Assembly: GCA_003551005.1 (NCBI GenBank)
Contig: PULR01000039.1
Location: 29,892 to 93,891 of the forward strand
DNA from: Mollicutes bacterium
GTDB taxonomy: Bacteria; Bacillota_I; Bacilli_A; Izemoplasmatales; Izemoplasmataceae
Length of the DNA: 64,000 bases
Direction of reading: 5' to 3'
Shown here: positions 1 through 64,000 of the stretch, one piece after another
How positions within the stretch are numbered: position 1 is the first letter of the stretch
Layout of the letters: the number at the start of each line of letters is the position of its first letter
Made by a program: the position numbers and the translations under genes
The notes under the pieces: model-generated
What the model was told of the DNA's origin: nothing
Databases searched by the model: none
Seen by the model: the letters and a program-made list of their open reading frames with translations, nothing else

Positions 1-1740
1 CACCCCGACATCATTGAGTTCATCGTCTCGAAAATGCAGAACCCGAAAATCCTGCAGTTTCTAAGCGAAACCATCGAGGACCCTCTCATTCGCGACACGG
101 CACAGAAGAAACTGAAATTCATCCCCCTCAGCGAAGAAGAGGCGGAAATCAACGAATACATTCTCGAGCGCGCACGTCAGAACCCTGATGAGTTCTCGAA
201 ACAAATCGTCGACAAGGCGTTCGAACGCTTGAACAAAGGCGGTCATTATGAAATCGAGGACGAGGACTTCCTCAGCGGCGCCAACATTTCGGTCGCCATC
301 ACCGACGATTTCATGCGGGCATTAGAGAACGATGAGGTTCATGAACTGCGCTTCCCGGACGTCGACAGCTATGAAGGGCAGGAGAAAGCGGACTACGACC
401 GGCTCTGGTCAAAGGTCGGAGACGTCCGGGAGTGGGAAGCGATGGGCTACAAGACCAAAGTCCACTACAAAGTCCGCGCAAAAGACCTGTGGAATCTCAT
501 CAACATCTGTGCGACCTATTCCGCGGAGCCCGGCATCTTCTTCATCGACAACGCCAACAACAAGACGAACGCCATCGGCTACGGCCAGAAAGTCGTCTGC
601 ACCAACCCTTGCGGAGAGCAGCCGCTCGCTCCCTACTCCGTGTGCAACCTCTCCGCGATCAACCTTGCCAACATGGTCGATCAGAAGAACAAGGACGTCG
701 ACTACGAGAAGCTCGGACGTACGGTCTCCCGGGCTGTCCGTCTGCTCGACAACGTGATCGACAAGACACACTATTTCCTTGAGGAGAACCGCAACCAGGC
801 CCTTGGGGAACGCCGCATCGGCCTAGGTGTGATGGGGCTGCACGATCTGCTCATCTGGTGCAACCGCCGATACGGCGCCGACGACGGCATCGCCTTCATC
901 GACAAGCTGTTCCGCTTCATCGCCACAAAAGCCTATGAAGCCAGCATCGAGCTGGCCAAAGAGAAGGGGCCGTTCCCCTTCCTCGAAACAGAAGGCGACC
1001 GCGAACGCTTCATCAACAGCGGCTACATGCAGACCATGCCCGAATCCATCCGGGAGGGCGTCCGCAAGCATGGGATCCGCAATTCCCATCTGCTCACCAT
1101 CGCACCGACGGGGTCGACCGGCACCATGGTCGGCGTCTCGACAGGCCTTGAGCCCTATTTCGCCTTCAGCTATTTCCGCAGCGGCCGTCTGGGCAAATTC
1201 ATAGAAGTCAACGCAAAAATCGTCGAGGATTACCTTGAAGCCTATCCCGGCTACACGAAGGACACCCTGCCGGACACCTTCCGCAGCGCGATGGACCTCT
1301 CCCCTGAAGAGCACGTCAAGGTCCAATGCACCATCCAGCGCTGGGTCGATTCCTCCATCTCGAAGACGGTCAACGCCCCGAAGGGCTATAGCGTCGAAGA
1401 AGTTGAACAGATCTACCGCCGGCTCTATCATTGCGGCGCAAAAGGTGGAACCGTCTATGTCGACGGGTCTCGCGACGCCCAGGTCCTCACGCTCAAGAAG
1501 GATGACAGGCAAGGAGGCAAGCAGGTCGATATCCAGGACCTCGGACTGGATGTCGAGGAAGAACCCGAACCGAAGAAGAAAGACCCGAAAATCCCCGGAC
1601 AGCGGGCGGACCGACAGGACCGCAACATCGGCGTCGAAGTCGGCGACCTCTGTCCTGTCTGCCTTGAAGGCACTGTCAAGGACCTCGGCGGATGCCACAC
1701 CTGCACCAACTGCAATGCACAGCTTAAATGCGGATTGTAA
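1..1740 (+). CDS. nrdJ: Adenosylcobalamin-dependent (class II) ribonucleoside-diphosphate reductase, C-terminal part, 5' truncated by window edge
   Basis: Frame is open from base 1 (HPDIIEFIVSKMQNPK...). Motifs CTNPCGEQPLAPYSVCNLSAINL, GLGVMGLHDLL and APTGSTGTMVG, plus a C-terminal Cys-rich tail CPVCLEGTVKDLGGCHTCTNCNAQLKCG typical of B12-dependent RNR. Confidence 0.93.
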   Translation, partial: HPDIIEFIVSKMQNPKILQFLSETIEDPLIRDTAQKKLKFIPLSEEEAEINEYILERARQNPDEFSKQIVDKAFERLNKGGHYEIEDEDFLSGANISVAITDDFMRALENDEVHELRFPDVDSYEGQEKADYDRLWSKVGDVREWEAMGYKTKVHYKVRAKDLWNLINICATYSAEPGIFFIDNANNKTNAIGYGQKVVCTNPCGEQPLAPYSVCNLSAINLANMVDQKNKDVDYEKLGRTVSRAVRLLDNVIDKTHYFLEENRNQALGERRIGLGVMGLHDLLIWCNRRYGADDGIAFIDKLFRFIATKAYEASIELAKEKGPFPFLETEGDRERFINSGYMQTMPESIREGVRKHGIRNSHLLTIAPTGSTGTMVGVSTGLEPYFAFSYFRSGRLGKFIEVNAKIVEDYLEAYPGYTKDTLPDTFRSAMDLSPEEHVKVQCTIQRWVDSSISKTVNAPKGYSVEEVEQIYRRLYHCGAKGGTVYVDGSRDAQVLTLKKDDRQGGKQVDIQDLGLDVEEEPEPKKKDPKIPGQRADRQDRNIGVEVGDLCPVCLEGTVKDLGGCHTCTNCNAQLKCGL

Positions 1741-1764
1741 AAAGGCGCCTCGCGCCTTTTTTTG
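1741..1764 (+). terminator. Rho-independent terminator after nrdJ
   Basis: AAAGGCGC-ctc-GCGCCTTTTTTT directly after the stop codon. Confidence 0.8.
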
Positions 1765-1807
1765 TGCCTTCTGCAAATCGTGTTACACTAAAGATGAGGT
1801 GATCGGT

Positions 1808-3064
1808 TTGAGAAAAGCCTATGCAGTCGGTTTCCGACGACACGTGAAGAAAGACTCCCTTCGATACAGTCTCGAAGAGCTCAAGAACCTGGCCGGCTCT
1901 CTGGGGATTGATGTCATCCGTACCTTCACCCAGTCTTCCGAGCAGATCACGCCGGCCTACAAAGTCGGCACCGGCAAGCTTGAAGAGATGCGAGCCCTAC
2001 TCGAAGAGGAATCGATCGACTACGTCATCTTCGATGAAGAGCTGACGAACACCCAGATTCGAAACCTCGAGGAAGTCCTCAACGTTGCAATCATCGACCG
2101 GACGTTGCTGATTCTTGAAACATTCGCCAAACGCGCCAAGACCAAGGAAGCGATGCTGCAGGTGGAGATTGCGCAGCTAAAATATCTGAAACCGAGACTC
2201 ACCTCGATGCGGACATCCTTCGCCCAGCAGCAAGGCGGCATCGGCCAGAGGGGTCCGGGCGAGAAAAAACTTGAGCTCGACCGCCGCAAGATCGACCGTG
2301 ACATCAACAACCTAGAGCATCAGCTCAAGAACATCACCCGCACCCGCAAAAGCAACCGCCGTCGCCGGAAACTCTCTCCGATCAAGAACGTCGCCATCGT
2401 CGGTTATACGAACGCCGGCAAGTCGACGCTCATGAACGCGTTGTTGAAACAGTCCAAGCACGGCCCGGAGAATAAGAGCGTCGCTGTCGAGGACCGGCTT
2501 TTCGCCACACTTGAAACCGCGACGCGTCAGATACGTTTCAAGGAACGCAAGCCGTTCACGCTCACGGACACCATCGGCTTCATCAGCAAGCTCCCCCACG
2601 AACTTGTTGAATCCTTCAAAGCGACGCTTGAAGAGATCAGCGAGGCCGACCTTCTCCTGCATGTCGTCGATTTCTCGCACCCTTACTACCTCGATCAGGT
2701 CCAGACGACCGAAAAGGTATTGGAAGAAATCGGCGTCGAGGATGTCGAGACGCTTTATGTCTTCAACAAAATCGACCTAAACAACGCCGTGCTGCCGCCA
2801 AATTTCCAACCCGCCATCAAAGTCTCCCTCAAGGACGGCACCAACCTCGACACGCTCGTCGAAACCATCAACGAGATGCTCTTCAGGGACGATGCCGTCA
2901 TCGTCTATTCCATTCCCCAGGACAAAGGTGAGATTGTACACATGCTCAACGAGTACGCGGAGATTCTCGATAAGGAGTATGAAAACAATACAGTCCGCAT
3001 TCGTGCGCGGGTATCGAAGCCGCTTCGTGAAGACCTTCGTCCCTATGAGCTTCGCCCAGAATAA
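1808..3064 (+). CDS. hflX: GTPase HflX
   Basis: TTG start at 1808 behind AGGTGAT; the track ORF from 1235 is an upstream artefact. Motifs GIGQRGPGEKKLELDRR, GYTNAGKSTLMNALL, DTIGFISKLPHELVESFKATLEE, NKIDL. Confidence 0.93.
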   Translation: MRKAYAVGFRRHVKKDSLRYSLEELKNLAGSLGIDVIRTFTQSSEQITPAYKVGTGKLEEMRALLEEESIDYVIFDEELTNTQIRNLEEVLNVAIIDRTLLILETFAKRAKTKEAMLQVEIAQLKYLKPRLTSMRTSFAQQQGGIGQRGPGEKKLELDRRKIDRDINNLEHQLKNITRTRKSNRRRRKLSPIKNVAIVGYTNAGKSTLMNALLKQSKHGPENKSVAVEDRLFATLETATRQIRFKERKPFTLTDTIGFISKLPHELVESFKATLEEISEADLLLHVVDFSHPYYLDQVQTTEKVLEEIGVEDVETLYVFNKIDLNNAVLPPNFQPAIKVSLKDGTNLDTLVETINEMLFRDDAVIVYSIPQDKGEIVHMLNEYAEILDKEYENNTVRIRARVSKPLREDLRPYELRPE

Positions 3065-3086
3065 AAAAGCCCGTGAGGGCTTTTTT
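3063..3086. terminator. Bidirectional terminator hflX/dusB
   Basis: AAAAAAGCCC-gtga-GGGCTTTTTT between convergent genes. Confidence 0.8.
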
Positions 3087-4063
3087 CACGAGCCTGGAGG
3101 GTTGCCCCTCTGGTAGGCTTTGAGCAACTCATCGAGTTCCGCAAGGGTCTCGATGCGGTTCATGTGCCTTTTATAAGGCGCGCTCCCGGGCTGGCCTTTG
3201 AAATACCGGGGGACGTGCGCCCGCATTTCGCGGACGGCGACGTTCTCGCCTTTTTCCTTCGATAGAAGCTGCGCGTGGCGCTTGATGAGCGCGAGACGCG
3301 CTTCTAAAGCGGGCGGTGGCGGTGGCTTGCTGCCCCGCAGATAAGCATCAATCCGGCCAAGGAGCCAGGGATCGCCCCACAGCGCACGACCGACCATGAC
3401 AGCTTCTACGCCCGTGTTCTCAATCATGCGCCTGGCGTCCTCGGGAGACTGGATGTCGCCGTTACCGATCACAGGAATACCCACGGCGCGGACGACTTCC
3501 CGGATGACGCCATGATCGGTCGTCCCGCGGTACATCTGGCTTCTTGTGCGCCCATGGACAGCGACAGCGGCCGCTCCCTCTTCCTCGGCGATCCGCGCAA
3601 TCTCTGGCGCGTTGATGGAGTCAAAATCCCATCCGGAGCGCATCTTCACCGTCACCGGTCGATCAGCGTTCTCGACGAGCGCCCTCAGCACTTTCCTGGC
3701 TGTCTCCTTATCACGCATCAATGCGGCGCCGCCGTTCTTTCGGACGACTTTCTCCACAGGGCAGCCCATGTTCAAATCCAAAACCACGGCCCGGCTACGG
3801 CTGCACGCTAGACGAGCCGCTTCACCCATCGCCTTCGGGTCCGAGCCGAATAGCTGAAGGACGACGTTCCCTTCTTCCTTATCGACCTTGAGCATCTCCA
3901 GAGTGCGGTCGTTGCGATACTGCAGGCCCTTGTCGCTGACCATCTCCGTGTAGAGCAAGCCTTTGCTGAAGGAAGCGAGGATCTGTCGATAGGCTTTGTC
4001 CGTAACCCCCGCCATCGGAGCGACAACGACAGGGTGTGCTGCAAGGTGTTTGGCTATGTCCAT
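3086..4063 (-). CDS. dusB: tRNA-dihydrouridine synthase
   Basis: MDIAKHLAAHPVVVAPMAGVTDKAYR, LNMGCPVEKVVRKNGGAALMRD, GNGDIQSPEDARRMIENTGVEAVMVGRALWGDPWLL. RBS GGAGGAAA before the ATG at 4063. Confidence 0.93.
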   Translation of the reverse strand: MDIAKHLAAHPVVVAPMAGVTDKAYRQILASFSKGLLYTEMVSDKGLQYRNDRTLEMLKVDKEEGNVVLQLFGSDPKAMGEAARLACSRSRAVVLDLNMGCPVEKVVRKNGGAALMRDKETARKVLRALVENADRPVTVKMRSGWDFDSINAPEIARIAEEEGAAAVAVHGRTRSQMYRGTTDHGVIREVVRAVGIPVIGNGDIQSPEDARRMIENTGVEAVMVGRALWGDPWLLGRIDAYLRGSKPPPPPALEARLALIKRHAQLLSKEKGENVAVREMRAHVPRYFKGQPGSAPYKRHMNRIETLAELDELLKAYQRGNPPGS

Positions 4064-4165
4064 GGATACATTTCCTCCTCTTAAGCTATTTTCGCACGGA
4101 AAGGGCGGTTGTTCAACCTTTTCCATTTTTTATATCCGCGTGCTATAATAACAAAAGGTGATACT

Positions 4166-5041
4166 ATGGAAGACTATTTGGCAAAAGCCTACGCGTTCGG
4201 GGGGACTGTGCGCCTCTACGCCGCCCGCACGACCGGCCTGGTCTACGAGGCGCAGAAAATCCATGACCTGTGGCCGACGGCCAGCGTGGCCCTGGGCAGA
4301 CTCCTCACCGGAAGCGTCATCATGGGCGCGATGTATGAAGAGGGCAACGAGCTGACCCTTCGCATCCAGGGAGACGGACCTCTAGAGGGCATGGTCGCCA
4401 CCACCAACGCCAGTGGCGAGGTCCGCGGCTATGTCGGCAACCCGCATGTCTTCATGCAGGGGAAGGACAAGCTGCCGATCGCCCAGGCGGTGGGCAACGG
4501 CGAGATGCATGTCACGAAGGACTTGAAAGTCCGGGACATCTTCACCAGCAGCATCAAGATCCAAAGCGGAGAGATTGCCGAGGATTTCGCCTACTATTTC
4601 ACGGCCAGCGAACAAATTCCTTCCGCCGTCGCGATCGGTGTCGAAGTCGGAACCGAAAACGACATCCAGCATGCCGGCGGGTTCATCCTGCAGCGGATGC
4701 CCGGCTGTCCCGAGGAGACAATCCAGCGTATCGAGAACCGCCTGTCAAGTCTACCCGAAATCACGGAGCTGCTCAGGGACGGCCATTCGCCGGAAGCCAT
4801 CATCCAGGCCATCGCCGATGATGACCATCAGCTGCTTCACACGATGCGCCTTTCCTATACGTGCAACTGCAACCGCGAAAACTTTGAACGCGGACTGATC
4901 TCGCTCGGGAAGCAGCAACTGAAGAAACTGCTCGAAGAAGACGGCCACATCGAGACCGTGTGCCACTTCTGCCGCACGCAGTACCAGTTCAACGCCAAGG
5001 ATATCCGCCGTCTCATCGATGCCACGCAGCGGAACCGCTGA
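4166..5041 (+). CDS. hslO: Hsp33 redox-regulated chaperone
   Basis: MEDYLAKAYAFGGTVRLYAARTTGLVYEAQ; C-terminal CNCNRENFERGL...ETVCHFCRTQYQF zinc-binding CxC/CxxC motif. Confidence 0.95.
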   Translation: MEDYLAKAYAFGGTVRLYAARTTGLVYEAQKIHDLWPTASVALGRLLTGSVIMGAMYEEGNELTLRIQGDGPLEGMVATTNASGEVRGYVGNPHVFMQGKDKLPIAQAVGNGEMHVTKDLKVRDIFTSSIKIQSGEIAEDFAYYFTASEQIPSAVAIGVEVGTENDIQHAGGFILQRMPGCPEETIQRIENRLSSLPEITELLRDGHSPEAIIQAIADDDHQLLHTMRLSYTCNCNRENFERGLISLGKQQLKKLLEEDGHIETVCHFCRTQYQFNAKDIRRLIDATQRNR

Positions 5042-5048
5042 GCAATAG

Positions 5049-5073
5049 AAAAGGCCACCGGGTGGCCTTTTTT
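5049..5073. terminator. Bidirectional terminator hslO/glyA
   Basis: AAAAGGCCAC-cggg-GTGGCCTTTTTT. Confidence 0.75.
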
Positions 5074-6314
5074 CATCGGTAGAGCGGATAGGTCTCCGTC
5101 AACGTGCGGACACGGTCGCGGACATCCTCGAGAGTCGCTTCGTCCTCGGGATGCAGGAGTGTGTCGCGGATCAACCGCGCCACCGCCCGCATCGCATCCT
5201 TGGTGAACCCCCGTGTGGTGAGCGCCGGCGTGCCCAGGCGGATACCGCTCGTGACAAAGGGTTTCTCGGTGTCGTTGGGCACCGTGTTTTTGTTGCAGGT
5301 GATGTGGACGCTCTCGAGCACTTCCTCCGCGTCCTTGCCCGTCAGGCCTGTGAGGGACTTGACCTCGACGAGGACGAGATGGTTGTCGGTTCCTTCACTG
5401 ACCACCTTGAACCCGAGCTTCATCAGCTCATCCGCGAACGCCCGGGCATTCTCGACGACGCGGCGCTGATAGTCCTTGAACTCGCTTGAGAGCGCCTCTT
5501 GGAAGGCGGCGGCCTTGGCGGCGATGATGTGCATCAAAGGCCCGCCCTGGATGCCGGGGAAGACGACGCGGTTGATCGCCTTGTAGAGCTCCTTGTCGTT
5601 AGTCAGCACTATACCGCCACGAGGTCCGCGCAGCGTCTTGTGCGTGGTCGACGTGACGACGTGTGCATGATCGCAGGGGTTGTTGTGGAGTCCGGCAGCC
5701 ACAAGACCGGCGATGTGGGCCATATCGACCATCAGATAGGCGCCGACCTCATCTGCGATCTGGCGGAACCGTGCAAAATCGATTTCCCGTGAATAGGCGC
5801 TCGCGCCGGCGACGATGAGCTTGGGCTTGATCTCCCTGGCCTGCTTGAGCACGCTTTCGTAATCGATGCGTTCCGTCTTCGGGTCGACCCCGTAGCTGTG
5901 GAACGTATAGTCGATACCACTGAAATTGAGCGGATGTCCGTGTGTCAGATGCCCGCCATGGTCCAAGCTCATGCCGAGCACGTGGTCCCCGTGTTCGAGC
6001 AGGGCGCGATAGGCGGCCATGTTGGCGGTCGAGCCCGAATGGGGCTGGACGTTGGCGTAACGGACGTCGAAGAGTTCCTTCGCCCGTTTCCTAGCGAGGT
6101 TTTCTGCGGTATCGACATGCTTGCAGCCGCCATAGTAGCGGCGACCGGGATACCCTTCGGCGTACTTGTTCGTCAGTATGCTTCCATCGACCTCGAGTAT
6201 GGCCTCGGAGACGAAGTTCTCGCTAGCGATGAGCTCGAGATGTCGTTCCTGGCGTTCCTTTTCCTCTTCCATGGCGGCATGGAGTTCAGGGTCCTGTTTC
6301 TTCAATTTTTCCAT
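5073..6314 (-). CDS. glyA: Serine hydroxymethyltransferase
   Basis: [60 protein letters not shown]-lysine motif. Confidence 0.97.
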
Positions 6315-6984
6315 TTGTATCCTCCTTCGCGAGTATCCGTGGCTTGATGTAACGCTGGTTCACCCACATGATGGCGACGATGCTGGCGGCTAGAAGCGCG
6401 AGTACAATCAGACCGCTGATGAACCAGAAAGATCCGGGCACGAAACGGCACATGACATCGTCGGGTCCGCAGGTCCACGGGGCGGGATCATCGAAAGGCA
6501 GATCGAAAAGCAGCACGTGGAAATAATGGAAGAACGAGCCGAAATCGACCACCATCCAGGCCCCGACGAAGAGTGTGAAGAAAAGCGGTACATAATAGAT
6601 GTCGCGCAGCGTCTCATAAAGGAGCCGAGGCGTCTTCCTGGCCATGAGCGTGAGCGAAGCTGCCACGATGAGGGCCCCCGCCAGGCCAAGGACCCGTATG
6701 CCGGTGTAGACCGTGCGGACATCCTGCATGTGCAGAATCTCGTTCTCGTTCATCACCGGCTCCTCGTCCCCGGGATAGGCCCCGAATTCAAGGTCGTCAC
6801 TGAGATAGTTCATGTAGGCGGTGATGTTGCGGTTGAAATAGCTGTAATCGAAATCCACTTCGTCGTGCTCCGCATGCAGACCTTCATGAAGCGCAAGATA
6901 GGGATATGTGGTCAAAAGGGAGGCGAAAAGGGCGATGAGGAACACCGGCGTGAAGAGTGAAACCAGGTATTTCAGTATGCGCAT
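6286..6984 (-). CDS. DUF1461/TIGR01906-like integral membrane protein
   Basis: Four predicted TM segments; [12 protein letters not shown]...[19 protein letters not shown] pattern recalled for the TIGR01906 family. Its 3' end overlaps glyA by 29 nt. Confidence 0.7.
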
Positions 6985-7008
6985 GCCGGACCCTCCCTCG
7001 GATCTGCG

Positions 7009-7863
7009 TTATTCGATTCCTTCAAGATGTTCGAAGCATTCAAGCGTGTTCTCGAGTAAGCTGGCGATGGTCATCGGACCGACTCCTCCGGGGACGGGGG
7101 TGATGTAGGAGGCTTTCTCCTTGACGCCCTCGAAGTCGACATCGCCGACCAGTTTCCCCTCGACGCGGTTGATGCCGACATCGATGACGATGCAGCCTTC
7201 CTTGACCATGTCCGCGGTGACCAGGTTCACGACCCCGGCGGCGGAGACAATGATATCCGCATGACGGGCGTGCGGTTTCAGATCCCGGGTCTTGGAGTGG
7301 GCATAGGTGACGGTGCACTTCTCTTCAAGCAGAAGCATCCCGATGGGCTTGCCGGCGATGTTGCTGGTGCCGATGACGAAAGCCTCCTTGCCGACAAGGT
7401 CCACATCCAGTCCCTTGAGCATGGACAGCACACCCTTGGGGGTTGCCGGCAGAATACCTTTGGCACCGGTGTGTACCGCCGCGATGTTCAGCGGATGGAA
7501 CCCATCGACGTCTTTCTCCTTGCGGATAGTCTCGATGACCTTGTCCGAATCCATGTGAGAGGGCAGGGGAAGCTGGACAAGCAGGCCGTGGACATCCGGG
7601 TCCTCGTTGAGTTCACGGACGATCTCCAGCAGTTCCTCCTCGCTGATCGATGCCTCCTTATGGATAATCGTGCTTTTCATCCCCGCGCGTTCGCTGTCCC
7701 GTTTCTTGCGCTTCACGTAGGAAAGCGAGGCGGGATTGTCGCCGACGATGACTACGACGAGGTGCGGTACTTTTCCGTAGCTTTCCTTGATTTCGGCGAC
7801 ACGCTCGCCGACATTGTGTCGGATCTGTTTCGAGAGTTGCTTGCCATCAATGATTTCAGCCAT
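7009..7863 (-). CDS. folD: Bifunctional methylenetetrahydrofolate dehydrogenase/cyclohydrolase
   Basis: VGDNPASLSYVKRKKRDSERAGM, GLLVQLPLPSHMDSDKVIETI, PVPGGVGPMTIASLLENTLE. Confidence 0.96.
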   Translation of the reverse strand: MAEIIDGKQLSKQIRHNVGERVAEIKESYGKVPHLVVVIVGDNPASLSYVKRKKRDSERAGMKSTIIHKEASISEEELLEIVRELNEDPDVHGLLVQLPLPSHMDSDKVIETIRKEKDVDGFHPLNIAAVHTGAKGILPATPKGVLSMLKGLDVDLVGKEAFVIGTSNIAGKPIGMLLLEEKCTVTYAHSKTRDLKPHARHADIIVSAAGVVNLVTADMVKEGCIVIDVGINRVEGKLVGDVDFEGVKEKASYITPVPGGVGPMTIASLLENTLECFEHLEGIE

Positions 7864-8386
7864 GGTTCTCTCCTTTCAGTCGATACGAATCCACGATCTC
7901 CCCGAAAAACATGATGTGGGTGTCATGCTGGGGGTAGTAGCGTTCCTTGATGCGTTCATCTATCAACGCGGGTTCCTGCGTCTGCCGATAGATCATCCGG
8001 CACTCGTAGTGAAGTTCGCAGTCCGCGATGATGGGACTGTTCACTTTGTTCGCTTCCCGGAGGGTCAGATTGGCCGTCTTGAACTTGTCGATGTCCCGGC
8101 CGGATTCGGTTCCGGCCACTTTCAGGGCTTGTTTCAGCGTGCCGTAGGCGGGGACGTTGATGGTGTAATCATCCGCGTTGAGCAGAAGGTCGTAGGTGTG
8201 CCGCGAATAGCGTACATAGGCGATGAAGGTGGGACGTCCCCAGATCACGCCGATGTGCCCCCAGGCAATCGTCATCGTATTGGTCTCGCCCCTGCGGTCA
8301 CGGACCGTGATGAACACGCCCTTGGGAAGCTGTTTCAACAACTTTTCCCCGTCTTGATAGAACGTCTCGTGATAGCCATCAATCAT
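7856..8386 (-). CDS. Flavin reductase-like domain protein
   Basis: GVFITVRDRRGETNTMTIAWGHIGVIWGRPTFIAYVRYSRHTYDLLLNADDYTINVP. Confidence 0.8.
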   Translation of the reverse strand: MIDGYHETFYQDGEKLLKQLPKGVFITVRDRRGETNTMTIAWGHIGVIWGRPTFIAYVRYSRHTYDLLLNADDYTINVPAYGTLKQALKVAGTESGRDIDKFKTANLTLREANKVNSPIIADCELHYECRMIYRQTQEPALIDERIKERYYPQHDTHIMFFGEIVDSYRLKGENHG

Positions 8387-9885
8387 TCACTCTCACCTCC
8401 GAGGAACAGCTCGCCGTATTTTTCCTTGAGATAACGGACATAATAGGATGGATTGAAGCTTTCACCCGTGACCCGCTCGAGAATCTCCCCCGGGCCAATG
8501 CTGGAGCCGAAGCAATGAATCTTCTCCCTCAGCCAGTCGTTGATCTCTTGTAGGTTGTCCTCGCGGATCAGGCGGTCGAAATCGATCTCCTTGCGGATGG
8601 TGTAGTAGATCTGTGCGGCATAGGCACTGCCAAGGGCGTAGGTGGGGAAGTAGCCGAACATGCCGGTGCTCCAGTGGACATCCTGCAGAATGCCGTCGCT
8701 GTCTCGTTCGACATCGATGTTGAGGTATTCTTTCATCTTCCGGTTCCACAGGTCGGGAAGCTCGTCGACGCTGACACGGTCCTCGAAGATGTCGCGCTCG
8801 ATCTCATAGCGCAGAAGGATGTGCAACGGATAGGTCAGCTCATCCGCCTCGACGCGGATGAAGGATTCATCCACATGGTTGACGGCGCGATAGAACGTCT
8901 CCACATCAACGTCCTTTAGCTGCTTTCCGAAGCGCTGTTTGAGGGCGGGAAGGTGAGCCTCCCAGAACGCCCGGCTGCGACCGATCATGTTTTCATAGAA
9001 ACGGGACTGCGATTCATGGATGCCCTTCGACGCGCCGCCGTTGAGGTTGGTCATGTCGAACATCTCATCGATCTGCTGTTCATAGAGGGCGTGTCCGAGT
9101 TCGTGGATGGCAGCGAAGATGGAGGAGAACAGATAATCCTCGAGATAGCGGACGGTGAAGCGCACATCCTTCGAATGCGTCCCCCAGGTGAAGGGATGGA
9201 CGCTCTCTTTTAAAAGCCCCTTGTCGAAATCGAAGCCGAAGACGCCCATCAGATATTCCACGAAGGCTTTCTGTTCATCACGGTCGTATCGGGCGTTCAT
9301 GAAGGCGGGCGGGTCCTCCCGGCGCTTAAGTACTTTTTTGGTGAACGGCACGAGCTCATCTTTCACAGTCTGGAAGAACGCATCGTACTGTTCTCTGTCC
9401 ATCCCCTCTTCAAAATCGTCGAGCAGGACATCGTATGGGTGCGTATCCGGGGCCCGATAGCCGAGCATGCGCTTCCTCATCTCAATGATTTTCTTGAGGT
9501 AGGGCTGAAAGATTGAAAAATCGCTCTTCTCTTTGGCGGTCTCCCACTCTTTCTGGGAGAGGTTCACCAGCTGGGTGAATTCGATGTAGTCCTTCTTCGG
9601 GATTTTCACAATCTTGTCGAGGTTTTTCTTGGCTTCCTTGATTTCTTTTTTCTGAATGTCGTTCAACTCGTCAGGGTTGCGGTCGAGCTCATCGACGATG
9701 CGTCGGTATTCCTCGGATGTCTGCAAAGAGAAATGCTCGCCGCTGATCAGGCCGAGCATTTCCGAGCGGTAAGGGAAAGACGCTTTCGGCGCCTCCGTGT
9801 TCGAATCCCAGGAGGCCACCGAAAGCGCTAGCTGATAGGCTTTCATCTGTTTCTGCAATTCCTTGAACCGTTCAAAATCGCTCAT
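8383..9885 (-). CDS. M32 family carboxypeptidase (Taq-type)
   Basis: SIFAAIHELGHALYEQQ (HExxH-type metal site), GGASKGIHESQSRFYENMIGRS, HPFTWGTHSKDVRFTVRY. Confidence 0.93.
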   Translation of the reverse strand: MSDFERFKELQKQMKAYQLALSVASWDSNTEAPKASFPYRSEMLGLISGEHFSLQTSEEYRRIVDELDRNPDELNDIQKKEIKEAKKNLDKIVKIPKKDYIEFTQLVNLSQKEWETAKEKSDFSIFQPYLKKIIEMRKRMLGYRAPDTHPYDVLLDDFEEGMDREQYDAFFQTVKDELVPFTKKVLKRREDPPAFMNARYDRDEQKAFVEYLMGVFGFDFDKGLLKESVHPFTWGTHSKDVRFTVRYLEDYLFSSIFAAIHELGHALYEQQIDEMFDMTNLNGGASKGIHESQSRFYENMIGRSRAFWEAHLPALKQRFGKQLKDVDVETFYRAVNHVDESFIRVEADELTYPLHILLRYEIERDIFEDRVSVDELPDLWNRKMKEYLNIDVERDSDGILQDVHWSTGMFGYFPTYALGSAYAAQIYYTIRKEIDFDRLIREDNLQEINDWLREKIHCFGSSIGPGEILERVTGESFNPSYYVRYLKEKYGELFLGGESE

Positions 9886-9915
9886 CGCACTCTTCCTTTC
9901 GTATATGGCCCGCCT

Positions 9916-11589
9916 TTAGAACAGACCTTTGGCGTTGCCCTCGTCGTCGATGTCCATGTCGACGGCGGCCGGACGCTTGGGCAGTCCCGGCATGGTCATC
10001 ATATCCCCCGTCATGGCGACGATAAATCCGGCACCCAGGGAAGGGGAGAGTTCACGGACGTTCAAGACGAAATCCCGCGGCCTTCCATAAGCCTTGGGGT
10101 CATCGGAGAGGGACATCTGCGTCTTCGCCATGCAGACTTGAAGGTCGTCCCAGCCTTCGCGCTTGTAGCGGCGGAGCTGGTTCTTCGCCTTCTTGGAGAA
10201 CGCGACGTCCTTCGCGCCGTACACAGTGGTGGCGATGGCGCGGATCTTGTCTTCGAGGGAATCCTCGTTGCGATAGAGGCGGGTGAAGGAGCCATCATTA
10301 GCTTCGACTTTCTCAAGCACCTTGCGAGCGAGGTCGACGCCGCCGGCGCCGCCTTCCTCCCAGACTTTCGAGACGGAATAGGTGTGGCCGTTCTCTTCGA
10401 GCCATCCGGTAAGTGCGGATAGCTCCGCCTCGGTGTCGTGGACGAAATGGTTGACAGCGATGACGTAGGGGAGCTTGAAGGCCTGGATGGTCTCGATGTG
10501 CTTCTCGAGGTTTTCAATCCCCTGACGAAGCGCATCGACGTTCTCCTCTCGGAGGTCGTCCTTCTTCACGCCGCCGTGCATCTTCAGGGCTCGTACGGTT
10601 GCGACGAGGACGACGGCGCTGGGGTCGAAGCCGGCCTGTCGGGATTTGATGTTCATGAACTTCTCCGCGCCGAGGTCGGCGCCGAATCCGGCTTCGGTGA
10701 TGACGTAGTCCGCGAGCTTGCGGGCCATGTTGGTGGCGATGATGCTGTTTGCGCCGTGCGCGATGTTGGCGAAGGGACCGCCGTGCATCAACGCCGGGGT
10801 ATTCTCGAGCGTCTGCACGAGGTTCGGCTTGATCGCATCCTTGAGCACAAGGGTGACGGCGCCCTCCGCGCCCAGATCACCGACAGTGATGGGCCGGCGG
10901 TCGTAGGTGTAGCCAATGACGATGCGACGAGTGCGTGCTTTCAAATCGTGGATGTCACGCGCGAGACAGAGCACGGCCATGATCTCCGAGGCGACCGTGA
11001 TGTTGAAACCGTCTTCGCGGGGAACCGAGTTGCCGACGCCACCAAGGCCGACCGTAACCTGCCTGAGCGCACGGTCGTTCATGTCAAGTCCCCGCTTCCA
11101 TGTAATCCGACGGGGGTCGATACCTAAGTCGTTTCCCTGGTGAAGATGGTTGTCAATCATCGCACTGATGGCATTGGTCGCGGTGGTCACGGCATGGATA
11201 TCCCCCGTGAAATGGAGGTTGATATCCTCCATGGGGACAACCTGGGCGTGACCGCCACCGGCCGCGCCTCCCTTGACACCCATGGCGGGACCGAGGGAAG
11301 GCTCCCGTAAAGCGATGATAGCTTGTTCGCCGATTTTTGTGAACGCTTGTCCCAATCCTACGGTCGTGGTCGATTTTCCTTCTCCCGCAGGGGTCGGATT
11401 GATGGCGCTGACAAGAATGACGCGGCCATCTTTTTTCTTTTCAAATTTCTCCATGACATCGAGACGAATTTTCGCCTTGTGGTTTCCGAAGCGTTCGATG
11501 TCCGTCTCCTTGAGCCCCAGTTCGGCGGCGATTTCACCTATGTCTTTCATCGTCGCCTGCTGAGCAATTTGTAAATCCTTGTTTTCCAT
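9916..11589 (-). CDS. fhs: Formate--tetrahydrofolate ligase
   Basis: [62 protein letters not shown]. Confidence 0.97.
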
Positions 11590-11639
11590 GTGAAAACCTC
11601 CTGTGATTTTCCTGACTGTTAAAACGTTATTCTTTTACT

Positions 11640-11668
11640 ATTATCCCACATTGAGAGGCTGAATTCAA
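11640..11668 (-). promoter_or_regulatory. Predicted sigma-A promoter for fhs
   Basis: Reverse strand TTGAAT-N17-GATAAT about 50 nt upstream of the fhs ATG. Confidence 0.55.
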
Positions 11669-11764
11669 TGTCTGAAACAAACGCTTCCATGGACGGGATG
11701 TATCGAATTCAGACGCAATGGTGTATAATGCTAGTAGCGTGCACGATGTCGAAGGAGGTCCTGC

Positions 11765-13039
11765 ATGTACGACGTTCTCGTTGAACCCTCTTCCTTGGAG
11801 GGGGCTTTGTCCGTCCCTCCATCGAAAAGCCTGATGCACCGCGCATTGCTTGCGGCCTCTTTAGCGGAGGGGGAAAGCTGCATCCGCCCGGTCCACAAAA
11901 GCAGGGACATTGAAGCCACCCTCCGTGCCCTTGATGCTTTCGGAAGCACACTGAGGGAAGCGGATGATTCGTTCATTGTGAACGGCTCGGGCCTGCCGAA
12001 AGGTGTCCGGTTCCCGATCGATGTCGGAGACTCGGCTTCTACGCTGCGCTTCTGCATTCCGCTTTCGATGCTGGATGGTGAAAAGAGCAGCTTCATCGTC
12101 GATGACACACTCGGCAGGCGACCGATGACGACCTATGAGAACCTTTTCCCCGGCGCCCTACGCTTCGAGGATAATCGCTGGTTTGTCTCGCCGGCCTTGA
12201 AACCCGGCCGTTTCCACTTGAAGGGAGACATCAGCTCGCAGTTTGCAAGCGGCCTGCTCTTCGCCCTGCCCCTTCTGGATGAACCCTCGATACTCACCAT
12301 CGACCGTCCGGCTTCCTGGTCCTACATCCGGTTGACCCTCGACGTGCTCAAGCTGTTCGGAATCGACGTGCTCGAGCAGCAAGACGGCTTCAGGATTCCC
12401 GGTGGGCAGCGGTTCACTCCGCAAACGTACCGGGTCGAATCAGACTTCTCACACGCCGCCATGCTGCTCGTCTGCGGCATTAGAAATCCGCGCATCAGTG
12501 TTGAAAACCTTTCCGCTGACTCTCATCAGGCCGACGGCCGGATTATCGACATCCTCAAGAAAACCAACACGAAAATCGTCCACACGGAGACGGGATATGC
12601 CACGAACCATGCCGACATCGAAGGATTCACCGCCGATGTCGACAGCTGTCCCGACCTGACTCCGGCCCTGGCGTTGCTGGGCGCTTTCGCATCGGGTCGA
12701 ACACAGCTTACCGGCATCCACCGGCTCAAATACAAGGAATCCGACCGTTCCCGGACGATAGTCGAAACGCTGAAAACCCTGGGGGCCGATATCAGGCTTC
12801 ACGAAGAGCGGATTGTCATCGAAGGGGATGGGAAACCGCTTGGCGGAGGTGTTTCGATCGATTCCCAAGACGATCACCGAATTGCGATGATGGCCGCCTG
12901 TGCCGCCGTTACCGCACACCGTCCAGTGCGGATCAACCACGCAGAGACGGTCGAAAAATCCTATCCGGCCTTCTTTCAGGACTTAGAACGCCTAGGCGCC
13001 ACGTTGACATTCTTCAGGAGGGATGTACCATGCGGATAA
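11765..13039 (+). CDS. aroA: 3-phosphoshikimate 1-carboxyvinyltransferase (EPSP synthase)
   Basis: PPSKSLMHRALLAASLAEGES, DSASTLRFCIP, RLKYKESDRSRTIVETLKTLGAD, SQDDHRIAMMAACAAV. Confidence 0.93.
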   Translation: MYDVLVEPSSLEGALSVPPSKSLMHRALLAASLAEGESCIRPVHKSRDIEATLRALDAFGSTLREADDSFIVNGSGLPKGVRFPIDVGDSASTLRFCIPLSMLDGEKSSFIVDDTLGRRPMTTYENLFPGALRFEDNRWFVSPALKPGRFHLKGDISSQFASGLLFALPLLDEPSILTIDRPASWSYIRLTLDVLKLFGIDVLEQQDGFRIPGGQRFTPQTYRVESDFSHAAMLLVCGIRNPRISVENLSADSHQADGRIIDILKKTNTKIVHTETGYATNHADIEGFTADVDSCPDLTPALALLGAFASGRTQLTGIHRLKYKESDRSRTIVETLKTLGADIRLHEERIVIEGDGKPLGGGVSIDSQDDHRIAMMAACAAVTAHRPVRINHAETVEKSYPAFFQDLERLGATLTFFRRDVPCG

Positions 13040-14040
13040 ACATCAAGGGCCATCTCAAGCCATATACTGTCGAAATCGAAGAAGGTTCGCTGGCCCGGGT
13101 CCCGACAGAGGAATCCGAAGATTCCATCCTGATTACAGACCGCGGAGTCCCCGATGAACACATTGAAGCCTTCCTCCACGGCGCGGACATTGACAAGATC
13201 GTGACCGTGCAAAGCGGAGAACGCTCGAAATCAATCCGTACTTTCGAACGGATTGTGCGGGATCTGCAGACGTCGAACATCTCGAGGAATGCACATATCT
13301 ACGCCCTGGGCGGTGGGGTGGTCGGGGACCTGTCCGGATTCGTCGCCTCGACGTACAAACGCGGCATAAAGCTCACCCTTCTGCCGACGACGCTCGTGGC
13401 GATGGTCGATGCCGCCATCGGCGGCAAGTTCGCCGTGAACACCATCCATGCCAAAAACAGCGTCGGCAGCTTCTACAACCCGGAACGCGTCATCGTCGAT
13501 CCCTCCGTACTCAACACTCTGCCGGAACGCCACTTGCGCAATGGCATGGCGGAAATCATCAAAATCGCACTGATTGCCGATGCCGGTCTGTTCGAACGCA
13601 TCTACGAAAAACCACCCGGGTACAGGAACGTCTCGCTTATCCAGCGAGCGATCGAACTGAAGAAGCAGTTCGTCGAAGCCGATCCCTACGATAGAAAAGA
13701 CCGGCGCATTTTGAATTTCGGTCACACGTTCGGCCATGCGATTGAACAGGCCAACGACTACGCCTACCTCCACGGTGAGTGTGTCGCCGAGGGGATGCGC
13801 CTCATGGCGATGGACAAACCTTACTACGATAAGCTGAAAGTGATTCTCGACACCTATGGTTTCGACACCCCGCTTCCCTGTGACAAAAACTCGATCGAAG
13901 ATTTCATAAAAGAGGACAAGAAAGCCGGAAAAGACGATCTGCGGCTCATTGAGGTGTATCGTCCGGGAGATACCGAGGTGCGGGACGTCCCCCTCTCCAG
14001 GGCGCTTGAAATACTTGAACGCGCGGAGAGCTGTTCATGA
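13030..14040 (+). CDS. aroB: 3-dehydroquinate synthase
   Basis: YALGGGVVGDLSGFVASTYKRGIKLTLLPTTLVAMVDAAIGGKFAVN; LNFGHTFGHAIE. Confidence 0.96.
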   Translation: MRINIKGHLKPYTVEIEEGSLARVPTEESEDSILITDRGVPDEHIEAFLHGADIDKIVTVQSGERSKSIRTFERIVRDLQTSNISRNAHIYALGGGVVGDLSGFVASTYKRGIKLTLLPTTLVAMVDAAIGGKFAVNTIHAKNSVGSFYNPERVIVDPSVLNTLPERHLRNGMAEIIKIALIADAGLFERIYEKPPGYRNVSLIQRAIELKKQFVEADPYDRKDRRILNFGHTFGHAIEQANDYAYLHGECVAEGMRLMAMDKPYYDKLKVILDTYGFDTPLPCDKNSIEDFIKEDKKAGKDDLRLIEVYRPGDTEVRDVPLSRALEILERAESCS

Positions 14041-15125
14041 GCGTCTTTGGCGAACGGCTGGTAGTCTCCCTGTTCGGAGAAAGTCATGGCGAGGCTGTGG
14101 GTCTGACGGCACACGGCCTCCCCTCGGGCCTCCCTATCAATCGTCAAGACATCGAGGAGGCGCTCTCCCGACGACGACCGGACCCCGCACACTCCGCAGC
14201 CCGTCGGGAACCCGATGATTTTCGGCTGCTCTCCGGTGTGAAGGACGATCATACCAACGGTGCGCCGCTGACGGTGCTGATCAAGAATCAATCGCACGAG
14301 GCATCGGAGTATACTCAAGGAATCATCCGTCCCGGCCATGCGGACTATCCCGCCTATGTCCGCGACGGGGCCTTCCACGACCATCGCGGCGGCGGCCATT
14401 TCTCCGGTCGCCTCACCGCTCCGATTGTCGCCCTGGGTGCCATCCTATATCCGATTCTCGAGCGACGCGGGGTGCGGATTGCGACCCATATCGTCCGTAT
14501 CCACCAGACAGAAAGTCCCTCCCTCCGAGGAAAGAAAATATATTCTGGAATGCTCTCCGACCTTTATCGGAGCCATTTCCCGGTTCTTGGCGGACAAGAG
14601 GTCCGGGATGCATACCTCGAAACCATCCATCAGGCGCAGGCGGATGGCGATAGTGTCGGCGGCATGACTGAAACGATTATCGAAGGTCTGCCGGCAGGTC
14701 TCGGGGAACCCTTTTTCGATTCCGTCGAGAGCCTACTTTCACACTTGGTATTCTCCGTGCCCGCGGTCAAAGGGATTGCTTTCGGTGAAGGCTTCCGACT
14801 CACGCACGTAAAAGGCAGTGAAAGCAATGACGAGATGGAGATCATCGAAGGCGAACCCACATTCAAAAGCAACCGGCAGGGCGGCATCCTCGGCGGATTG
14901 ACCGACGGCAGACCCATTGTTTTCGAGACCGCCTTCAAGCCGACACCTTCAATCAGCAAGCCTCAGGCTTCGATCGATTTCTTCGAAAAAAGCCCCCGGG
15001 AGGTCTCGACTTCCGGACGTCACGATGCCTGCATCGTCCCCCGTGCCGCCCACGTGCTCAACGCTTTGGCTGCCTACGCCACGATGGAACTCTTCATGCG
15101 AAGGGAGGGCGTCTCATGGATCTGA
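14037..15125 (+). CDS. aroC: Chorismate synthase
   Basis: LFGESHGEAVGLTAHGLPSGLPI, RPGHADYPAYVRDGAFHDHRGGGHFSGRLTAP. Confidence 0.95.
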   Translation: MSVFGERLVVSLFGESHGEAVGLTAHGLPSGLPINRQDIEEALSRRRPDPAHSAARREPDDFRLLSGVKDDHTNGAPLTVLIKNQSHEASEYTQGIIRPGHADYPAYVRDGAFHDHRGGGHFSGRLTAPIVALGAILYPILERRGVRIATHIVRIHQTESPSLRGKKIYSGMLSDLYRSHFPVLGGQEVRDAYLETIHQAQADGDSVGGMTETIIEGLPAGLGEPFFDSVESLLSHLVFSVPAVKGIAFGEGFRLTHVKGSESNDEMEIIEGEPTFKSNRQGGILGGLTDGRPIVFETAFKPTPSISKPQASIDFFEKSPREVSTSGRHDACIVPRAAHVLNALAAYATMELFMRREGVSWI

Positions 15126-15361
15126 AGGAAACCCGCAAACAAATCGACGCCATCGACGATACGTTGATGGCGCTGCTTTCTCAGCGCTTCGAATTATCCC
15201 GTCGTATCGGCCGTTTGAAACGCGGTAGCGACCTTCCACTCTACGACGCACAGCGTGAATCGGAAATCCTCGGTAAAGCTCGTGCGGTTCCTGATGGCGA
15301 GGCCGTCGCCTCTGTCTATGCCTGCATCCTCGAAACTTCGAAAGACCTCCAGCGGGAGTGA
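15116..15361 (+). CDS. Chorismate mutase, AroQ class
   Basis: MDLKETRKQIDAIDDTLMALLSQRFELSRRIGRLK...YDAQRESEIL; overlaps the aroC end. Confidence 0.88.
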   Translation: MDLKETRKQIDAIDDTLMALLSQRFELSRRIGRLKRGSDLPLYDAQRESEILGKARAVPDGEAVASVYACILETSKDLQRE

Positions 15362-15365
15362 TGCC

Positions 15366-16604
15366 ATGTACGGCCTCTTAGGCAAGGACCTCTCCCACAG
15401 TTTCTCCAAGCGCATCCACGACCGCCTTCGACCCCGCTCGGACTATCGGCTGCTCGAGACGGAGGACCCGGGGTATCTGCTCGGAACGCTCGATTTTCAG
15501 GGCTTGAATGTCACGAACCCTTATAAATCGGACCTGCTACAGTATATGGACCAGCTTGATGAAGCTGCCCGCGAAACCCGGACGTTGAACACCATCGTCA
15601 AAGAGGCTGGCCGTCTCGTCGGATACAACACCGACTACCTCGCGCTCGTCGACATTTTCAAGAAATACACCTTCGAAGGTCCACTTGCGATACTGGGAAA
15701 CGGCTCCACCATGCGTTCAGCGAAACTTGCTGCCAAGACGGTCGGCATCGATGACGTGGCCATTTACGCCCGCAACCCCGAAGCGGGTGAACGGCCTCTT
15801 GCCGATTTTCACGGTTACTACCAGAGTGTCGTCCATGCGACGCCGGTCGGCACCACGCCGGAACTGCGGAAGATGCTCCCTGTGGATTTCACACATGTTC
15901 ACGGTTTGAAAAACGCCCTGGATGTCGTCTACAACCCGCTCAAGACCCGTTTTCTTCAAGCTGCCGAACAAGCCGGTGCGAAGGTCGTGCCCGGCTTGGA
16001 AATGCTCGTGCGACAGGCTGTGAAGAGCCACCGGCTGTTCACGGGCGATGCCCTTTCCGAAGCGGAAAACCAGGAATGGCTGCGTTATTGGCATTTCCAA
16101 CTCTCGAATATCGTCCTCATCGGACTGCCTTTATCGGGAAAGACGCATTACGCGTTCGCGCTGGCCGATGTGCTGGGCAAAGCCCCCATCGATGTCGATT
16201 CTGAAATCGAGCGCCGTCTCGGCGCTTCGGTGGAAAACATCTTCCAGACCCGAAGCGAAGCTGAATTCCGCCGACTGGAGCGCGCGACCATGCTGGAACT
16301 GGCCAAAGGGCACGAACGTTTGATCGCGACCGGGGGCGGCGCAATCCTCCATGAGCAAGCCATGCAGGCTTTGTCACAGAACGGACTTATCGTCTTGTTG
16401 GACCTAGACGAACGCATCATCGATGCCGAACCGTTCGAAAACCGTCCGCTCGTCAAGACGCTCGACGACTTCCGGGCGCTTAAAGAGGAACGGCAGGTCC
16501 TGTATCAAAAATATGCAGACCTTATCGTGACCAAAGACACCTGGGATGAGAATACCATGCTTGAGCGTCTCAAGGAGGCTATAGATGCGCATTTTGGTGA
16601 TTAA
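15366..16604 (+). CDS. Bifunctional shikimate dehydrogenase / shikimate kinase fusion
   Basis: N-terminal SDH: GKDLSHSFSKRIHD, GLNVTNPYKSDLLQYMD, NTDY. C-terminal SK: GLPLSGKTHYA, DVDSEIERRLG, FRRLE, LIATGGGAI, NRPLVKTL. Confidence 0.88.
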   Translation: MYGLLGKDLSHSFSKRIHDRLRPRSDYRLLETEDPGYLLGTLDFQGLNVTNPYKSDLLQYMDQLDEAARETRTLNTIVKEAGRLVGYNTDYLALVDIFKKYTFEGPLAILGNGSTMRSAKLAAKTVGIDDVAIYARNPEAGERPLADFHGYYQSVVHATPVGTTPELRKMLPVDFTHVHGLKNALDVVYNPLKTRFLQAAEQAGAKVVPGLEMLVRQAVKSHRLFTGDALSEAENQEWLRYWHFQLSNIVLIGLPLSGKTHYAFALADVLGKAPIDVDSEIERRLGASVENIFQTRSEAEFRRLERATMLELAKGHERLIATGGGAILHEQAMQALSQNGLIVLLDLDERIIDAEPFENRPLVKTLDDFRALKEERQVLYQKYADLIVTKDTWDENTMLERLKEAIDAHFGD

Positions 16605-17025
16605 CGGACCGAATCTGAATATGCTGGGGTATCGTCAAGTCGAAATCTACGGAACGGAAGACTATCAACAACTCGTTCGTTCCATCCAAGCCGACGCGGA
16701 TGCGTTCGGTCTGGACGTCGAAATCCGGCAGTCGAACCACGAAGGCACCCTGATCGACTGGCTTCACCAAGCAGAGGATGCGGGTTTTCACGGTGTCGTG
16801 CTCAATGCCGGTGCCTTGACACACTACAGCTATTCCCTTTATGATGCCGTCTTATCAATCAGCCTCCCGGTCATTGAAGTGCACCTGACCGACCTCAAGA
16901 CACGCGAGGAATCTTTCCGCAGCCACTCCGTCATCCGTCCTGCCTGCCACAAGCATTTTGAAGGCGACGGAATCGGAAGCTACCGCCAGGCATTGGCCGC
17001 ACTCAAAAACTGCTTGCGCGCATGA
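16585..17025 (+). CDS. aroQ: Type II 3-dehydroquinate dehydratase
   Basis: LVINGPNLNMLGYRQVEIYGTEDY, RQSNHEGTLIDWLHQA, LNAGALTHYSYSLYDAV, EVHLTDLKTREESFRSHSVI. Confidence 0.96.
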   Translation: MRILVINGPNLNMLGYRQVEIYGTEDYQQLVRSIQADADAFGLDVEIRQSNHEGTLIDWLHQAEDAGFHGVVLNAGALTHYSYSLYDAVLSISLPVIEVHLTDLKTREESFRSHSVIRPACHKHFEGDGIGSYRQALAALKNCLRA

Positions 17026-17060
17026 GCGTACAAAAATCTCTGCCCTCATGGCGCGAGCTG

Positions 17061-17069
17061 TGTTATAAT
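17061..17069 (+). promoter_or_regulatory. Predicted extended -10 promoter element
   Basis: TG-T-TATAAT about 50 nt upstream of the 17119 ORF. Confidence 0.5.
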
Positions 17070-17118
17070 ACCGTTAACCGACCCTTTCACCGCTCTTTCG
17101 GAGACGAGGAGTGAAACC

Positions 17119-17631
17119 ATGAACAAAGCCATCCCGACCGCGATCGCCGCCATTGTCATCGCGCTCGCCCTCTACGCCGTCGGTGTATATGGGTTCGCGA
17201 CGGGGGAAGACTGGGGAGAATACGTCGCGACCGCCGTCTATCTCTACACGTACATCTTCCACCCGCTGATTTTCTTCCTGCTCGGGCGTTCGCTCGTCAG
17301 ACACGCAACCATTGAAGCGGTCCCGTTGACACTGCTTATCATCATGCTCGTTCTTACGGCGATTCCTACCACGTTCGCGCTTTCGGCGACGCTCGCCGGC
17401 GGCGGATTCGGTGTGGGAAGCGCAATCGGCATCGTCTTCATCGTCTTCGAGGCCGCCGCCCTGCTCGCGACGATCGTGATTTTCGGCTTTTATCTGCGCA
17501 AGCGCATCAAGCGGCTTTTCACCGAGCGGGATCTTATCTCCATCCACCATTTCTTCTTCGGCACGCTCGTCTATTTCTATTTCGTGCGGTTGACGCTGGT
17601 GACGAGCATCATCATCTCCGAGGTCGAGTAA
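17119..17631 (+). CDS. Uncharacterised multi-pass membrane protein
   Basis: Hydrophobic segments over most of 170 aa; RBS GAGGAG; own promoter and terminator. Confidence 0.7.
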   Translation: MNKAIPTAIAAIVIALALYAVGVYGFATGEDWGEYVATAVYLYTYIFHPLIFFLLGRSLVRHATIEAVPLTLLIIMLVLTAIPTTFALSATLAGGGFGVGSAIGIVFIVFEAAALLATIVIFGFYLRKRIKRLFTERDLISIHHFFFGTLVYFYFVRLTLVTSIIISEVE

Positions 17632-17645
17632 TCCCTTGAGACGTG

Positions 17646-17690
17646 AAAGACCCCGACTGCTTTCTTCAAGGCGTCGGGGTCTTTTTTTAT
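17646..17690. terminator. Bidirectional terminator between the 17119 gene and mfd
   Basis: AAAGACCCCGAC...GTCGGGGTCTTTTTTT. Confidence 0.85.
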
Positions 17691-20600
17691 TGTTCCTGAT
17701 GGATGCTTTCAAGCAGCTTCACGAAGGTCGCGTGCACAGGCTGCGGCGTCTTCGCTTTCTCGAGCGTGATGTGGATGCGGGCCTGCTTGTAGGCAAGCTG
17801 GATGTAGCGCGAGAGGGCGTTCGCCTGTTCAAAGAGCGCATCCCCCTGGAGGGTCCGGCTTGCTTCCGGGGTGAGGATCAAAATGAGCGCCCGACCCGTA
17901 TCACGGACCCTTTCAACACCCACGGCCATGGCCAGTCTTTCGTAGAGTTTTTCGTACATATAGGCTTCAACGGTCTCAGGGACTGCTCCGAAACGATCTT
18001 CGAGTTCCTCCTTCATCCTCTCCAGTGAAGCAGTGCTTTGCAACGTAGCGATGCGTCGGTGCAGCTCGATACGGGTTTCGTCGTCACCGACATACTCGAG
18101 GGGGATGTTGCTGCTCACGGGAAGCCGGATGCGCCGGCGTTTTCGCTCTGCCTCCTCGAGCTCTTGTTCGTCCCCCTTCGACGCCTGTTGATCCTCAACA
18201 TGTTGGTCCGCTTCCTCCGCATCCGGCTCTTTCCGCTTATCGATCTCTTCGCGGAGGATCTGCATGAACAGCTCGATGCCGACGGTGTCGATAAAGCCCG
18301 ACTGTTCCGTACCGAGTAAATCCCCGGCGCCACGGATGGCCAAATCGCGCTGCGCGATCTTGTATCCGCTGCCGAGCTCCGTGAATTCCTTGATGGCCTG
18401 CAGGCGCTTCGCGGCTTCTTCATTCAATCTCTTGTCCCGATCATACATAAGATAGCTGTAAGCGATCCGGTTGCTGCGTCCGACCCGCCCGCGGATCTGA
18501 TAGAGCTGGGCGAGGCCGAGACGGTCGGCCTCATGCACAATCAGGGTGTTGGCGTTCGGGATGTCGATACCGGTCTCGATGATCGTGGTGGAGACCAGCA
18601 CGTCATAGGCATGATCAAGAAAGTCGCGCATCACGGTCTCGAGACGTTGGCGGTTCATCCGTCCGTGAGCGATGCCGATCCGGGCATCGGGGAGCAGGGA
18701 GCGGAGATGGTTGGTGACGGCGTCGATGGTTTCTATCCGGTTGTGCAGATAGAACACCTGTCCATCCCGCGCCAGTTCGCGCTCGATGGCGTCGCGGATG
18801 ACATTGTCGCTCCGACGGAGTACATAAGTCTGCACGGGGAAGCGATTCTCCGGCGGTGTCTCGATGACGCTCATCTGTTTGACATCGGTCATCGCCATCT
18901 GCAGCGTCCGCGGAATCGGCGTTGCCGAGAGCGAGAGGACATCAATGTGTAGCTTCATCTGTTTGATCTTCTCCTTGTGCTCCACGCCGAAACGCTGCTC
19001 TTCATCGACGATGAGGAGTCCGAGGTCCTGGTATTCGATGTCTTTCGAAAGCAGCCGGTGGGTGCCGATGATGACATCCACACGCCCTTGGCGCACGCCT
19101 TCTAGGTACGCTTTCTGCTTGCTTGGCCTGACAAAGCGGTTGAGCAATGCAACATGGACGCCGTGCTTTTCAAGGCGCTCCTTGAAGGTGTAGTAGTGCT
19201 GCCGGGAAAGGATGGTCGTGGGGGCGAGATAGACCACCTGCTTGTTGTCGAGGACGGCCTTGAATGCGGCCCGCAGGGCCACCTCGGTCTTGCCGTAGCC
19301 GACATCGCCGCAGACCAGGCGGTCCATGGGAGTGGATCTCTCCATGTCTCGCTTGACGGCCTCGATGGCCTCGCGCTGGTCAGGCGTCTCTTCATGCATG
19401 AACTCCGCCTCGAAGGTATCCATCAGGTCCGTATCCCGGCTGAAGGCATGGCCGGTTGTCTTTTCTCTCGATGCGTAGAGCTCGACGAGCTGATCCGCAA
19501 TGTCGCTCGCTTTTTTCCGGACGCGACGCTTGGTCTTCGCCCATTCGCCGCTGCCCAGCTTGTTGACTTTGGGGATGACGCCCTCGCGGGCGGCATATTT
19601 CTGAATCAGATGGATGTTCTCGACAGGAATGTAGAGCTTGTCGTCGCCTCGATATCCGATGACGATGTAGTCGTTGACATGCTCGCCGACTTGTTCCGAC
19701 TCGACACCGAGGAAACGGCCGATGCCGTGGTCGTAGTGCACGAGGAAATCGCCCTTCTCGAGGGACTTGACCGAGCGTACACGTTCGCTTTCCTTGAACA
19801 GTCGCTCGCGTTTTGAACGTTTCTTCTGTGGAATCTTTTCGAAGATGGTATCTTCACTTAGGAGCATGAACTGCTCATCGAACCATTCGAAGGAGAAAGG
19901 ATTGTCGACGACGGTCAGATTCACTTCGCCCTCGAAGGGGGCATCGTCGGCACCGAGAATTTTGTGCTGGAGTCTTCCTTCGAAAGCTTCACTAAGACGG
20001 TCGCGCCGGGTCTCATCCGCCAAGGTGATGAGAGTCGTGACATCCGCATCCCTCCGGCGGAGGTCCTTGATGAGCGAATGCAGGTTGTTGTTGTAGCGGA
20101 TGGTCTCCTTGACCTTGACGGGGAGCGTGGCTTCCGCTTTTTCACGCATAGGAAGCGGGTTGATGGAAAGATGCTGGCTGGAATAGGCTCGGGAGAGATC
20201 TTTCAGGAACTGAAAGCCGATGCCCGCATAGTCCCCGGTCTCCTCCATCCAGCCTTGAAGGTCCTCATAGATGTGTTGATAGGCATCCTCGATCCGGTCG
20301 TGGTCGATGAAAATCAGCAGCGGTTCCTCAAGATAGTCGGGGAGTGTTCCCGGCGAAGGCTCGAGGAAAGAGAGGTAGCGGCCGAGGCGGTCGAGGTCCT
20401 CGTGCAGCGCAAGCGCATCCAGCTCCCCGCGTATTCTTTCGCGGGTCTCCTCGGAGAAGTCTCCGCTTTCAAGCCGGGTTCCAACGCTCTGAAGCAGACT
20501 CGCCTTTTCTTCCTCGCTGTAGAACAGTTCGCTCCTGGGCGGGATGTGGACCTGGGAAAGATGCTCGATTGAACGTTGGGATTCGACATCGAAGCTGCGG

Positions 20601-21208
20601 ATGGATTCAACCTCATCATCGAAGAAATCCAGCCGGAGCGGCTGTTGGGCCCCCTGCGGAAAGATATCGAGGATGCTGCCGCGACGCGTGAAATCGCCCA
20701 CTTTCTCCACAGCCTGCTGTCGCTTGTAACCCAGTTCGATGAGCCGACCGGAGAGCTTCTCTGGGTCGATCCGCTCCCCTTTGGCGATGTCAAGCAGTGC
20801 CTGCTGGAATCGCACGGGAGAAGGAATCGGCTTGATGAGACCGGTCGTATGAGTGACAACCATGTGCGGACCTTGTTCCCTGACCAGGCGATGCAGGGTT
20901 TCCAGACGCTGCAGCTTGAGTTCCTCGCTCATCGCAAGCATGTCCGTCGTGAGGAATTCGTCCTGTGGAAAGAAGGTGACATCGCCCTGATGGCTGCGTT
21001 CCAACGCATCGAACGCCCGTTGCGCATGATAGAGATTGTGCGTCACGACGACGATATCCTGCTTGGTCGCGCGGCTCAGCACGTTCACGAGAAAAAGCGC
21101 CAAATCCCGGTTGGCGTGGGGTATCTCGACACTATGTCGTTGTTTCAATGCATAAAGCAGCCGCTTGAAGTAGCTAGAAGCAGCCACCCGTTCGAGTATT
21201 TGCTGCAT
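17687..21208 (-). CDS. mfd: Transcription-repair coupling factor
   Basis: 1173 aa; [82 protein letters not shown]. Confidence 0.97.
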   Translation of the reverse strand: [1173 protein letters not shown]

Positions 21209-21246
21209 AAGCTTCCCCTCCGGAGCGAGGGCGCACCCTCAAGGGG

Positions 21247-21795
21247 TCAGTTGTATTCGTTCATCAGCTTTTGGAAATCCTCGCCTCCGGCGAAACGACG
21301 AATAATCTCCTTGGTTCGCTCAATGCCGTTGATGACGGCATCCCCCTCAGCCTTGTGGAAACGGCTCAGCACATAGTCCCGGGGGTCGAGGCCGTCCGGA
21401 CGACCAATGCCGAAGCGGACCCGGTTGAAGGTCTCCACCCCTAAACTGGTCAGGATGGAGCGAAGGCCCTTGTGGCCGCCCGCGCCGCCTTTATACCGGA
21501 GGCGGAGTTCGCCGGTGGCAAGATCGAGGTCGTCGTGAACGACAAGCACCTCTTCAGCGTCGATGTCAAAATAATCAACAGCCGCTCGGATACTGTCCCC
21601 CGAAAGATTCATGAACGTCGTCGGCTTGAGCAGTTTGGCGTCGGCGTATTGAGCAAGCTGCCCGAGCAGTTTCTTGTTCTTCTTGAACTTCACACCTTCC
21701 TGTGAGGCGAAGGCCTCAAGGCAAAGAAAGCCGATGTTGTGACGGGTCCGGGCGTATTTCCGTCCGGGGTTGCCAAGACCTACGATGAGTCTCAT
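21247..21795 (-). CDS. pth: Peptidyl-tRNA hydrolase
   Basis: MRLIVGLGNPGRKYARTRHNIGF, KPTTFMNLSG, VVHDDLDLATGELRLRYKGGAGGHKGLRSI. Confidence 0.96.
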   Translation of the reverse strand: MRLIVGLGNPGRKYARTRHNIGFLCLEAFASQEGVKFKKNKKLLGQLAQYADAKLLKPTTFMNLSGDSIRAAVDYFDIDAEEVLVVHDDLDLATGELRLRYKGGAGGHKGLRSILTSLGVETFNRVRFGIGRPDGLDPRDYVLSRFHKAEGDAVINGIERTKEIIRRFAGGEDFQKLMNEYN

Positions 21796-22415
21796 CGCTT
21801 CTTCGGCTTGATGACGAGATGTCGTTCTTCCTTCTCTCCCTCCGAAGTCGTGAAGACATCCCGCCAGTCCGCAAGTTTTGTGTGGATGATGCGGCGTTCG
21901 TAGGCGTTCATCGGTTTCAAACGGGCTTCGGTTCCAGTCTTGGCGACCTCCTTGGCCGTCTTGGTAGCTAGGATTTCCAGTTGACGCTTGCGCTCGGCTT
22001 TGTAGCCGCCGATGTCAACCAGCACGACCAACCGGTCGTCGACGAAGACGTTGAGCAGATTCCGGAGATAGAGTTGAATACTGTCCAGGGTTTTGCCGCC
22101 GCGTCCGATGAGTACCGGATTCGCATCGGTTTCAATGTTGTAGTGAAGTTCTTCCTCGGACGGTTGTTCACGGGTGATCTGTGCATCAATCTCCATGTCA
22201 CGAAAAAGTCTTTCAAGAATCTCCTGCCCGTATTCTGCCGGATCGACATCCACTGTGGCCGTGACTTCGTAGTGGCGCTTGAACCCGAACATGCTCTTCT
22301 TCTCATTGAAGTCAAAACGCAGGAAACGCCGACCAATCCGGAGTCTTTCTTCGGCTACCCCTCTGGCTTCATCCTTCGTACTCGCCTCAAAGGAGACACG
22401 TTTGAGTTCGGCCAT
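21792..22415 (-). CDS. jag: Jag/KhpB RNA-binding protein (Jag_N, KH, R3H)
   Basis: Start at MAELKRVSFEASTKDEARGVAEERL; KH region NPVLIGRGGKTLDSIQLYLRNLLN; R3H region MNAYERRIIHTKLAD. Lies directly after yidC. Confidence 0.9.
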   Translation of the reverse strand: MAELKRVSFEASTKDEARGVAEERLRIGRRFLRFDFNEKKSMFGFKRHYEVTATVDVDPAEYGQEILERLFRDMEIDAQITREQPSEEELHYNIETDANPVLIGRGGKTLDSIQLYLRNLLNVFVDDRLVVLVDIGGYKAERKRQLEILATKTAKEVAKTGTEARLKPMNAYERRIIHTKLADWRDVFTTSEGEKEERHLVIKPKKR

Positions 22416-22416
22416 G

Positions 22417-23310
22417 TCACGCACTCTCCCCGCTGTTCGCGAAAAACTTCTTGTACATCTTGTCGCGGTTGATCTTGGTCTGCAGGAACTGGAAGAGGTT
22501 ACCGACAATCCAGTAAAGGGCGATGCCGAGGTTCGTAAAGGAGATCATCGTCAGCATGAACACCATGAAGAACATCATGTAGCGCATGGTTTGCTGCTGT
22601 TGTTTTTGCTGCTGGGTCTCGTATTTCTTGTTCTGAAGGTAGCTGGGCCGTTTCATGGCATATTTCTGATAGAAGAACATCGTCGTGCCGACGATGGCTG
22701 CCATCAGGACGTTGACCCAGTGGTCGGCCAGATTGAACCCGGTGTCCATGACCGGCGCCGCCGCCTGGAAATCAATGAAGAAAAATTCATAGTTCAGATC
22801 GGCGTAGCCGGTATGACCGGCATCGGCGTCGACTCTGGGCATGCGACGGACGACCTGGTACATGGCGATGAAGATCGGCATCTGCAGGAAAGGCAGCAAG
22901 CACCCGAGGGGATTGATGCCGTATTTACGGTAGACCTGCATCATCTCCTGCTGCATCTGGCGCTGGGAAGCTTCATCCTTCTTGCCTTGGTATTTCTCCT
23001 TGAGCTTTTCAAGCTCGGGCTGGGCGATCTGCATGTTCGCGCTCATCGCGGTGCTCTTTGAGTAGATCGGCCATCCCAAAACACGGATGACGAGTGTGAT
23101 CACCATCAGACCGACAATGTAGTGTCCGCCGGATAGCTGGCTCACGTTGTAGATCAAGTCGGCGATGAACGTGACGATCGCCTGCATCCAATTGAAGCCG
23201 CCTTCGGCTTCGATGGGTTCGTTGTAATGATCGGTGTCGCAGCCGCTCAGGACGAATACGAGGACGACGACCAACAGTAATCCAGTCAGTTTCATCCAGT
23301 TCTTTCGCAT
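22417..23310 (-). CDS. yidC: Membrane protein insertase YidC/Oxa1 (lipoprotein type)
   Basis: Lipobox VLSGC; GGHYIVGLMVITLVIRVLGWPIYSKSTAMSANM, PLGCLLPFLQMPIFIAMYQVVRR. Confidence 0.95.
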   Translation of the reverse strand: MRKNWMKLTGLLLVVVLVFVLSGCDTDHYNEPIEAEGGFNWMQAIVTFIADLIYNVSQLSGGHYIVGLMVITLVIRVLGWPIYSKSTAMSANMQIAQPELEKLKEKYQGKKDEASQRQMQQEMMQVYRKYGINPLGCLLPFLQMPIFIAMYQVVRRMPRVDADAGHTGYADLNYEFFFIDFQAAAPVMDTGFNLADHWVNVLMAAIVGTTMFFYQKYAMKRPSYLQNKKYETQQQKQQQQTMRYMMFFMVFMLTMISFTNLGIALYWIVGNLFQFLQTKINRDKMYKKFFANSGESA

Positions 23311-23319
23311 GTTTTCACC

Positions 23320-23655
23320 TCATATGAGCTTGTGTTTTTTTAATAACTTTTCAATCTGCGTTTTCAGTTCCGAGAAAGAAACCTGTGCAGCCTTGGGGCG
23401 AACAATGATGAAGATGTCGACCGGCTTTTCGATGCCGCAATCGGCGATGATGTGTCGAACCCGGCGTTTGATCTTGTTTCGCACGACAGCCTTCCCGGCC
23501 TTCTGCGGAACACTGATTGCGTAACGGAAATGTGGTAGGCTGTTCTTTTTGGTATAAACGCTGAAAAACGCATTTTTGCGGACGTTTTGAGCGTCAAGCA
23601 AAGCTTTGATTTCATCGGAGCGTTTCACGCGGTATTTCTTTTTCAACGGTCCCAC
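23320..23655 (-). CDS. rnpA: Ribonuclease P protein component
   Basis: FAISVPQKAG-type motif (YAISVPQKAGKAVVRNKIKRRVRHII) between rpmH and yidC. Confidence 0.95.
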   Translation of the reverse strand: MGPLKKKYRVKRSDEIKALLDAQNVRKNAFFSVYTKKNSLPHFRYAISVPQKAGKAVVRNKIKRRVRHIIADCGIEKPVDIFIIVRPKAAQVSFSELKTQIEKLLKKHKLI

Positions 23656-23661
23656 TCCCTA

Positions 23662-23704
23662 CGTCAATAAAAAACACCTGAAAAATATCTTCTTCAGGTG
23701 TTCA
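23662..23704 (-). terminator. Terminator/attenuator-like hairpin between rpmH and rnpA
   Basis: Reverse strand AACACCTGAA-N10-TTCAGGTGTTTTTTATTG. Confidence 0.6.
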
Positions 23705-23739
23705 CAGGTACAAAGATATGGTTTTGCTCGATGTGCTTG

Positions 23740-23874
23740 TCAAGGGCTCAGGCGCTTCCGGCCTTTGGCTCGTCTGCGGGATAGTACCTTGCGTCCTTTT
23801 TTGGTCGCGGCGCGTTGGCGGAACCCGTGTTTCCGGGTACGGCGGCGCCGACTCGGCTGATAAGTACGCTTCAC
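23740..23874 (-). CDS. rpmH: 50S ribosomal protein L34 (not in the supplied ORF track because it is only 44 aa)
   Basis: GTG start, RBS GGAGGTG; translation [44 protein letters not shown]. Confidence 0.96.
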
Positions 23875-23899
23875 TTTCAGCACCTCCTACTATTCAAAC

Positions 23900-24239
23900 C
23901 ACGCTTTATAGATTATAGCCAATCGCCCTCGTGGTGTCAACAGACTTTTTCAGACTTATGTAAAGACAGGGTAAAAATAAAGAAGTTTTCCACAGCGGTA
24001 AAGAGCACCAAGAGGACATTTCCCCACCAGCTGATGTGGAAATGTCAACTTGTGAATAACCGGGATTATGGAAATCAGGAAAAAGCTTCGAAATATGCAC
24101 TGTGCGGTTTTTCTGAGTTTCCCCACTGTTGAGGGAAACGTTGTGGAACGGGAAAGTTTTCCACATTTTCTGCGGATATTTTTCTGTTTTTTTTCCCAAT
24201 TTTGTATTGTAGAATGAAAGAGCAGTTGGAGGTGAGAAC
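23900..24239. other. oriC: oriC region 1 (rpmH-dnaA intergenic) with near-consensus DnaA boxes and AT-rich tract
   Basis: TTTTCCACA at 23986-23994 and 24157-24165, TGTGAATAA at 24051-24059 (each one mismatch from consensus); AT-rich run at about 24166-24215. Confidence 0.75.
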
Positions 24240-25634
24240 ATGCAGCGTACCGAAATCGATGAGCATGTGAACATCTGGCACGAGGTCCGCGACCAAATGC
24301 AATCACAGCTAGAAAACAACACCTTTGAAGACATCTTCGATTCCGTGGATTCCATTTTCAAAGTCAAGAACAACTACATCTATCTCATCGTCGAGAATGA
24401 ATTCGTCAAGCGCCGCATTGAACTTCTCTACCTCAAACGGATGAACCGGCTGCTGGAAACCTACGTGAACGAACGCTACGAATATCGCCTCATGACCCGT
24501 GAAGAAGCGGAGCAGGAACTGAACCAGGAAAAGCAGTTCGACAGCACCGCTCCAGATCCGGAAGACTACCGCGCAGTCTACCATAAAGCCAACCTGAACC
24601 CCTCATATACTTTCAACAATTTCGTCGTGGGCAACTCCAACCGCCTGGCCTACACATCAGCCCTCAAAGTCTCCGACCAGCCGGGGATTGTCGCGAACCC
24701 GCTTTATATCTTCGGGGACGTCGGACTGGGCAAGACCCACTTGATGCAGTGCGTGGGCAACTACATTCTTGAAGGCGACATCAACAAGCGTGTGCTGTAT
24801 GTCAAGGCCGACCAGTTCGTCGAGGATTTCGTCCGCTACGCTTCCAAAAAACAATACCACGAGTTCAACAATCTCTACCGCAACGTTGACGTGTTGCTGG
24901 TCGACGACATTCAATTCCTCGCAAAGAAGGAAAAATCCCAGGAAGAATTCTTCAAACTCTTTGAACAGCTACATAGCGAACAAAAACAGATCGTCATCAC
25001 ATCGGATCGCAAAGCCAGCGACCTGAAAGACATCATGTCCCGGTTGACCTCGCGATTCTCATGGGGGGTCACGGTCGACATCAACCGGCCGGACCTCGAC
25101 CATCGTATCAAAATCCTCGAGAAGAAACTGCGGGCCGAAACCTACGACGCCTCCCAGGTCCCCAGAAAAGTGATCGAATATATCGCCAGCGTCTTCGACA
25201 ACAATGTCCGGGAACTCGAAGGCGCCTTGAAACGAGTCCTTTTCTACTGTACGGCATTCAACCATGAGTTCACCATGAAGAACACCGAGGCAGCCCTTGA
25301 GAACCTCATCAAGCCCAAACGAAACAACAAGGACCTAGTCCGGGACAAGATCCGCAACCTCCTCAGTATCGTCAGCGACTACTACAACATCTCCACAAGC
25401 GATCTGATCAGCAAAAAACGTTCCCGGCAATACCTCTATCCCCGGCAGGTGGCGATGTATCTGATCAAAGCCCTCCACGACCTGCCCTACAAACGCATCG
25501 GCAGCTATTTCTCAGGCCGGGACCATTCCACTGTCATGCATTCCGTCGAGAAGATCGACAACGATCTACAGATGGACCGGGATGTGCATCTCGATATCGA
25601 AAAACTCAAGCACAAATGTGGAGAAAACTCCTGA
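24240..25634 (+). CDS. dnaA: Chromosomal replication initiator DnaA
   Basis: YTFNNFVVGNSNRLAYTSAL, FGDVGLGKTHLMQCVGNYI, VDDIQFL, C-terminal SYFSGRDHSTVMHSVEKI. Confidence 0.98.
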   Translation: MQRTEIDEHVNIWHEVRDQMQSQLENNTFEDIFDSVDSIFKVKNNYIYLIVENEFVKRRIELLYLKRMNRLLETYVNERYEYRLMTREEAEQELNQEKQFDSTAPDPEDYRAVYHKANLNPSYTFNNFVVGNSNRLAYTSALKVSDQPGIVANPLYIFGDVGLGKTHLMQCVGNYILEGDINKRVLYVKADQFVEDFVRYASKKQYHEFNNLYRNVDVLLVDDIQFLAKKEKSQEEFFKLFEQLHSEQKQIVITSDRKASDLKDIMSRLTSRFSWGVTVDINRPDLDHRIKILEKKLRAETYDASQVPRKVIEYIASVFDNNVRELEGALKRVLFYCTAFNHEFTMKNTEAALENLIKPKRNNKDLVRDKIRNLLSIVSDYYNISTSDLISKKRSRQYLYPRQVAMYLIKALHDLPYKRIGSYFSGRDHSTVMHSVEKIDNDLQMDRDVHLDIEKLKHKCGENS

Positions 25635-25758
25635 TTTTTTCAACAAAAACCGCTTGCCTTGTGTTACAATGGGGTAAAGCATGGACTTTTTTCCACTTTT
25701 GCACACCCCCTTATCAACAACCAACAAAATAAAAGAGAACTATTCTAGAGGTGATGGC
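25617..25758. other. Possible oriC region 2 (end of dnaA to dnaN)
   Basis: TGTGGAGAA at 25617-25625 and TTATCAACA at 25711-25719, each one mismatch from the DnaA box. Confidence 0.45.
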
Positions 25759-26883
25759 ATGCGCATCCAGGTGAATAAAGACAGACTGCTCTACCATCTG
25801 TTGATCGCCCAGAAAGCTTTGTCCACGAAGACGCCGAATCCGGCCCTTCAGGGCATCCGACTCGATGTCGGCGACAACGAACTCGTCATCACGACGAGCA
25901 ACTCGGATATCTCCATCCGCGTCACCCTCGAGGACGATGCGCTGGAGATCGAGAAGACCGGCTCTATTCTCGTTCCCGGCAAATATTTCATCGACATTGT
26001 CCGCAAGCTCGATGGCCAAGTGGTCTCGATGACGGAAGGAGAGGATAATCTCCTCCGGATTGAAGCGGACCGTTCGGATATCACACTCAACCTGCTTGAC
26101 CTCGAGGATTATCCCAATCTCCAGTTCAAGGAGACCGATTCGCCGCTCGAAATCAACGCCCGGACGCTAAAGAGCATCATCCGGCAGACCGCCTTCGCAA
26201 CCTCCTCCCTTGAGAACCGGCCTATTCTCACAGGGGTGAACGTCGCCATAGACGGCGAAGATCTCAAGGCTATAGCCACGGATAGCTATCGATTAAGCCA
26301 GAAACGCATTTCACTACCGGAATCCTACGACCCCACAGATGTCATCATTCCGGGCAGAAGCCTCGAAGAGCTGATCAAGATCCTCGAAAGCAACCAGGAG
26401 TCGGTCGAGGTGCATATCGACCAGAACCGCGTGCTGTTCAAGGACAACAACGTCCTCTTCCTCTCCAGGCTGCTTGAAGGGAACTATCCCGAAACGGACA
26501 AGCTCATCCCGCAGGAATTTCCCATCCAGATCAAGTTCAACAAGGAGCAGTTGATGACTGCCGTCGAACGGGCCGGACTCCTCTCGAGCCGTGATGGACA
26601 GAACTCCATCGTCAAACTGGATGTGCGCCAGGATAACGTGGTCGAGATTTCCTCGAATTCACCGGAAATCGGTCGTGTGCGAGAAGAAATCCATCCGGTC
26701 GATGAGATAGTCGGCTCCCCGCTGAAAATCGCCTTCAGTTCGAAATATCTGCTAGAAGCCCTCCGCGTGTTCAATTCCAGTGAGGTCACGGTGAAGTTCA
26801 CCGGAGAGATCCGCCCGTTCATCATCACCGGCGAGTTCGACGAGGGGATGCTGCAGCTCATCCTCCCGGTCAAGACCGACTAA
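25759..26883 (+). CDS. dnaN: DNA polymerase III beta clamp
   Basis: MRIQVNKDRLLYHLLIAQKALSTKTPNPALQGI...; C-terminal RPFIITGEFDEGMLQLILPVKTD; position after dnaA. Confidence 0.97.
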   Translation: MRIQVNKDRLLYHLLIAQKALSTKTPNPALQGIRLDVGDNELVITTSNSDISIRVTLEDDALEIEKTGSILVPGKYFIDIVRKLDGQVVSMTEGEDNLLRIEADRSDITLNLLDLEDYPNLQFKETDSPLEINARTLKSIIRQTAFATSSLENRPILTGVNVAIDGEDLKAIATDSYRLSQKRISLPESYDPTDVIIPGRSLEELIKILESNQESVEVHIDQNRVLFKDNNVLFLSRLLEGNYPETDKLIPQEFPIQIKFNKEQLMTAVERAGLLSSRDGQNSIVKLDVRQDNVVEISSNSPEIGRVREEIHPVDEIVGSPLKIAFSSKYLLEALRVFNSSEVTVKFTGEIRPFIITGEFDEGMLQLILPVKTD

Positions 26884-26905
26884 GTCCGATACGTTTCAAA
26901 CCCTC

Positions 26906-26934
26906 AACCAGCGGCTCCGGGCCGCTGGTTTTTT
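26906..26934 (+). terminator. Rho-independent terminator after dnaN
   Basis: AACCAGCGGC-tccgg-GCCGCTGGTTTTTT. Confidence 0.85.
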
Positions 26935-26947
26935 GTTGGTCGCGAGG

Positions 26948-26976
26948 TTGTTTTTCAAGGCCCTCTAGTGTATAAT
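26948..26976 (+). promoter_or_regulatory. Predicted sigma-A promoter for yaaA-recF-gyrBA
   Basis: TTGTTT-N17-TATAAT. Confidence 0.6.
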
Positions 26977-27016
26977 TACACATAGTTTATTATATATATA
27001 AGAAAGAGTGGTCAAC

Positions 27017-27227
27017 ATGCGGACGGTCCGCATACACACGGAACATATCACGCTCGGACAGTTCTTGAAGTATGCAAACATCATCGCTACCGGCGGAGAA
27101 GCGAAGGCAATCCTTCAAGAAGGACTGGTCCGGGTGGATGGAAACAAGGAGAGACGCCGAGGCAGGAAACTCTATCCGGGAATGCGGGTGGACGTCGACG
27201 GCCTCGGTTCTTATCGGGTCGAAAGCG

Positions 27228-27235
<8 letters not shown>
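27017..27235 (+). CDS. yaaA: S4 domain protein YaaA
   Basis: ITLGQFLKYANIIATGGEAKAILQEGLVRVDGNKERRRGRKLYPG; located between dnaN and recF. Confidence 0.92.
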
Positions 27236-30210
<2,975 letters not shown>

Positions 30211-30223
30211 GAGCGATCAAACT

Positions 30224-32841
<2,618 letters not shown>

Positions 32842-32845
<4 letters not shown>

Positions 32846-32870
32846 CAACCCGGCTGGACTCTGCTACACT
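32842..32870 (+). promoter_or_regulatory. Predicted sigma-A promoter for serS T-box transcript
   Basis: TTGACA-N17-TACACT; the -35 box overlaps the gyrA stop codon. Confidence 0.7.
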
Positions 32871-32876
32871 CAAAGT

Positions 32877-33095
32877 AACCTGAAAGCGACGATGGGGACA
32901 AGTAGCACAGCGAACCTCAAAGAGAGCCGGAGGCGCTGAGATCCGGTAGGAACCGTGTGTGAAATCCACCCCGGAGTGGAAGCGAACCTTCCCGGTAGGA
33001 ACCGTTACCTTCCTTCCAAGTGGGCGCAAGATGTGCCAATGAGGGTGGCAACGCGGGTTATAACGCCCGTCCCTGGCTGGGACGGGCTTTTTTTA
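32877..33095 (+). promoter_or_regulatory. T-box leader (Ser) upstream of serS
   Basis: GATGGGGACAAGTAG start; AGAGAGCCGG stem I; specifier UCC at 32965-32967 in GUGAAAUCCACC; T-box AGGGTGGCAACGCGGG at 33042-33057; terminator GCCCGTCCC-tggct-GGGACGGGCTTTTTTT. Confidence 0.92.
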
Positions 33096-33149
33096 TTCAA
33101 TTGAAACACGGGCCTCGGCAGAGCCGACGCCGAAACAGGAGGAATTTGT

Positions 33150-34439
33150 ATGCTGGATTTGAAGTATGTACGGGAGAACATCGACACGGTGATTGAACGA
33201 TTGAACAAACGGGGGGAAAATTACAGCCATCTCAGAGAGCTCCTCTCGCTGGATTCCAAGCGACGTAGCCTGATACAGGACATCGAGGAGCGCAAGGCGA
33301 GGCGCAACGAGCTCAGTCGCAAGATCGGGGAGTACAAGCGTGAAGGAAAGGACGCAGAGGAATTGATACGAACCGTCGAGAGCGACAAGGAGCAGATCAA
33401 GCAGCTTGACGCCGAGCGCGACCGCATCGAGCGCGACATCGAGAACCGCCTGCTGGACACCCCGAACCTTCCGCATGCGGATATCCCGGTGGGCGTTGAC
33501 GACAGCGAGAACGTCGAAATCCGGCGCGGCGGCGAACAGCCTGCGTTTACTTTCGAGCCCAAACCGCACTGGGAGGTCGGTGAGCAGCTCGACATCCTGG
33601 ATTTCGAGCGCGCTTCGAAAGTGGCGACCGGGCGGTTCGTGGTCTATAAGGGTCTCGGAGCACGACTGGAGCGCGCGCTGATCAACTTCATGATGGACCG
33701 GCATGCCAATCAGGGCGGATATGAGGAGATGCTGCTGCCCTACATCGTCAATGAACAATCGATGACGGCGACCGGACAACTGCCGAAGTTCGCCGATGAC
33801 GCCTTCAAGCTGGTTGATGAACGAGGGTTGTATCTGAATCCGACAGCCGAAGTCCCGGGTATCAATTTGCACCGGGATGAGATTCTCGACATGCAGACCC
33901 TGCCAAGACGCTACGTCGCGTTCACGACCGCGTTCCGCCAGGAAGCCGGCAGCGCCGGACGCGATACGCGCGGCATCATCCGCCAGCATCAGTTCAACAA
34001 GGTCGAACTCTTGAAGTTCACCACGCCCGAGACATCCTATGAAGAGCTTGAGAAGATGCTGAACGATAGCGAGGCGATCCTCAAGGATCTCGAGCTTCCC
34101 TATCGGGTAGTCGAGATCTGTTCCGGCGATCTGGGTTTCTCGATGGCCAAGACCTACGACATCGAGGTACATCTGCCTTCCTTTGATACGTACCGCGAAA
34201 TCAGCAGCGTATCCAACGCCGAGGCCTTCCAGGCGCGACGCGGAAACATCCGCTTCCGCAGAGACAAGAAAGCCAAGCCTGAATATCTGCACACGCTCAA
34301 CGGCTCCGGCGTCGCGGTGGGCCGGACCGTCGTGGCCATTCTCGAGAATTTCCAGCAGTCGGACGGCTCCGTAAGCGTGCCGAGAGCGCTGCAGCCTTAT
34401 ATGGGGACCGAACTCTTGAAAAAGGATGATGATGAATGA
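33150..34439 (+). CDS. serS: Seryl-tRNA synthetase
   Basis: MLDLKYVRENIDTVIERLNKRG; FRQEAGSAGRDTRGIIRQHQFNKVELLKF; LNGSGVAVGRTVVAILENFQ. Confidence 0.97.
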   Translation: MLDLKYVRENIDTVIERLNKRGENYSHLRELLSLDSKRRSLIQDIEERKARRNELSRKIGEYKREGKDAEELIRTVESDKEQIKQLDAERDRIERDIENRLLDTPNLPHADIPVGVDDSENVEIRRGGEQPAFTFEPKPHWEVGEQLDILDFERASKVATGRFVVYKGLGARLERALINFMMDRHANQGGYEEMLLPYIVNEQSMTATGQLPKFADDAFKLVDERGLYLNPTAEVPGINLHRDEILDMQTLPRRYVAFTTAFRQEAGSAGRDTRGIIRQHQFNKVELLKFTTPETSYEELEKMLNDSEAILKDLELPYRVVEICSGDLGFSMAKTYDIEVHLPSFDTYREISSVSNAEAFQARRGNIRFRRDKKAKPEYLHTLNGSGVAVGRTVVAILENFQQSDGSVSVPRALQPYMGTELLKKDDDE

Positions 34440-35785
34440 TCGAACAGAAGGCTTTCGACCTCGAATCCGAAAAGAAACCGCTGCTTGTCTTCGAAGGCGA
34501 CAGCGGCACCTATCGGAACCTCGCAAAGCAACTCGGTATTGAAGCGGAGATTGAAGAGGCAGTGACGAGCGTCCCCACGCTTGGCAAGCTTGCAAGCCCC
34601 AAGGTCCACATCGTTTCCCGGTCGGTCTTCGACGACGAACAGAAGCGAAAGGATGCCTTCAAAAGCATTCAATCACTCGAAGGCAGCGTACTCGCCTTGA
34701 TCGATACCCTGCCCCGGTCCCATCAAGCCGACTGGGTCGAACAGCTTTTCCGGGCGGGCTATCGGTTCACAACGTTCAAAAGCGAAGAAGCGGACGTCCT
34801 TTACTACTATCCGGGCGAGGCGGACCCGGCTCAGGTTGAAGAAGGCGCCGCCTATGGCGAAGCGATAAACAAAGCCAGGGACCTGATCAATACCCCCTAC
34901 AGCCATCTCAACGCGACGGATCTCGCAGAATACGCAGAGTCACTGACCGCCTATGCGAACGTCGAGGTCGAGGTGCTGGACAAAGAGGCGTGTGAACAGC
35001 TCGGCATGGGCGCCTTCCTCGGGGTCAACGCCGGAAGCAAGCATCCGCCCAGGCTGATTCGTGTCGCTTATCGAAACGGAGGCGGGACGCCCCCGACCGC
35101 TCTTGTCGGCAAGGGGATCATGTACGATACCGGTGGCTACAGCCTCAAAAGCGTCCAGGGGATGCCGGGCATGAAGATGGACATGGGCGGCGCGGCTAGC
35201 GTGCTGGCCGCCATGGAAGCCATCGCACGGCTCGGACGCGAAACGAACGTCGATGCTGTCGTGGCCGCGACCGACAACCGGATCGGCGACGATGCCCACG
35301 TGCCGGACGATGTTTTGAAAAGTGCAGCCGGCAAGACCATCGAGATTATCTCGACGGATGCCGAAGGAAGGCTGCCCCTCGCGGATGCTGTGTGGTTCGC
35401 TAAAGAGCGTGGAGCCGAGCGGATCATCGACGTCGCGACCCTCACGGGCGCGGTCGTGGGTGCGCTCGGAAAGCATCACGTCGGGGCGTTCTCCAACGAT
35501 GACGACTTTTATGAGGCCTTCCGTCGCACGGCCGAAAACAACCGCGAGAAGATCTGGCGGCTCCCTGTCGATGAAGCGCACCATGAAACCTTGAAAAGCA
35601 AGGTCGCCGACATCAAGAACAGTGGCGGCCGTCCGGCGGCTGCCAGTCTCGCGGCTGCGTTCATTGAGACCTTCGTGGGGGAGACGCCCTGGATCCACCT
35701 GGATATTGCCGGGACGGCTTTCGAGGACAAGGTTGGGGCGACCGGCGTCATGGTCAAGTCGCTGGCCGACCATTTCCGTGGTTGA
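34436..35785 (+). CDS. M17 leucyl aminopeptidase
   Basis: ARDLINTPYSHLNATDLAEYAE, GKGIMYDTGGYSLK, MKMDMGGAASVLAAM, NTDAEGRLPLADA-like STDAEGRLPLADAVWFA. Confidence 0.92.
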   Translation: MIEQKAFDLESEKKPLLVFEGDSGTYRNLAKQLGIEAEIEEAVTSVPTLGKLASPKVHIVSRSVFDDEQKRKDAFKSIQSLEGSVLALIDTLPRSHQADWVEQLFRAGYRFTTFKSEEADVLYYYPGEADPAQVEEGAAYGEAINKARDLINTPYSHLNATDLAEYAESLTAYANVEVEVLDKEACEQLGMGAFLGVNAGSKHPPRLIRVAYRNGGGTPPTALVGKGIMYDTGGYSLKSVQGMPGMKMDMGGAASVLAAMEAIARLGRETNVDAVVAATDNRIGDDAHVPDDVLKSAAGKTIEIISTDAEGRLPLADAVWFAKERGAERIIDVATLTGAVVGALGKHHVGAFSNDDDFYEAFRRTAENNREKIWRLPVDEAHHETLKSKVADIKNSGGRPAAASLAAAFIETFVGETPWIHLDIAGTAFEDKVGATGVMVKSLADHFRG

Positions 35786-35804
35786 ACCATTTGACGGAGT
35801 TATC

Positions 35805-35841
35805 AAAAAGGACGCCTGCATATCCTGCAGGCGTCCTTTTT
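35805..35841. terminator. Bidirectional terminator M17 peptidase/HIT
   Basis: 16-bp perfect stem AAAAAGGACGCCTGCA-tatcc-TGCAGGCGTCCTTTTT. Confidence 0.9.
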
Positions 35842-35865
35842 ATGGAAAGATTCCTCCCGAGCTCA

Positions 35866-36285
35866 CTAATCAAGGGCATCGACGATGGCCTCGCGCACGG
35901 CTTGATAGTCAGCTTCAGAAAGGTCTTGCTGGTTATCTTCTGTTTGCAGCACCATGCCATCATCCTCATACCTGGGAATCAGGTGGATGTGGAAATGGAA
36001 GACGGATTGAAGCGGCTTGTCGTTGTTGTTGATGACGTTGATTCCGATGGGGTCGAACGCTTTTTTCAAGGCGTTCGCCAGTTTCGGGACACGAGCGAAT
36101 ACGGTCTTCGCAGTGGCTTCGTCGATGTCATGGATGTTACGGACATGTCGTTTAGGGACGATCAAGGTGTGGCCTTTCGTTCCTTGTGTGATGTCAAGAA
36201 ATGCATAGGTCTCCTCGTCTTCATAAACTTTGTGCGAGGGGATCTCACCCGCGATGATCTTGCAGAAGATGCAATCCATGTTCAT
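35866..36285 (-). CDS. HIT family hydrolase
   Basis: CIFCKIIAGEIPSHKVYEDEETYAFLDI; QSVFHFHIHLIPRY (HxHxH motif). Confidence 0.94.
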   Translation of the reverse strand: MNMDCIFCKIIAGEIPSHKVYEDEETYAFLDITQGTKGHTLIVPKRHVRNIHDIDEATAKTVFARVPKLANALKKAFDPIGINVINNNDKPLQSVFHFHIHLIPRYEDDGMVLQTEDNQQDLSEADYQAVREAIVDALD

Positions 36286-36974
36286 TCCTCCTTTACTTGG
36301 TTAGGGCTCCCACCGTCTGAAGCATCGACGATGGGAATGAGGTCGGACATTCTCGTGAGCATGTAATCCGGATCGACCGCTTCCAGGGCCGCTGCTCCCT
36401 TGATGCTCCATGAGACACCGGCGCTTTCGATGCCGGCGCGTTTGCCAGCCAGCACGTCGCTTGGGTTGTCGCCCACCATGAGACTTCGATTCGTCCCTTC
36501 TAAGCGGGATCGGGCCAGGAACACACTTTCCGGGTCCGGCTTGGGATTGGACACGTCGTCAAGGCCGACGACGACCTCGAAGAAATCATCCAGACCGAGA
36601 TGTTCGATGCTGGGTTGTGCGGATGTCTTGAACTTAGTGGTCACGATCGCCAGGGCCACTCCCCGGTCCTTCAGGGCCTTAAGGGTCTTCCGGGTTTCTG
36701 GATAAAGCGTGATGAGCGCTTTTTCATTCTCCCGGTAGTAGGACATGTAGGTGTCCATGGCCGCCTGGATAAGCTCCGGGTCGTCCGTGCAGCTGGCGAA
36801 CGTCGTCTCCAGCGAGGTGCCGATGGTGTCGATAATGCCGCTGCGGGTGAACCGCACCCAGGGGAAATGCGTGGCATAGGTGTGTTCGTAGCTGCGGATG
36901 ATGATTTCATTGGAATCCACAATCGTGCCGTCAAGGTCGAAAAGGACGGAGTCAATGCCGGCCATGTCGATCAC
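36282..36974 (-). CDS. HAD-superfamily phosphatase, PpaX/phosphoglycolate phosphatase-like
   Basis: SVLFDLDGTIVDSNEIIIRSYEHT, MVGDNPSDVLAGKRAGIESAGVSWSIKG; overlaps the HIT gene by 4 nt. Confidence 0.87.
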   Translation of the reverse strand: MIDMAGIDSVLFDLDGTIVDSNEIIIRSYEHTYATHFPWVRFTRSGIIDTIGTSLETTFASCTDDPELIQAAMDTYMSYYRENEKALITLYPETRKTLKALKDRGVALAIVTTKFKTSAQPSIEHLGLDDFFEVVVGLDDVSNPKPDPESVFLARSRLEGTNRSLMVGDNPSDVLAGKRAGIESAGVSWSIKGAAALEAVDPDYMLTRMSDLIPIVDASDGGSPNQVKEE

Positions 36975-37077
36975 CTCTTCTTATTCTAACACGAACCCTA
37001 TCGGGGCACCACCTGAAAACAATTGTAAAATGGCTCCAATTGTATTAAAATGGGCTTGACAAAGGAGAGTGATCAGA

Positions 37078-38028
37078 ATGTCAGTCATTGATACGTTGAA
37101 AGCCAGGATCAAAGGCAAAGCGATTCGCATCGTCTTCCCCGAAGGTGCGGATGAAAGGATCGTCCAGGCTGCCTCCCAGTTATCCACAGAAGGACTCGTC
37201 GAACCCATCGTGCTCAGCGAAACTCCTACCGATGTTTCATCGGGGGATTTCCAGGTGGTCAACCCAAAGGAAAGCGACCTGTACAACACATTCGTGCAGG
37301 CGCTCGTTGAGCGCCGCGCGGGGAAGTGCACCTACGAACAGGCCGAAGAGCTAATCAAGAAACCGAATTACTTCGGAACGATGATGGTCTACATGGGGTA
37401 TGCCGAAGGTCTGGTCAGCGGCGCCGCCCACTCGACGGGTGATACGGTCCGCCCGGCCCTGCAGATTATCAAGATGAAACCCGGCCTTTCGAAGACATTC
37501 GGGTATTTTCTGATGGTCCGTGATGACGAAAAGTATATCATGGGCGACTGTGCCATTAATCCCAGTCCCGAGTCGAAAGACCTCGCCGAATTTTCCATCG
37601 AGGCAGCGAAGGCCGCCAGCATGTTCGGTATCGACCCCAAGGTCGCCCTGCTTTCTTTCTCGACTAATGGAAGCGCGGATGCCGAAGAAGCCGAGAAAGT
37701 CCGGAAAGCTGTGAAACTCGCAAAGAAGAAAGACAGCGGATTCACGATCGACGGTGAAATGCAGTTTGATGCAGCCTTTGTCGAGGGCGTCGCGAAGAAG
37801 AAATTCCCCGACAGTCCCGTTGCGGGACAGGCCAATACGTTCATTTTCCCGGATCTGAACTCAGGCAACATCGGCTACAAGATGGTGCAGCGTCTTGCCG
37901 GTTTTGAAGCCATGGGTCCCATCCTTGCGGGATTGAACAAGCCCGTCAACGATCTTTCGCGGGGCTGTTCCTCCGAAGACGCCTACAACACCGCCATCAT
38001 CACCGCGGCTCAGAGTGTGATGGAATGA
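37078..38028 (+). CDS. pta: Phosphate acetyltransferase
   Basis: KAIRIVFPEGADERIVQAA, GMAEGLVSGA-like YAEGLVSGAAHSTGDTVRPALQII, DLNSGNIGYKMVQRLAG. Confidence 0.95.
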   Translation: MSVIDTLKARIKGKAIRIVFPEGADERIVQAASQLSTEGLVEPIVLSETPTDVSSGDFQVVNPKESDLYNTFVQALVERRAGKCTYEQAEELIKKPNYFGTMMVYMGYAEGLVSGAAHSTGDTVRPALQIIKMKPGLSKTFGYFLMVRDDEKYIMGDCAINPSPESKDLAEFSIEAAKAASMFGIDPKVALLSFSTNGSADAEEAEKVRKAVKLAKKKDSGFTIDGEMQFDAAFVEGVAKKKFPDSPVAGQANTFIFPDLNSGNIGYKMVQRLAGFEAMGPILAGLNKPVNDLSRGCSSEDAYNTAIITAAQSVME

Positions 38029-38101
38029 GAAGGTCCGTGTCGACGGGCTTTTTCATTAGCATATCCCGTGTTTCGGAGGCAAGGGGAAGGAGAGGGTATA
38101 G

Positions 38102-39028
38102 ATGGACAGGTGCATAGTCATCTACAACCCGGTCAGCGGGAAACGCCCCTTTGAAACAAACCTGCCGGCAGTGAAACAACGTCTCGCCGCCTACGGCTAT
38201 GAGGTTGATGCGCGCCGCAGCGAACACCCAGGACACATCAGTGAACTGTGTGAACAAGCAGCCCGTGAAAAACCCTCCCTGCTTCTGGTCGCGGGCGGGG
38301 ACGGTACCTTCAACGAATGCATCAACGGCGTACTCCGCAGCGGACTCCGCCCGGAGATTGGCCTGCTCCCCTCGGGAACGTCGAACGACCTGGCGAAATC
38401 CCTCGGACTTCCCAAACAGCTTGAAAAAGCCATAAGATTTGCTGTCGAGGGGCCAAGGGTCGATATGGATGTTGTGGAGACAAAGAACGGTTATTTTACC
38501 TATGTGGCCGCCATCGGCAGTTATGTCCACATCAGTTATTCGACTTCGGATAAACTGAAAGAACGGATTGGATACCTTGCCTATATCGTCTCCGGCATTC
38601 GTCAGTTCTTCTTCCTGAGAAAGGTGCGCGCGGAAGTACACCACGCCGCCGGCGTCGAAAAAGGTCGTTATTCGTTGTTGATGCTTGTGAACTCCAAGCG
38701 TGTCGCCGGCTTCAACATCATCAACCGCCCCGTCCTCGATGACGGCAAGCTCGACATCCTGCTTTTTCGGCATGTGCCGTTTTTGAACAACTTGCTTTTC
38801 GCCATCGCCTTCCTGCTATCGCCGACTCTAGTGCCCGGCATCAAGCGAGTTTCCAGCGATCAGGTTAATATCCTCACGGACAGTCCCTACCGATGGACGG
38901 TCGATGGTGAAGCCGGCATGACAGGTAAAGCTTCTTTCCGTGTCCTCCAACAGGCTGTCAGAATCGCGATCAACCCACGTCGGCGCACCTATTTTCGCAA
39001 TCAACGTTCGAAAGGCGGCCAATCATGA
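38102..39028 (+). CDS. Diacylglycerol kinase-family lipid kinase (DagK/YegS-like)
   Basis: IYNPVSGKRPFE, LLLVAGGDGTFNECINGV, GLLPSGTSNDLAKSLG. Confidence 0.92.
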   Translation: MDRCIVIYNPVSGKRPFETNLPAVKQRLAAYGYEVDARRSEHPGHISELCEQAAREKPSLLLVAGGDGTFNECINGVLRSGLRPEIGLLPSGTSNDLAKSLGLPKQLEKAIRFAVEGPRVDMDVVETKNGYFTYVAAIGSYVHISYSTSDKLKERIGYLAYIVSGIRQFFFLRKVRAEVHHAAGVEKGRYSLLMLVNSKRVAGFNIINRPVLDDGKLDILLFRHVPFLNNLLFAIAFLLSPTLVPGIKRVSSDQVNILTDSPYRWTVDGEAGMTGKASFRVLQQAVRIAINPRRRTYFRNQRSKGGQS

Positions 39029-39882
39029 GCGCGACCCGCAATCGTGTGAGGAGCTTGATCGACCGCCACGGATTGAGACTGAAGAAGAAATTAGGACAGA
39101 ATTTCCTCATCGACGATGCAATCATCCGGAAGATTGTCGATGCTGCGGACATCACCTCAGACTCGCTGGTTGTTGAAATCGGACCGGGCGTGGGGAACAT
39201 GACGACCTATCTGCTTGAAAGGGCGGGCCATGTCCTGGCCTATGAAGTCGACCGGGATTTAGCCTCGGTGCTGCAGAATGAATTCGAAGAGCACCCGCGA
39301 CTCACCTTGATTGTCGATGATGTGCTGAAACGCCGTCTCGATGACGATCTCGAGAAGCTTTTAAACTCGTTCGAAGAGGTGGTCGTGGTAGCGAACCTTC
39401 CTTATTACATCACCACGCCCTTCCTGATGAAAGCCCTGGAGGAGGCGCGCCACATAGACCGTTATATCCTTACACTGCAACTGGAAGTTGCGAAACGCCT
39501 CACCGCTGAGAAAGGTTCGAAAGATTACAACGCGCTCAGCGTCATCATACATCATCTGACAGATCCGCAGTTTCTCTTCTCTATTTCGCAACATGTCTTT
39601 CTACCGAAACCCGAGGTCAAAAGCGGTGTCATCCACCTCGATGTCCGATCGGATCATGTCCCAGCCGAACTCGAAACGTTTTTCGATTTCGTGCGTACCA
39701 GCTTCAAGCAGCGTCGCAAGACGCTGCTCAACAACCTTCACAAGGGTTATGCGATTCCCAAGGATTCGCTTCAGAACTTTCTGCAGAAGCAGGGACTGGA
39801 TCCTCGGGTCCGTGCTGAAAGCTTATCCCCGACAGACTTGAAGAAGTTGGCGGACGCATTCGTTGAATACTTCTTCAGCTGA
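39025..39882 (+). CDS. rsmA: 16S rRNA dimethyladenosine transferase
   Basis: KKLGQNFLIDDAIIRKIVDAA, VVEIGPGVGNMTTYLL, VVANLPYYITTPFL. Confidence 0.96.
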   Translation: MSATRNRVRSLIDRHGLRLKKKLGQNFLIDDAIIRKIVDAADITSDSLVVEIGPGVGNMTTYLLERAGHVLAYEVDRDLASVLQNEFEEHPRLTLIVDDVLKRRLDDDLEKLLNSFEEVVVVANLPYYITTPFLMKALEEARHIDRYILTLQLEVAKRLTAEKGSKDYNALSVIIHHLTDPQFLFSISQHVFLPKPEVKSGVIHLDVRSDHVPAELETFFDFVRTSFKQRRKTLLNNLHKGYAIPKDSLQNFLQKQGLDPRVRAESLSPTDLKKLADAFVEYFFS

Positions 39883-39911
39883 TTAACGATAGGGTATAGG
39901 AGGTGGCCGTT

Positions 39912-40763
39912 TTGGGTAGAACCATCAAGGAGAAGGCCCTGGCGAAGATAAATCTGTATCTGAATGTTCTCGGTAAACGAGAAGATCAATACCATGAACT
40001 GGAGATGGTCATGGCGCCTCTCAAGCTCCATGACACCGTCGAGATCCGCAAACGTCAGGATGGAAAGATCATCGTCGAGACGGACGTAGCAGTGACCGAA
40101 CGCATGGAGGATAACATCGCCTACCGGGCCGCCTCGGAATTTCTAAAGAAACGAGGAATCGACAGCGGGGTCGAGATCCGTATTACTAAGCGGATTCCCA
40201 TCGCTGCCGGTCTGGCCGGCGGCAGCGCGGATTGTGGGGCCACCCTCCGGGGATTGAACCGCCTTTTCAAGATCGGCTACTCCCGTGAAGAGCTTGCGGA
40301 CTTCGGGGAGCAATTCGGTGCCGATGTTCCCTATGCCGTCCATCAGAAAATCTGTATCGCCAGGGGGAAGGGTGAAAAACTCTTGTTTCTCGACCGCCGA
40401 CTCCGGCTTCCCACGCTGCTGATCACTCCTGATGTGCAGGTCAGCACGCGGAAGGTCTATGAAACCTTGTCGATGGAAAGGGTCGAACCGGTGAAGATCA
40501 CGAAGATGACGAACGCCATCTACAACTGCAACTTCGATCTACTGGTTCGCGAGCTACACAATGCTCTTGAACCGTTCACGCTCGAGTGTCACGAGGAAGT
40601 CCGTCCCCTTAAAGAGCGTTTGGAGCAGATGGACCTTGAAGGGTATTCGATGAGCGGATCCGGCCCGACGTATTTTATTCTCTCAAAGGACACCGGGCGC
40701 TTGAAAAAGCTTCAAAAAGAACTTGAAGTATACGGCACCACCACCCTGACCCGGATTGTCTGA
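39912..40763 (+). CDS. ispE: 4-diphosphocytidyl-2-C-methyl-D-erythritol kinase
   Basis: AKINLYLNVLGKREDQYHELEMVM, IPIAAGLAGGSADCGATLRGLN, MSGSGPTYFIL. TTG start at 39912 behind AGGAGGT; GTG at 39903 is the alternative. Confidence 0.94.
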   Translation: MGRTIKEKALAKINLYLNVLGKREDQYHELEMVMAPLKLHDTVEIRKRQDGKIIVETDVAVTERMEDNIAYRAASEFLKKRGIDSGVEIRITKRIPIAAGLAGGSADCGATLRGLNRLFKIGYSREELADFGEQFGADVPYAVHQKICIARGKGEKLLFLDRRLRLPTLLITPDVQVSTRKVYETLSMERVEPVKITKMTNAIYNCNFDLLVRELHNALEPFTLECHEEVRPLKERLEQMDLEGYSMSGSGPTYFILSKDTGRLKKLQKELEVYGTTTLTRIV

Positions 40764-40795
40764 GCTGTCACATGTTCTGCAGATGACAATACTAT

Positions 40796-40824
40796 TTGAA
40801 AACCCTATAACCGTGTGATACAAT
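40796..40824 (+). promoter_or_regulatory. Predicted sigma-A promoter for spoVG
   Basis: TTGAAA-N17-TACAAT. Confidence 0.65.
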
Positions 40825-40866
40825 TAAAAATACAAGAAAAGATACTCTTTGTGGGGTGGAAAACAG

Positions 40867-41229
40867 ATGGAAATTACCGACATCAGGATTAAGAAGTTCG
40901 AAAGCGACAACAGGTTGAAGGCCATTGCGGCCATCACGATCGATGAGTGTTTCGTCGTCCATGAGCTCCGGGTCATCGACGGCAAGGACGGCTTGTTTGT
41001 TGCGATGCCGAGCCGGAAGATGCCCAACGGTGAGTTCAAGGACGTCGCACATCCGATTAACCAGGAGACCCGGGATTACATCGAGGGTGTCGTCATCCGC
41101 GCGTACGAGAATCTTCTCGAAAGCGAAGCTGAAGAAAAAGCTCAAGCTGAACAGACCGAGGAGCAGGAAGACGCCTCCGAGGAGACGGAGGAAGAATCCG
41201 ACACGGAAGCCGAGGAGGCTTCTGAATAG
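40867..41229 (+). CDS. spoVG: SpoVG family regulator with acidic C-terminal tail
   Basis: MEITDIRIKKFESDNRLKAIAAITIDECFVVHELRVIDGKDGLFVAMPSRKMPNGEFKDVAHPIN. Confidence 0.95.
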   Translation: MEITDIRIKKFESDNRLKAIAAITIDECFVVHELRVIDGKDGLFVAMPSRKMPNGEFKDVAHPINQETRDYIEGVVIRAYENLLESEAEEKAQAEQTEEQEDASEETEEESDTEAEEASE

Positions 41230-41237
41230 CCGACGAC

Positions 41238-41266
41238 AAATGCAACTCACCGAGTTGCATTTTCTT
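41238..41266 (+). terminator. Rho-independent terminator after spoVG
   Basis: AAATGCAACTC-acc-GAGTTGCATTTTCTTTT. Confidence 0.75.
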
Positions 41267-41319
41267 TTGTGTGTCCCAACGGACGCACAGATATTTTTGA
41301 ATGTGTATGGAGGGATTCC

Positions 41320-42282
41320 ATGGCAACTATCAACGGACTGAAGGTCAAGCTCTTCACTTTGAATGCCAACCGCTCACTGGCACAACGCATCTCAAATTTC
41401 ACCGGCATCGAACTGAGTCGCTGTGATCTGCATCGTTTTGCCGACGGGGAAATCAGCGTAGACATCGAGGAGACTGTTCGAGGACACCATGTGTTCATCA
41501 TCCAGCCGACCCAGCCCCCGGTCAACGAGAACCTCATGGAACTGCTGATCATGATCGACGCTGTGAAGCGGGCATCATCACAAAGCGTCAATGTGGTCAT
41601 GCCGTATTACGGCTACTCCCGCCAGGACCGCAAGTCCGCCTCGAGACAACCCATCTCCGCGAAGCTGGTCGCGAACCTGCTCAGTGTCGCTGGAGCTAGC
41701 CGCGTCATTTCGATGGATTTGCATGCGGGTCAGATTCAGGGTTTCTTCGACATCCCCATCGACAACTTCGTCGGCATGCCGATTCTGGTCGATTATTTCC
41801 GTCGCGAGCTGAACAATAAAGACCTGGTCATCGTCTCGCCCGACCACGGCGGCGCCGTGAGGGCGCGTCGCATGGGGAACGCCATGCACGCCCCCATCGC
41901 CATCATCGACAAAAGCCGGCCGAAACCGAATGAGTCCGAAGTGATGAACATCGTCGGGGATGTCAAAGGACGCACGGCCATTATCATCGACGACCTCATC
42001 GACACCGCAGGCACGATTGCCACCGCTTCGGAAGCTTTGAAGGAAGCGGGCGCCGAAGCAGTCTATGCTGCGTGTACACATCCTGTCCTCTCCCCCCCTG
42101 CGATGCAGCGGATTGAAGAGAGCGAGATTGAGGAAATTGTCTGTACGAACACCATCGAGCTGGGTCCGGACAAGCGTAGCGAAAAGATCGTGCAACTGGA
42201 TGTCGCCCCGCTTCTGGGCCAAGGCATACTCAACATCGTCCAGGACAAACCCTTGAGCAGCCTCTTTGAAACAGATGAATGA
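41320..42282 (+). CDS. prs: Ribose-phosphate pyrophosphokinase
   Basis: FADGEISVDIEETVRGHHVFIIQPTQPPVNENLMELLIMIDA, MPYYGYSRQDRKSASRQPISAKLVA, VIIDDLIDTAGTI-like IIIDDLIDTAGTI. Confidence 0.97.
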   Translation: MATINGLKVKLFTLNANRSLAQRISNFTGIELSRCDLHRFADGEISVDIEETVRGHHVFIIQPTQPPVNENLMELLIMIDAVKRASSQSVNVVMPYYGYSRQDRKSASRQPISAKLVANLLSVAGASRVISMDLHAGQIQGFFDIPIDNFVGMPILVDYFRRELNNKDLVIVSPDHGGAVRARRMGNAMHAPIAIIDKSRPKPNESEVMNIVGDVKGRTAIIIDDLIDTAGTIATASEALKEAGAEAVYAACTHPVLSPPAMQRIEESEIEEIVCTNTIELGPDKRSEKIVQLDVAPLLGQGILNIVQDKPLSSLFETDE

Positions 42283-42300
42283 CCATCTGGTACGAATAAT

Positions 42301-42340
42301 AACGGACGGCGGTCCAAAGTGACCGCCGTCCGTTTTTCTT
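42301..42340. terminator. Terminator between prs and the RDD gene
   Basis: AACGGACGGCGGTC-caaagt-GACCGCCGTCCGTTTTT. Confidence 0.85.
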
Positions 42341-42352
42341 TTTATGGAACGA

Positions 42353-43060
42353 TTATTTATCGTCTTCCCAGGGATCGTCATTTGTGCGGGCCTGTTCAAC
42401 CTCGTCTTCGTCGATGAAATCATCCGCGTCATCTTCAAGCCCTTCAATATCCGCCCAGTCTCCGGCTTTTGTAGCTGCTTCTACAAGTTCCTTGTCCGCT
42501 TCATAGCGCACATCCACAACATAGGTTCCGGCAATCAAGTCGTGCAGACCCCGTTCGTCCCCGCGGGCCATGATCATGATGAAAGCAACCAGCATGACGA
42601 TGAACCAGATAAAACCGATCAGTGTGGACACAATCGTATAGGCCCAAAAGCCTGCCAGTGCGAGAAATGCTGCAGGGATACCAATATATAAATCCCAGAT
42701 GGCGATGGCACGAAGAGCATGCGTCTTCAGTGAGGGGTTCACTCCGAATTCATCGATAACCTTGACACTGAGCAGGGCCTTGCCTAACGTCCTGCCGTTC
42801 ATGCGCCAGGGCACGATTGCAAAGTAGATAAATCCGACGATGAAACTGACTACGGCGACAACCAACGTAAAGATAACGAAAGACATCAAGTCTTCACCGG
42901 CGGGATCCATCCCGACGCCAATGGTGATGAACGTATATTGCCCGCCGATAGTCAAGAGCGTTATTGGCAACATAAGGATGAACAGTATGATTTGCAGGAT
43001 GATGTAGTCGACGATCAATGCGACGGTGCGCTCTCCCTTGACTTGCTGTTTGATGTGCAT
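42353..43060 (-). CDS. RDD family membrane protein
   Basis: VALIVDYIILQIILF...; WRMNGRTLGKALLSVKVIDEFG; RGLHDLIAGTYVV. Confidence 0.85.
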   Translation of the reverse strand: MHIKQQVKGERTVALIVDYIILQIILFILMLPITLLTIGGQYTFITIGVGMDPAGEDLMSFVIFTLVVAVVSFIVGFIYFAIVPWRMNGRTLGKALLSVKVIDEFGVNPSLKTHALRAIAIWDLYIGIPAAFLALAGFWAYTIVSTLIGFIWFIVMLVAFIMIMARGDERGLHDLIAGTYVVDVRYEADKELVEAATKAGDWADIEGLEDDADDFIDEDEVEQARTNDDPWEDDK

Positions 43061-43169
43061 AGTGAGGCCTCCTTTATCTTGACAAGATGCTCGTTGCAGG
43101 GAAGGTCCGGAAGGTGCGGGTCAAAAGTTTTAGTATTGATGAATTCCAGATGTCCTGTCTATGTAAGCA

Positions 43170-45425
43170 TTAGTCGTTTCGAAGCGCTTCGATCGGTTGT
43201 TTACGGCTTGCGATGACGGAAGGGATCAGGCCGCTGATGACCGCGATAAGGATACTGATGAAGACGGCGAGGGCTAACAATCCCCCATCGATGCTGAACA
43301 GCGGACCCTCAGGAATGTCGCCGAACTGTCGGCTCAGCAGATCGTGCAGCCAATCATGCAGCAACGTGTTCGCGATGAGGACGAAGACGATGCTGAGCAC
43401 AACGCTGATGAGACCGGCACTCAAGCCGATCATCGTTGTCTCGCCAGCGAATATGCGCCGGATGTCCTTTCGTGTGCCGCCCATGGCCCGGATCAGGCCG
43501 ATCTCCCGAGTGCGCTCGAGAACGCTGATGTAGAGGATCATCAACAACATCAACCCGGCCGTGACGACCGCGACCGCGACAATGGCGTTGAAGAGGAACT
43601 GGGCGATATAGGTGAAAAGCACCGCGATGCCCCCGAAGGGATTAAAGGCAATCTGGGTGGTCTCCCGGACTTGGTAACCGTCATCCTCGATGGCGCGGAT
43701 GATCGAGGTCTTCTCATCAACGTGTTCATCGGCGAGATATCCAATCGCCTGAAGGCTGTACTGCGGCGTGGAACCGCCCGCTTCATCCGGGGCGTATCCC
43801 TGGGGGTGGCTGCCGATGCTTTCGAGGAAGCTGCCGTAGAAGACAGCGCGCTCGATTCTCGGATCCTCGAAGACGCCGACGAGCGTCAGCGTTTCACTTT
43901 CCTCGGGCAGGCTCTCGTCCAACTGCCAGTGAAGAGCTTCATAGTCGTTGCAGAAAAAGGCGGTGTCGTCTTCTTGAAGCGGTTGGTCCCGGTAAGGACC
44001 GAGTGTCTGCAGATGCTCCTCGAAGCCTCCCTCATGATCGAACTCGTCGAAGAAATCTTCCGGAAGACTATCGGGGGATCCATCCCAGTTCTCCTGAATC
44101 CGGCAGGTCTCGCGGACCTGCTGCATCGACGCGGGGCTGTATTGATAGGTTGTGGCCACTTCATATTCGTTTCCTTCAAGGCGCTCCCAGAGTTCTTCAC
44201 TATCCAGATCCGCGTCCCGATAGAAGAAGGATTCCGCCATTGAGAGCGGGATGGCAAACTCATCAGCCGCCTCAGGCAGGCGCCCATCACCCAGAAGCGA
44301 TCCGTAGGATGCTTGTGTCGTCTCGCTCAGCGGTGCGCCGAGGGGGTCGGAGACAACCCGCGGGTCTCGGTAGTCCGCACCGCTGGTCACGTTCCGCAGA
44401 ATACTCAGATTCTGATAGGGAGTGAAGAAGAGGTCCGTGAAATACTCGTGTCTAGCATGGATGGCGTCGAGGAAATCCCCGGGGTCGGTATCGGTGTCGA
44501 CGGCCTGTGTGATGGTGAGTTCAGGGTTCTCCCTCAAGGTCTCGCCTTCGGCTTCAAGACTGTTTCGCACGGTTGTGAACAAGGAGTTGACGAGAATCAA
44601 TCCCAGGATTCCCAGGGCCAATCCCGCAGAGATCAATCCGCTGCGCCAGACACGGGAGCGGAGATTGAACCAGGCCAGGCGGAGCCCCTCTTTGAACGCC
44701 AGCGACTTCCGATGGCGTTCACGTCGCAGCGAGATACGTACCCGGGCGTCTTTTTCCGCGCTGTCGCTCTCGACACGACCGTCCCGCAGGTGGATCAGCC
44801 GACTGGCATAGGCTTTCGCCAGCCTCGTGTCGTGGGTCACGACGATGACGAGTTTATCCTGGCCGACTTTCGTGATCAGATCCATAATCTCCCGGCCGGT
44901 CTTCCGGTCGAGGTTGCCGGTCGGTTCGTCGGCGAGAATGATATCCGGATCGTTGATCAGCGCCCGGGCGATGCCCACACGCTGACGTTCGCCGCCCGAA
45001 AGCTGCGTCGGGTTCTTATGGATGTGCGCACCGAGACCGACCTTTTGCAGCATCGCTTCGGCCATCTTGCTCGCCCGGGAGTGATTCGCGCCCGCGAGCT
45101 TGGCGTTCAGCGCGACATTCTCGAGGATCGGAAGATGCTCGATGAGATTGAACTGCTGGAAGATGAAACCGATGTTGTGGTTACGGAAATAGTCCCATTC
45201 GCTTTCTCTGAACTTCGAGGTGAGACGATCGCCAATGACCATATCCCCGCTTGAGGGGCGATCCAGGCCGCCGATGATGTTGAGCAGCGTCGTTTTCCCG
45301 CAGCCGCTCTTGCCGTGTACGAAGACCGTCTCTCCGGCCTCGAAATAGAGCGAGATGTCTTTGAGGGCGTGAAAACCGCGTTTCCCCTGCATATAGATCT
45401 TGTGGACTTCGTGCAGCTTGATCAT
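43170..45425 (-). CDS. ABC exporter with fused ATP-binding and FtsX/MacB-like permease domains
   Basis: [56 protein letters not shown]-terminal RTREIGLIRAMGGTRKDIRRIF and ASRKQPIEALRND. Confidence 0.9.
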   Translation of the reverse strand: MIKLHEVHKIYMQGKRGFHALKDISLYFEAGETVFVHGKSGCGKTTLLNIIGGLDRPSSGDMVIGDRLTSKFRESEWDYFRNHNIGFIFQQFNLIEHLPILENVALNAKLAGANHSRASKMAEAMLQKVGLGAHIHKNPTQLSGGERQRVGIARALINDPDIILADEPTGNLDRKTGREIMDLITKVGQDKLVIVVTHDTRLAKAYASRLIHLRDGRVESDSAEKDARVRISLRRERHRKSLAFKEGLRLAWFNLRSRVWRSGLISAGLALGILGLILVNSLFTTVRNSLEAEGETLRENPELTITQAVDTDTDPGDFLDAIHARHEYFTDLFFTPYQNLSILRNVTSGADYRDPRVVSDPLGAPLSETTQASYGSLLGDGRLPEAADEFAIPLSMAESFFYRDADLDSEELWERLEGNEYEVATTYQYSPASMQQVRETCRIQENWDGSPDSLPEDFFDEFDHEGGFEEHLQTLGPYRDQPLQEDDTAFFCNDYEALHWQLDESLPEESETLTLVGVFEDPRIERAVFYGSFLESIGSHPQGYAPDEAGGSTPQYSLQAIGYLADEHVDEKTSIIRAIEDDGYQVRETTQIAFNPFGGIAVLFTYIAQFLFNAIVAVAVVTAGLMLLMILYISVLERTREIGLIRAMGGTRKDIRRIFAGETTMIGLSAGLISVVLSIVFVLIANTLLHDWLHDLLSRQFGDIPEGPLFSIDGGLLALAVFISILIAVISGLIPSVIASRKQPIEALRND

Positions 45426-45429
45426 GTTC

Positions 45430-47373
45430 TCACTCCTTCCTCAAGGCCCGGATGGCGTCCATCCTGGAGGCGAGGTGGGCGGGGAGGATGCCGGCAAGCA
45501 TCGCGTAGAACATGCCGCCGATGATGATTAATGCGATGAGCGGGACGGAGGGTTCCAGCAGGGTGATGTCGATCGAACCACCAGTGATGAGATTGAGGGG
45601 GGCCTGGATGAAATTCGAGAACAGTCGGTTGATACCGATGGCAATCATCACCGACAGCACGGCGCCGATGACACCGCTGATCAGACCGGTGAAACCGGAC
45701 TCCAGCAGGAAAATGGCCCGGATGTTCGCTTGTCGGGCCCCCAGGGCGGTCAGGACGCCGATCTCGCGGATCCGTTCGAGCACGGAGGTGTAGACCACAA
45801 GCCCCACGAGAATCGCCGAGATGATCAGACTGACAGCGGCGATGCCCACCAGCCAGCGAAGTGCGGAGAACATCACCTCATCGATCGTGGAGGTGATTTC
45901 ACCGTGGACGTTGCGCATCACCACGTTCTCCTCGTCCCGGAGCGTGGTGCGAAGCTCGTCGATGTCGGCTTCGTCGTCGATGCCTAGATAAGCGATGGCG
46001 CTGTCGCGGAACCGGGCATCGGGGTGTTCCTGCAGGATGGAGACCAGCTTGTCGTATTCGACGTAGATGAGTGGCTGGAAACGTTCTTCGCTCATGCCGA
46101 CGATCGTGAACGAGTGTGTGTCCTCGGTGGTCTCGAAAGTGATCTCCCTTCCCTCGACCAGTCCGAAGACATAGGCGTAGTCCTCTTCATCCACCATGGA
46201 CTGATTACGCAGGTCCAGGGCGGTTCTCAAAGAGATGACGATTTCGTCGTCCGTTTCCGGCAGGCGGCCGTGCAGAGACCCCTGCCGGTCGAATGCCAGC
46301 GAATCATAAGGAAGCGGTCGGTAATTGACGGAATGGTCGGCTCCGAGATAGCGGGCTTGGTCGGAATGGTCGATGTTGTAGCGTAGATGTTCAATCCCTG
46401 GATAGTCGGAGACGCTCAAGAACGTCGTCTCATCAAGCGCTGTATCCTCCAGGGCATGAATCTGATATTCATCGGGCGGGACAATCTCCCCTACCGTCTC
46501 GCTGATCGAGCCCCGGATACCGAAAACGATGAAGGTCAGCAGGAGGATGGCGATGAATCCGATGGAGACGATGGCTGAAGTAAAGAGTGTCCGGAACATC
46601 CTCGAGAAGATGTTGTTGCTTGCGAACTTCATCAGCATGCCGAACCGCATGCGGGGAGGGTCGAGCAACACCTCCCTGCTGGATTCATCAGCGGACGTCC
46701 CCTCCGCTGAATCCGAGACGATGCGCCCGTCCTCGATGTGGAGAGTGCGCTCGGCGAATGCTTCCGCAAGGTCCTCGTCATGAGTCACGACGAGCACGAC
46801 CTTGTCGGCGGCGTGCTTTTTCAAGTAGGCGATGACTTTCCTGCCCATTTCTTCATCAAGAGCGCCCGTCGGTTCGTCCGCAAGGATGATCTTCGGGTCC
46901 GTCACGAGGGCGCGGGCGATGGCTACGCGTTGCTGCTGGCCGCCGGAGAGCTGCATCGGCTTCTTGTCGACATGGTTGCTCAGACCGATGCGGTCGAGCT
47001 CTTCGCGGGCGCGCATCCGCGCGTCCTTCCTAGGAGTGCCCTGGAAGATCAAGGGGAGGGCGACATTCTGCAGGACGTCCAGATGCTCGATGAGGTTGAA
47101 TTCCTGAAAGATGAAACCGATGTGGTTGTTGCGAAAGGTCGCCCAGTCTTTTCTGGAGAAAGTCGAGGTGTCGACCCCATCAACAAGCACCGAACCCTCC
47201 GTGGGACGATCCAGTCCGCTGATGACATTGAGCAGCGTGCTTTTTCCGCTTCCGCTCTCACCTAAGAGAAACGCAAAGTCCCCCTTTACCAGTGTCAAGT
47301 CGATTCCATTGAGTGCATGCAGATTGTATTCGCCGCTTTTATAGGTGCGGCGAACGTTCTTCACATTCAGCAT
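45430..47373 (-). CDS. ABC exporter with fused ATP-binding and FtsX/MacB-like permease domains
   Basis: Start at [113 protein letters not shown]. Confidence 0.9.
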
Positions 47374-47392
47374 CGGATATCCCCTCTGCGGT

Positions 47393-47420
47393 TTGACATT
47401 GTGGGTGAATCGTATATAAT
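47393..47420 (+). promoter_or_regulatory. Predicted sigma-A promoter for asnS T-box transcript
   Basis: TTGACA-N16-TATAAT. Confidence 0.7.
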
Positions 47421-47426
47421 TAGGGT

Positions 47427-47670
47427 CAGTCAACATCTTAATCATTATAACAAATCGATGAGCGGAAAAGTAGCCTTTTTTGAAGTCCTAGCGAATCCGG
47501 GGTGGTGGAAGCCGGAGACGGAGAATCAGGTGAAGAAACACCGTGAGAGACGGAAGAAGGCAGTAGACCCGTCCGTCGCCCGCGTTAAGGGCTTGAAGCG
47601 CAATTTTATGAATTAAGGTGGCACCGCGGAGCCATCCGTCCTTAAATGATTGTTTAAGGACGTTTTTTAA
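47427..47670 (+). promoter_or_regulatory. T-box leader (Asn) upstream of asnS
   Basis: GATGAGCGGAAAAGTAG start; specifier AAC at 47537-47539 in GUGAAGAAACACC; T-box AAGGTGGCACCGCGG at 47615-47629; terminator CGTCCTTAAA-tgattg-TTTAAGGACGTTTTTT. Confidence 0.92.
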
Positions 47671-47688
47671 ACCAAGAGGAGTGGGAAC

Positions 47689-49062
47689 GTGAAACTGAAG
47701 CAGCTACAAACCGAACATACTGAAAAAGAAGGATCGAACGTCACGCTTGAAGGCTGGGTGCGCAACCATCGTCCCCAGAAGACATTCGGGTTTCTTGATT
47801 TGAACGATGGGACCTGCTTCGAGACGGTGCAGGTCGTCTATGATCAAACGTTAGACAACTTCGATGAGACGCGGAAGATCCGCAACGGCTCCGCCGTCCG
47901 CATTGAAGGCGAGGTTGTGCTGACCCCGAAACGGCCCCAGCCGTTTGAGATCAAAGCGCACGAAGTCGAAGTCGTGGGCGCGGCGGATGCGGACTACCCA
48001 ATCCAGCCCAAGCGGCACAGCCGCGAATTTCTCAGACAGAAAGCCCATCTGCGGCCGCGGACCAATCTGTTCACCGCTGTTTTCCGTATCCGAAGCCTGC
48101 TCACTCAGGCCATCCATGATTTCTTCCAGAGCCGCGGATTCATCCATCTAGCCAGCCCGATCATCACCGCCAACGACGCAGAAGGGGCCGGCGAGATGTT
48201 CCGGGTCACGACCCTCGATCCGAAAGCACCCCCACTGGATGATAGCGGAGCGGTCGATTTCAGCCAGGACTTTTTCGGACGGAAGACGAACCTCACCGTC
48301 TCAGGACAGCTTCATGCCGAAGCATTCGCCCAGGCGTTCCGGGATGTCTACACATTCGGCCCGACTTTCCGGGCGGAAAAGTCCCACACGTCCACCCACG
48401 TCTCCGAGTTCTGGATGGTTGAGCCCGAGATGGCCTTCACCGACCTTCAAGGCAACATGGATGTCTGCGAGGACATGGTTCGCCACCTCATCCGGCAGGT
48501 GCTCAAGCACGCCGACAGCGAACTCGAATTTTTGGACCGTTTCGTGGAGAACGGACTTCTCAGAAGATTAGAAAGGGTCGCCTCGAGCGAGTTCGTCCGA
48601 ATCACGCACACGGAGGCCGTCGACATCCTTGAACAGTCCCGGCAGACTTTCGAGCGTCCTTTCGAAAAAGACTTTGCGAGCGAGCATGAGAAGTATCTGC
48701 TTTCGTATTTCGACGCCCCTGTGTTCGTCACCGACTGGCCGAAGGACACCAAGGCTTTCTACATGCGTCTGAACGATGACAACGAGACGGTTGCGGCAGT
48801 CGATCTGCTTGCGCCCGGCGGTGGTGAAATTGTCGGCGGTTCGCAGAGGGAGGAGCGTTACACCATGCTGAAAAAACGCATGGACGAGATGGGAATCGAC
48901 ACCGAGGAGCTGGATTGGTATCTCCAGCTCAGACGCTTCGGGACCACGCCGCATTCCGGGTTCGGCCTCGGGTTTGAAAGGATGCTGATGTACGTGACGG
49001 GCGTGTCCAACATCCGGGACGTGATCCCCTTCCCGAGGACCCCGAACAATTGCGAATACTGA
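47689..49062 (+). CDS. asnS: Asparaginyl-tRNA synthetase
   Basis: GWVRNHRPQKTFGFLDLNDGT, TVSGQLHAEAFAQAFRDVYTFGPTFRAEKSHTSTHVSEFWMVEPEMAF, GFGLGFERMLMYVTGVSNIRDVIPFPRTPNNCEY. Confidence 0.95.
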   Translation: MKLKQLQTEHTEKEGSNVTLEGWVRNHRPQKTFGFLDLNDGTCFETVQVVYDQTLDNFDETRKIRNGSAVRIEGEVVLTPKRPQPFEIKAHEVEVVGAADADYPIQPKRHSREFLRQKAHLRPRTNLFTAVFRIRSLLTQAIHDFFQSRGFIHLASPIITANDAEGAGEMFRVTTLDPKAPPLDDSGAVDFSQDFFGRKTNLTVSGQLHAEAFAQAFRDVYTFGPTFRAEKSHTSTHVSEFWMVEPEMAFTDLQGNMDVCEDMVRHLIRQVLKHADSELEFLDRFVENGLLRRLERVASSEFVRITHTEAVDILEQSRQTFERPFEKDFASEHEKYLLSYFDAPVFVTDWPKDTKAFYMRLNDDNETVAAVDLLAPGGGEIVGGSQREERYTMLKKRMDEMGIDTEELDWYLQLRRFGTTPHSGFGLGFERMLMYVTGVSNIRDVIPFPRTPNNCEY

Positions 49063-49072
49063 TTTGCCTAAT

Positions 49073-49104
49073 AAAAGCCCCCGAGCATCGACTCGGGGGC
49101 TTTT
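49073..49104. terminator. Bidirectional terminator asnS/SPFH gene
   Basis: AAAAGCCCCCGAG-catcga-CTCGGGGGCTTTT. Confidence 0.85.
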
Positions 49105-49118
49105 AAGATTCGGCCTGC

Positions 49119-50192
49119 CTAGTTCTTGCCTTGTGATTGGGAAGAACTCTGGCTTTTCTTGCTTTTGGACGATTGGGAACCGTATTGGGAGCTTTTCGAA
49201 CCGGATTGCGAGCTTTTCGAGCCGGTTTGGCTGCTTGATGATTTCCCTGTACGTTCCTCTAATGTCCGCTGCGTGTGTTCGGTGTATTCCGGATTTGTCC
49301 TGAAGGCTTCGGAGAGGGTCGAGGCCAGTCCGACCATGCCCTGCATGTCGGAAGGGATGACCAGCTTGGTGGCCTGTCCTTCGGCGACTTTCTCCATGGC
49401 CTTGTAGGCTTCGAGACGCAGGAATGCTTCGTCTGCACCGGCTTCCTTGATGTAGCGGATACCTGTGGCAGTGGCCTCCTGGACCTTGAGAATCGCTTCC
49501 GCTTGGCCTTCCGCTTCGAGTATACGAGTCTGCTTCTCACCGTCGGCCCGCAGGATGCGAGCTTCCTTCTCACCTTCGGCGGTCAGAATCGAGGAGCGTT
49601 TGTTCCCTTCGGCGATGAGGATGGACTGCCGCTTCTCACGTTCGGCGCGCATCTGTTTCTCCATCGCTTCGCGGATGTCTTTTGGCGGGATGATGTTCTT
49701 GACTTCCACGCGGTTGATCTTGATGCCCCAGGGGTCGGTGGCTTCATCAAGGACAGTGCGCATTTTCTCGTTGATGTAGTCACGCGACGTCAGCGAGTCG
49801 TCAAGTTCGAGGTCGCCGATGATGTTACGCAGCGTGGTCGAGGTGATGTTCTCGATCGCCTTGATTGGGTAGTTGACCCCATACGTGTAGAGTTTCGGGT
49901 CGGTGATCTGGAAGAACACGACGGTGTCGATCTGCATGGTGACGTTGTCCTTGGTGATGACGGGCTGAGGGTCGAAGTCGACAACCTGCTCCTTGATGGT
50001 GACTTTTTCCTTGATCCGGTCCACGAACGGCATCAGGAAATGAATCCCGACATCCCAGGTCGTGTAGTAGCCGCCCAGCCTTTCGACGATGTAGCGGTTC
50101 GCCTGCTGGACGATGGTGAAACGGGTCGCGACATAGATCAAGACGACAGCCGCGACGACAATGACAAGAATCAAACCAACTGTTGTTCCCAT
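49119..50192 (-). CDS. SPFH/band 7 (stomatin/QmcA-like) membrane protein with Ser/Gln/Lys-rich C-terminal tail
   Basis: N-terminal TM; VERLGGYYTTWDVGIHFLMPFVDRI, DPWGIKINRVEVKNIIPPKDIREAMEKQMRAEREKR; tail SSSSQTGSKSSQSGSKSSQYGSQSSKSKKSQSSSQSQGKN. Confidence 0.92.
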   Translation of the reverse strand: MGTTVGLILVIVVAAVVLIYVATRFTIVQQANRYIVERLGGYYTTWDVGIHFLMPFVDRIKEKVTIKEQVVDFDPQPVITKDNVTMQIDTVVFFQITDPKLYTYGVNYPIKAIENITSTTLRNIIGDLELDDSLTSRDYINEKMRTVLDEATDPWGIKINRVEVKNIIPPKDIREAMEKQMRAEREKRQSILIAEGNKRSSILTAEGEKEARILRADGEKQTRILEAEGQAEAILKVQEATATGIRYIKEAGADEAFLRLEAYKAMEKVAEGQATKLVIPSDMQGMVGLASTLSEAFRTNPEYTEHTQRTLEERTGKSSSSQTGSKSSQSGSKSSQYGSQSSKSKKSQSSSQSQGKN

Positions 50193-50256
50193 AAAATCCT
50201 CCTAGCATGGTGCTTGTATTTTAATGGTGGTTCGGGGTGCTTGTCCACATAGATGC

Positions 50257-51012
50257 TTAGATTGGATAAATCGCGTCTTCCTTCACCACGCGTACCTCCG
50301 AGATATGGTCCCGGATGGTGCGTTTGTCTTTAGAGAAACTGATGAGGGCGAAATCGACCCAGATTCCGATGGTGAAGGTGAATCCCCAGAAAACGCCTTT
50401 CCAGAGGACTTCCCGGATGAAGAGGGTCCACCAGTTGATCGGGCCTCTCAGTTCGAGGTTGGTCCATTTGCGACCGAACGTCCGTCCTTTGGTCAGACCC
50501 TGATAGAGATAGTTGACAACCACCCAGCCTCCGTAATGGAAGAGGATGCTGCTCATAAGGTAGACGACGACTGCGTCATATTCCTCATAATCCGCAACCA
50601 GCAGGTCTCGTTGGAGATCGTAGTCTTCTCGACGGAAGCGGTCGCCTTCTTCAAGACGTTCTCTTCCTTCGGCCTTGGCGGCTTCGTAGGCGGCGACAAT
50701 CTCCTCGAACGAGCGTTCATCTTCCTCGGATGAGTATGAGCGGATAGCCTCGCGCCAATAGCTCAGCTCGTTCTCAAGGTCCTCCTCACGATAGCGGTCC
50801 CCTTCATCGAGCCGCTCATCGAGGCGGTCCATCTCCTCGTTGAAGACTTCGGCCTGCTGGGTCCAGTCCGTCAATCCTTCGTGATAGCCGCTGAACTCCT
50901 GGATGTTGGGTTCGACGAAGATTCTGAAGACCGTGAAAACTACGGAGAGGATGATGATGAAATCGATGATGAGGCTGGCGATGCGGCGGAACGTTCCGGG
51001 TTCGCCCCTCAT
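50257..51012 (-). CDS. RDD family membrane protein with large charged insert
   Basis: FRRIASLIIDFIIILSVV...; TKGRTFGRKWTNLELRG; about 120-residue E/D/R-rich segment between predicted TM1 and TM2. Confidence 0.75.
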   Translation of the reverse strand: MRGEPGTFRRIASLIIDFIIILSVVFTVFRIFVEPNIQEFSGYHEGLTDWTQQAEVFNEEMDRLDERLDEGDRYREEDLENELSYWREAIRSYSSEEDERSFEEIVAAYEAAKAEGRERLEEGDRFRREDYDLQRDLLVADYEEYDAVVVYLMSSILFHYGGWVVVNYLYQGLTKGRTFGRKWTNLELRGPINWWTLFIREVLWKGVFWGFTFTIGIWVDFALISFSKDKRTIRDHISEVRVVKEDAIYPI

Positions 51013-51449
51013 ACTTTCACCACGATCAGTTTCACACCCTCGATCGCCAGAATCTCAACTTTATCATCGACTTGCACCGTTTCGTCTCCTGAGGAGATGG
51101 CGGTCCAGTACTTTCCGTCCACGCGGACTTCTCCGCGCTCTCCCGGCGGGATTTCCTGGGTGCATATGCCGATTTTCCCCACGAGCCGGTCGGCATTCGT
51201 GCTGACAATGTTCGTGCGGAAGTACTTCTTGGCCAGGGGTCTGACGGTGAGCAGCAGCAAGATGGAGACGCCGATGAAGACAACGACCTGAATCAGGGGA
51301 TCAAGGCCGATCAGCGCCAGGATGAAGGAAAGAACGGCGCCGAGGCTGAACCAGACGCTGGTGAGGTCCATGGTCACGATCTCGATGAAAGCCGCGACCA
51401 GGATGATTGCAAACCAGATGATGAGCATGATGACGTCTATGTTTTCCAT
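51009..51449 (-). CDS. NfeD-family membrane protein (short form)
   Basis: N-terminal TM region then OB-fold region LVGKIGICTQEIPPGERGEVRVDGKYWTAIS; adjacent to an SPFH gene. Confidence 0.85.
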   Translation of the reverse strand: MENIDVIMLIIWFAIILVAAFIEIVTMDLTSVWFSLGAVLSFILALIGLDPLIQVVVFIGVSILLLLTVRPLAKKYFRTNIVSTNADRLVGKIGICTQEIPPGERGEVRVDGKYWTAISSGDETVQVDDKVEILAIEGVKLIVVKV

Positions 51450-51838
51450 TATTTTTCCTCCTCTTTCAGAGAATCCAGATCGATGATCAATGACTTCTTC
51501 TTCGCATCCCAGGCCGCATCGAAGCTCAGCGGAAAGTCATCGCTGAATTCAAGGGCGGTGGTGGGGGCGATGTTGCGCAGGAATTTCGGTGTCGGTATCC
51601 GGGCATAGGACGAACGGACAGTAATTCGATGCCTCTTGTCCTCGGGTATGATTCCCCGATGGTATTCATCTTTCGAGACGGGTTTCACGGCGATCCGGTT
51701 GTTTTTCTCATCGAGGCCGAGCATGACACCGTAGGCCGTGTCGAAGTGCGTATGAGCGCCGTTGCTCAAGACAATCTTCGTTTCATACAGTTTAGCGGTC
51801 CCGCTTTGGGGCTTGCGCGATATCCATTCAAAACTCAT
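51449..51838 (-). CDS. Uncharacterised 129-aa protein
   Basis: Start at MSFEWISRKPQSG behind GGAGTGATGAA; shares a boundary base with the nfeD gene. Confidence 0.65.
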   Translation of the reverse strand: MSFEWISRKPQSGTAKLYETKIVLSNGAHTHFDTAYGVMLGLDEKNNRIAVKPVSKDEYHRGIIPEDKRHRITVRSSYARIPTPKFLRNIAPTTALEFSDDFPLSFDAAWDAKKKSLIIDLDSLKEEEK

Positions 51839-51949
51839 TTCATCACTCCAGGCTGCACAGGTATGGTCACAAGAGACCATGTGGATTGCGCGGACAGTTG
51901 CGGTTCGTCGCATATCTGTTATATTATAACATGATTTGGAGGTATTTGT

Positions 51950-52753
51950 ATGTCCGTCGCGGTAGATTTTCAGAAGGACTTCATCAAGCACCATCGAAGA
52001 CAACTCTGGTCGAAGTTCATCCGAGCCATCAAACGGTACCATTTAATCGAAGACGGCGATAGAGTCGCCGTCGCCGTCAGCGGTGGGAAGGACTCGATGC
52101 TGCTGGCGAGGATGCTGCAGGAACTGACTAAGCATCCGCTGGCGGATTTCGAAGTGGTCCCCGTCGCGATGGATCCCGGCTATGCCAAGGCGGACCAACA
52201 GCAACTCAAGCACCTGGCTCACCAGCTATCCGTGCCGTTAAAAATTGTAAAAAAAGAGCTCTTCCGCGTGGTCAATGAGAAAGCGCCGGATGATCCCTGC
52301 TATCTATGCGCCAGGATGCGAAGAGGCATACTTTATGAGATCGCCGAAAACGAAGGATGCAACAAACTCGCGCTCGGCCACCATTACGATGATGTCATCG
52401 AGACCACGTTACTGAACGTGTTCTTCTCCGGCAGTTTCAAGACCATGCTTCCCAGAATCCCCTCCGACAACTATGAGAGCATCGAGCTCATCCGGCCGCT
52501 TTATTTCATACGTGAAGCACACATCGCCGCCTTGTATGAACGACATAACCTCGACGCCATGGACTGTGCCTGCACGGTCGCTAGCGGCGAGCGTCCATCG
52601 AAACGGGAGGATATCAAACAACTGATCAAGCAACTCCGGGAGGAACACAAGGACATTGATCGTTCAATCTTCAACGCCGCTCAGAACGTGAATCTGGATT
52701 ACGTACTCGGATATACAAAGGCCGGTAGGCGCTACCGGCCGTTTGAAGACTGA
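51950..52753 (+). CDS. PP-loop ATPase, tRNA 2-thiocytidine (TtcA-like) family
   Basis: VAVAVSGGKDSMLLARML, CYLCARMRRGILYEIAENEGCNKLALGHHYDDVIETTLLN, CACTVASGERPSKREDIKQLI. Confidence 0.9.
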   Translation: MSVAVDFQKDFIKHHRRQLWSKFIRAIKRYHLIEDGDRVAVAVSGGKDSMLLARMLQELTKHPLADFEVVPVAMDPGYAKADQQQLKHLAHQLSVPLKIVKKELFRVVNEKAPDDPCYLCARMRRGILYEIAENEGCNKLALGHHYDDVIETTLLNVFFSGSFKTMLPRIPSDNYESIELIRPLYFIREAHIAALYERHNLDAMDCACTVASGERPSKREDIKQLIKQLREEHKDIDRSIFNAAQNVNLDYVLGYTKAGRRYRPFED

Positions 52754-52757
52754 AGGA

Positions 52758-54119
52758 CTATTTCCCCAGGCAGAATTTCGAGAAGAGCTCATCTATCAGC
52801 GTAGAAGCGCCGGTGTCACCGGTGATTTCCCCCAGGGTCTCCCATGCATTCTTCAAGTCGATTTCGACGACATCGACGGGCATCAAGTCTTGCGCTGATG
52901 CGCGAGCGTCCTTGAGCATTTCAAGTGCCTGCCGCATCCTGGCGATGTGCCGGGCGTTCGAGAGGTATGTCTCCTCCGAAAGGTCGAAATCCGTTTCTAG
53001 AAACATCTCCTGGATGCGCGCTTCGAGTGCTTCGATGTTCTCGCCCTTGAGGGCGCTGATCTGCACACCGTCTTCAAAGGTGCGGTCGATCCGGCTTTCA
53101 AGGTCGATCTTGTTGATGATGACGATGCGGTTCTTGTGCTGCGTCATTTCCAGGAGACGTTCGTCCTCTTCGCTGAGAGGTTCGTTGTTGTTGAGGACGT
53201 AGAGGATCAGTTCCGCTTCCTCGATGATCTGCTTCGTCTTGTCAATGCCGATTTTTTCAATCAGATCCTGGGAATCCCGGAGTCCGGCGGTATCGAAGAG
53301 TTTGAGCACGACGCCGCCGACGTTAAGTTCGCCTTCAACGACATCACGAGTGGTCCCCTCGATTTCGGTGACGATTGCCTTGTCTTCCTTGAGCAGTGCA
53401 TTGAGCACGCTGGATTTACCGACGTTCGGTCTGCCGATGATGGCCGTCTTGACGCCTTCACGGAGGACTTTTCCAACCGCGGCGCGCTCGAGGATGGTCT
53501 CGACGCGCTCGATCAGTCGGTCGACTTCGGGCAGGACCCGTTCACTCGTCAGTTCCTCCGCATCCTCATATTCCGGATAGTCGATGTGCACTTCGATGCG
53601 GGATAACAGGTCAAGCAAAGCATCCCGCAGAGCCTGCACGAGTTCGTAGACTTTTCCCTCGAGGCCCTTGTTGGCGAGTTTCAGACTGTAATCGCTGCGG
53701 GCTTCAACGATGTCCATCACGCTTTCCGCCTGTGTCAGGTCGATCCGTCCGTTCAAGAAGGCGCGCTCGGTGAACTCCCCGGGCCGGGCCATGCGCGCTC
53801 CCTTGGAAAGCAAAAGTTCGAGAATCCGCTTCGCGACGTATGCGCCTCCGTGGCAGTTGATTTCCACCATGTCCTCCCGGGTGAACGTCCGCGGGGCGCG
53901 GAAGATGCTGATGAGCACTTCGTCGACGGGTTCGTCGCCGTCGATGATCTTTCCATAATGGATGGTGTGGCTCTCCGCACGGGCAAGATCGGCTTTCCCC
54001 CGATAGATGGATTCGATGATGTCGAACACATCGTCGCCGCTCATGCGGACGATATTGATGGCGCTTTTGCCGAGCGCCGTGGATATGGCTGCAATGGTGT
54101 CGGTCGACATCGTGATCAC
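52758..54119 (-). CDS. mnmE: tRNA modification GTPase MnmE
   Basis: DTIAAISTALGKSAINIVRMSG, INCHGGAYVAKRILELLL, GRPNVGKSSVLNALL, C-terminal CLGK. Confidence 0.96.
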   Translation of the reverse strand: MITMSTDTIAAISTALGKSAINIVRMSGDDVFDIIESIYRGKADLARAESHTIHYGKIIDGDEPVDEVLISIFRAPRTFTREDMVEINCHGGAYVAKRILELLLSKGARMARPGEFTERAFLNGRIDLTQAESVMDIVEARSDYSLKLANKGLEGKVYELVQALRDALLDLLSRIEVHIDYPEYEDAEELTSERVLPEVDRLIERVETILERAAVGKVLREGVKTAIIGRPNVGKSSVLNALLKEDKAIVTEIEGTTRDVVEGELNVGGVVLKLFDTAGLRDSQDLIEKIGIDKTKQIIEEAELILYVLNNNEPLSEEDERLLEMTQHKNRIVIINKIDLESRIDRTFEDGVQISALKGENIEALEARIQEMFLETDFDLSEETYLSNARHIARMRQALEMLKDARASAQDLMPVDVVEIDLKNAWETLGEITGDTGASTLIDELFSKFCLGK

Positions 54120-54177
54120 CCCAAATCATTATATCATAATGGGGTGTTTTGTAGTATAATGCCTAATAGGTGGTTGC

Positions 54178-54672
54178 ATGCTGATAATGAAACGAAAGAA
54201 GGGACCCGCCTATTATGCGAGGGTCCTTGCGTCGTCCTTTCTGGCTTTGGTCCTCTTTTCTGCTTATTACCATTTCTTCCGTGAGGATGCCTTTTTAGAA
54301 ACCTTCGCCCGGCTGTGGACGCTGCCCTTTGTCATCACGTTGATCTTCCTTTTCTACAATGTCCTCAAGGACAAGCTGTTCTCAGGTGTTGAACAGGCCA
54401 GCGAGGAACGGGAGTTCATCCTTCATATGTCCCGGCACGTGCGAAACAAGCTTGATTTCAATGCCGAGGATTTTGCCCGCATCCGGGAGAGCGGCAGCTT
54501 TCAGGATCTGCTTCGGGACGCTTACGCCCTCTACCGTGACGCCGGTCGTTCGGAAGAGGGCATTGAACGGTTGAAGGGGAGGTCCTTTGGTGATGAGGAC
54601 CTCGACCGCGCGGCAGGAGTTGTCATCGAAGAGACCAGCCGGCTCATTCAAAAGAAAGCAGAAATGCAATGA
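54178..54672 (+). CDS. Uncharacterised protein with N-terminal two-TM region and helical cytoplasmic domain
   Basis: Two hydrophobic stretches then a charged region; directly upstream of dnaX on the same strand. Confidence 0.65.
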   Translation: MLIMKRKKGPAYYARVLASSFLALVLFSAYYHFFREDAFLETFARLWTLPFVITLIFLFYNVLKDKLFSGVEQASEEREFILHMSRHVRNKLDFNAEDFARIRESGSFQDLLRDAYALYRDAGRSEEGIERLKGRSFGDEDLDRAAGVVIEETSRLIQKKAEMQ

Positions 54673-54687
54673 TCGAGGTGTTGTGCC

Positions 54688-56655
54688 ATGGCATATAAGG
54701 CTCTCTATCGCACGTATCGTCCTCGGGACTTCGATGAAGTCGCCGGACAGGAACACATCACCCGCACATTCAAGAATGCCTTGAAACACCGTCGTCTTTC
54801 GCATGCCTACCTGTTCAGCGGCCCCCGCGGGACAGGCAAGACCAGCGTCGCCAAGATCATCGCCAAGGGGGTCAACTGCGAGAACGGACCGGCGGCCAAC
54901 CCCTGCAACACCTGCGACATCTGCCGCGGCATCGACAGCAACACGATTAACGACGTCATCGAGATCGACGCCGCGAGCAACAACGGTGTGGATGAAATCC
55001 GGGAGCTACGCGACAAGGTCAAATATCTTCCCGGTGTCGGCCAGTACAAGGTCTACATCATCGACGAGGTGCACATGCTTTCCATCGGAGCTTTCAATGC
55101 GCTTTTGAAAACCCTCGAGGAGCCTCCCAAGCACGTCTTGTTCATTCTTGCGACCACCGAGCCGCACAAGATTCCCTCCACCATCCATTCCCGCTGCCAG
55201 CGTTTCGATTTCCGCGGCATCGGCAAAGCGGAGATTGAAAGCCGGCTCGGTGAGATCATCGAAAAGGAGGCGATCGACATTCGCGATGACGCCATCAGCC
55301 TCATCGCCGAATCTGTCGAAGGCGGCATGCGTGACGCCATCAGCCTTTTGGACCAGGCGCTTGCTTATGCCGAAGGCACCATCGATTCCGAAGCGGTCCA
55401 TGCCATCCGCGGCTCCGTCGGGCATGAGCGGATTCTCGAGATTGCCCAGGCCATTCACGCGGAGGATGCCGTCCGTTCCCTGAACGCTCTGGATAGACTG
55501 CTCGAGGATGGCAAGGAACCCACACGCGTCATCGAGGATGCCACCGCTTTCTACCGCGATTTGCTGCTGCTCAAGAATGCAGGGGAGGATAGCGATAAAA
55601 CCCTCCACGGTAACGAAAAAGCTCAGAACCTGGCCGAGTCGCTGAGCAATCCGCTGCTTTATCATTACATCGACATTCTCAGCGAGTCGAGGCAGCGGAT
55701 GCGGTTCACATCACAAGGACGGCTGCATCTCGAGCTGGCTTTCGTCAAGATGGTCGACCGCGGCTTGAAACAGGATGTGCGTGCACAAGAAAACCTCGAG
55801 AAGTTGGAGTCAAAAGTCCATAATCTGCAGGAAAAGCTTGAAACCATCGAATCCCGGACCCGGGAAGCCCCCTTAGATCAACCCGCCACCGATTCCGATG
55901 AACATCGTGCCCAGGACGTGACACCGGCCGATGCGCTCTTCGATCGTTTTGAATCGGAATCGGAGTCGGAAGTTTCCGACGACCAGACCGAAAAGCATCG
56001 CGAGGACCCGTCGGATGAGAAACGGGACGAACCGGGCGAAGAAACGCCCACCGCACAGACGGAATCAGCTGAAGAAACGGATTCAGCCCCCTCAGAGCAA
56101 CCGAACAAATACCAGAAGCTTTATGAACGCTTTTCGCAGAAGAAATATTCCACCTTCGACATCCGTTATGTCGAGGATGTGCTGAACACCGGCGACCGTC
56201 AGGAACGCATCGACATGACCAAGCGCTGGTACGACCTAGAACGGTTTGTCGACGATGACCGGATGCAGTACGCCAAGATGGTCACCGAAGGGAATCTGGT
56301 CGCCACCAACGGCGTGATGCTGATTGTCACCTATGAAAACACCGTGACGTGCAACCGTCTGATGAAACCCCAGATCAAAGGCGAGATCATCGAGGTCCTC
56401 GAGGCGTATTTCGAACGGCCGATCATGTTCATGGCCCTGCCGGAGCGGGACTGGAAGAAAATCCAGACCGAGTTCCTGAAGAAATTCCGGAAGCAGGAAG
56501 ACAAGGAGTTCATCCGCCTGAGCAAGATCGAGAACGACCGTCTGGTTGAAATCCCTGATAACGAGGATACCTACGAGGATGTCGAAGACGATTCCGTGAA
56601 AGAAGCCAAGGACATCTTTGGTGAAGAAGTGGTTAAGGTCAAGAAAGGAGAATGA
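54688..56655 (+). CDS. dnaX: DNA polymerase III subunit gamma/tau
   Basis: MAYKALYRTYRPRDFDEVAGQEHITRTFKNAL, FSGPRGTGKTSVAKIIAKGVNC, CNTCDIC, DEVHMLSIGAFNALLKTLEEPP. Confidence 0.97.
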   Translation: MAYKALYRTYRPRDFDEVAGQEHITRTFKNALKHRRLSHAYLFSGPRGTGKTSVAKIIAKGVNCENGPAANPCNTCDICRGIDSNTINDVIEIDAASNNGVDEIRELRDKVKYLPGVGQYKVYIIDEVHMLSIGAFNALLKTLEEPPKHVLFILATTEPHKIPSTIHSRCQRFDFRGIGKAEIESRLGEIIEKEAIDIRDDAISLIAESVEGGMRDAISLLDQALAYAEGTIDSEAVHAIRGSVGHERILEIAQAIHAEDAVRSLNALDRLLEDGKEPTRVIEDATAFYRDLLLLKNAGEDSDKTLHGNEKAQNLAESLSNPLLYHYIDILSESRQRMRFTSQGRLHLELAFVKMVDRGLKQDVRAQENLEKLESKVHNLQEKLETIESRTREAPLDQPATDSDEHRAQDVTPADALFDRFESESESEVSDDQTEKHREDPSDEKRDEPGEETPTAQTESAEETDSAPSEQPNKYQKLYERFSQKKYSTFDIRYVEDVLNTGDRQERIDMTKRWYDLERFVDDDRMQYAKMVTEGNLVATNGVMLIVTYENTVTCNRLMKPQIKGEIIEVLEAYFERPIMFMALPERDWKKIQTEFLKKFRKQEDKEFIRLSKIENDRLVEIPDNEDTYEDVEDDSVKEAKDIFGEEVVKVKKGE

Positions 56656-56658
56656 ACA

Positions 56659-56970
56659 ATGGACAGGAACATGATGAAGAAACTACAGGAAATGCAGCAG
56701 GAGATGCACAAGGCGCAGAAGGAGCTCGAAGCTTCAATCTTCTACGGACAGGCCGGAGGCAAGACCGTCGAAGTCGAGTTCAACGGAGCGAAACAGATGC
56801 ACAATCTCTCGATAGATCAAGAAGCGTTCGACCTTCCCGAGGACCTCGAAATTCTGGAGGATACTATAACAGCGGCCGTAAACGACTGCATGCGCAAAAT
56901 CGACGAAGAGACCCAGGAGACGATGGGCCGCTTCACAGAGGGTCTTGGCGGCCTTCCGGGGATGTTCTGA
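56659..56970 (+). CDS. YbaB/EbfC nucleoid-associated protein
   Basis: MMKKLQEMQQEMHKAQKELEASIFYGQAGGKTVEVEFNGAKQM; located between dnaX and recR. Confidence 0.94.
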   Translation: MDRNMMKKLQEMQQEMHKAQKELEASIFYGQAGGKTVEVEFNGAKQMHNLSIDQEAFDLPEDLEILEDTITAAVNDCMRKIDEETQETMGRFTEGLGGLPGMF

Positions 56971-57580
56971 TAGCATCGCCACCAGATATCCCGATGCGCT
57001 CGAGCAGTTGATCGAGCAGTTCATGCGCTACCCCGGGGTCGGACGGAAGACTGCCGAGCGGTTCGCGCTGCACAGCCAGAACCACTTCAAAGACGATGAC
57101 TACGAACGGTTCTCCGAGGTGCTTCTCAGGGTCAAAGAAGAGATCCGCCCCTGCTCTGTCTGCGGAATGTTCACCGACCAGGAACGCTGTGGAATCTGCC
57201 GGGATGAATCCCGGGACCAGACCCGGATTCTGGTCGTCGAAGAAAGCCGCGACGTCCTTGTCTTCGAACGCGGCGGGGACTACCGCGGTCTCTATCATGT
57301 CCTTGGCGGCGTTCTCTCGCCTAGCGAGGGCGTCGGTCCCGACCAGTTGCGGATCCGGGAACTTTTGGAAAGATTGCGGAATCATGCCCACGAAGAGTTG
57401 ATTCTCGCCACCAATCTGAGCGATGAAGGGGAGACGACCGCGCTTTATATCCAAAGGCTGCTTAAAGATACGGACGTGCTGGTGACCCGGATCGCCTACG
57501 GACTGCCCGCGGGCGGAGATGTGTCATATGCGGACGAGGTCACACTGGGAAAAGCTTTGGAAGGTAGAAAAAAGATTTGA
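56945..57580 (+). CDS. recR: Recombination protein RecR
   Basis: LIEQFMRYPGVGRKTAERFALH, CSVCGMFTDQERCGICRDESRD, ATNLSDEGETTALYIQRLL, ARGLPAGGD-like IAYGLPAGGDVSYADEVTLGKALEGRK. Start codon uncertain (TTG 56945). Confidence 0.93.
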   Translation: MAAFRGCSDSIATRYPDALEQLIEQFMRYPGVGRKTAERFALHSQNHFKDDDYERFSEVLLRVKEEIRPCSVCGMFTDQERCGICRDESRDQTRILVVEESRDVLVFERGGDYRGLYHVLGGVLSPSEGVGPDQLRIRELLERLRNHAHEELILATNLSDEGETTALYIQRLLKDTDVLVTRIAYGLPAGGDVSYADEVTLGKALEGRKKI

Positions 57581-57687
57581 GATGTGCTATGATTTTTAAG
57601 AAGGTCAATGTATAATAATAAGTGAAACGACTCAGTGCGAAAGTTACTTGAATTAGAATCCAAGTCACATTGCCAAAGGATGGTAAG

Positions 57688-57978
57688 ATGTTTGAATGGT
57701 TTTCGATGTATGTCGGCGTCCTCTCGGATATCCCCTTGATCGGCCCTGCCTATGACAGTCTTCAAGAAGCGTTCCCTATCGGTCGTTACATTGAGAATGC
57801 ATACGACTTCATCGACACAGAGCTTTCTTACATTGAACAATTGGTTTTTGTCGCCATTTTTGCCGTGATATTCATCCTGGGTCTGATTTCATTTGTCAAG
57901 AAACTGGCGAAATTGCTGATTGTTGTTGCGATTATCTTCGGTATCTGGCTGCTTTACAACCAGGGCGTCATAGGTTGA
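57688..57978 (+). CDS. Small membrane protein of unknown function
   Basis: ATG behind AAAGGATGG; long C-terminal hydrophobic stretch LVFVAIFAVIFILGLISFVKKLAKLLIVVAIIFGIWLLY. Confidence 0.6.
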   Translation: MFEWFSMYVGVLSDIPLIGPAYDSLQEAFPIGRYIENAYDFIDTELSYIEQLVFVAIFAVIFILGLISFVKKLAKLLIVVAIIFGIWLLYNQGVIG

Positions 57979-58051
57979 GGGGAGGAACATCTCCCCTTTT
58001 TCAAGTTGCTTTTGGAAAACGATGAAAACTCGAGATTTTTTTTCTACAATA

Positions 58052-58080
58052 TGGAAAACGCTTTTAAAATATAGTATACT
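58052..58080 (+). promoter_or_regulatory. Predicted promoter of sugar ABC operon with overlapping AAnCGnTT operator
   Basis: TGGAAA-N17-TATACT; AAACGCTT at 58056-58063. Confidence 0.45.
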
Positions 58081-58277
58081 TGACTGATACGTACATAAGT
58101 TGTCGAAGGAAAAAGTGTGGATAAGCGCTTGAATGAGCGCTTTTAGTAACGCCTTTATATAAAGGGTGTGCGTGGCCCCGCTTTTCAAACGCTTCAACGC
58201 GTTTCAACTTGACTACATCCCTTGTTCTATAGTTTCATTAAAGATAGATAAAACTTGGTATAGGAGAGAAGACAGGT

Positions 58278-59450
58278 ATGGAAATCACTCTACAGAACCT
58301 AACAAAAGTTTTCCAGTCTAAGAAAGAGGATGAAGTGGTTGCGGTGGACAATCTTGACATCGTGATCCCATCCGGGAAACTTTATGGTCTCCTAGGCCCT
58401 TCCGGTTGCGGAAAGTCTACGACCCTCTTCATGATCTCCGGATTGCTCAAGCCTACTGAAGGCAAGATCTATTTCGGAGAAGAAGATGTGACCCCTGTCC
58501 CCCCTGAAGACCGGGGTATCGGGCTGGTGTTCCAGAACTACGCCCTCTATCCGCACATGACGGTCAAGCAGAACATCATGTTCCCGCTTGAAAACCTCAA
58601 GATTGACAAGAAGGAAGGACTTAAGAAAGCCCAGGAGATCGCCGACCTTGTCGGCATCGGCCACTTGATGGACCGGAAACCCGCGCAACTTTCCGGTGGA
58701 CAGCAGCAACGTTGCGCCATCGCCCGGGCGCTCGTCAAGGAGCCGCGCGTGCTTCTGCTCGACGAACCGCTCTCGAACCTTGACGCCCGCCTCCGCCTGC
58801 AGACTCGTGAGGAGATCCGTCGGATTCAGCGCGAGACCGGTATTACGACCGTGTTCGTCACGCACGACCAGGAAGAGGCAATGAGCATCAGCGACGAAAT
58901 CGTGGTTCTTGACGAAGGCGTCACACAACAAGTCGGACAACCACAGGATGTCTACGACAAGCCCAACAACCTCTTTGTCGCGAAGTTCCTCGGCACACCG
59001 CCGATTAACCTCTTCGATGGCCGCATCGAGAACGGCAAGATCATGATCGGCGATGCCTATATCGGCAAGAGCGAAGCCGAGGACCAGGAAGTCACCGTCG
59101 GCATCCGTCCCGAAGGCTTCAAAATTGTCGAACGCTCCAGTTTCCAGGTCGAGGTCGAATTCGTCGAGACAATCGGCCGTGACACCACGTTGATCATCAA
59201 CCACCCCAACGTCGAGGTCCAGGGTAGTTTCGAGGACCCCGAGGAAGAAGGCGATGTGACAACGGTCGAAGACACAGAATTCGAAGCATTGAACCTTGAA
59301 ATGGGAAGTGGCAAGTCGATTCAGGACCAGAAAACCTTCCGTGCGATTGTTGATGCAGATTACGGTGTTCAACCAGGCGACACCGTGAAATTCAGCGTCA
59401 AGCCTCACAAAATGCATGTATTCAACAAAGAGACCGGAGAACTCGTCTAG
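58278..59450 (+). CDS. Carbohydrate ABC transporter ATP-binding protein (MalK/UgpC family)
   Basis: [77 protein letters not shown]-terminal TOBE/MOBE region. Confidence 0.93.
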   Translation: MEITLQNLTKVFQSKKEDEVVAVDNLDIVIPSGKLYGLLGPSGCGKSTTLFMISGLLKPTEGKIYFGEEDVTPVPPEDRGIGLVFQNYALYPHMTVKQNIMFPLENLKIDKKEGLKKAQEIADLVGIGHLMDRKPAQLSGGQQQRCAIARALVKEPRVLLLDEPLSNLDARLRLQTREEIRRIQRETGITTVFVTHDQEEAMSISDEIVVLDEGVTQQVGQPQDVYDKPNNLFVAKFLGTPPINLFDGRIENGKIMIGDAYIGKSEAEDQEVTVGIRPEGFKIVERSSFQVEVEFVETIGRDTTLIINHPNVEVQGSFEDPEEEGDVTTVEDTEFEALNLEMGSGKSIQDQKTFRAIVDADYGVQPGDTVKFSVKPHKMHVFNKETGELV

Positions 59451-60371
59451 ATGCTTGAACAAGAACGGAATATAGCAGCCTGGTTCTATCTTGCCCCGGC
59501 TCTGATTCTACTTGCCATCTTCATCTTCTATCCCATCTTCAACTCGTTCGTGCTCGTCGCACTCGAAGACTACAACTATCTGCAACAGACCTATGATGGG
59601 TTCACGCTGACCGGCAACTTCCGAAACGTATTAAACGACCCGAACTTCGGACAGGCCATGCTCAACACGATGCTCATCACCTTCGTCTCGGTTCCGGTCT
59701 CGGTCATCATCGCGCTGTTGATTTCGGTATGGCTGAACGCCATTCCCATCCAGAAAATCCAGGGCTTCTTCCAGACCGTCTTCTTCCTGCCCTATGTAAC
59801 CAACGCCATCGCCATCGGCATGGCATTCGCGTTCATGTTCAACCGCAGGTATGGACTTATCAACTGGTTCCTCGGCCTCTTCGGGATCGACCCCATCAAC
59901 TGGATCAACATGGGCGCGTCCTACGAAAATGCCATGATTACCCTGCTGATCTACATCACGTGGCTGACGCTTGCTTTCAAGATCATCGTCTTCCTCAGCG
60001 GCCTGCAAGGCATCGACAAGCAGTACTATGAGGCGGCCCGCGTCGACTCCGCCTCCCGCGCCCGCATCCTTCGCCGGATCACCGTGCCGCTGCTTTCGCC
60101 GATGATCATGTACATCACGGTCACATCCTTCATCGGTGCTTTCAAGACCTATACCGAAGTCATCGGCATGTTCGGGGAACGCCTCGGCCCGCCGGGGGAT
60201 CCGAACTCGATGACCACGATCGTTGCGCTCGTCTACGATGCGCTTGATCGCTCCGGGGTTCCTGGCGCGATGAGCGAAGCCGCCGCCGCCGCGCTCATAC
60301 TCTTTGCAATCACGCTCGTGTTCACTTTCGTCAACATGCAAGTGAGCAAGAAGCGGGTCCACTACGGATAG
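59451..60371 (+). CDS. Carbohydrate ABC transporter permease (MalF/UgpA-like)
   Basis: Multiple TM segments; EAA loop YYEAARVDSASRARILRRITVPLLSPMI. Confidence 0.92.
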   Translation: MLEQERNIAAWFYLAPALILLAIFIFYPIFNSFVLVALEDYNYLQQTYDGFTLTGNFRNVLNDPNFGQAMLNTMLITFVSVPVSVIIALLISVWLNAIPIQKIQGFFQTVFFLPYVTNAIAIGMAFAFMFNRRYGLINWFLGLFGIDPINWINMGASYENAMITLLIYITWLTLAFKIIVFLSGLQGIDKQYYEAARVDSASRARILRRITVPLLSPMIMYITVTSFIGAFKTYTEVIGMFGERLGPPGDPNSMTTIVALVYDALDRSGVPGAMSEAAAAALILFAITLVFTFVNMQVSKKRVHYG

Positions 60372-60383
60372 GAGTGAAATGAG

Positions 60384-61289
60384 ATGCAAAACGTTGAAAA
60401 CGTAGAAGAGCTATACGAAGACGAACAGAAGATACGATTTAAACGGCGCATGCGGCTTGCGCTCGTGTATGCAGTTGTCATCTTCTTCGCCATCTTCATC
60501 ATCATCCCCTTCTATTGGATGGTGATCACCGCGTTCAAGACCGAAACACAGGTCTTCATGTCCCCGCCGATGCTCTGGGTCAACCCCGGGGAATGGCAAT
60601 GGGTCAACTTCTCGCTTGCGCTTGAACGCGCCCCATTCATACGGTATCTAGCGAACACGGTTCTGGTCGCGATTCTATCGACCGCCGGAACCATCATCAC
60701 GACGATTCTCTCCGGCTTCGCGTTCGCAAGGTTGAACTTCAAGGGCCGCGACGTGCTGTTCATGATCCTGATCGCAACCATGATGATTCCCGGCGAGATC
60801 TTCGTCGTCACCAACTTTCTGACCATCACATCCTTCGGCTGGATTGAAGATCAGACCTTCGTGGAAGCGGTGCTGGCGATGACCGTTCCCTTCATGACCA
60901 GCGTATTCTTCCTCTTCTTCCTGCGACAGGCGTTCAAGCAGATTCCCGATGAACTCTATTACGCCGCGAAGGTGGACGGGAAAACCGACTGGCAGTATCT
61001 GTGGGGCATCATGGTCCCCGTTGCGCTGCCGACCATCACCACCATCACCATCCTCAACGCCATGAACACCTGGAACGCTTATGTGTGGCCCCGTCTGATT
61101 TCCCAGCGAGAAGAGTTCCAGCTGGTCTCGAACGGACTGCGTGACGCGTTCGACGACACCGCGGGCCGCATCATGTACCACGAACAAATGGCCGCTTCCA
61201 TCATTGTCACCGTGCCGCTCATCATCGCCTTCCTCATCCTCAAGAAATACATCATGCGGGGCGTTTCACGCAGCGGCATCAAAGGTTGA
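60384..61289 (+). CDS. Carbohydrate ABC transporter permease (MalG/UgpE-like)
   Basis: EAA loop IPDELYYAAKVDGKTDWQYLWGIMVPVALPTI; C-terminal KKYIMRGVSRSGIKG. Confidence 0.92.
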   Translation: MQNVENVEELYEDEQKIRFKRRMRLALVYAVVIFFAIFIIIPFYWMVITAFKTETQVFMSPPMLWVNPGEWQWVNFSLALERAPFIRYLANTVLVAILSTAGTIITTILSGFAFARLNFKGRDVLFMILIATMMIPGEIFVVTNFLTITSFGWIEDQTFVEAVLAMTVPFMTSVFFLFFLRQAFKQIPDELYYAAKVDGKTDWQYLWGIMVPVALPTITTITILNAMNTWNAYVWPRLISQREEFQLVSNGLRDAFDDTAGRIMYHEQMAASIIVTVPLIIAFLILKKYIMRGVSRSGIKG

Positions 61290-61340
61290 CGCCGCACAGT
61301 TGCAACTTGACACGTCCGTGTCCTGTGCAAACCCTTTCGT

Positions 61341-61348
61341 GTTATAAT
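61341..61348 (+). promoter_or_regulatory. Predicted extended -10 promoter for the solute-binding protein
   Basis: GTTATAAT in the permease-SBP intergenic gap (61290-61404). Confidence 0.5.
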
Positions 61349-61404
61349 GGGAGATGGCACGGAGGGACCACTATAGAAACAAATAATAAGGAGGAGCATT
61401 CCCG

Positions 61405-62886
61405 ATGAAAAAACTAGGCATTCTTTTACTTTCGTTGACATTCGTCCTCTCGCTTTCCGCCTGCGCTCTATTTACCGGCGAAGAAGCAGAGGATATTGAT
61501 GTCAACATCCCCGATGAGTTCCCCGAAGAGGACATCAGCCTCACGATGTGGCACGCCTTCGGTGAAGACAACCAGGCTCTGCTGGATCAGATGTTCGATG
61601 AGTTCACCGATGAATACCCCAACGTCGAGATCGAACAACTCAGCCAGGGTGGCTACGACGGCCTGCGCGAATCGACCGTACAAGGCATTGTCAGCGGCAC
61701 CATGCCCGATATCGTCATGGGGTATCCCGACCATTTCGTCGAGTACTTGAACGGTAACGCCCTCGTGCCGCTCGACGAATATGCGGACCATGATGATTTC
61801 GGCACCGACCTCGACGACTTCATCCCCGGTTTCCTTGAGGAGAACCAGCAGTACGCGGACGGCAACATGTACTCGCTGCCCCTCTTCAAATCCACGGAGA
61901 TGGTCGTCTACAACAAGACCGTCATGGACTATTTCTTCGAAGATGACGACAACATCGAATTCAGCCTAGACCAGCCCCTGACCTGGGACGACATCGAGTA
62001 CATGGAAGAGCAGATCGAATGGGACGACGAGGCCATGGACGAACTGGTCGAGAACCGAGACGCCTTCCCCGATGAAGCCGGCATCGCCGATCACGATGAA
62101 CCCTTCCTGATCAACATCGACAGCGCGGCGAACTTCTTCATCAACTCCACGTACCAGTGGGACGGCGAATACACCGACCAGGACGGCAACATCCTCGTCG
62201 ACAACGAGAACAACCGCGACATGCTTCACTATTTCGACGGGCTGTTCGATGACGAAGTCGTCGCCATGCCGATTGAATGGGACGAGAACTACGGCTCGAC
62301 CCCCTTCAGCCAAGGTCTTACGCTGATGAGCCAAGGGTCAACCGCCGGTGCGCGCCACAACATCCCCTCGCATGAGGACGGCGCCTTCGGTACTTTCGAC
62401 ATGGGTGTCGTTCCCGCGATTCAGAAACACGCCAGCGAGGATGAAGGCACCATGTCCGCCCAGCAGCAGGGCCCCAACATCGCCATCATGAGCGAGACCA
62501 CCGACGAAGAGCGCCTCGCGGCGTGGAAGCTCATCGAGTTCATGACCAACACCGAGAACACCGCCTTCTTCTCGATGGAGACCGGCTACATGCCGGTGCG
62601 GACCTCGGCATTCCAGACTGATGAATACCAGGACTATCTCGCGCTGGCCGAAGAGGACATCGACGACCTTGAAGGCGACGAGCGTGACGACTATCCCTTC
62701 GCGCTCGCGAACGCCGCGGCCCAGGCGCAGGAAGACTACTATCGTTTCGACCCCGCCTTCGTCGGCCGCATTACATCCAGCAGCGCCCGCCAGCAATCCG
62801 AGAACCTCTTCGAATCCATCTACGCCGGCACGCGGGATGTCGACGAGGCCATCGCCTACATGCTTGACCAGCTCGGCGCGAACTAA
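61405..62886 (+). CDS. Carbohydrate ABC transporter substrate-binding lipoprotein
   Basis: Lipobox LSAC; ISLTMWHAFGEDNQALLDQMFDEFTDEYPNVEIEQLSQGGYDGL; MSQGSTAGARHNIP. Confidence 0.93.
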   Translation: MKKLGILLLSLTFVLSLSACALFTGEEAEDIDVNIPDEFPEEDISLTMWHAFGEDNQALLDQMFDEFTDEYPNVEIEQLSQGGYDGLRESTVQGIVSGTMPDIVMGYPDHFVEYLNGNALVPLDEYADHDDFGTDLDDFIPGFLEENQQYADGNMYSLPLFKSTEMVVYNKTVMDYFFEDDDNIEFSLDQPLTWDDIEYMEEQIEWDDEAMDELVENRDAFPDEAGIADHDEPFLINIDSAANFFINSTYQWDGEYTDQDGNILVDNENNRDMLHYFDGLFDDEVVAMPIEWDENYGSTPFSQGLTLMSQGSTAGARHNIPSHEDGAFGTFDMGVVPAIQKHASEDEGTMSAQQQGPNIAIMSETTDEERLAAWKLIEFMTNTENTAFFSMETGYMPVRTSAFQTDEYQDYLALAEEDIDDLEGDERDDYPFALANAAAQAQEDYYRFDPAFVGRITSSSARQQSENLFESIYAGTRDVDEAIAYMLDQLGAN

Positions 62887-62904
62887 ACCACACATATTTC
62901 GCCT

Positions 62905-62930
62905 CCACCCTTGCGGGTTTGCAAGGGTGG
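62905..62930 (+). terminator. Hairpin downstream of the substrate-binding protein gene (probable terminator)
   Basis: CCACCCTTGC-gggttt-GCAAGGGTGG; the T tract is weak and displaced. Confidence 0.45.
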
Positions 62931-62973
62931 GGGCACCCTGCTTTAAATTTTTACTCAGTATAGGAAGATTCTT

Positions 62974-64000
62974 GTGCGAAGCTTCACCTTGTTTATTATC
63001 ATCGCTTTTGCAGCCTTTATGACAGCTGGTGCGAAGACGACATCGAAGTCACCTTTGAAATGCCGGACGGAGAAGTCTATGACAGCGTCAGTGTCGATGA
63101 AGACGGTCAGCTGGAAGGCTATCCGATGCCGGAACTGGAAGACGAGTATTTCCTCGGCTGGTTTACGGATGAAGAACGGACCGATCGCTTCTATTTCGAC
63201 GTAGATGCTCAGTTTGATGAAAGCGCTACCCTCTACGCCGATACCAAGCCTTATGAAGAAGGTACGCTGGAGACACCGCTCACCGATGAGCTGACCCTTG
63301 ACAGCGAGGACTACGAAGGCAAAAACTTCTTCGACGACGGCATCGGCGAAGCCGAACTCCACGCGCCCATCGATGGCGACACGTCCTACCATACGGTGGA
63401 CGAAGCCGGAGACGCTGAGGTCCGTTACCTGAACGTCGATACGCCGGAATCCACGGCGGAAATTGACCCCTGGGGGAAAGCGTCAAGCGACTTTGTTCGT
63501 GAAGCGCTTGAAGAGGCGGACACCATTGTCCTCGAATACGAACCCCATCCCGAAGAGGGCCATCCGGCTGAACATCCGACCGTCGGTCGACAAGGCACGT
63601 TCGGACGTGAACTCGTCTATGTCTGGGCGGATGGCCGCCTGTTGAATCTCGAGCTGATCGAGAAAGCCTTCTCGCCCGCCTCCAACACCGCGCAGTCCCA
63701 ATACGGAGAATACCTGCGGATCGCCGAGCACAACGCTGAGATGAGCGGACGCAGACTGCACGGAGAAGACGACCCCGACTACGACCGCGACGACCCGGAG
63801 GAAGTCAGTGTCACTGACCTGGTTGAAGACAGCGACGACTATCTTGATGAGTTTGTCAACGTCGAGGGTGTCATTACGGATGTCGACGGCAATGACGGAT
63901 TCTATCTCTCGGACGGCGATGAGGAAATCTACTTCTATACGATGGACACCACGACCTATTTGATTGAAACTGGAAATGAGATTCGTGTCGAAGAGGCCTA
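62974..64000 (+). CDS. Secreted nuclease lipoprotein: signal peptide, InlB/Flg_new-type repeat, thermonuclease (SNase-like) domain, OB-fold; apparent 1-nt frameshift at about 63028-63031; 3' truncated by window edge
   Basis: Frame 1: MRSFTLFIIIAFAAFMTAG. Frame 0 from 63030: CEDDIEVTFEMPDGEVYDSVSVDEDGQLEGYPMPELEDEYFLGWFTDEERTDRFYF..., then VRYLNVDTPESTAEIDPWGKASSDFVREALEEADTIVLEY...GRELVYVWADGRLLNLELIEKAF. No stop in frame 0 to the window end. Confidence 0.8.

What the first reader, a model, noticed from the sequence alone, without database searches (positions are those of the whole stretch)
62974..64000. Frameshift in the lipobox of a thermonuclease-like lipoprotein that the ORF track misses
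Frame 1 encodes a signal peptide (FTLFIIIAFAAFMTAG) and frame 0 continues at once with CEDDIEVTFEMP...; joined, they give a textbook lipobox (TAG^C). One T missing from GGTTGC (read here as GGTGC at about 63028-63032) explains the break. Frame 0 then stays open for about 970 nt through an InlB/Flg_new-like repeat, a thermonuclease domain with conserved VDTPE and GREL motifs, and an OB-fold. The track shows only a meaningless 76-aa ORF. This is either a real pseudogene or phase-variable gene, or an assembly/sequencing error.
Basis: partly seen in the sequence, partly recalled or inferred. Interest (0 to 1): 0.6.

Follow-up and report, generated by a model that had tools for sequence, protein, structure and literature searches.

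The report
Frame-broken surface DNA-digesting enzyme gene
At the end of this contig, the gene for an ordinary membrane-anchored DNA-digesting enzyme of a wall-less bacterium (relatives live in soda lakes) is one base out of frame just where its export signal ends; this is either a recent loss of the gene or a base error in the assembly, and only the raw reads can tell.

Summary
Frame 1 from GTG 62974 encodes a signal peptide; frame 0 from the Cys codon at 63030 is open to the last base. That base is also the contig end, so about 40 codons at the 3' end are missing too. In all eleven full-length homologues checked, the lipobox Cys aligns with this Cys in one frame. About 36 distinct homologues carry an in-frame lipoprotein signal. 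Two paralogues in the same genome are intact.

The gene is the SNase (thermonuclease) lipoprotein that follows a sugar-type ABC importer in a locus (dnaX-ybaB-recR-ABC-permease-permease-SBP-SNase) conserved across this order of Mollicutes; a similar pairing is published for mycoplasmas. The syntenic orthologue in a related soda-lake MAG is intact, with 19 residues before the Cys, as here.

The break is recent: catalytic residues are intact, there is no second lesion, and codon constraint is normal. No repeat or slippery site at the junction could support phase variation. A real recent deletion (about 0.5) and a consensus error (about 0.42) cannot be separated without reads. Both conserved SNase-domain cysteines are replaced in this copy. 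The gene is an ordinary member of a known family; interest is low.

The parts
58278..59450 (+). ABC importer ATP-binding protein (MalK/UgpC type), first gene of the linked importer
   Evidence: Pfam ABC_tran and OB_MalK; NCBIfam UgpC/GlcV below cut-off; same position in related genomes
59451..60371 (+). ABC importer permease (MalF/UgpA type)
   Evidence: BPD_transp_1; UgpA-like
60384..61289 (+). ABC importer permease (MalG/UgpE type)
   Evidence: BPD_transp_1; UgpE-like
61405..62886 (+). Solute-binding lipoprotein of the importer (intact in-frame lipobox LSAC)
   Evidence: SBP_bac_8/SBP_bac_1; weak matches to mycoplasma P68 surface lipoprotein and UgpB; in-frame lipobox; SNase gene directly downstream of it in 18 other genomes
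62901..62934 (+). Strong RNA hairpin between the SBP and SNase genes (15 bp stem)
   Evidence: Fold -30.8 kcal/mol, z -4.6; a hairpin of different sequence at the same place in the syntenic locus L043, z -7.2
62962..62967 (+). Shine-Dalgarno-like AGGAAG, 6 bases before the GTG
   Evidence: read directly from the sequence
62974..63030 (+). Signal peptide in frame 1: start GTG, n-region Arg, hydrophobic core, MTAG before the Cys; 19 residues, as in the intact syntenic orthologue
63021..63032 (+). Junction where the frame changes: a net shortfall of one base relative to homologues; no homopolymer of 3 or more and no repeat within it
63030..63998 (+). Mature part in frame 0, starting at the would-be lipidated Cys; open to the contig end, about 40 C-terminal codons missing
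63048..63239 (+). Flg_new (InlB-type / Listeria-Bacteroides) repeat
   Evidence: PF09479, 27.2 bits against cut-off 27
63372..63743 (+). SNase domain; DGDT (63372), VRYL (63420), DTPE (63438) and FGREL (63600) motifs intact, so the D21, R35, D40, T41, E43 and R87 equivalents are kept; the family's two Cys are Pro (63366-63368, just before the DGDT motif) and Arg (63498-63500) here
   Evidence: PF00565, 32.9 bits against cut-off 21; PDB thermonuclease alignment

Best explanation
This is the SNase-family surface lipoprotein gene that accompanies a sugar-type ABC importer in an order-wide conserved locus of free-living Mollicutes, carrying a recent frame break. In an intact copy, the signal peptide takes the protein across the membrane, the lipobox Cys is lipidated and anchors it, the SNase domain cuts extracellular nucleic acid, and the neighbouring importer probably takes up products. 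In the sequence as assembled, translation from GTG 62974 leaves the frame at the lipobox and ends after 76 codons, so neither anchor nor nuclease is made. I lean towards a real, recent, unregulated single-base deletion allele (about 0.5) over a consensus error (about 0.42). That it is an SNase lipoprotein gene with a broken frame as assembled is about 0.97 certain. Shown: frames, homologues, synteny, intact catalytic residues. Inferred: lipidation, activity, feeding the importer, and the cause of the break.
For: Identity: Flg_new + SNase, thermonuclease in PDB. Lipobox Cys aligns in 11 of 11 full-length homologues, and about 36 distinct homologues have in-frame lipoprotein signals, two of them by eye because the script's strict pattern or start choice missed them. 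Own-genome paralogues on C22 and C31 are intact. The syntenic orthologue L043 is intact with 19 residues before Cys; its SBP is 64% and its SNase 57% identical to the window's. Locus conserved: SBP followed by SNase in 18 other genomes; dnaX-ybaB-recR-ABC-SBP-SNase order. Recent: third codon positions differ about twice as often as first and second along the whole open part, and distance to L041 is about that of intact L043; tree end branch 0.45 against 0.39 for L043. For a real allele: no other mid-gene frame break found in the window or the adjacent 20 kb, and only one credible one, a transposase-like gene identified by eye, in 191 kb of contig starts; the junction is not a homopolymer; Illumina/MEGAHIT data in the study that appears to have produced the genus's named MAGs.
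Against: The gene is conserved in place across the order and has no second lesion, which suits an error or a very young allele better than an established loss. The contig breaks 970 bases further on, and three related genomes also break inside this operon, which hints at assembly trouble here. No reads and no second genome of the same species were available; the closest homologue is 57% identical.
Confidence: 0.5

Rival explanations
1. Consensus error: the organism has an intact in-frame gene, and one base was lost in sequencing or in the metagenome assembly near the contig end.
For: Gene conserved in position across the order, no other lesion in 323 codons, normal codon constraint, contig end 970 bases away, related assemblies also end within this operon.
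Against: Single-base indels outside homopolymers are rare in short-read de Bruijn contigs (general knowledge). The rest of the window and the adjacent 20 kb are free of mid-gene frame breaks. The site is far more than one k-mer (at most 131 in the study named) from the contig end. It is inferred, not shown, that this MAG comes from that study.
Confidence: 0.42
2. Phase-variable or programmed frameshift: the break is functional and the protein is made part of the time by slippage.
For: Surface lipoproteins of Mollicutes are often phase-variable (general knowledge), and the break falls exactly at the lipobox.
Against: No run longer than TTTT and no tandem repeat in 62964-63060, and none at the junction. 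No X XXY YYZ heptamer there (read directly). No homologue shows a frame change there.
Confidence: 0.03
3. A cytosolic, unanchored nuclease is made from ATG 63060 or another downstream start.
For: ATG 63060 opens the rest of frame 0.
Against: No clear Shine-Dalgarno sequence in front of it, it would cut off the first strand of the Flg_new domain, no homologue starts there, and every homologue has an export signal.
Confidence: 0.05

Closest known systems
Mycoplasma agalactiae MAG_5040 and its relatives in the M. hominis group (SNase surface lipoproteins)
   Same: Lipoprotein signal, SNase domain with the same metal-binding and catalytic residues, and a gene next to a solute-binding lipoprotein (P80) and a putative sugar ABC transporter; active nuclease in vitro (PMC3585158).
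   Different: Gene order differs (P80, SNase, then the ABC genes; here ABC genes, SBP, SNase). The passages read describe no Flg_new repeat. The window copy is frame-broken.
Extracellular nucleases and DNA-degradation loci of Candidatus Izemoplasmatales
   Same: Several secreted nucleases per genome, some next to ABC transporters thought to import nucleosides or nucleobases, in free-living sediment Mollicutes (PMC8289736); thermonuclease in the locus of an isolate that grows on DNA (PMC8397711).
   Different: Those loci also hold lamin-tail-domain proteins and further nucleases and phosphohydrolases; the lamin-tail (PF00932) and Exo_endo_phos (PF03372) families were not found in this genome. 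Whether the dnaX-linked locus is among those published was not checked gene by gene.
Staphylococcus aureus thermonuclease (SNase)
   Same: SNase domain by sequence, with D21, R35, D40, T41, E43 and R87 equivalents kept.
   Different: Secreted and unanchored; no Flg_new repeat, no C-terminal extra domain.

Membership tests
SNase (PF00565) nuclease | Profile match above the curated cut-off | tested here: met
   32.9 bits against 21
SNase (PF00565) nuclease | Metal-binding and catalytic residues present | tested here: met
   DGDT, VRYL, DTPE and FGREL intact (alignment to PDB thermonucleases)
SNase (PF00565) nuclease | Nuclease activity | not testable with these tools
   no bench work
Bacterial lipoprotein | Signal peptide and lipobox Cys in one reading frame with the mature protein | tested here: not met
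   Frame changes between MTAG (frame 1) and Cys 63030 (frame 0); met in about 36 homologues
Importer-linked SNase lipoprotein locus of this order | SNase gene directly downstream of the solute-binding protein gene | tested here: met
   SBP stop 62886, SNase start 62974; same in 18 other genomes and in L043
Phase-variable surface lipoprotein | Hypermutable repeat at the switch point | tested here: not met
   No run over TTTT and no tandem repeat in 62964-63060; invertible elements were not searched for
Pseudogene | Lesion confirmed in the organism's DNA | not testable with these tools
   no reads held; no second genome of the species found

The most novel reading that the evidence does not exclude
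The maltose-type importer next to this nuclease does not import sugars but products of nucleic-acid digestion, and the nuclease-importer pair is an old Mollicutes module shared by free-living soda-lake and sediment species and parasitic mycoplasmas; the window shows a lineage losing the nuclease half.
Probability: 0.25. Interest if true: 0.35.

Novelty: new member of a known kind. Interest (0 to 1): 0.13.

Why it matters
By itself it matters little: one broken or mis-assembled copy of a known kind of gene. It is a useful example of a gene lost from annotation by a one-base frame break combined with a contig end. The by-product is a conserved locus, dnaX-ybaB-recR-ABC importer-SNase lipoprotein, across an order of Mollicutes; together with the P80-SNase-ABC arrangement of mycoplasmas it suggests what that importer may carry, and that can be tested.

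Tried and rejected
Phase variation: rejected, no repeat at the junction. Programmed frameshift: rejected, no slippery heptamer. Downstream start at 63060: rejected on homologues. Old pseudogene: rejected, no second lesion, normal codon-position bias, no clearly faster branch. That the gene is a stray lineage-specific paralogue (my first idea, because the closest same-genus relatives are in another neighbourhood): rejected after L043 and the order-wide synteny. Contig continuation: the last 201 bases match nowhere else in the genome. Viral contigs: no relative. The first genome-contig scan with the single protein found nothing; the alignment found 25 loci. Structure prediction from eight sequences was poor (mean pLDDT 60, SNase part mostly below 60), so it was not searched and the Cys pair could not be placed. 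A codon-usage frame-break scan cannot see breaks as close to a gene start as this one (it did not flag 63030); it was used only for mid-gene breaks elsewhere. It gave five candidates in 191 kb, of which one (transposase-like, L092) looks real on inspection.

Full report
Observation. GGTGC is at 63028-63032. Frame 1 from GTG 62974, 6 bases after an AGGAAG, encodes a 19-residue signal peptide ending MTAG. Frame 0 has Cys at 63030 and stays open for 323 codons to the last complete codon of the window. Frame 0 upstream is open only to a TAG at 62961 and has no ATG, GTG or TTG before 63060. The window's last base is the last base of a 93,891-base contig of a 1.35 Mb, 97% complete genome, so the gene is cut at its 3' end as well; homologues run about 40 residues further. 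The ORF at 63060-63998 is listed once open ends are allowed, so the contig end is part of why the track missed the gene.

Is it more than chance? Scanning both strands for a start, a signal peptide with a lipobox pattern, a Cys codon in the same or a shifted frame and 100 open codons after it finds two genuine lipoprotein genes and, in a shifted frame, only this site. Random sequence of the same nearest-neighbour composition gives 0.017 such +1 sites per 64 kb and no -1 sites in 60 runs. Decisive is homology: the eleven full-length homologues with the Flg_new repeat all have their lipobox Cys at exactly the position of Cys 63030, in one frame with a signal peptide. Of about 36 distinct homologues in related genomes, 34 pass a strict lipobox pattern in the first 60 residues and the other two have the lipoprotein signal by eye.

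What it is. The open frame matches Flg_new just at its cut-off and SNase well above it, and the profile of six homologues finds staphylococcal thermonuclease in the PDB at about 1e-14. The metal-binding and catalytic residues are intact (DGDT, VRYL, DTPE, FGREL). The genome has two further SNase lipoproteins, on C22 and C31, both intact.

Context. Upstream lie an ATP-binding protein, two permeases and a solute-binding lipoprotein of a sugar-type ABC importer, preceded by recR, ybaB and dnaX. In 18 other genomes of the same order an SNase gene lies directly downstream of the homologous solute-binding protein gene (one of these, G044, is weak), and in the loci read in full the order dnaX-ybaB-recR-ABC-permease-permease-SBP-SNase holds, followed in several by a large aBig_2-domain lipoprotein. 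The closest syntenic copy is L043, from a soda-lake MAG filed under Acetothermia: SBP 64% identical, SNase 57% identical, intact, and with the same number of residues (19) before the Cys. A strong hairpin lies between SBP and SNase in both, at the same place but with different sequence. Named relatives of the same genus are 'Mollicutes bacterium' MAGs whose isolate names (T1Sed10, B1Sed10) match the samples of a soda-lake sediment study; that study used Illumina reads and MEGAHIT and described its Mollicutes MAGs as free-living anaerobic fermenters like Izimaplasma (PMC6146748). That the window's genome is from the same study is an inference.

Cause of the break. It is young: no second lesion; third codon positions differ about twice as often as first and second from every homologue, evenly along the open part; and the copy is about as far from L041 as intact L043 is (tree). 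Phase variation lacks a substrate: no run over TTTT, no tandem repeat, none at the junction. For a real allele: the rest of the window shows no mid-gene frame break, neither does the adjacent 20 kb, and 191 kb of other contig starts give one that looks real, in a transposase-like gene; short-read contigs rarely carry such indels. For an error: the gene is conserved in place, and the contig ends soon after, as do related contigs within this operon. I put a real recent deletion at 0.5, a consensus error at 0.42 and everything else at 0.08.

An odd detail. All ten homologues compared have two Cys in the SNase domain, before DGDT and in the following helix; the window copy has Pro and Arg there, so its only Cys is the lipobox one. 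Losing both together fits loss of a disulfide in a copy that was still under selection, but the pairing was not shown; the structure model was too poor.

Mechanism. In intact copies the protein would be exported, lipid-anchored, and digest extracellular nucleic acid at the surface (inferred from families). Published parallels are close: MAG_5040 of Mycoplasma agalactiae is an SNase surface lipoprotein, active in vitro, encoded between lipoprotein P80, modelled as a solute-binding protein, and a putative sugar ABC transporter (PMC3585158); a review states that some mycoplasma nuclease and ABC transporter genes form co-expressed operons for uptake of nucleotide precursors (PMC12115388); Izemoplasmatales have several extracellular nucleases, some beside ABC transporters (PMC8289736). 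So the importer may carry nuclease products; its substrate is not known from anything done here. The window genome does have a Bmp-family (PF02608) protein, a family that includes nucleoside-binding lipoproteins, elsewhere.

Verdict. A correct and well-read observation of an ordinary thing: a new member of a known kind of gene, with a one-base frame break of unresolved origin near a contig end.

Noticed in passing
54688-62886, with L129-L138 and L043: Conserved locus dnaX-ybaB-recR-ABC importer-SBP-SNase lipoprotein (then often a large aBig_2 lipoprotein and a second nuclease) across an order of Mollicutes; similar to the P80-SNase-ABC arrangement of mycoplasmas.
   Followed up: partly
62901-62934 and L043 892-930: Strong hairpin between the SBP and SNase genes, kept in position but not in sequence; in the window a weaker terminator-like hairpin (62924-62944) overlaps its 3' arm, an attenuator-like layout. 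No Rfam match.
   Followed up: partly
63366-63368 (Pro) and 63498-63500 (Arg): Both Cys of the SNase domain that all ten compared homologues keep are replaced in this copy.
   Followed up: partly
L043 (PXEP01000040.1): Contig filed under a Candidatus Acetothermia MAG but carrying Mollicutes-like SBP and SNase genes; probably misbinned.
   Followed up: no
L107 (G000:C40), L097 (G000:C30): Small contigs of the window's own genome that look foreign: an MCM-helicase-like protein, and a long simple-repeat stretch.
   Followed up: no
L002 (G000:C31), L043 3478-4461, L131 10413-11327: A second kind of SNase lipoprotein, apparently fused in tandem to the first on C31 of this genome but a separate gene in relatives.
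   Followed up: no
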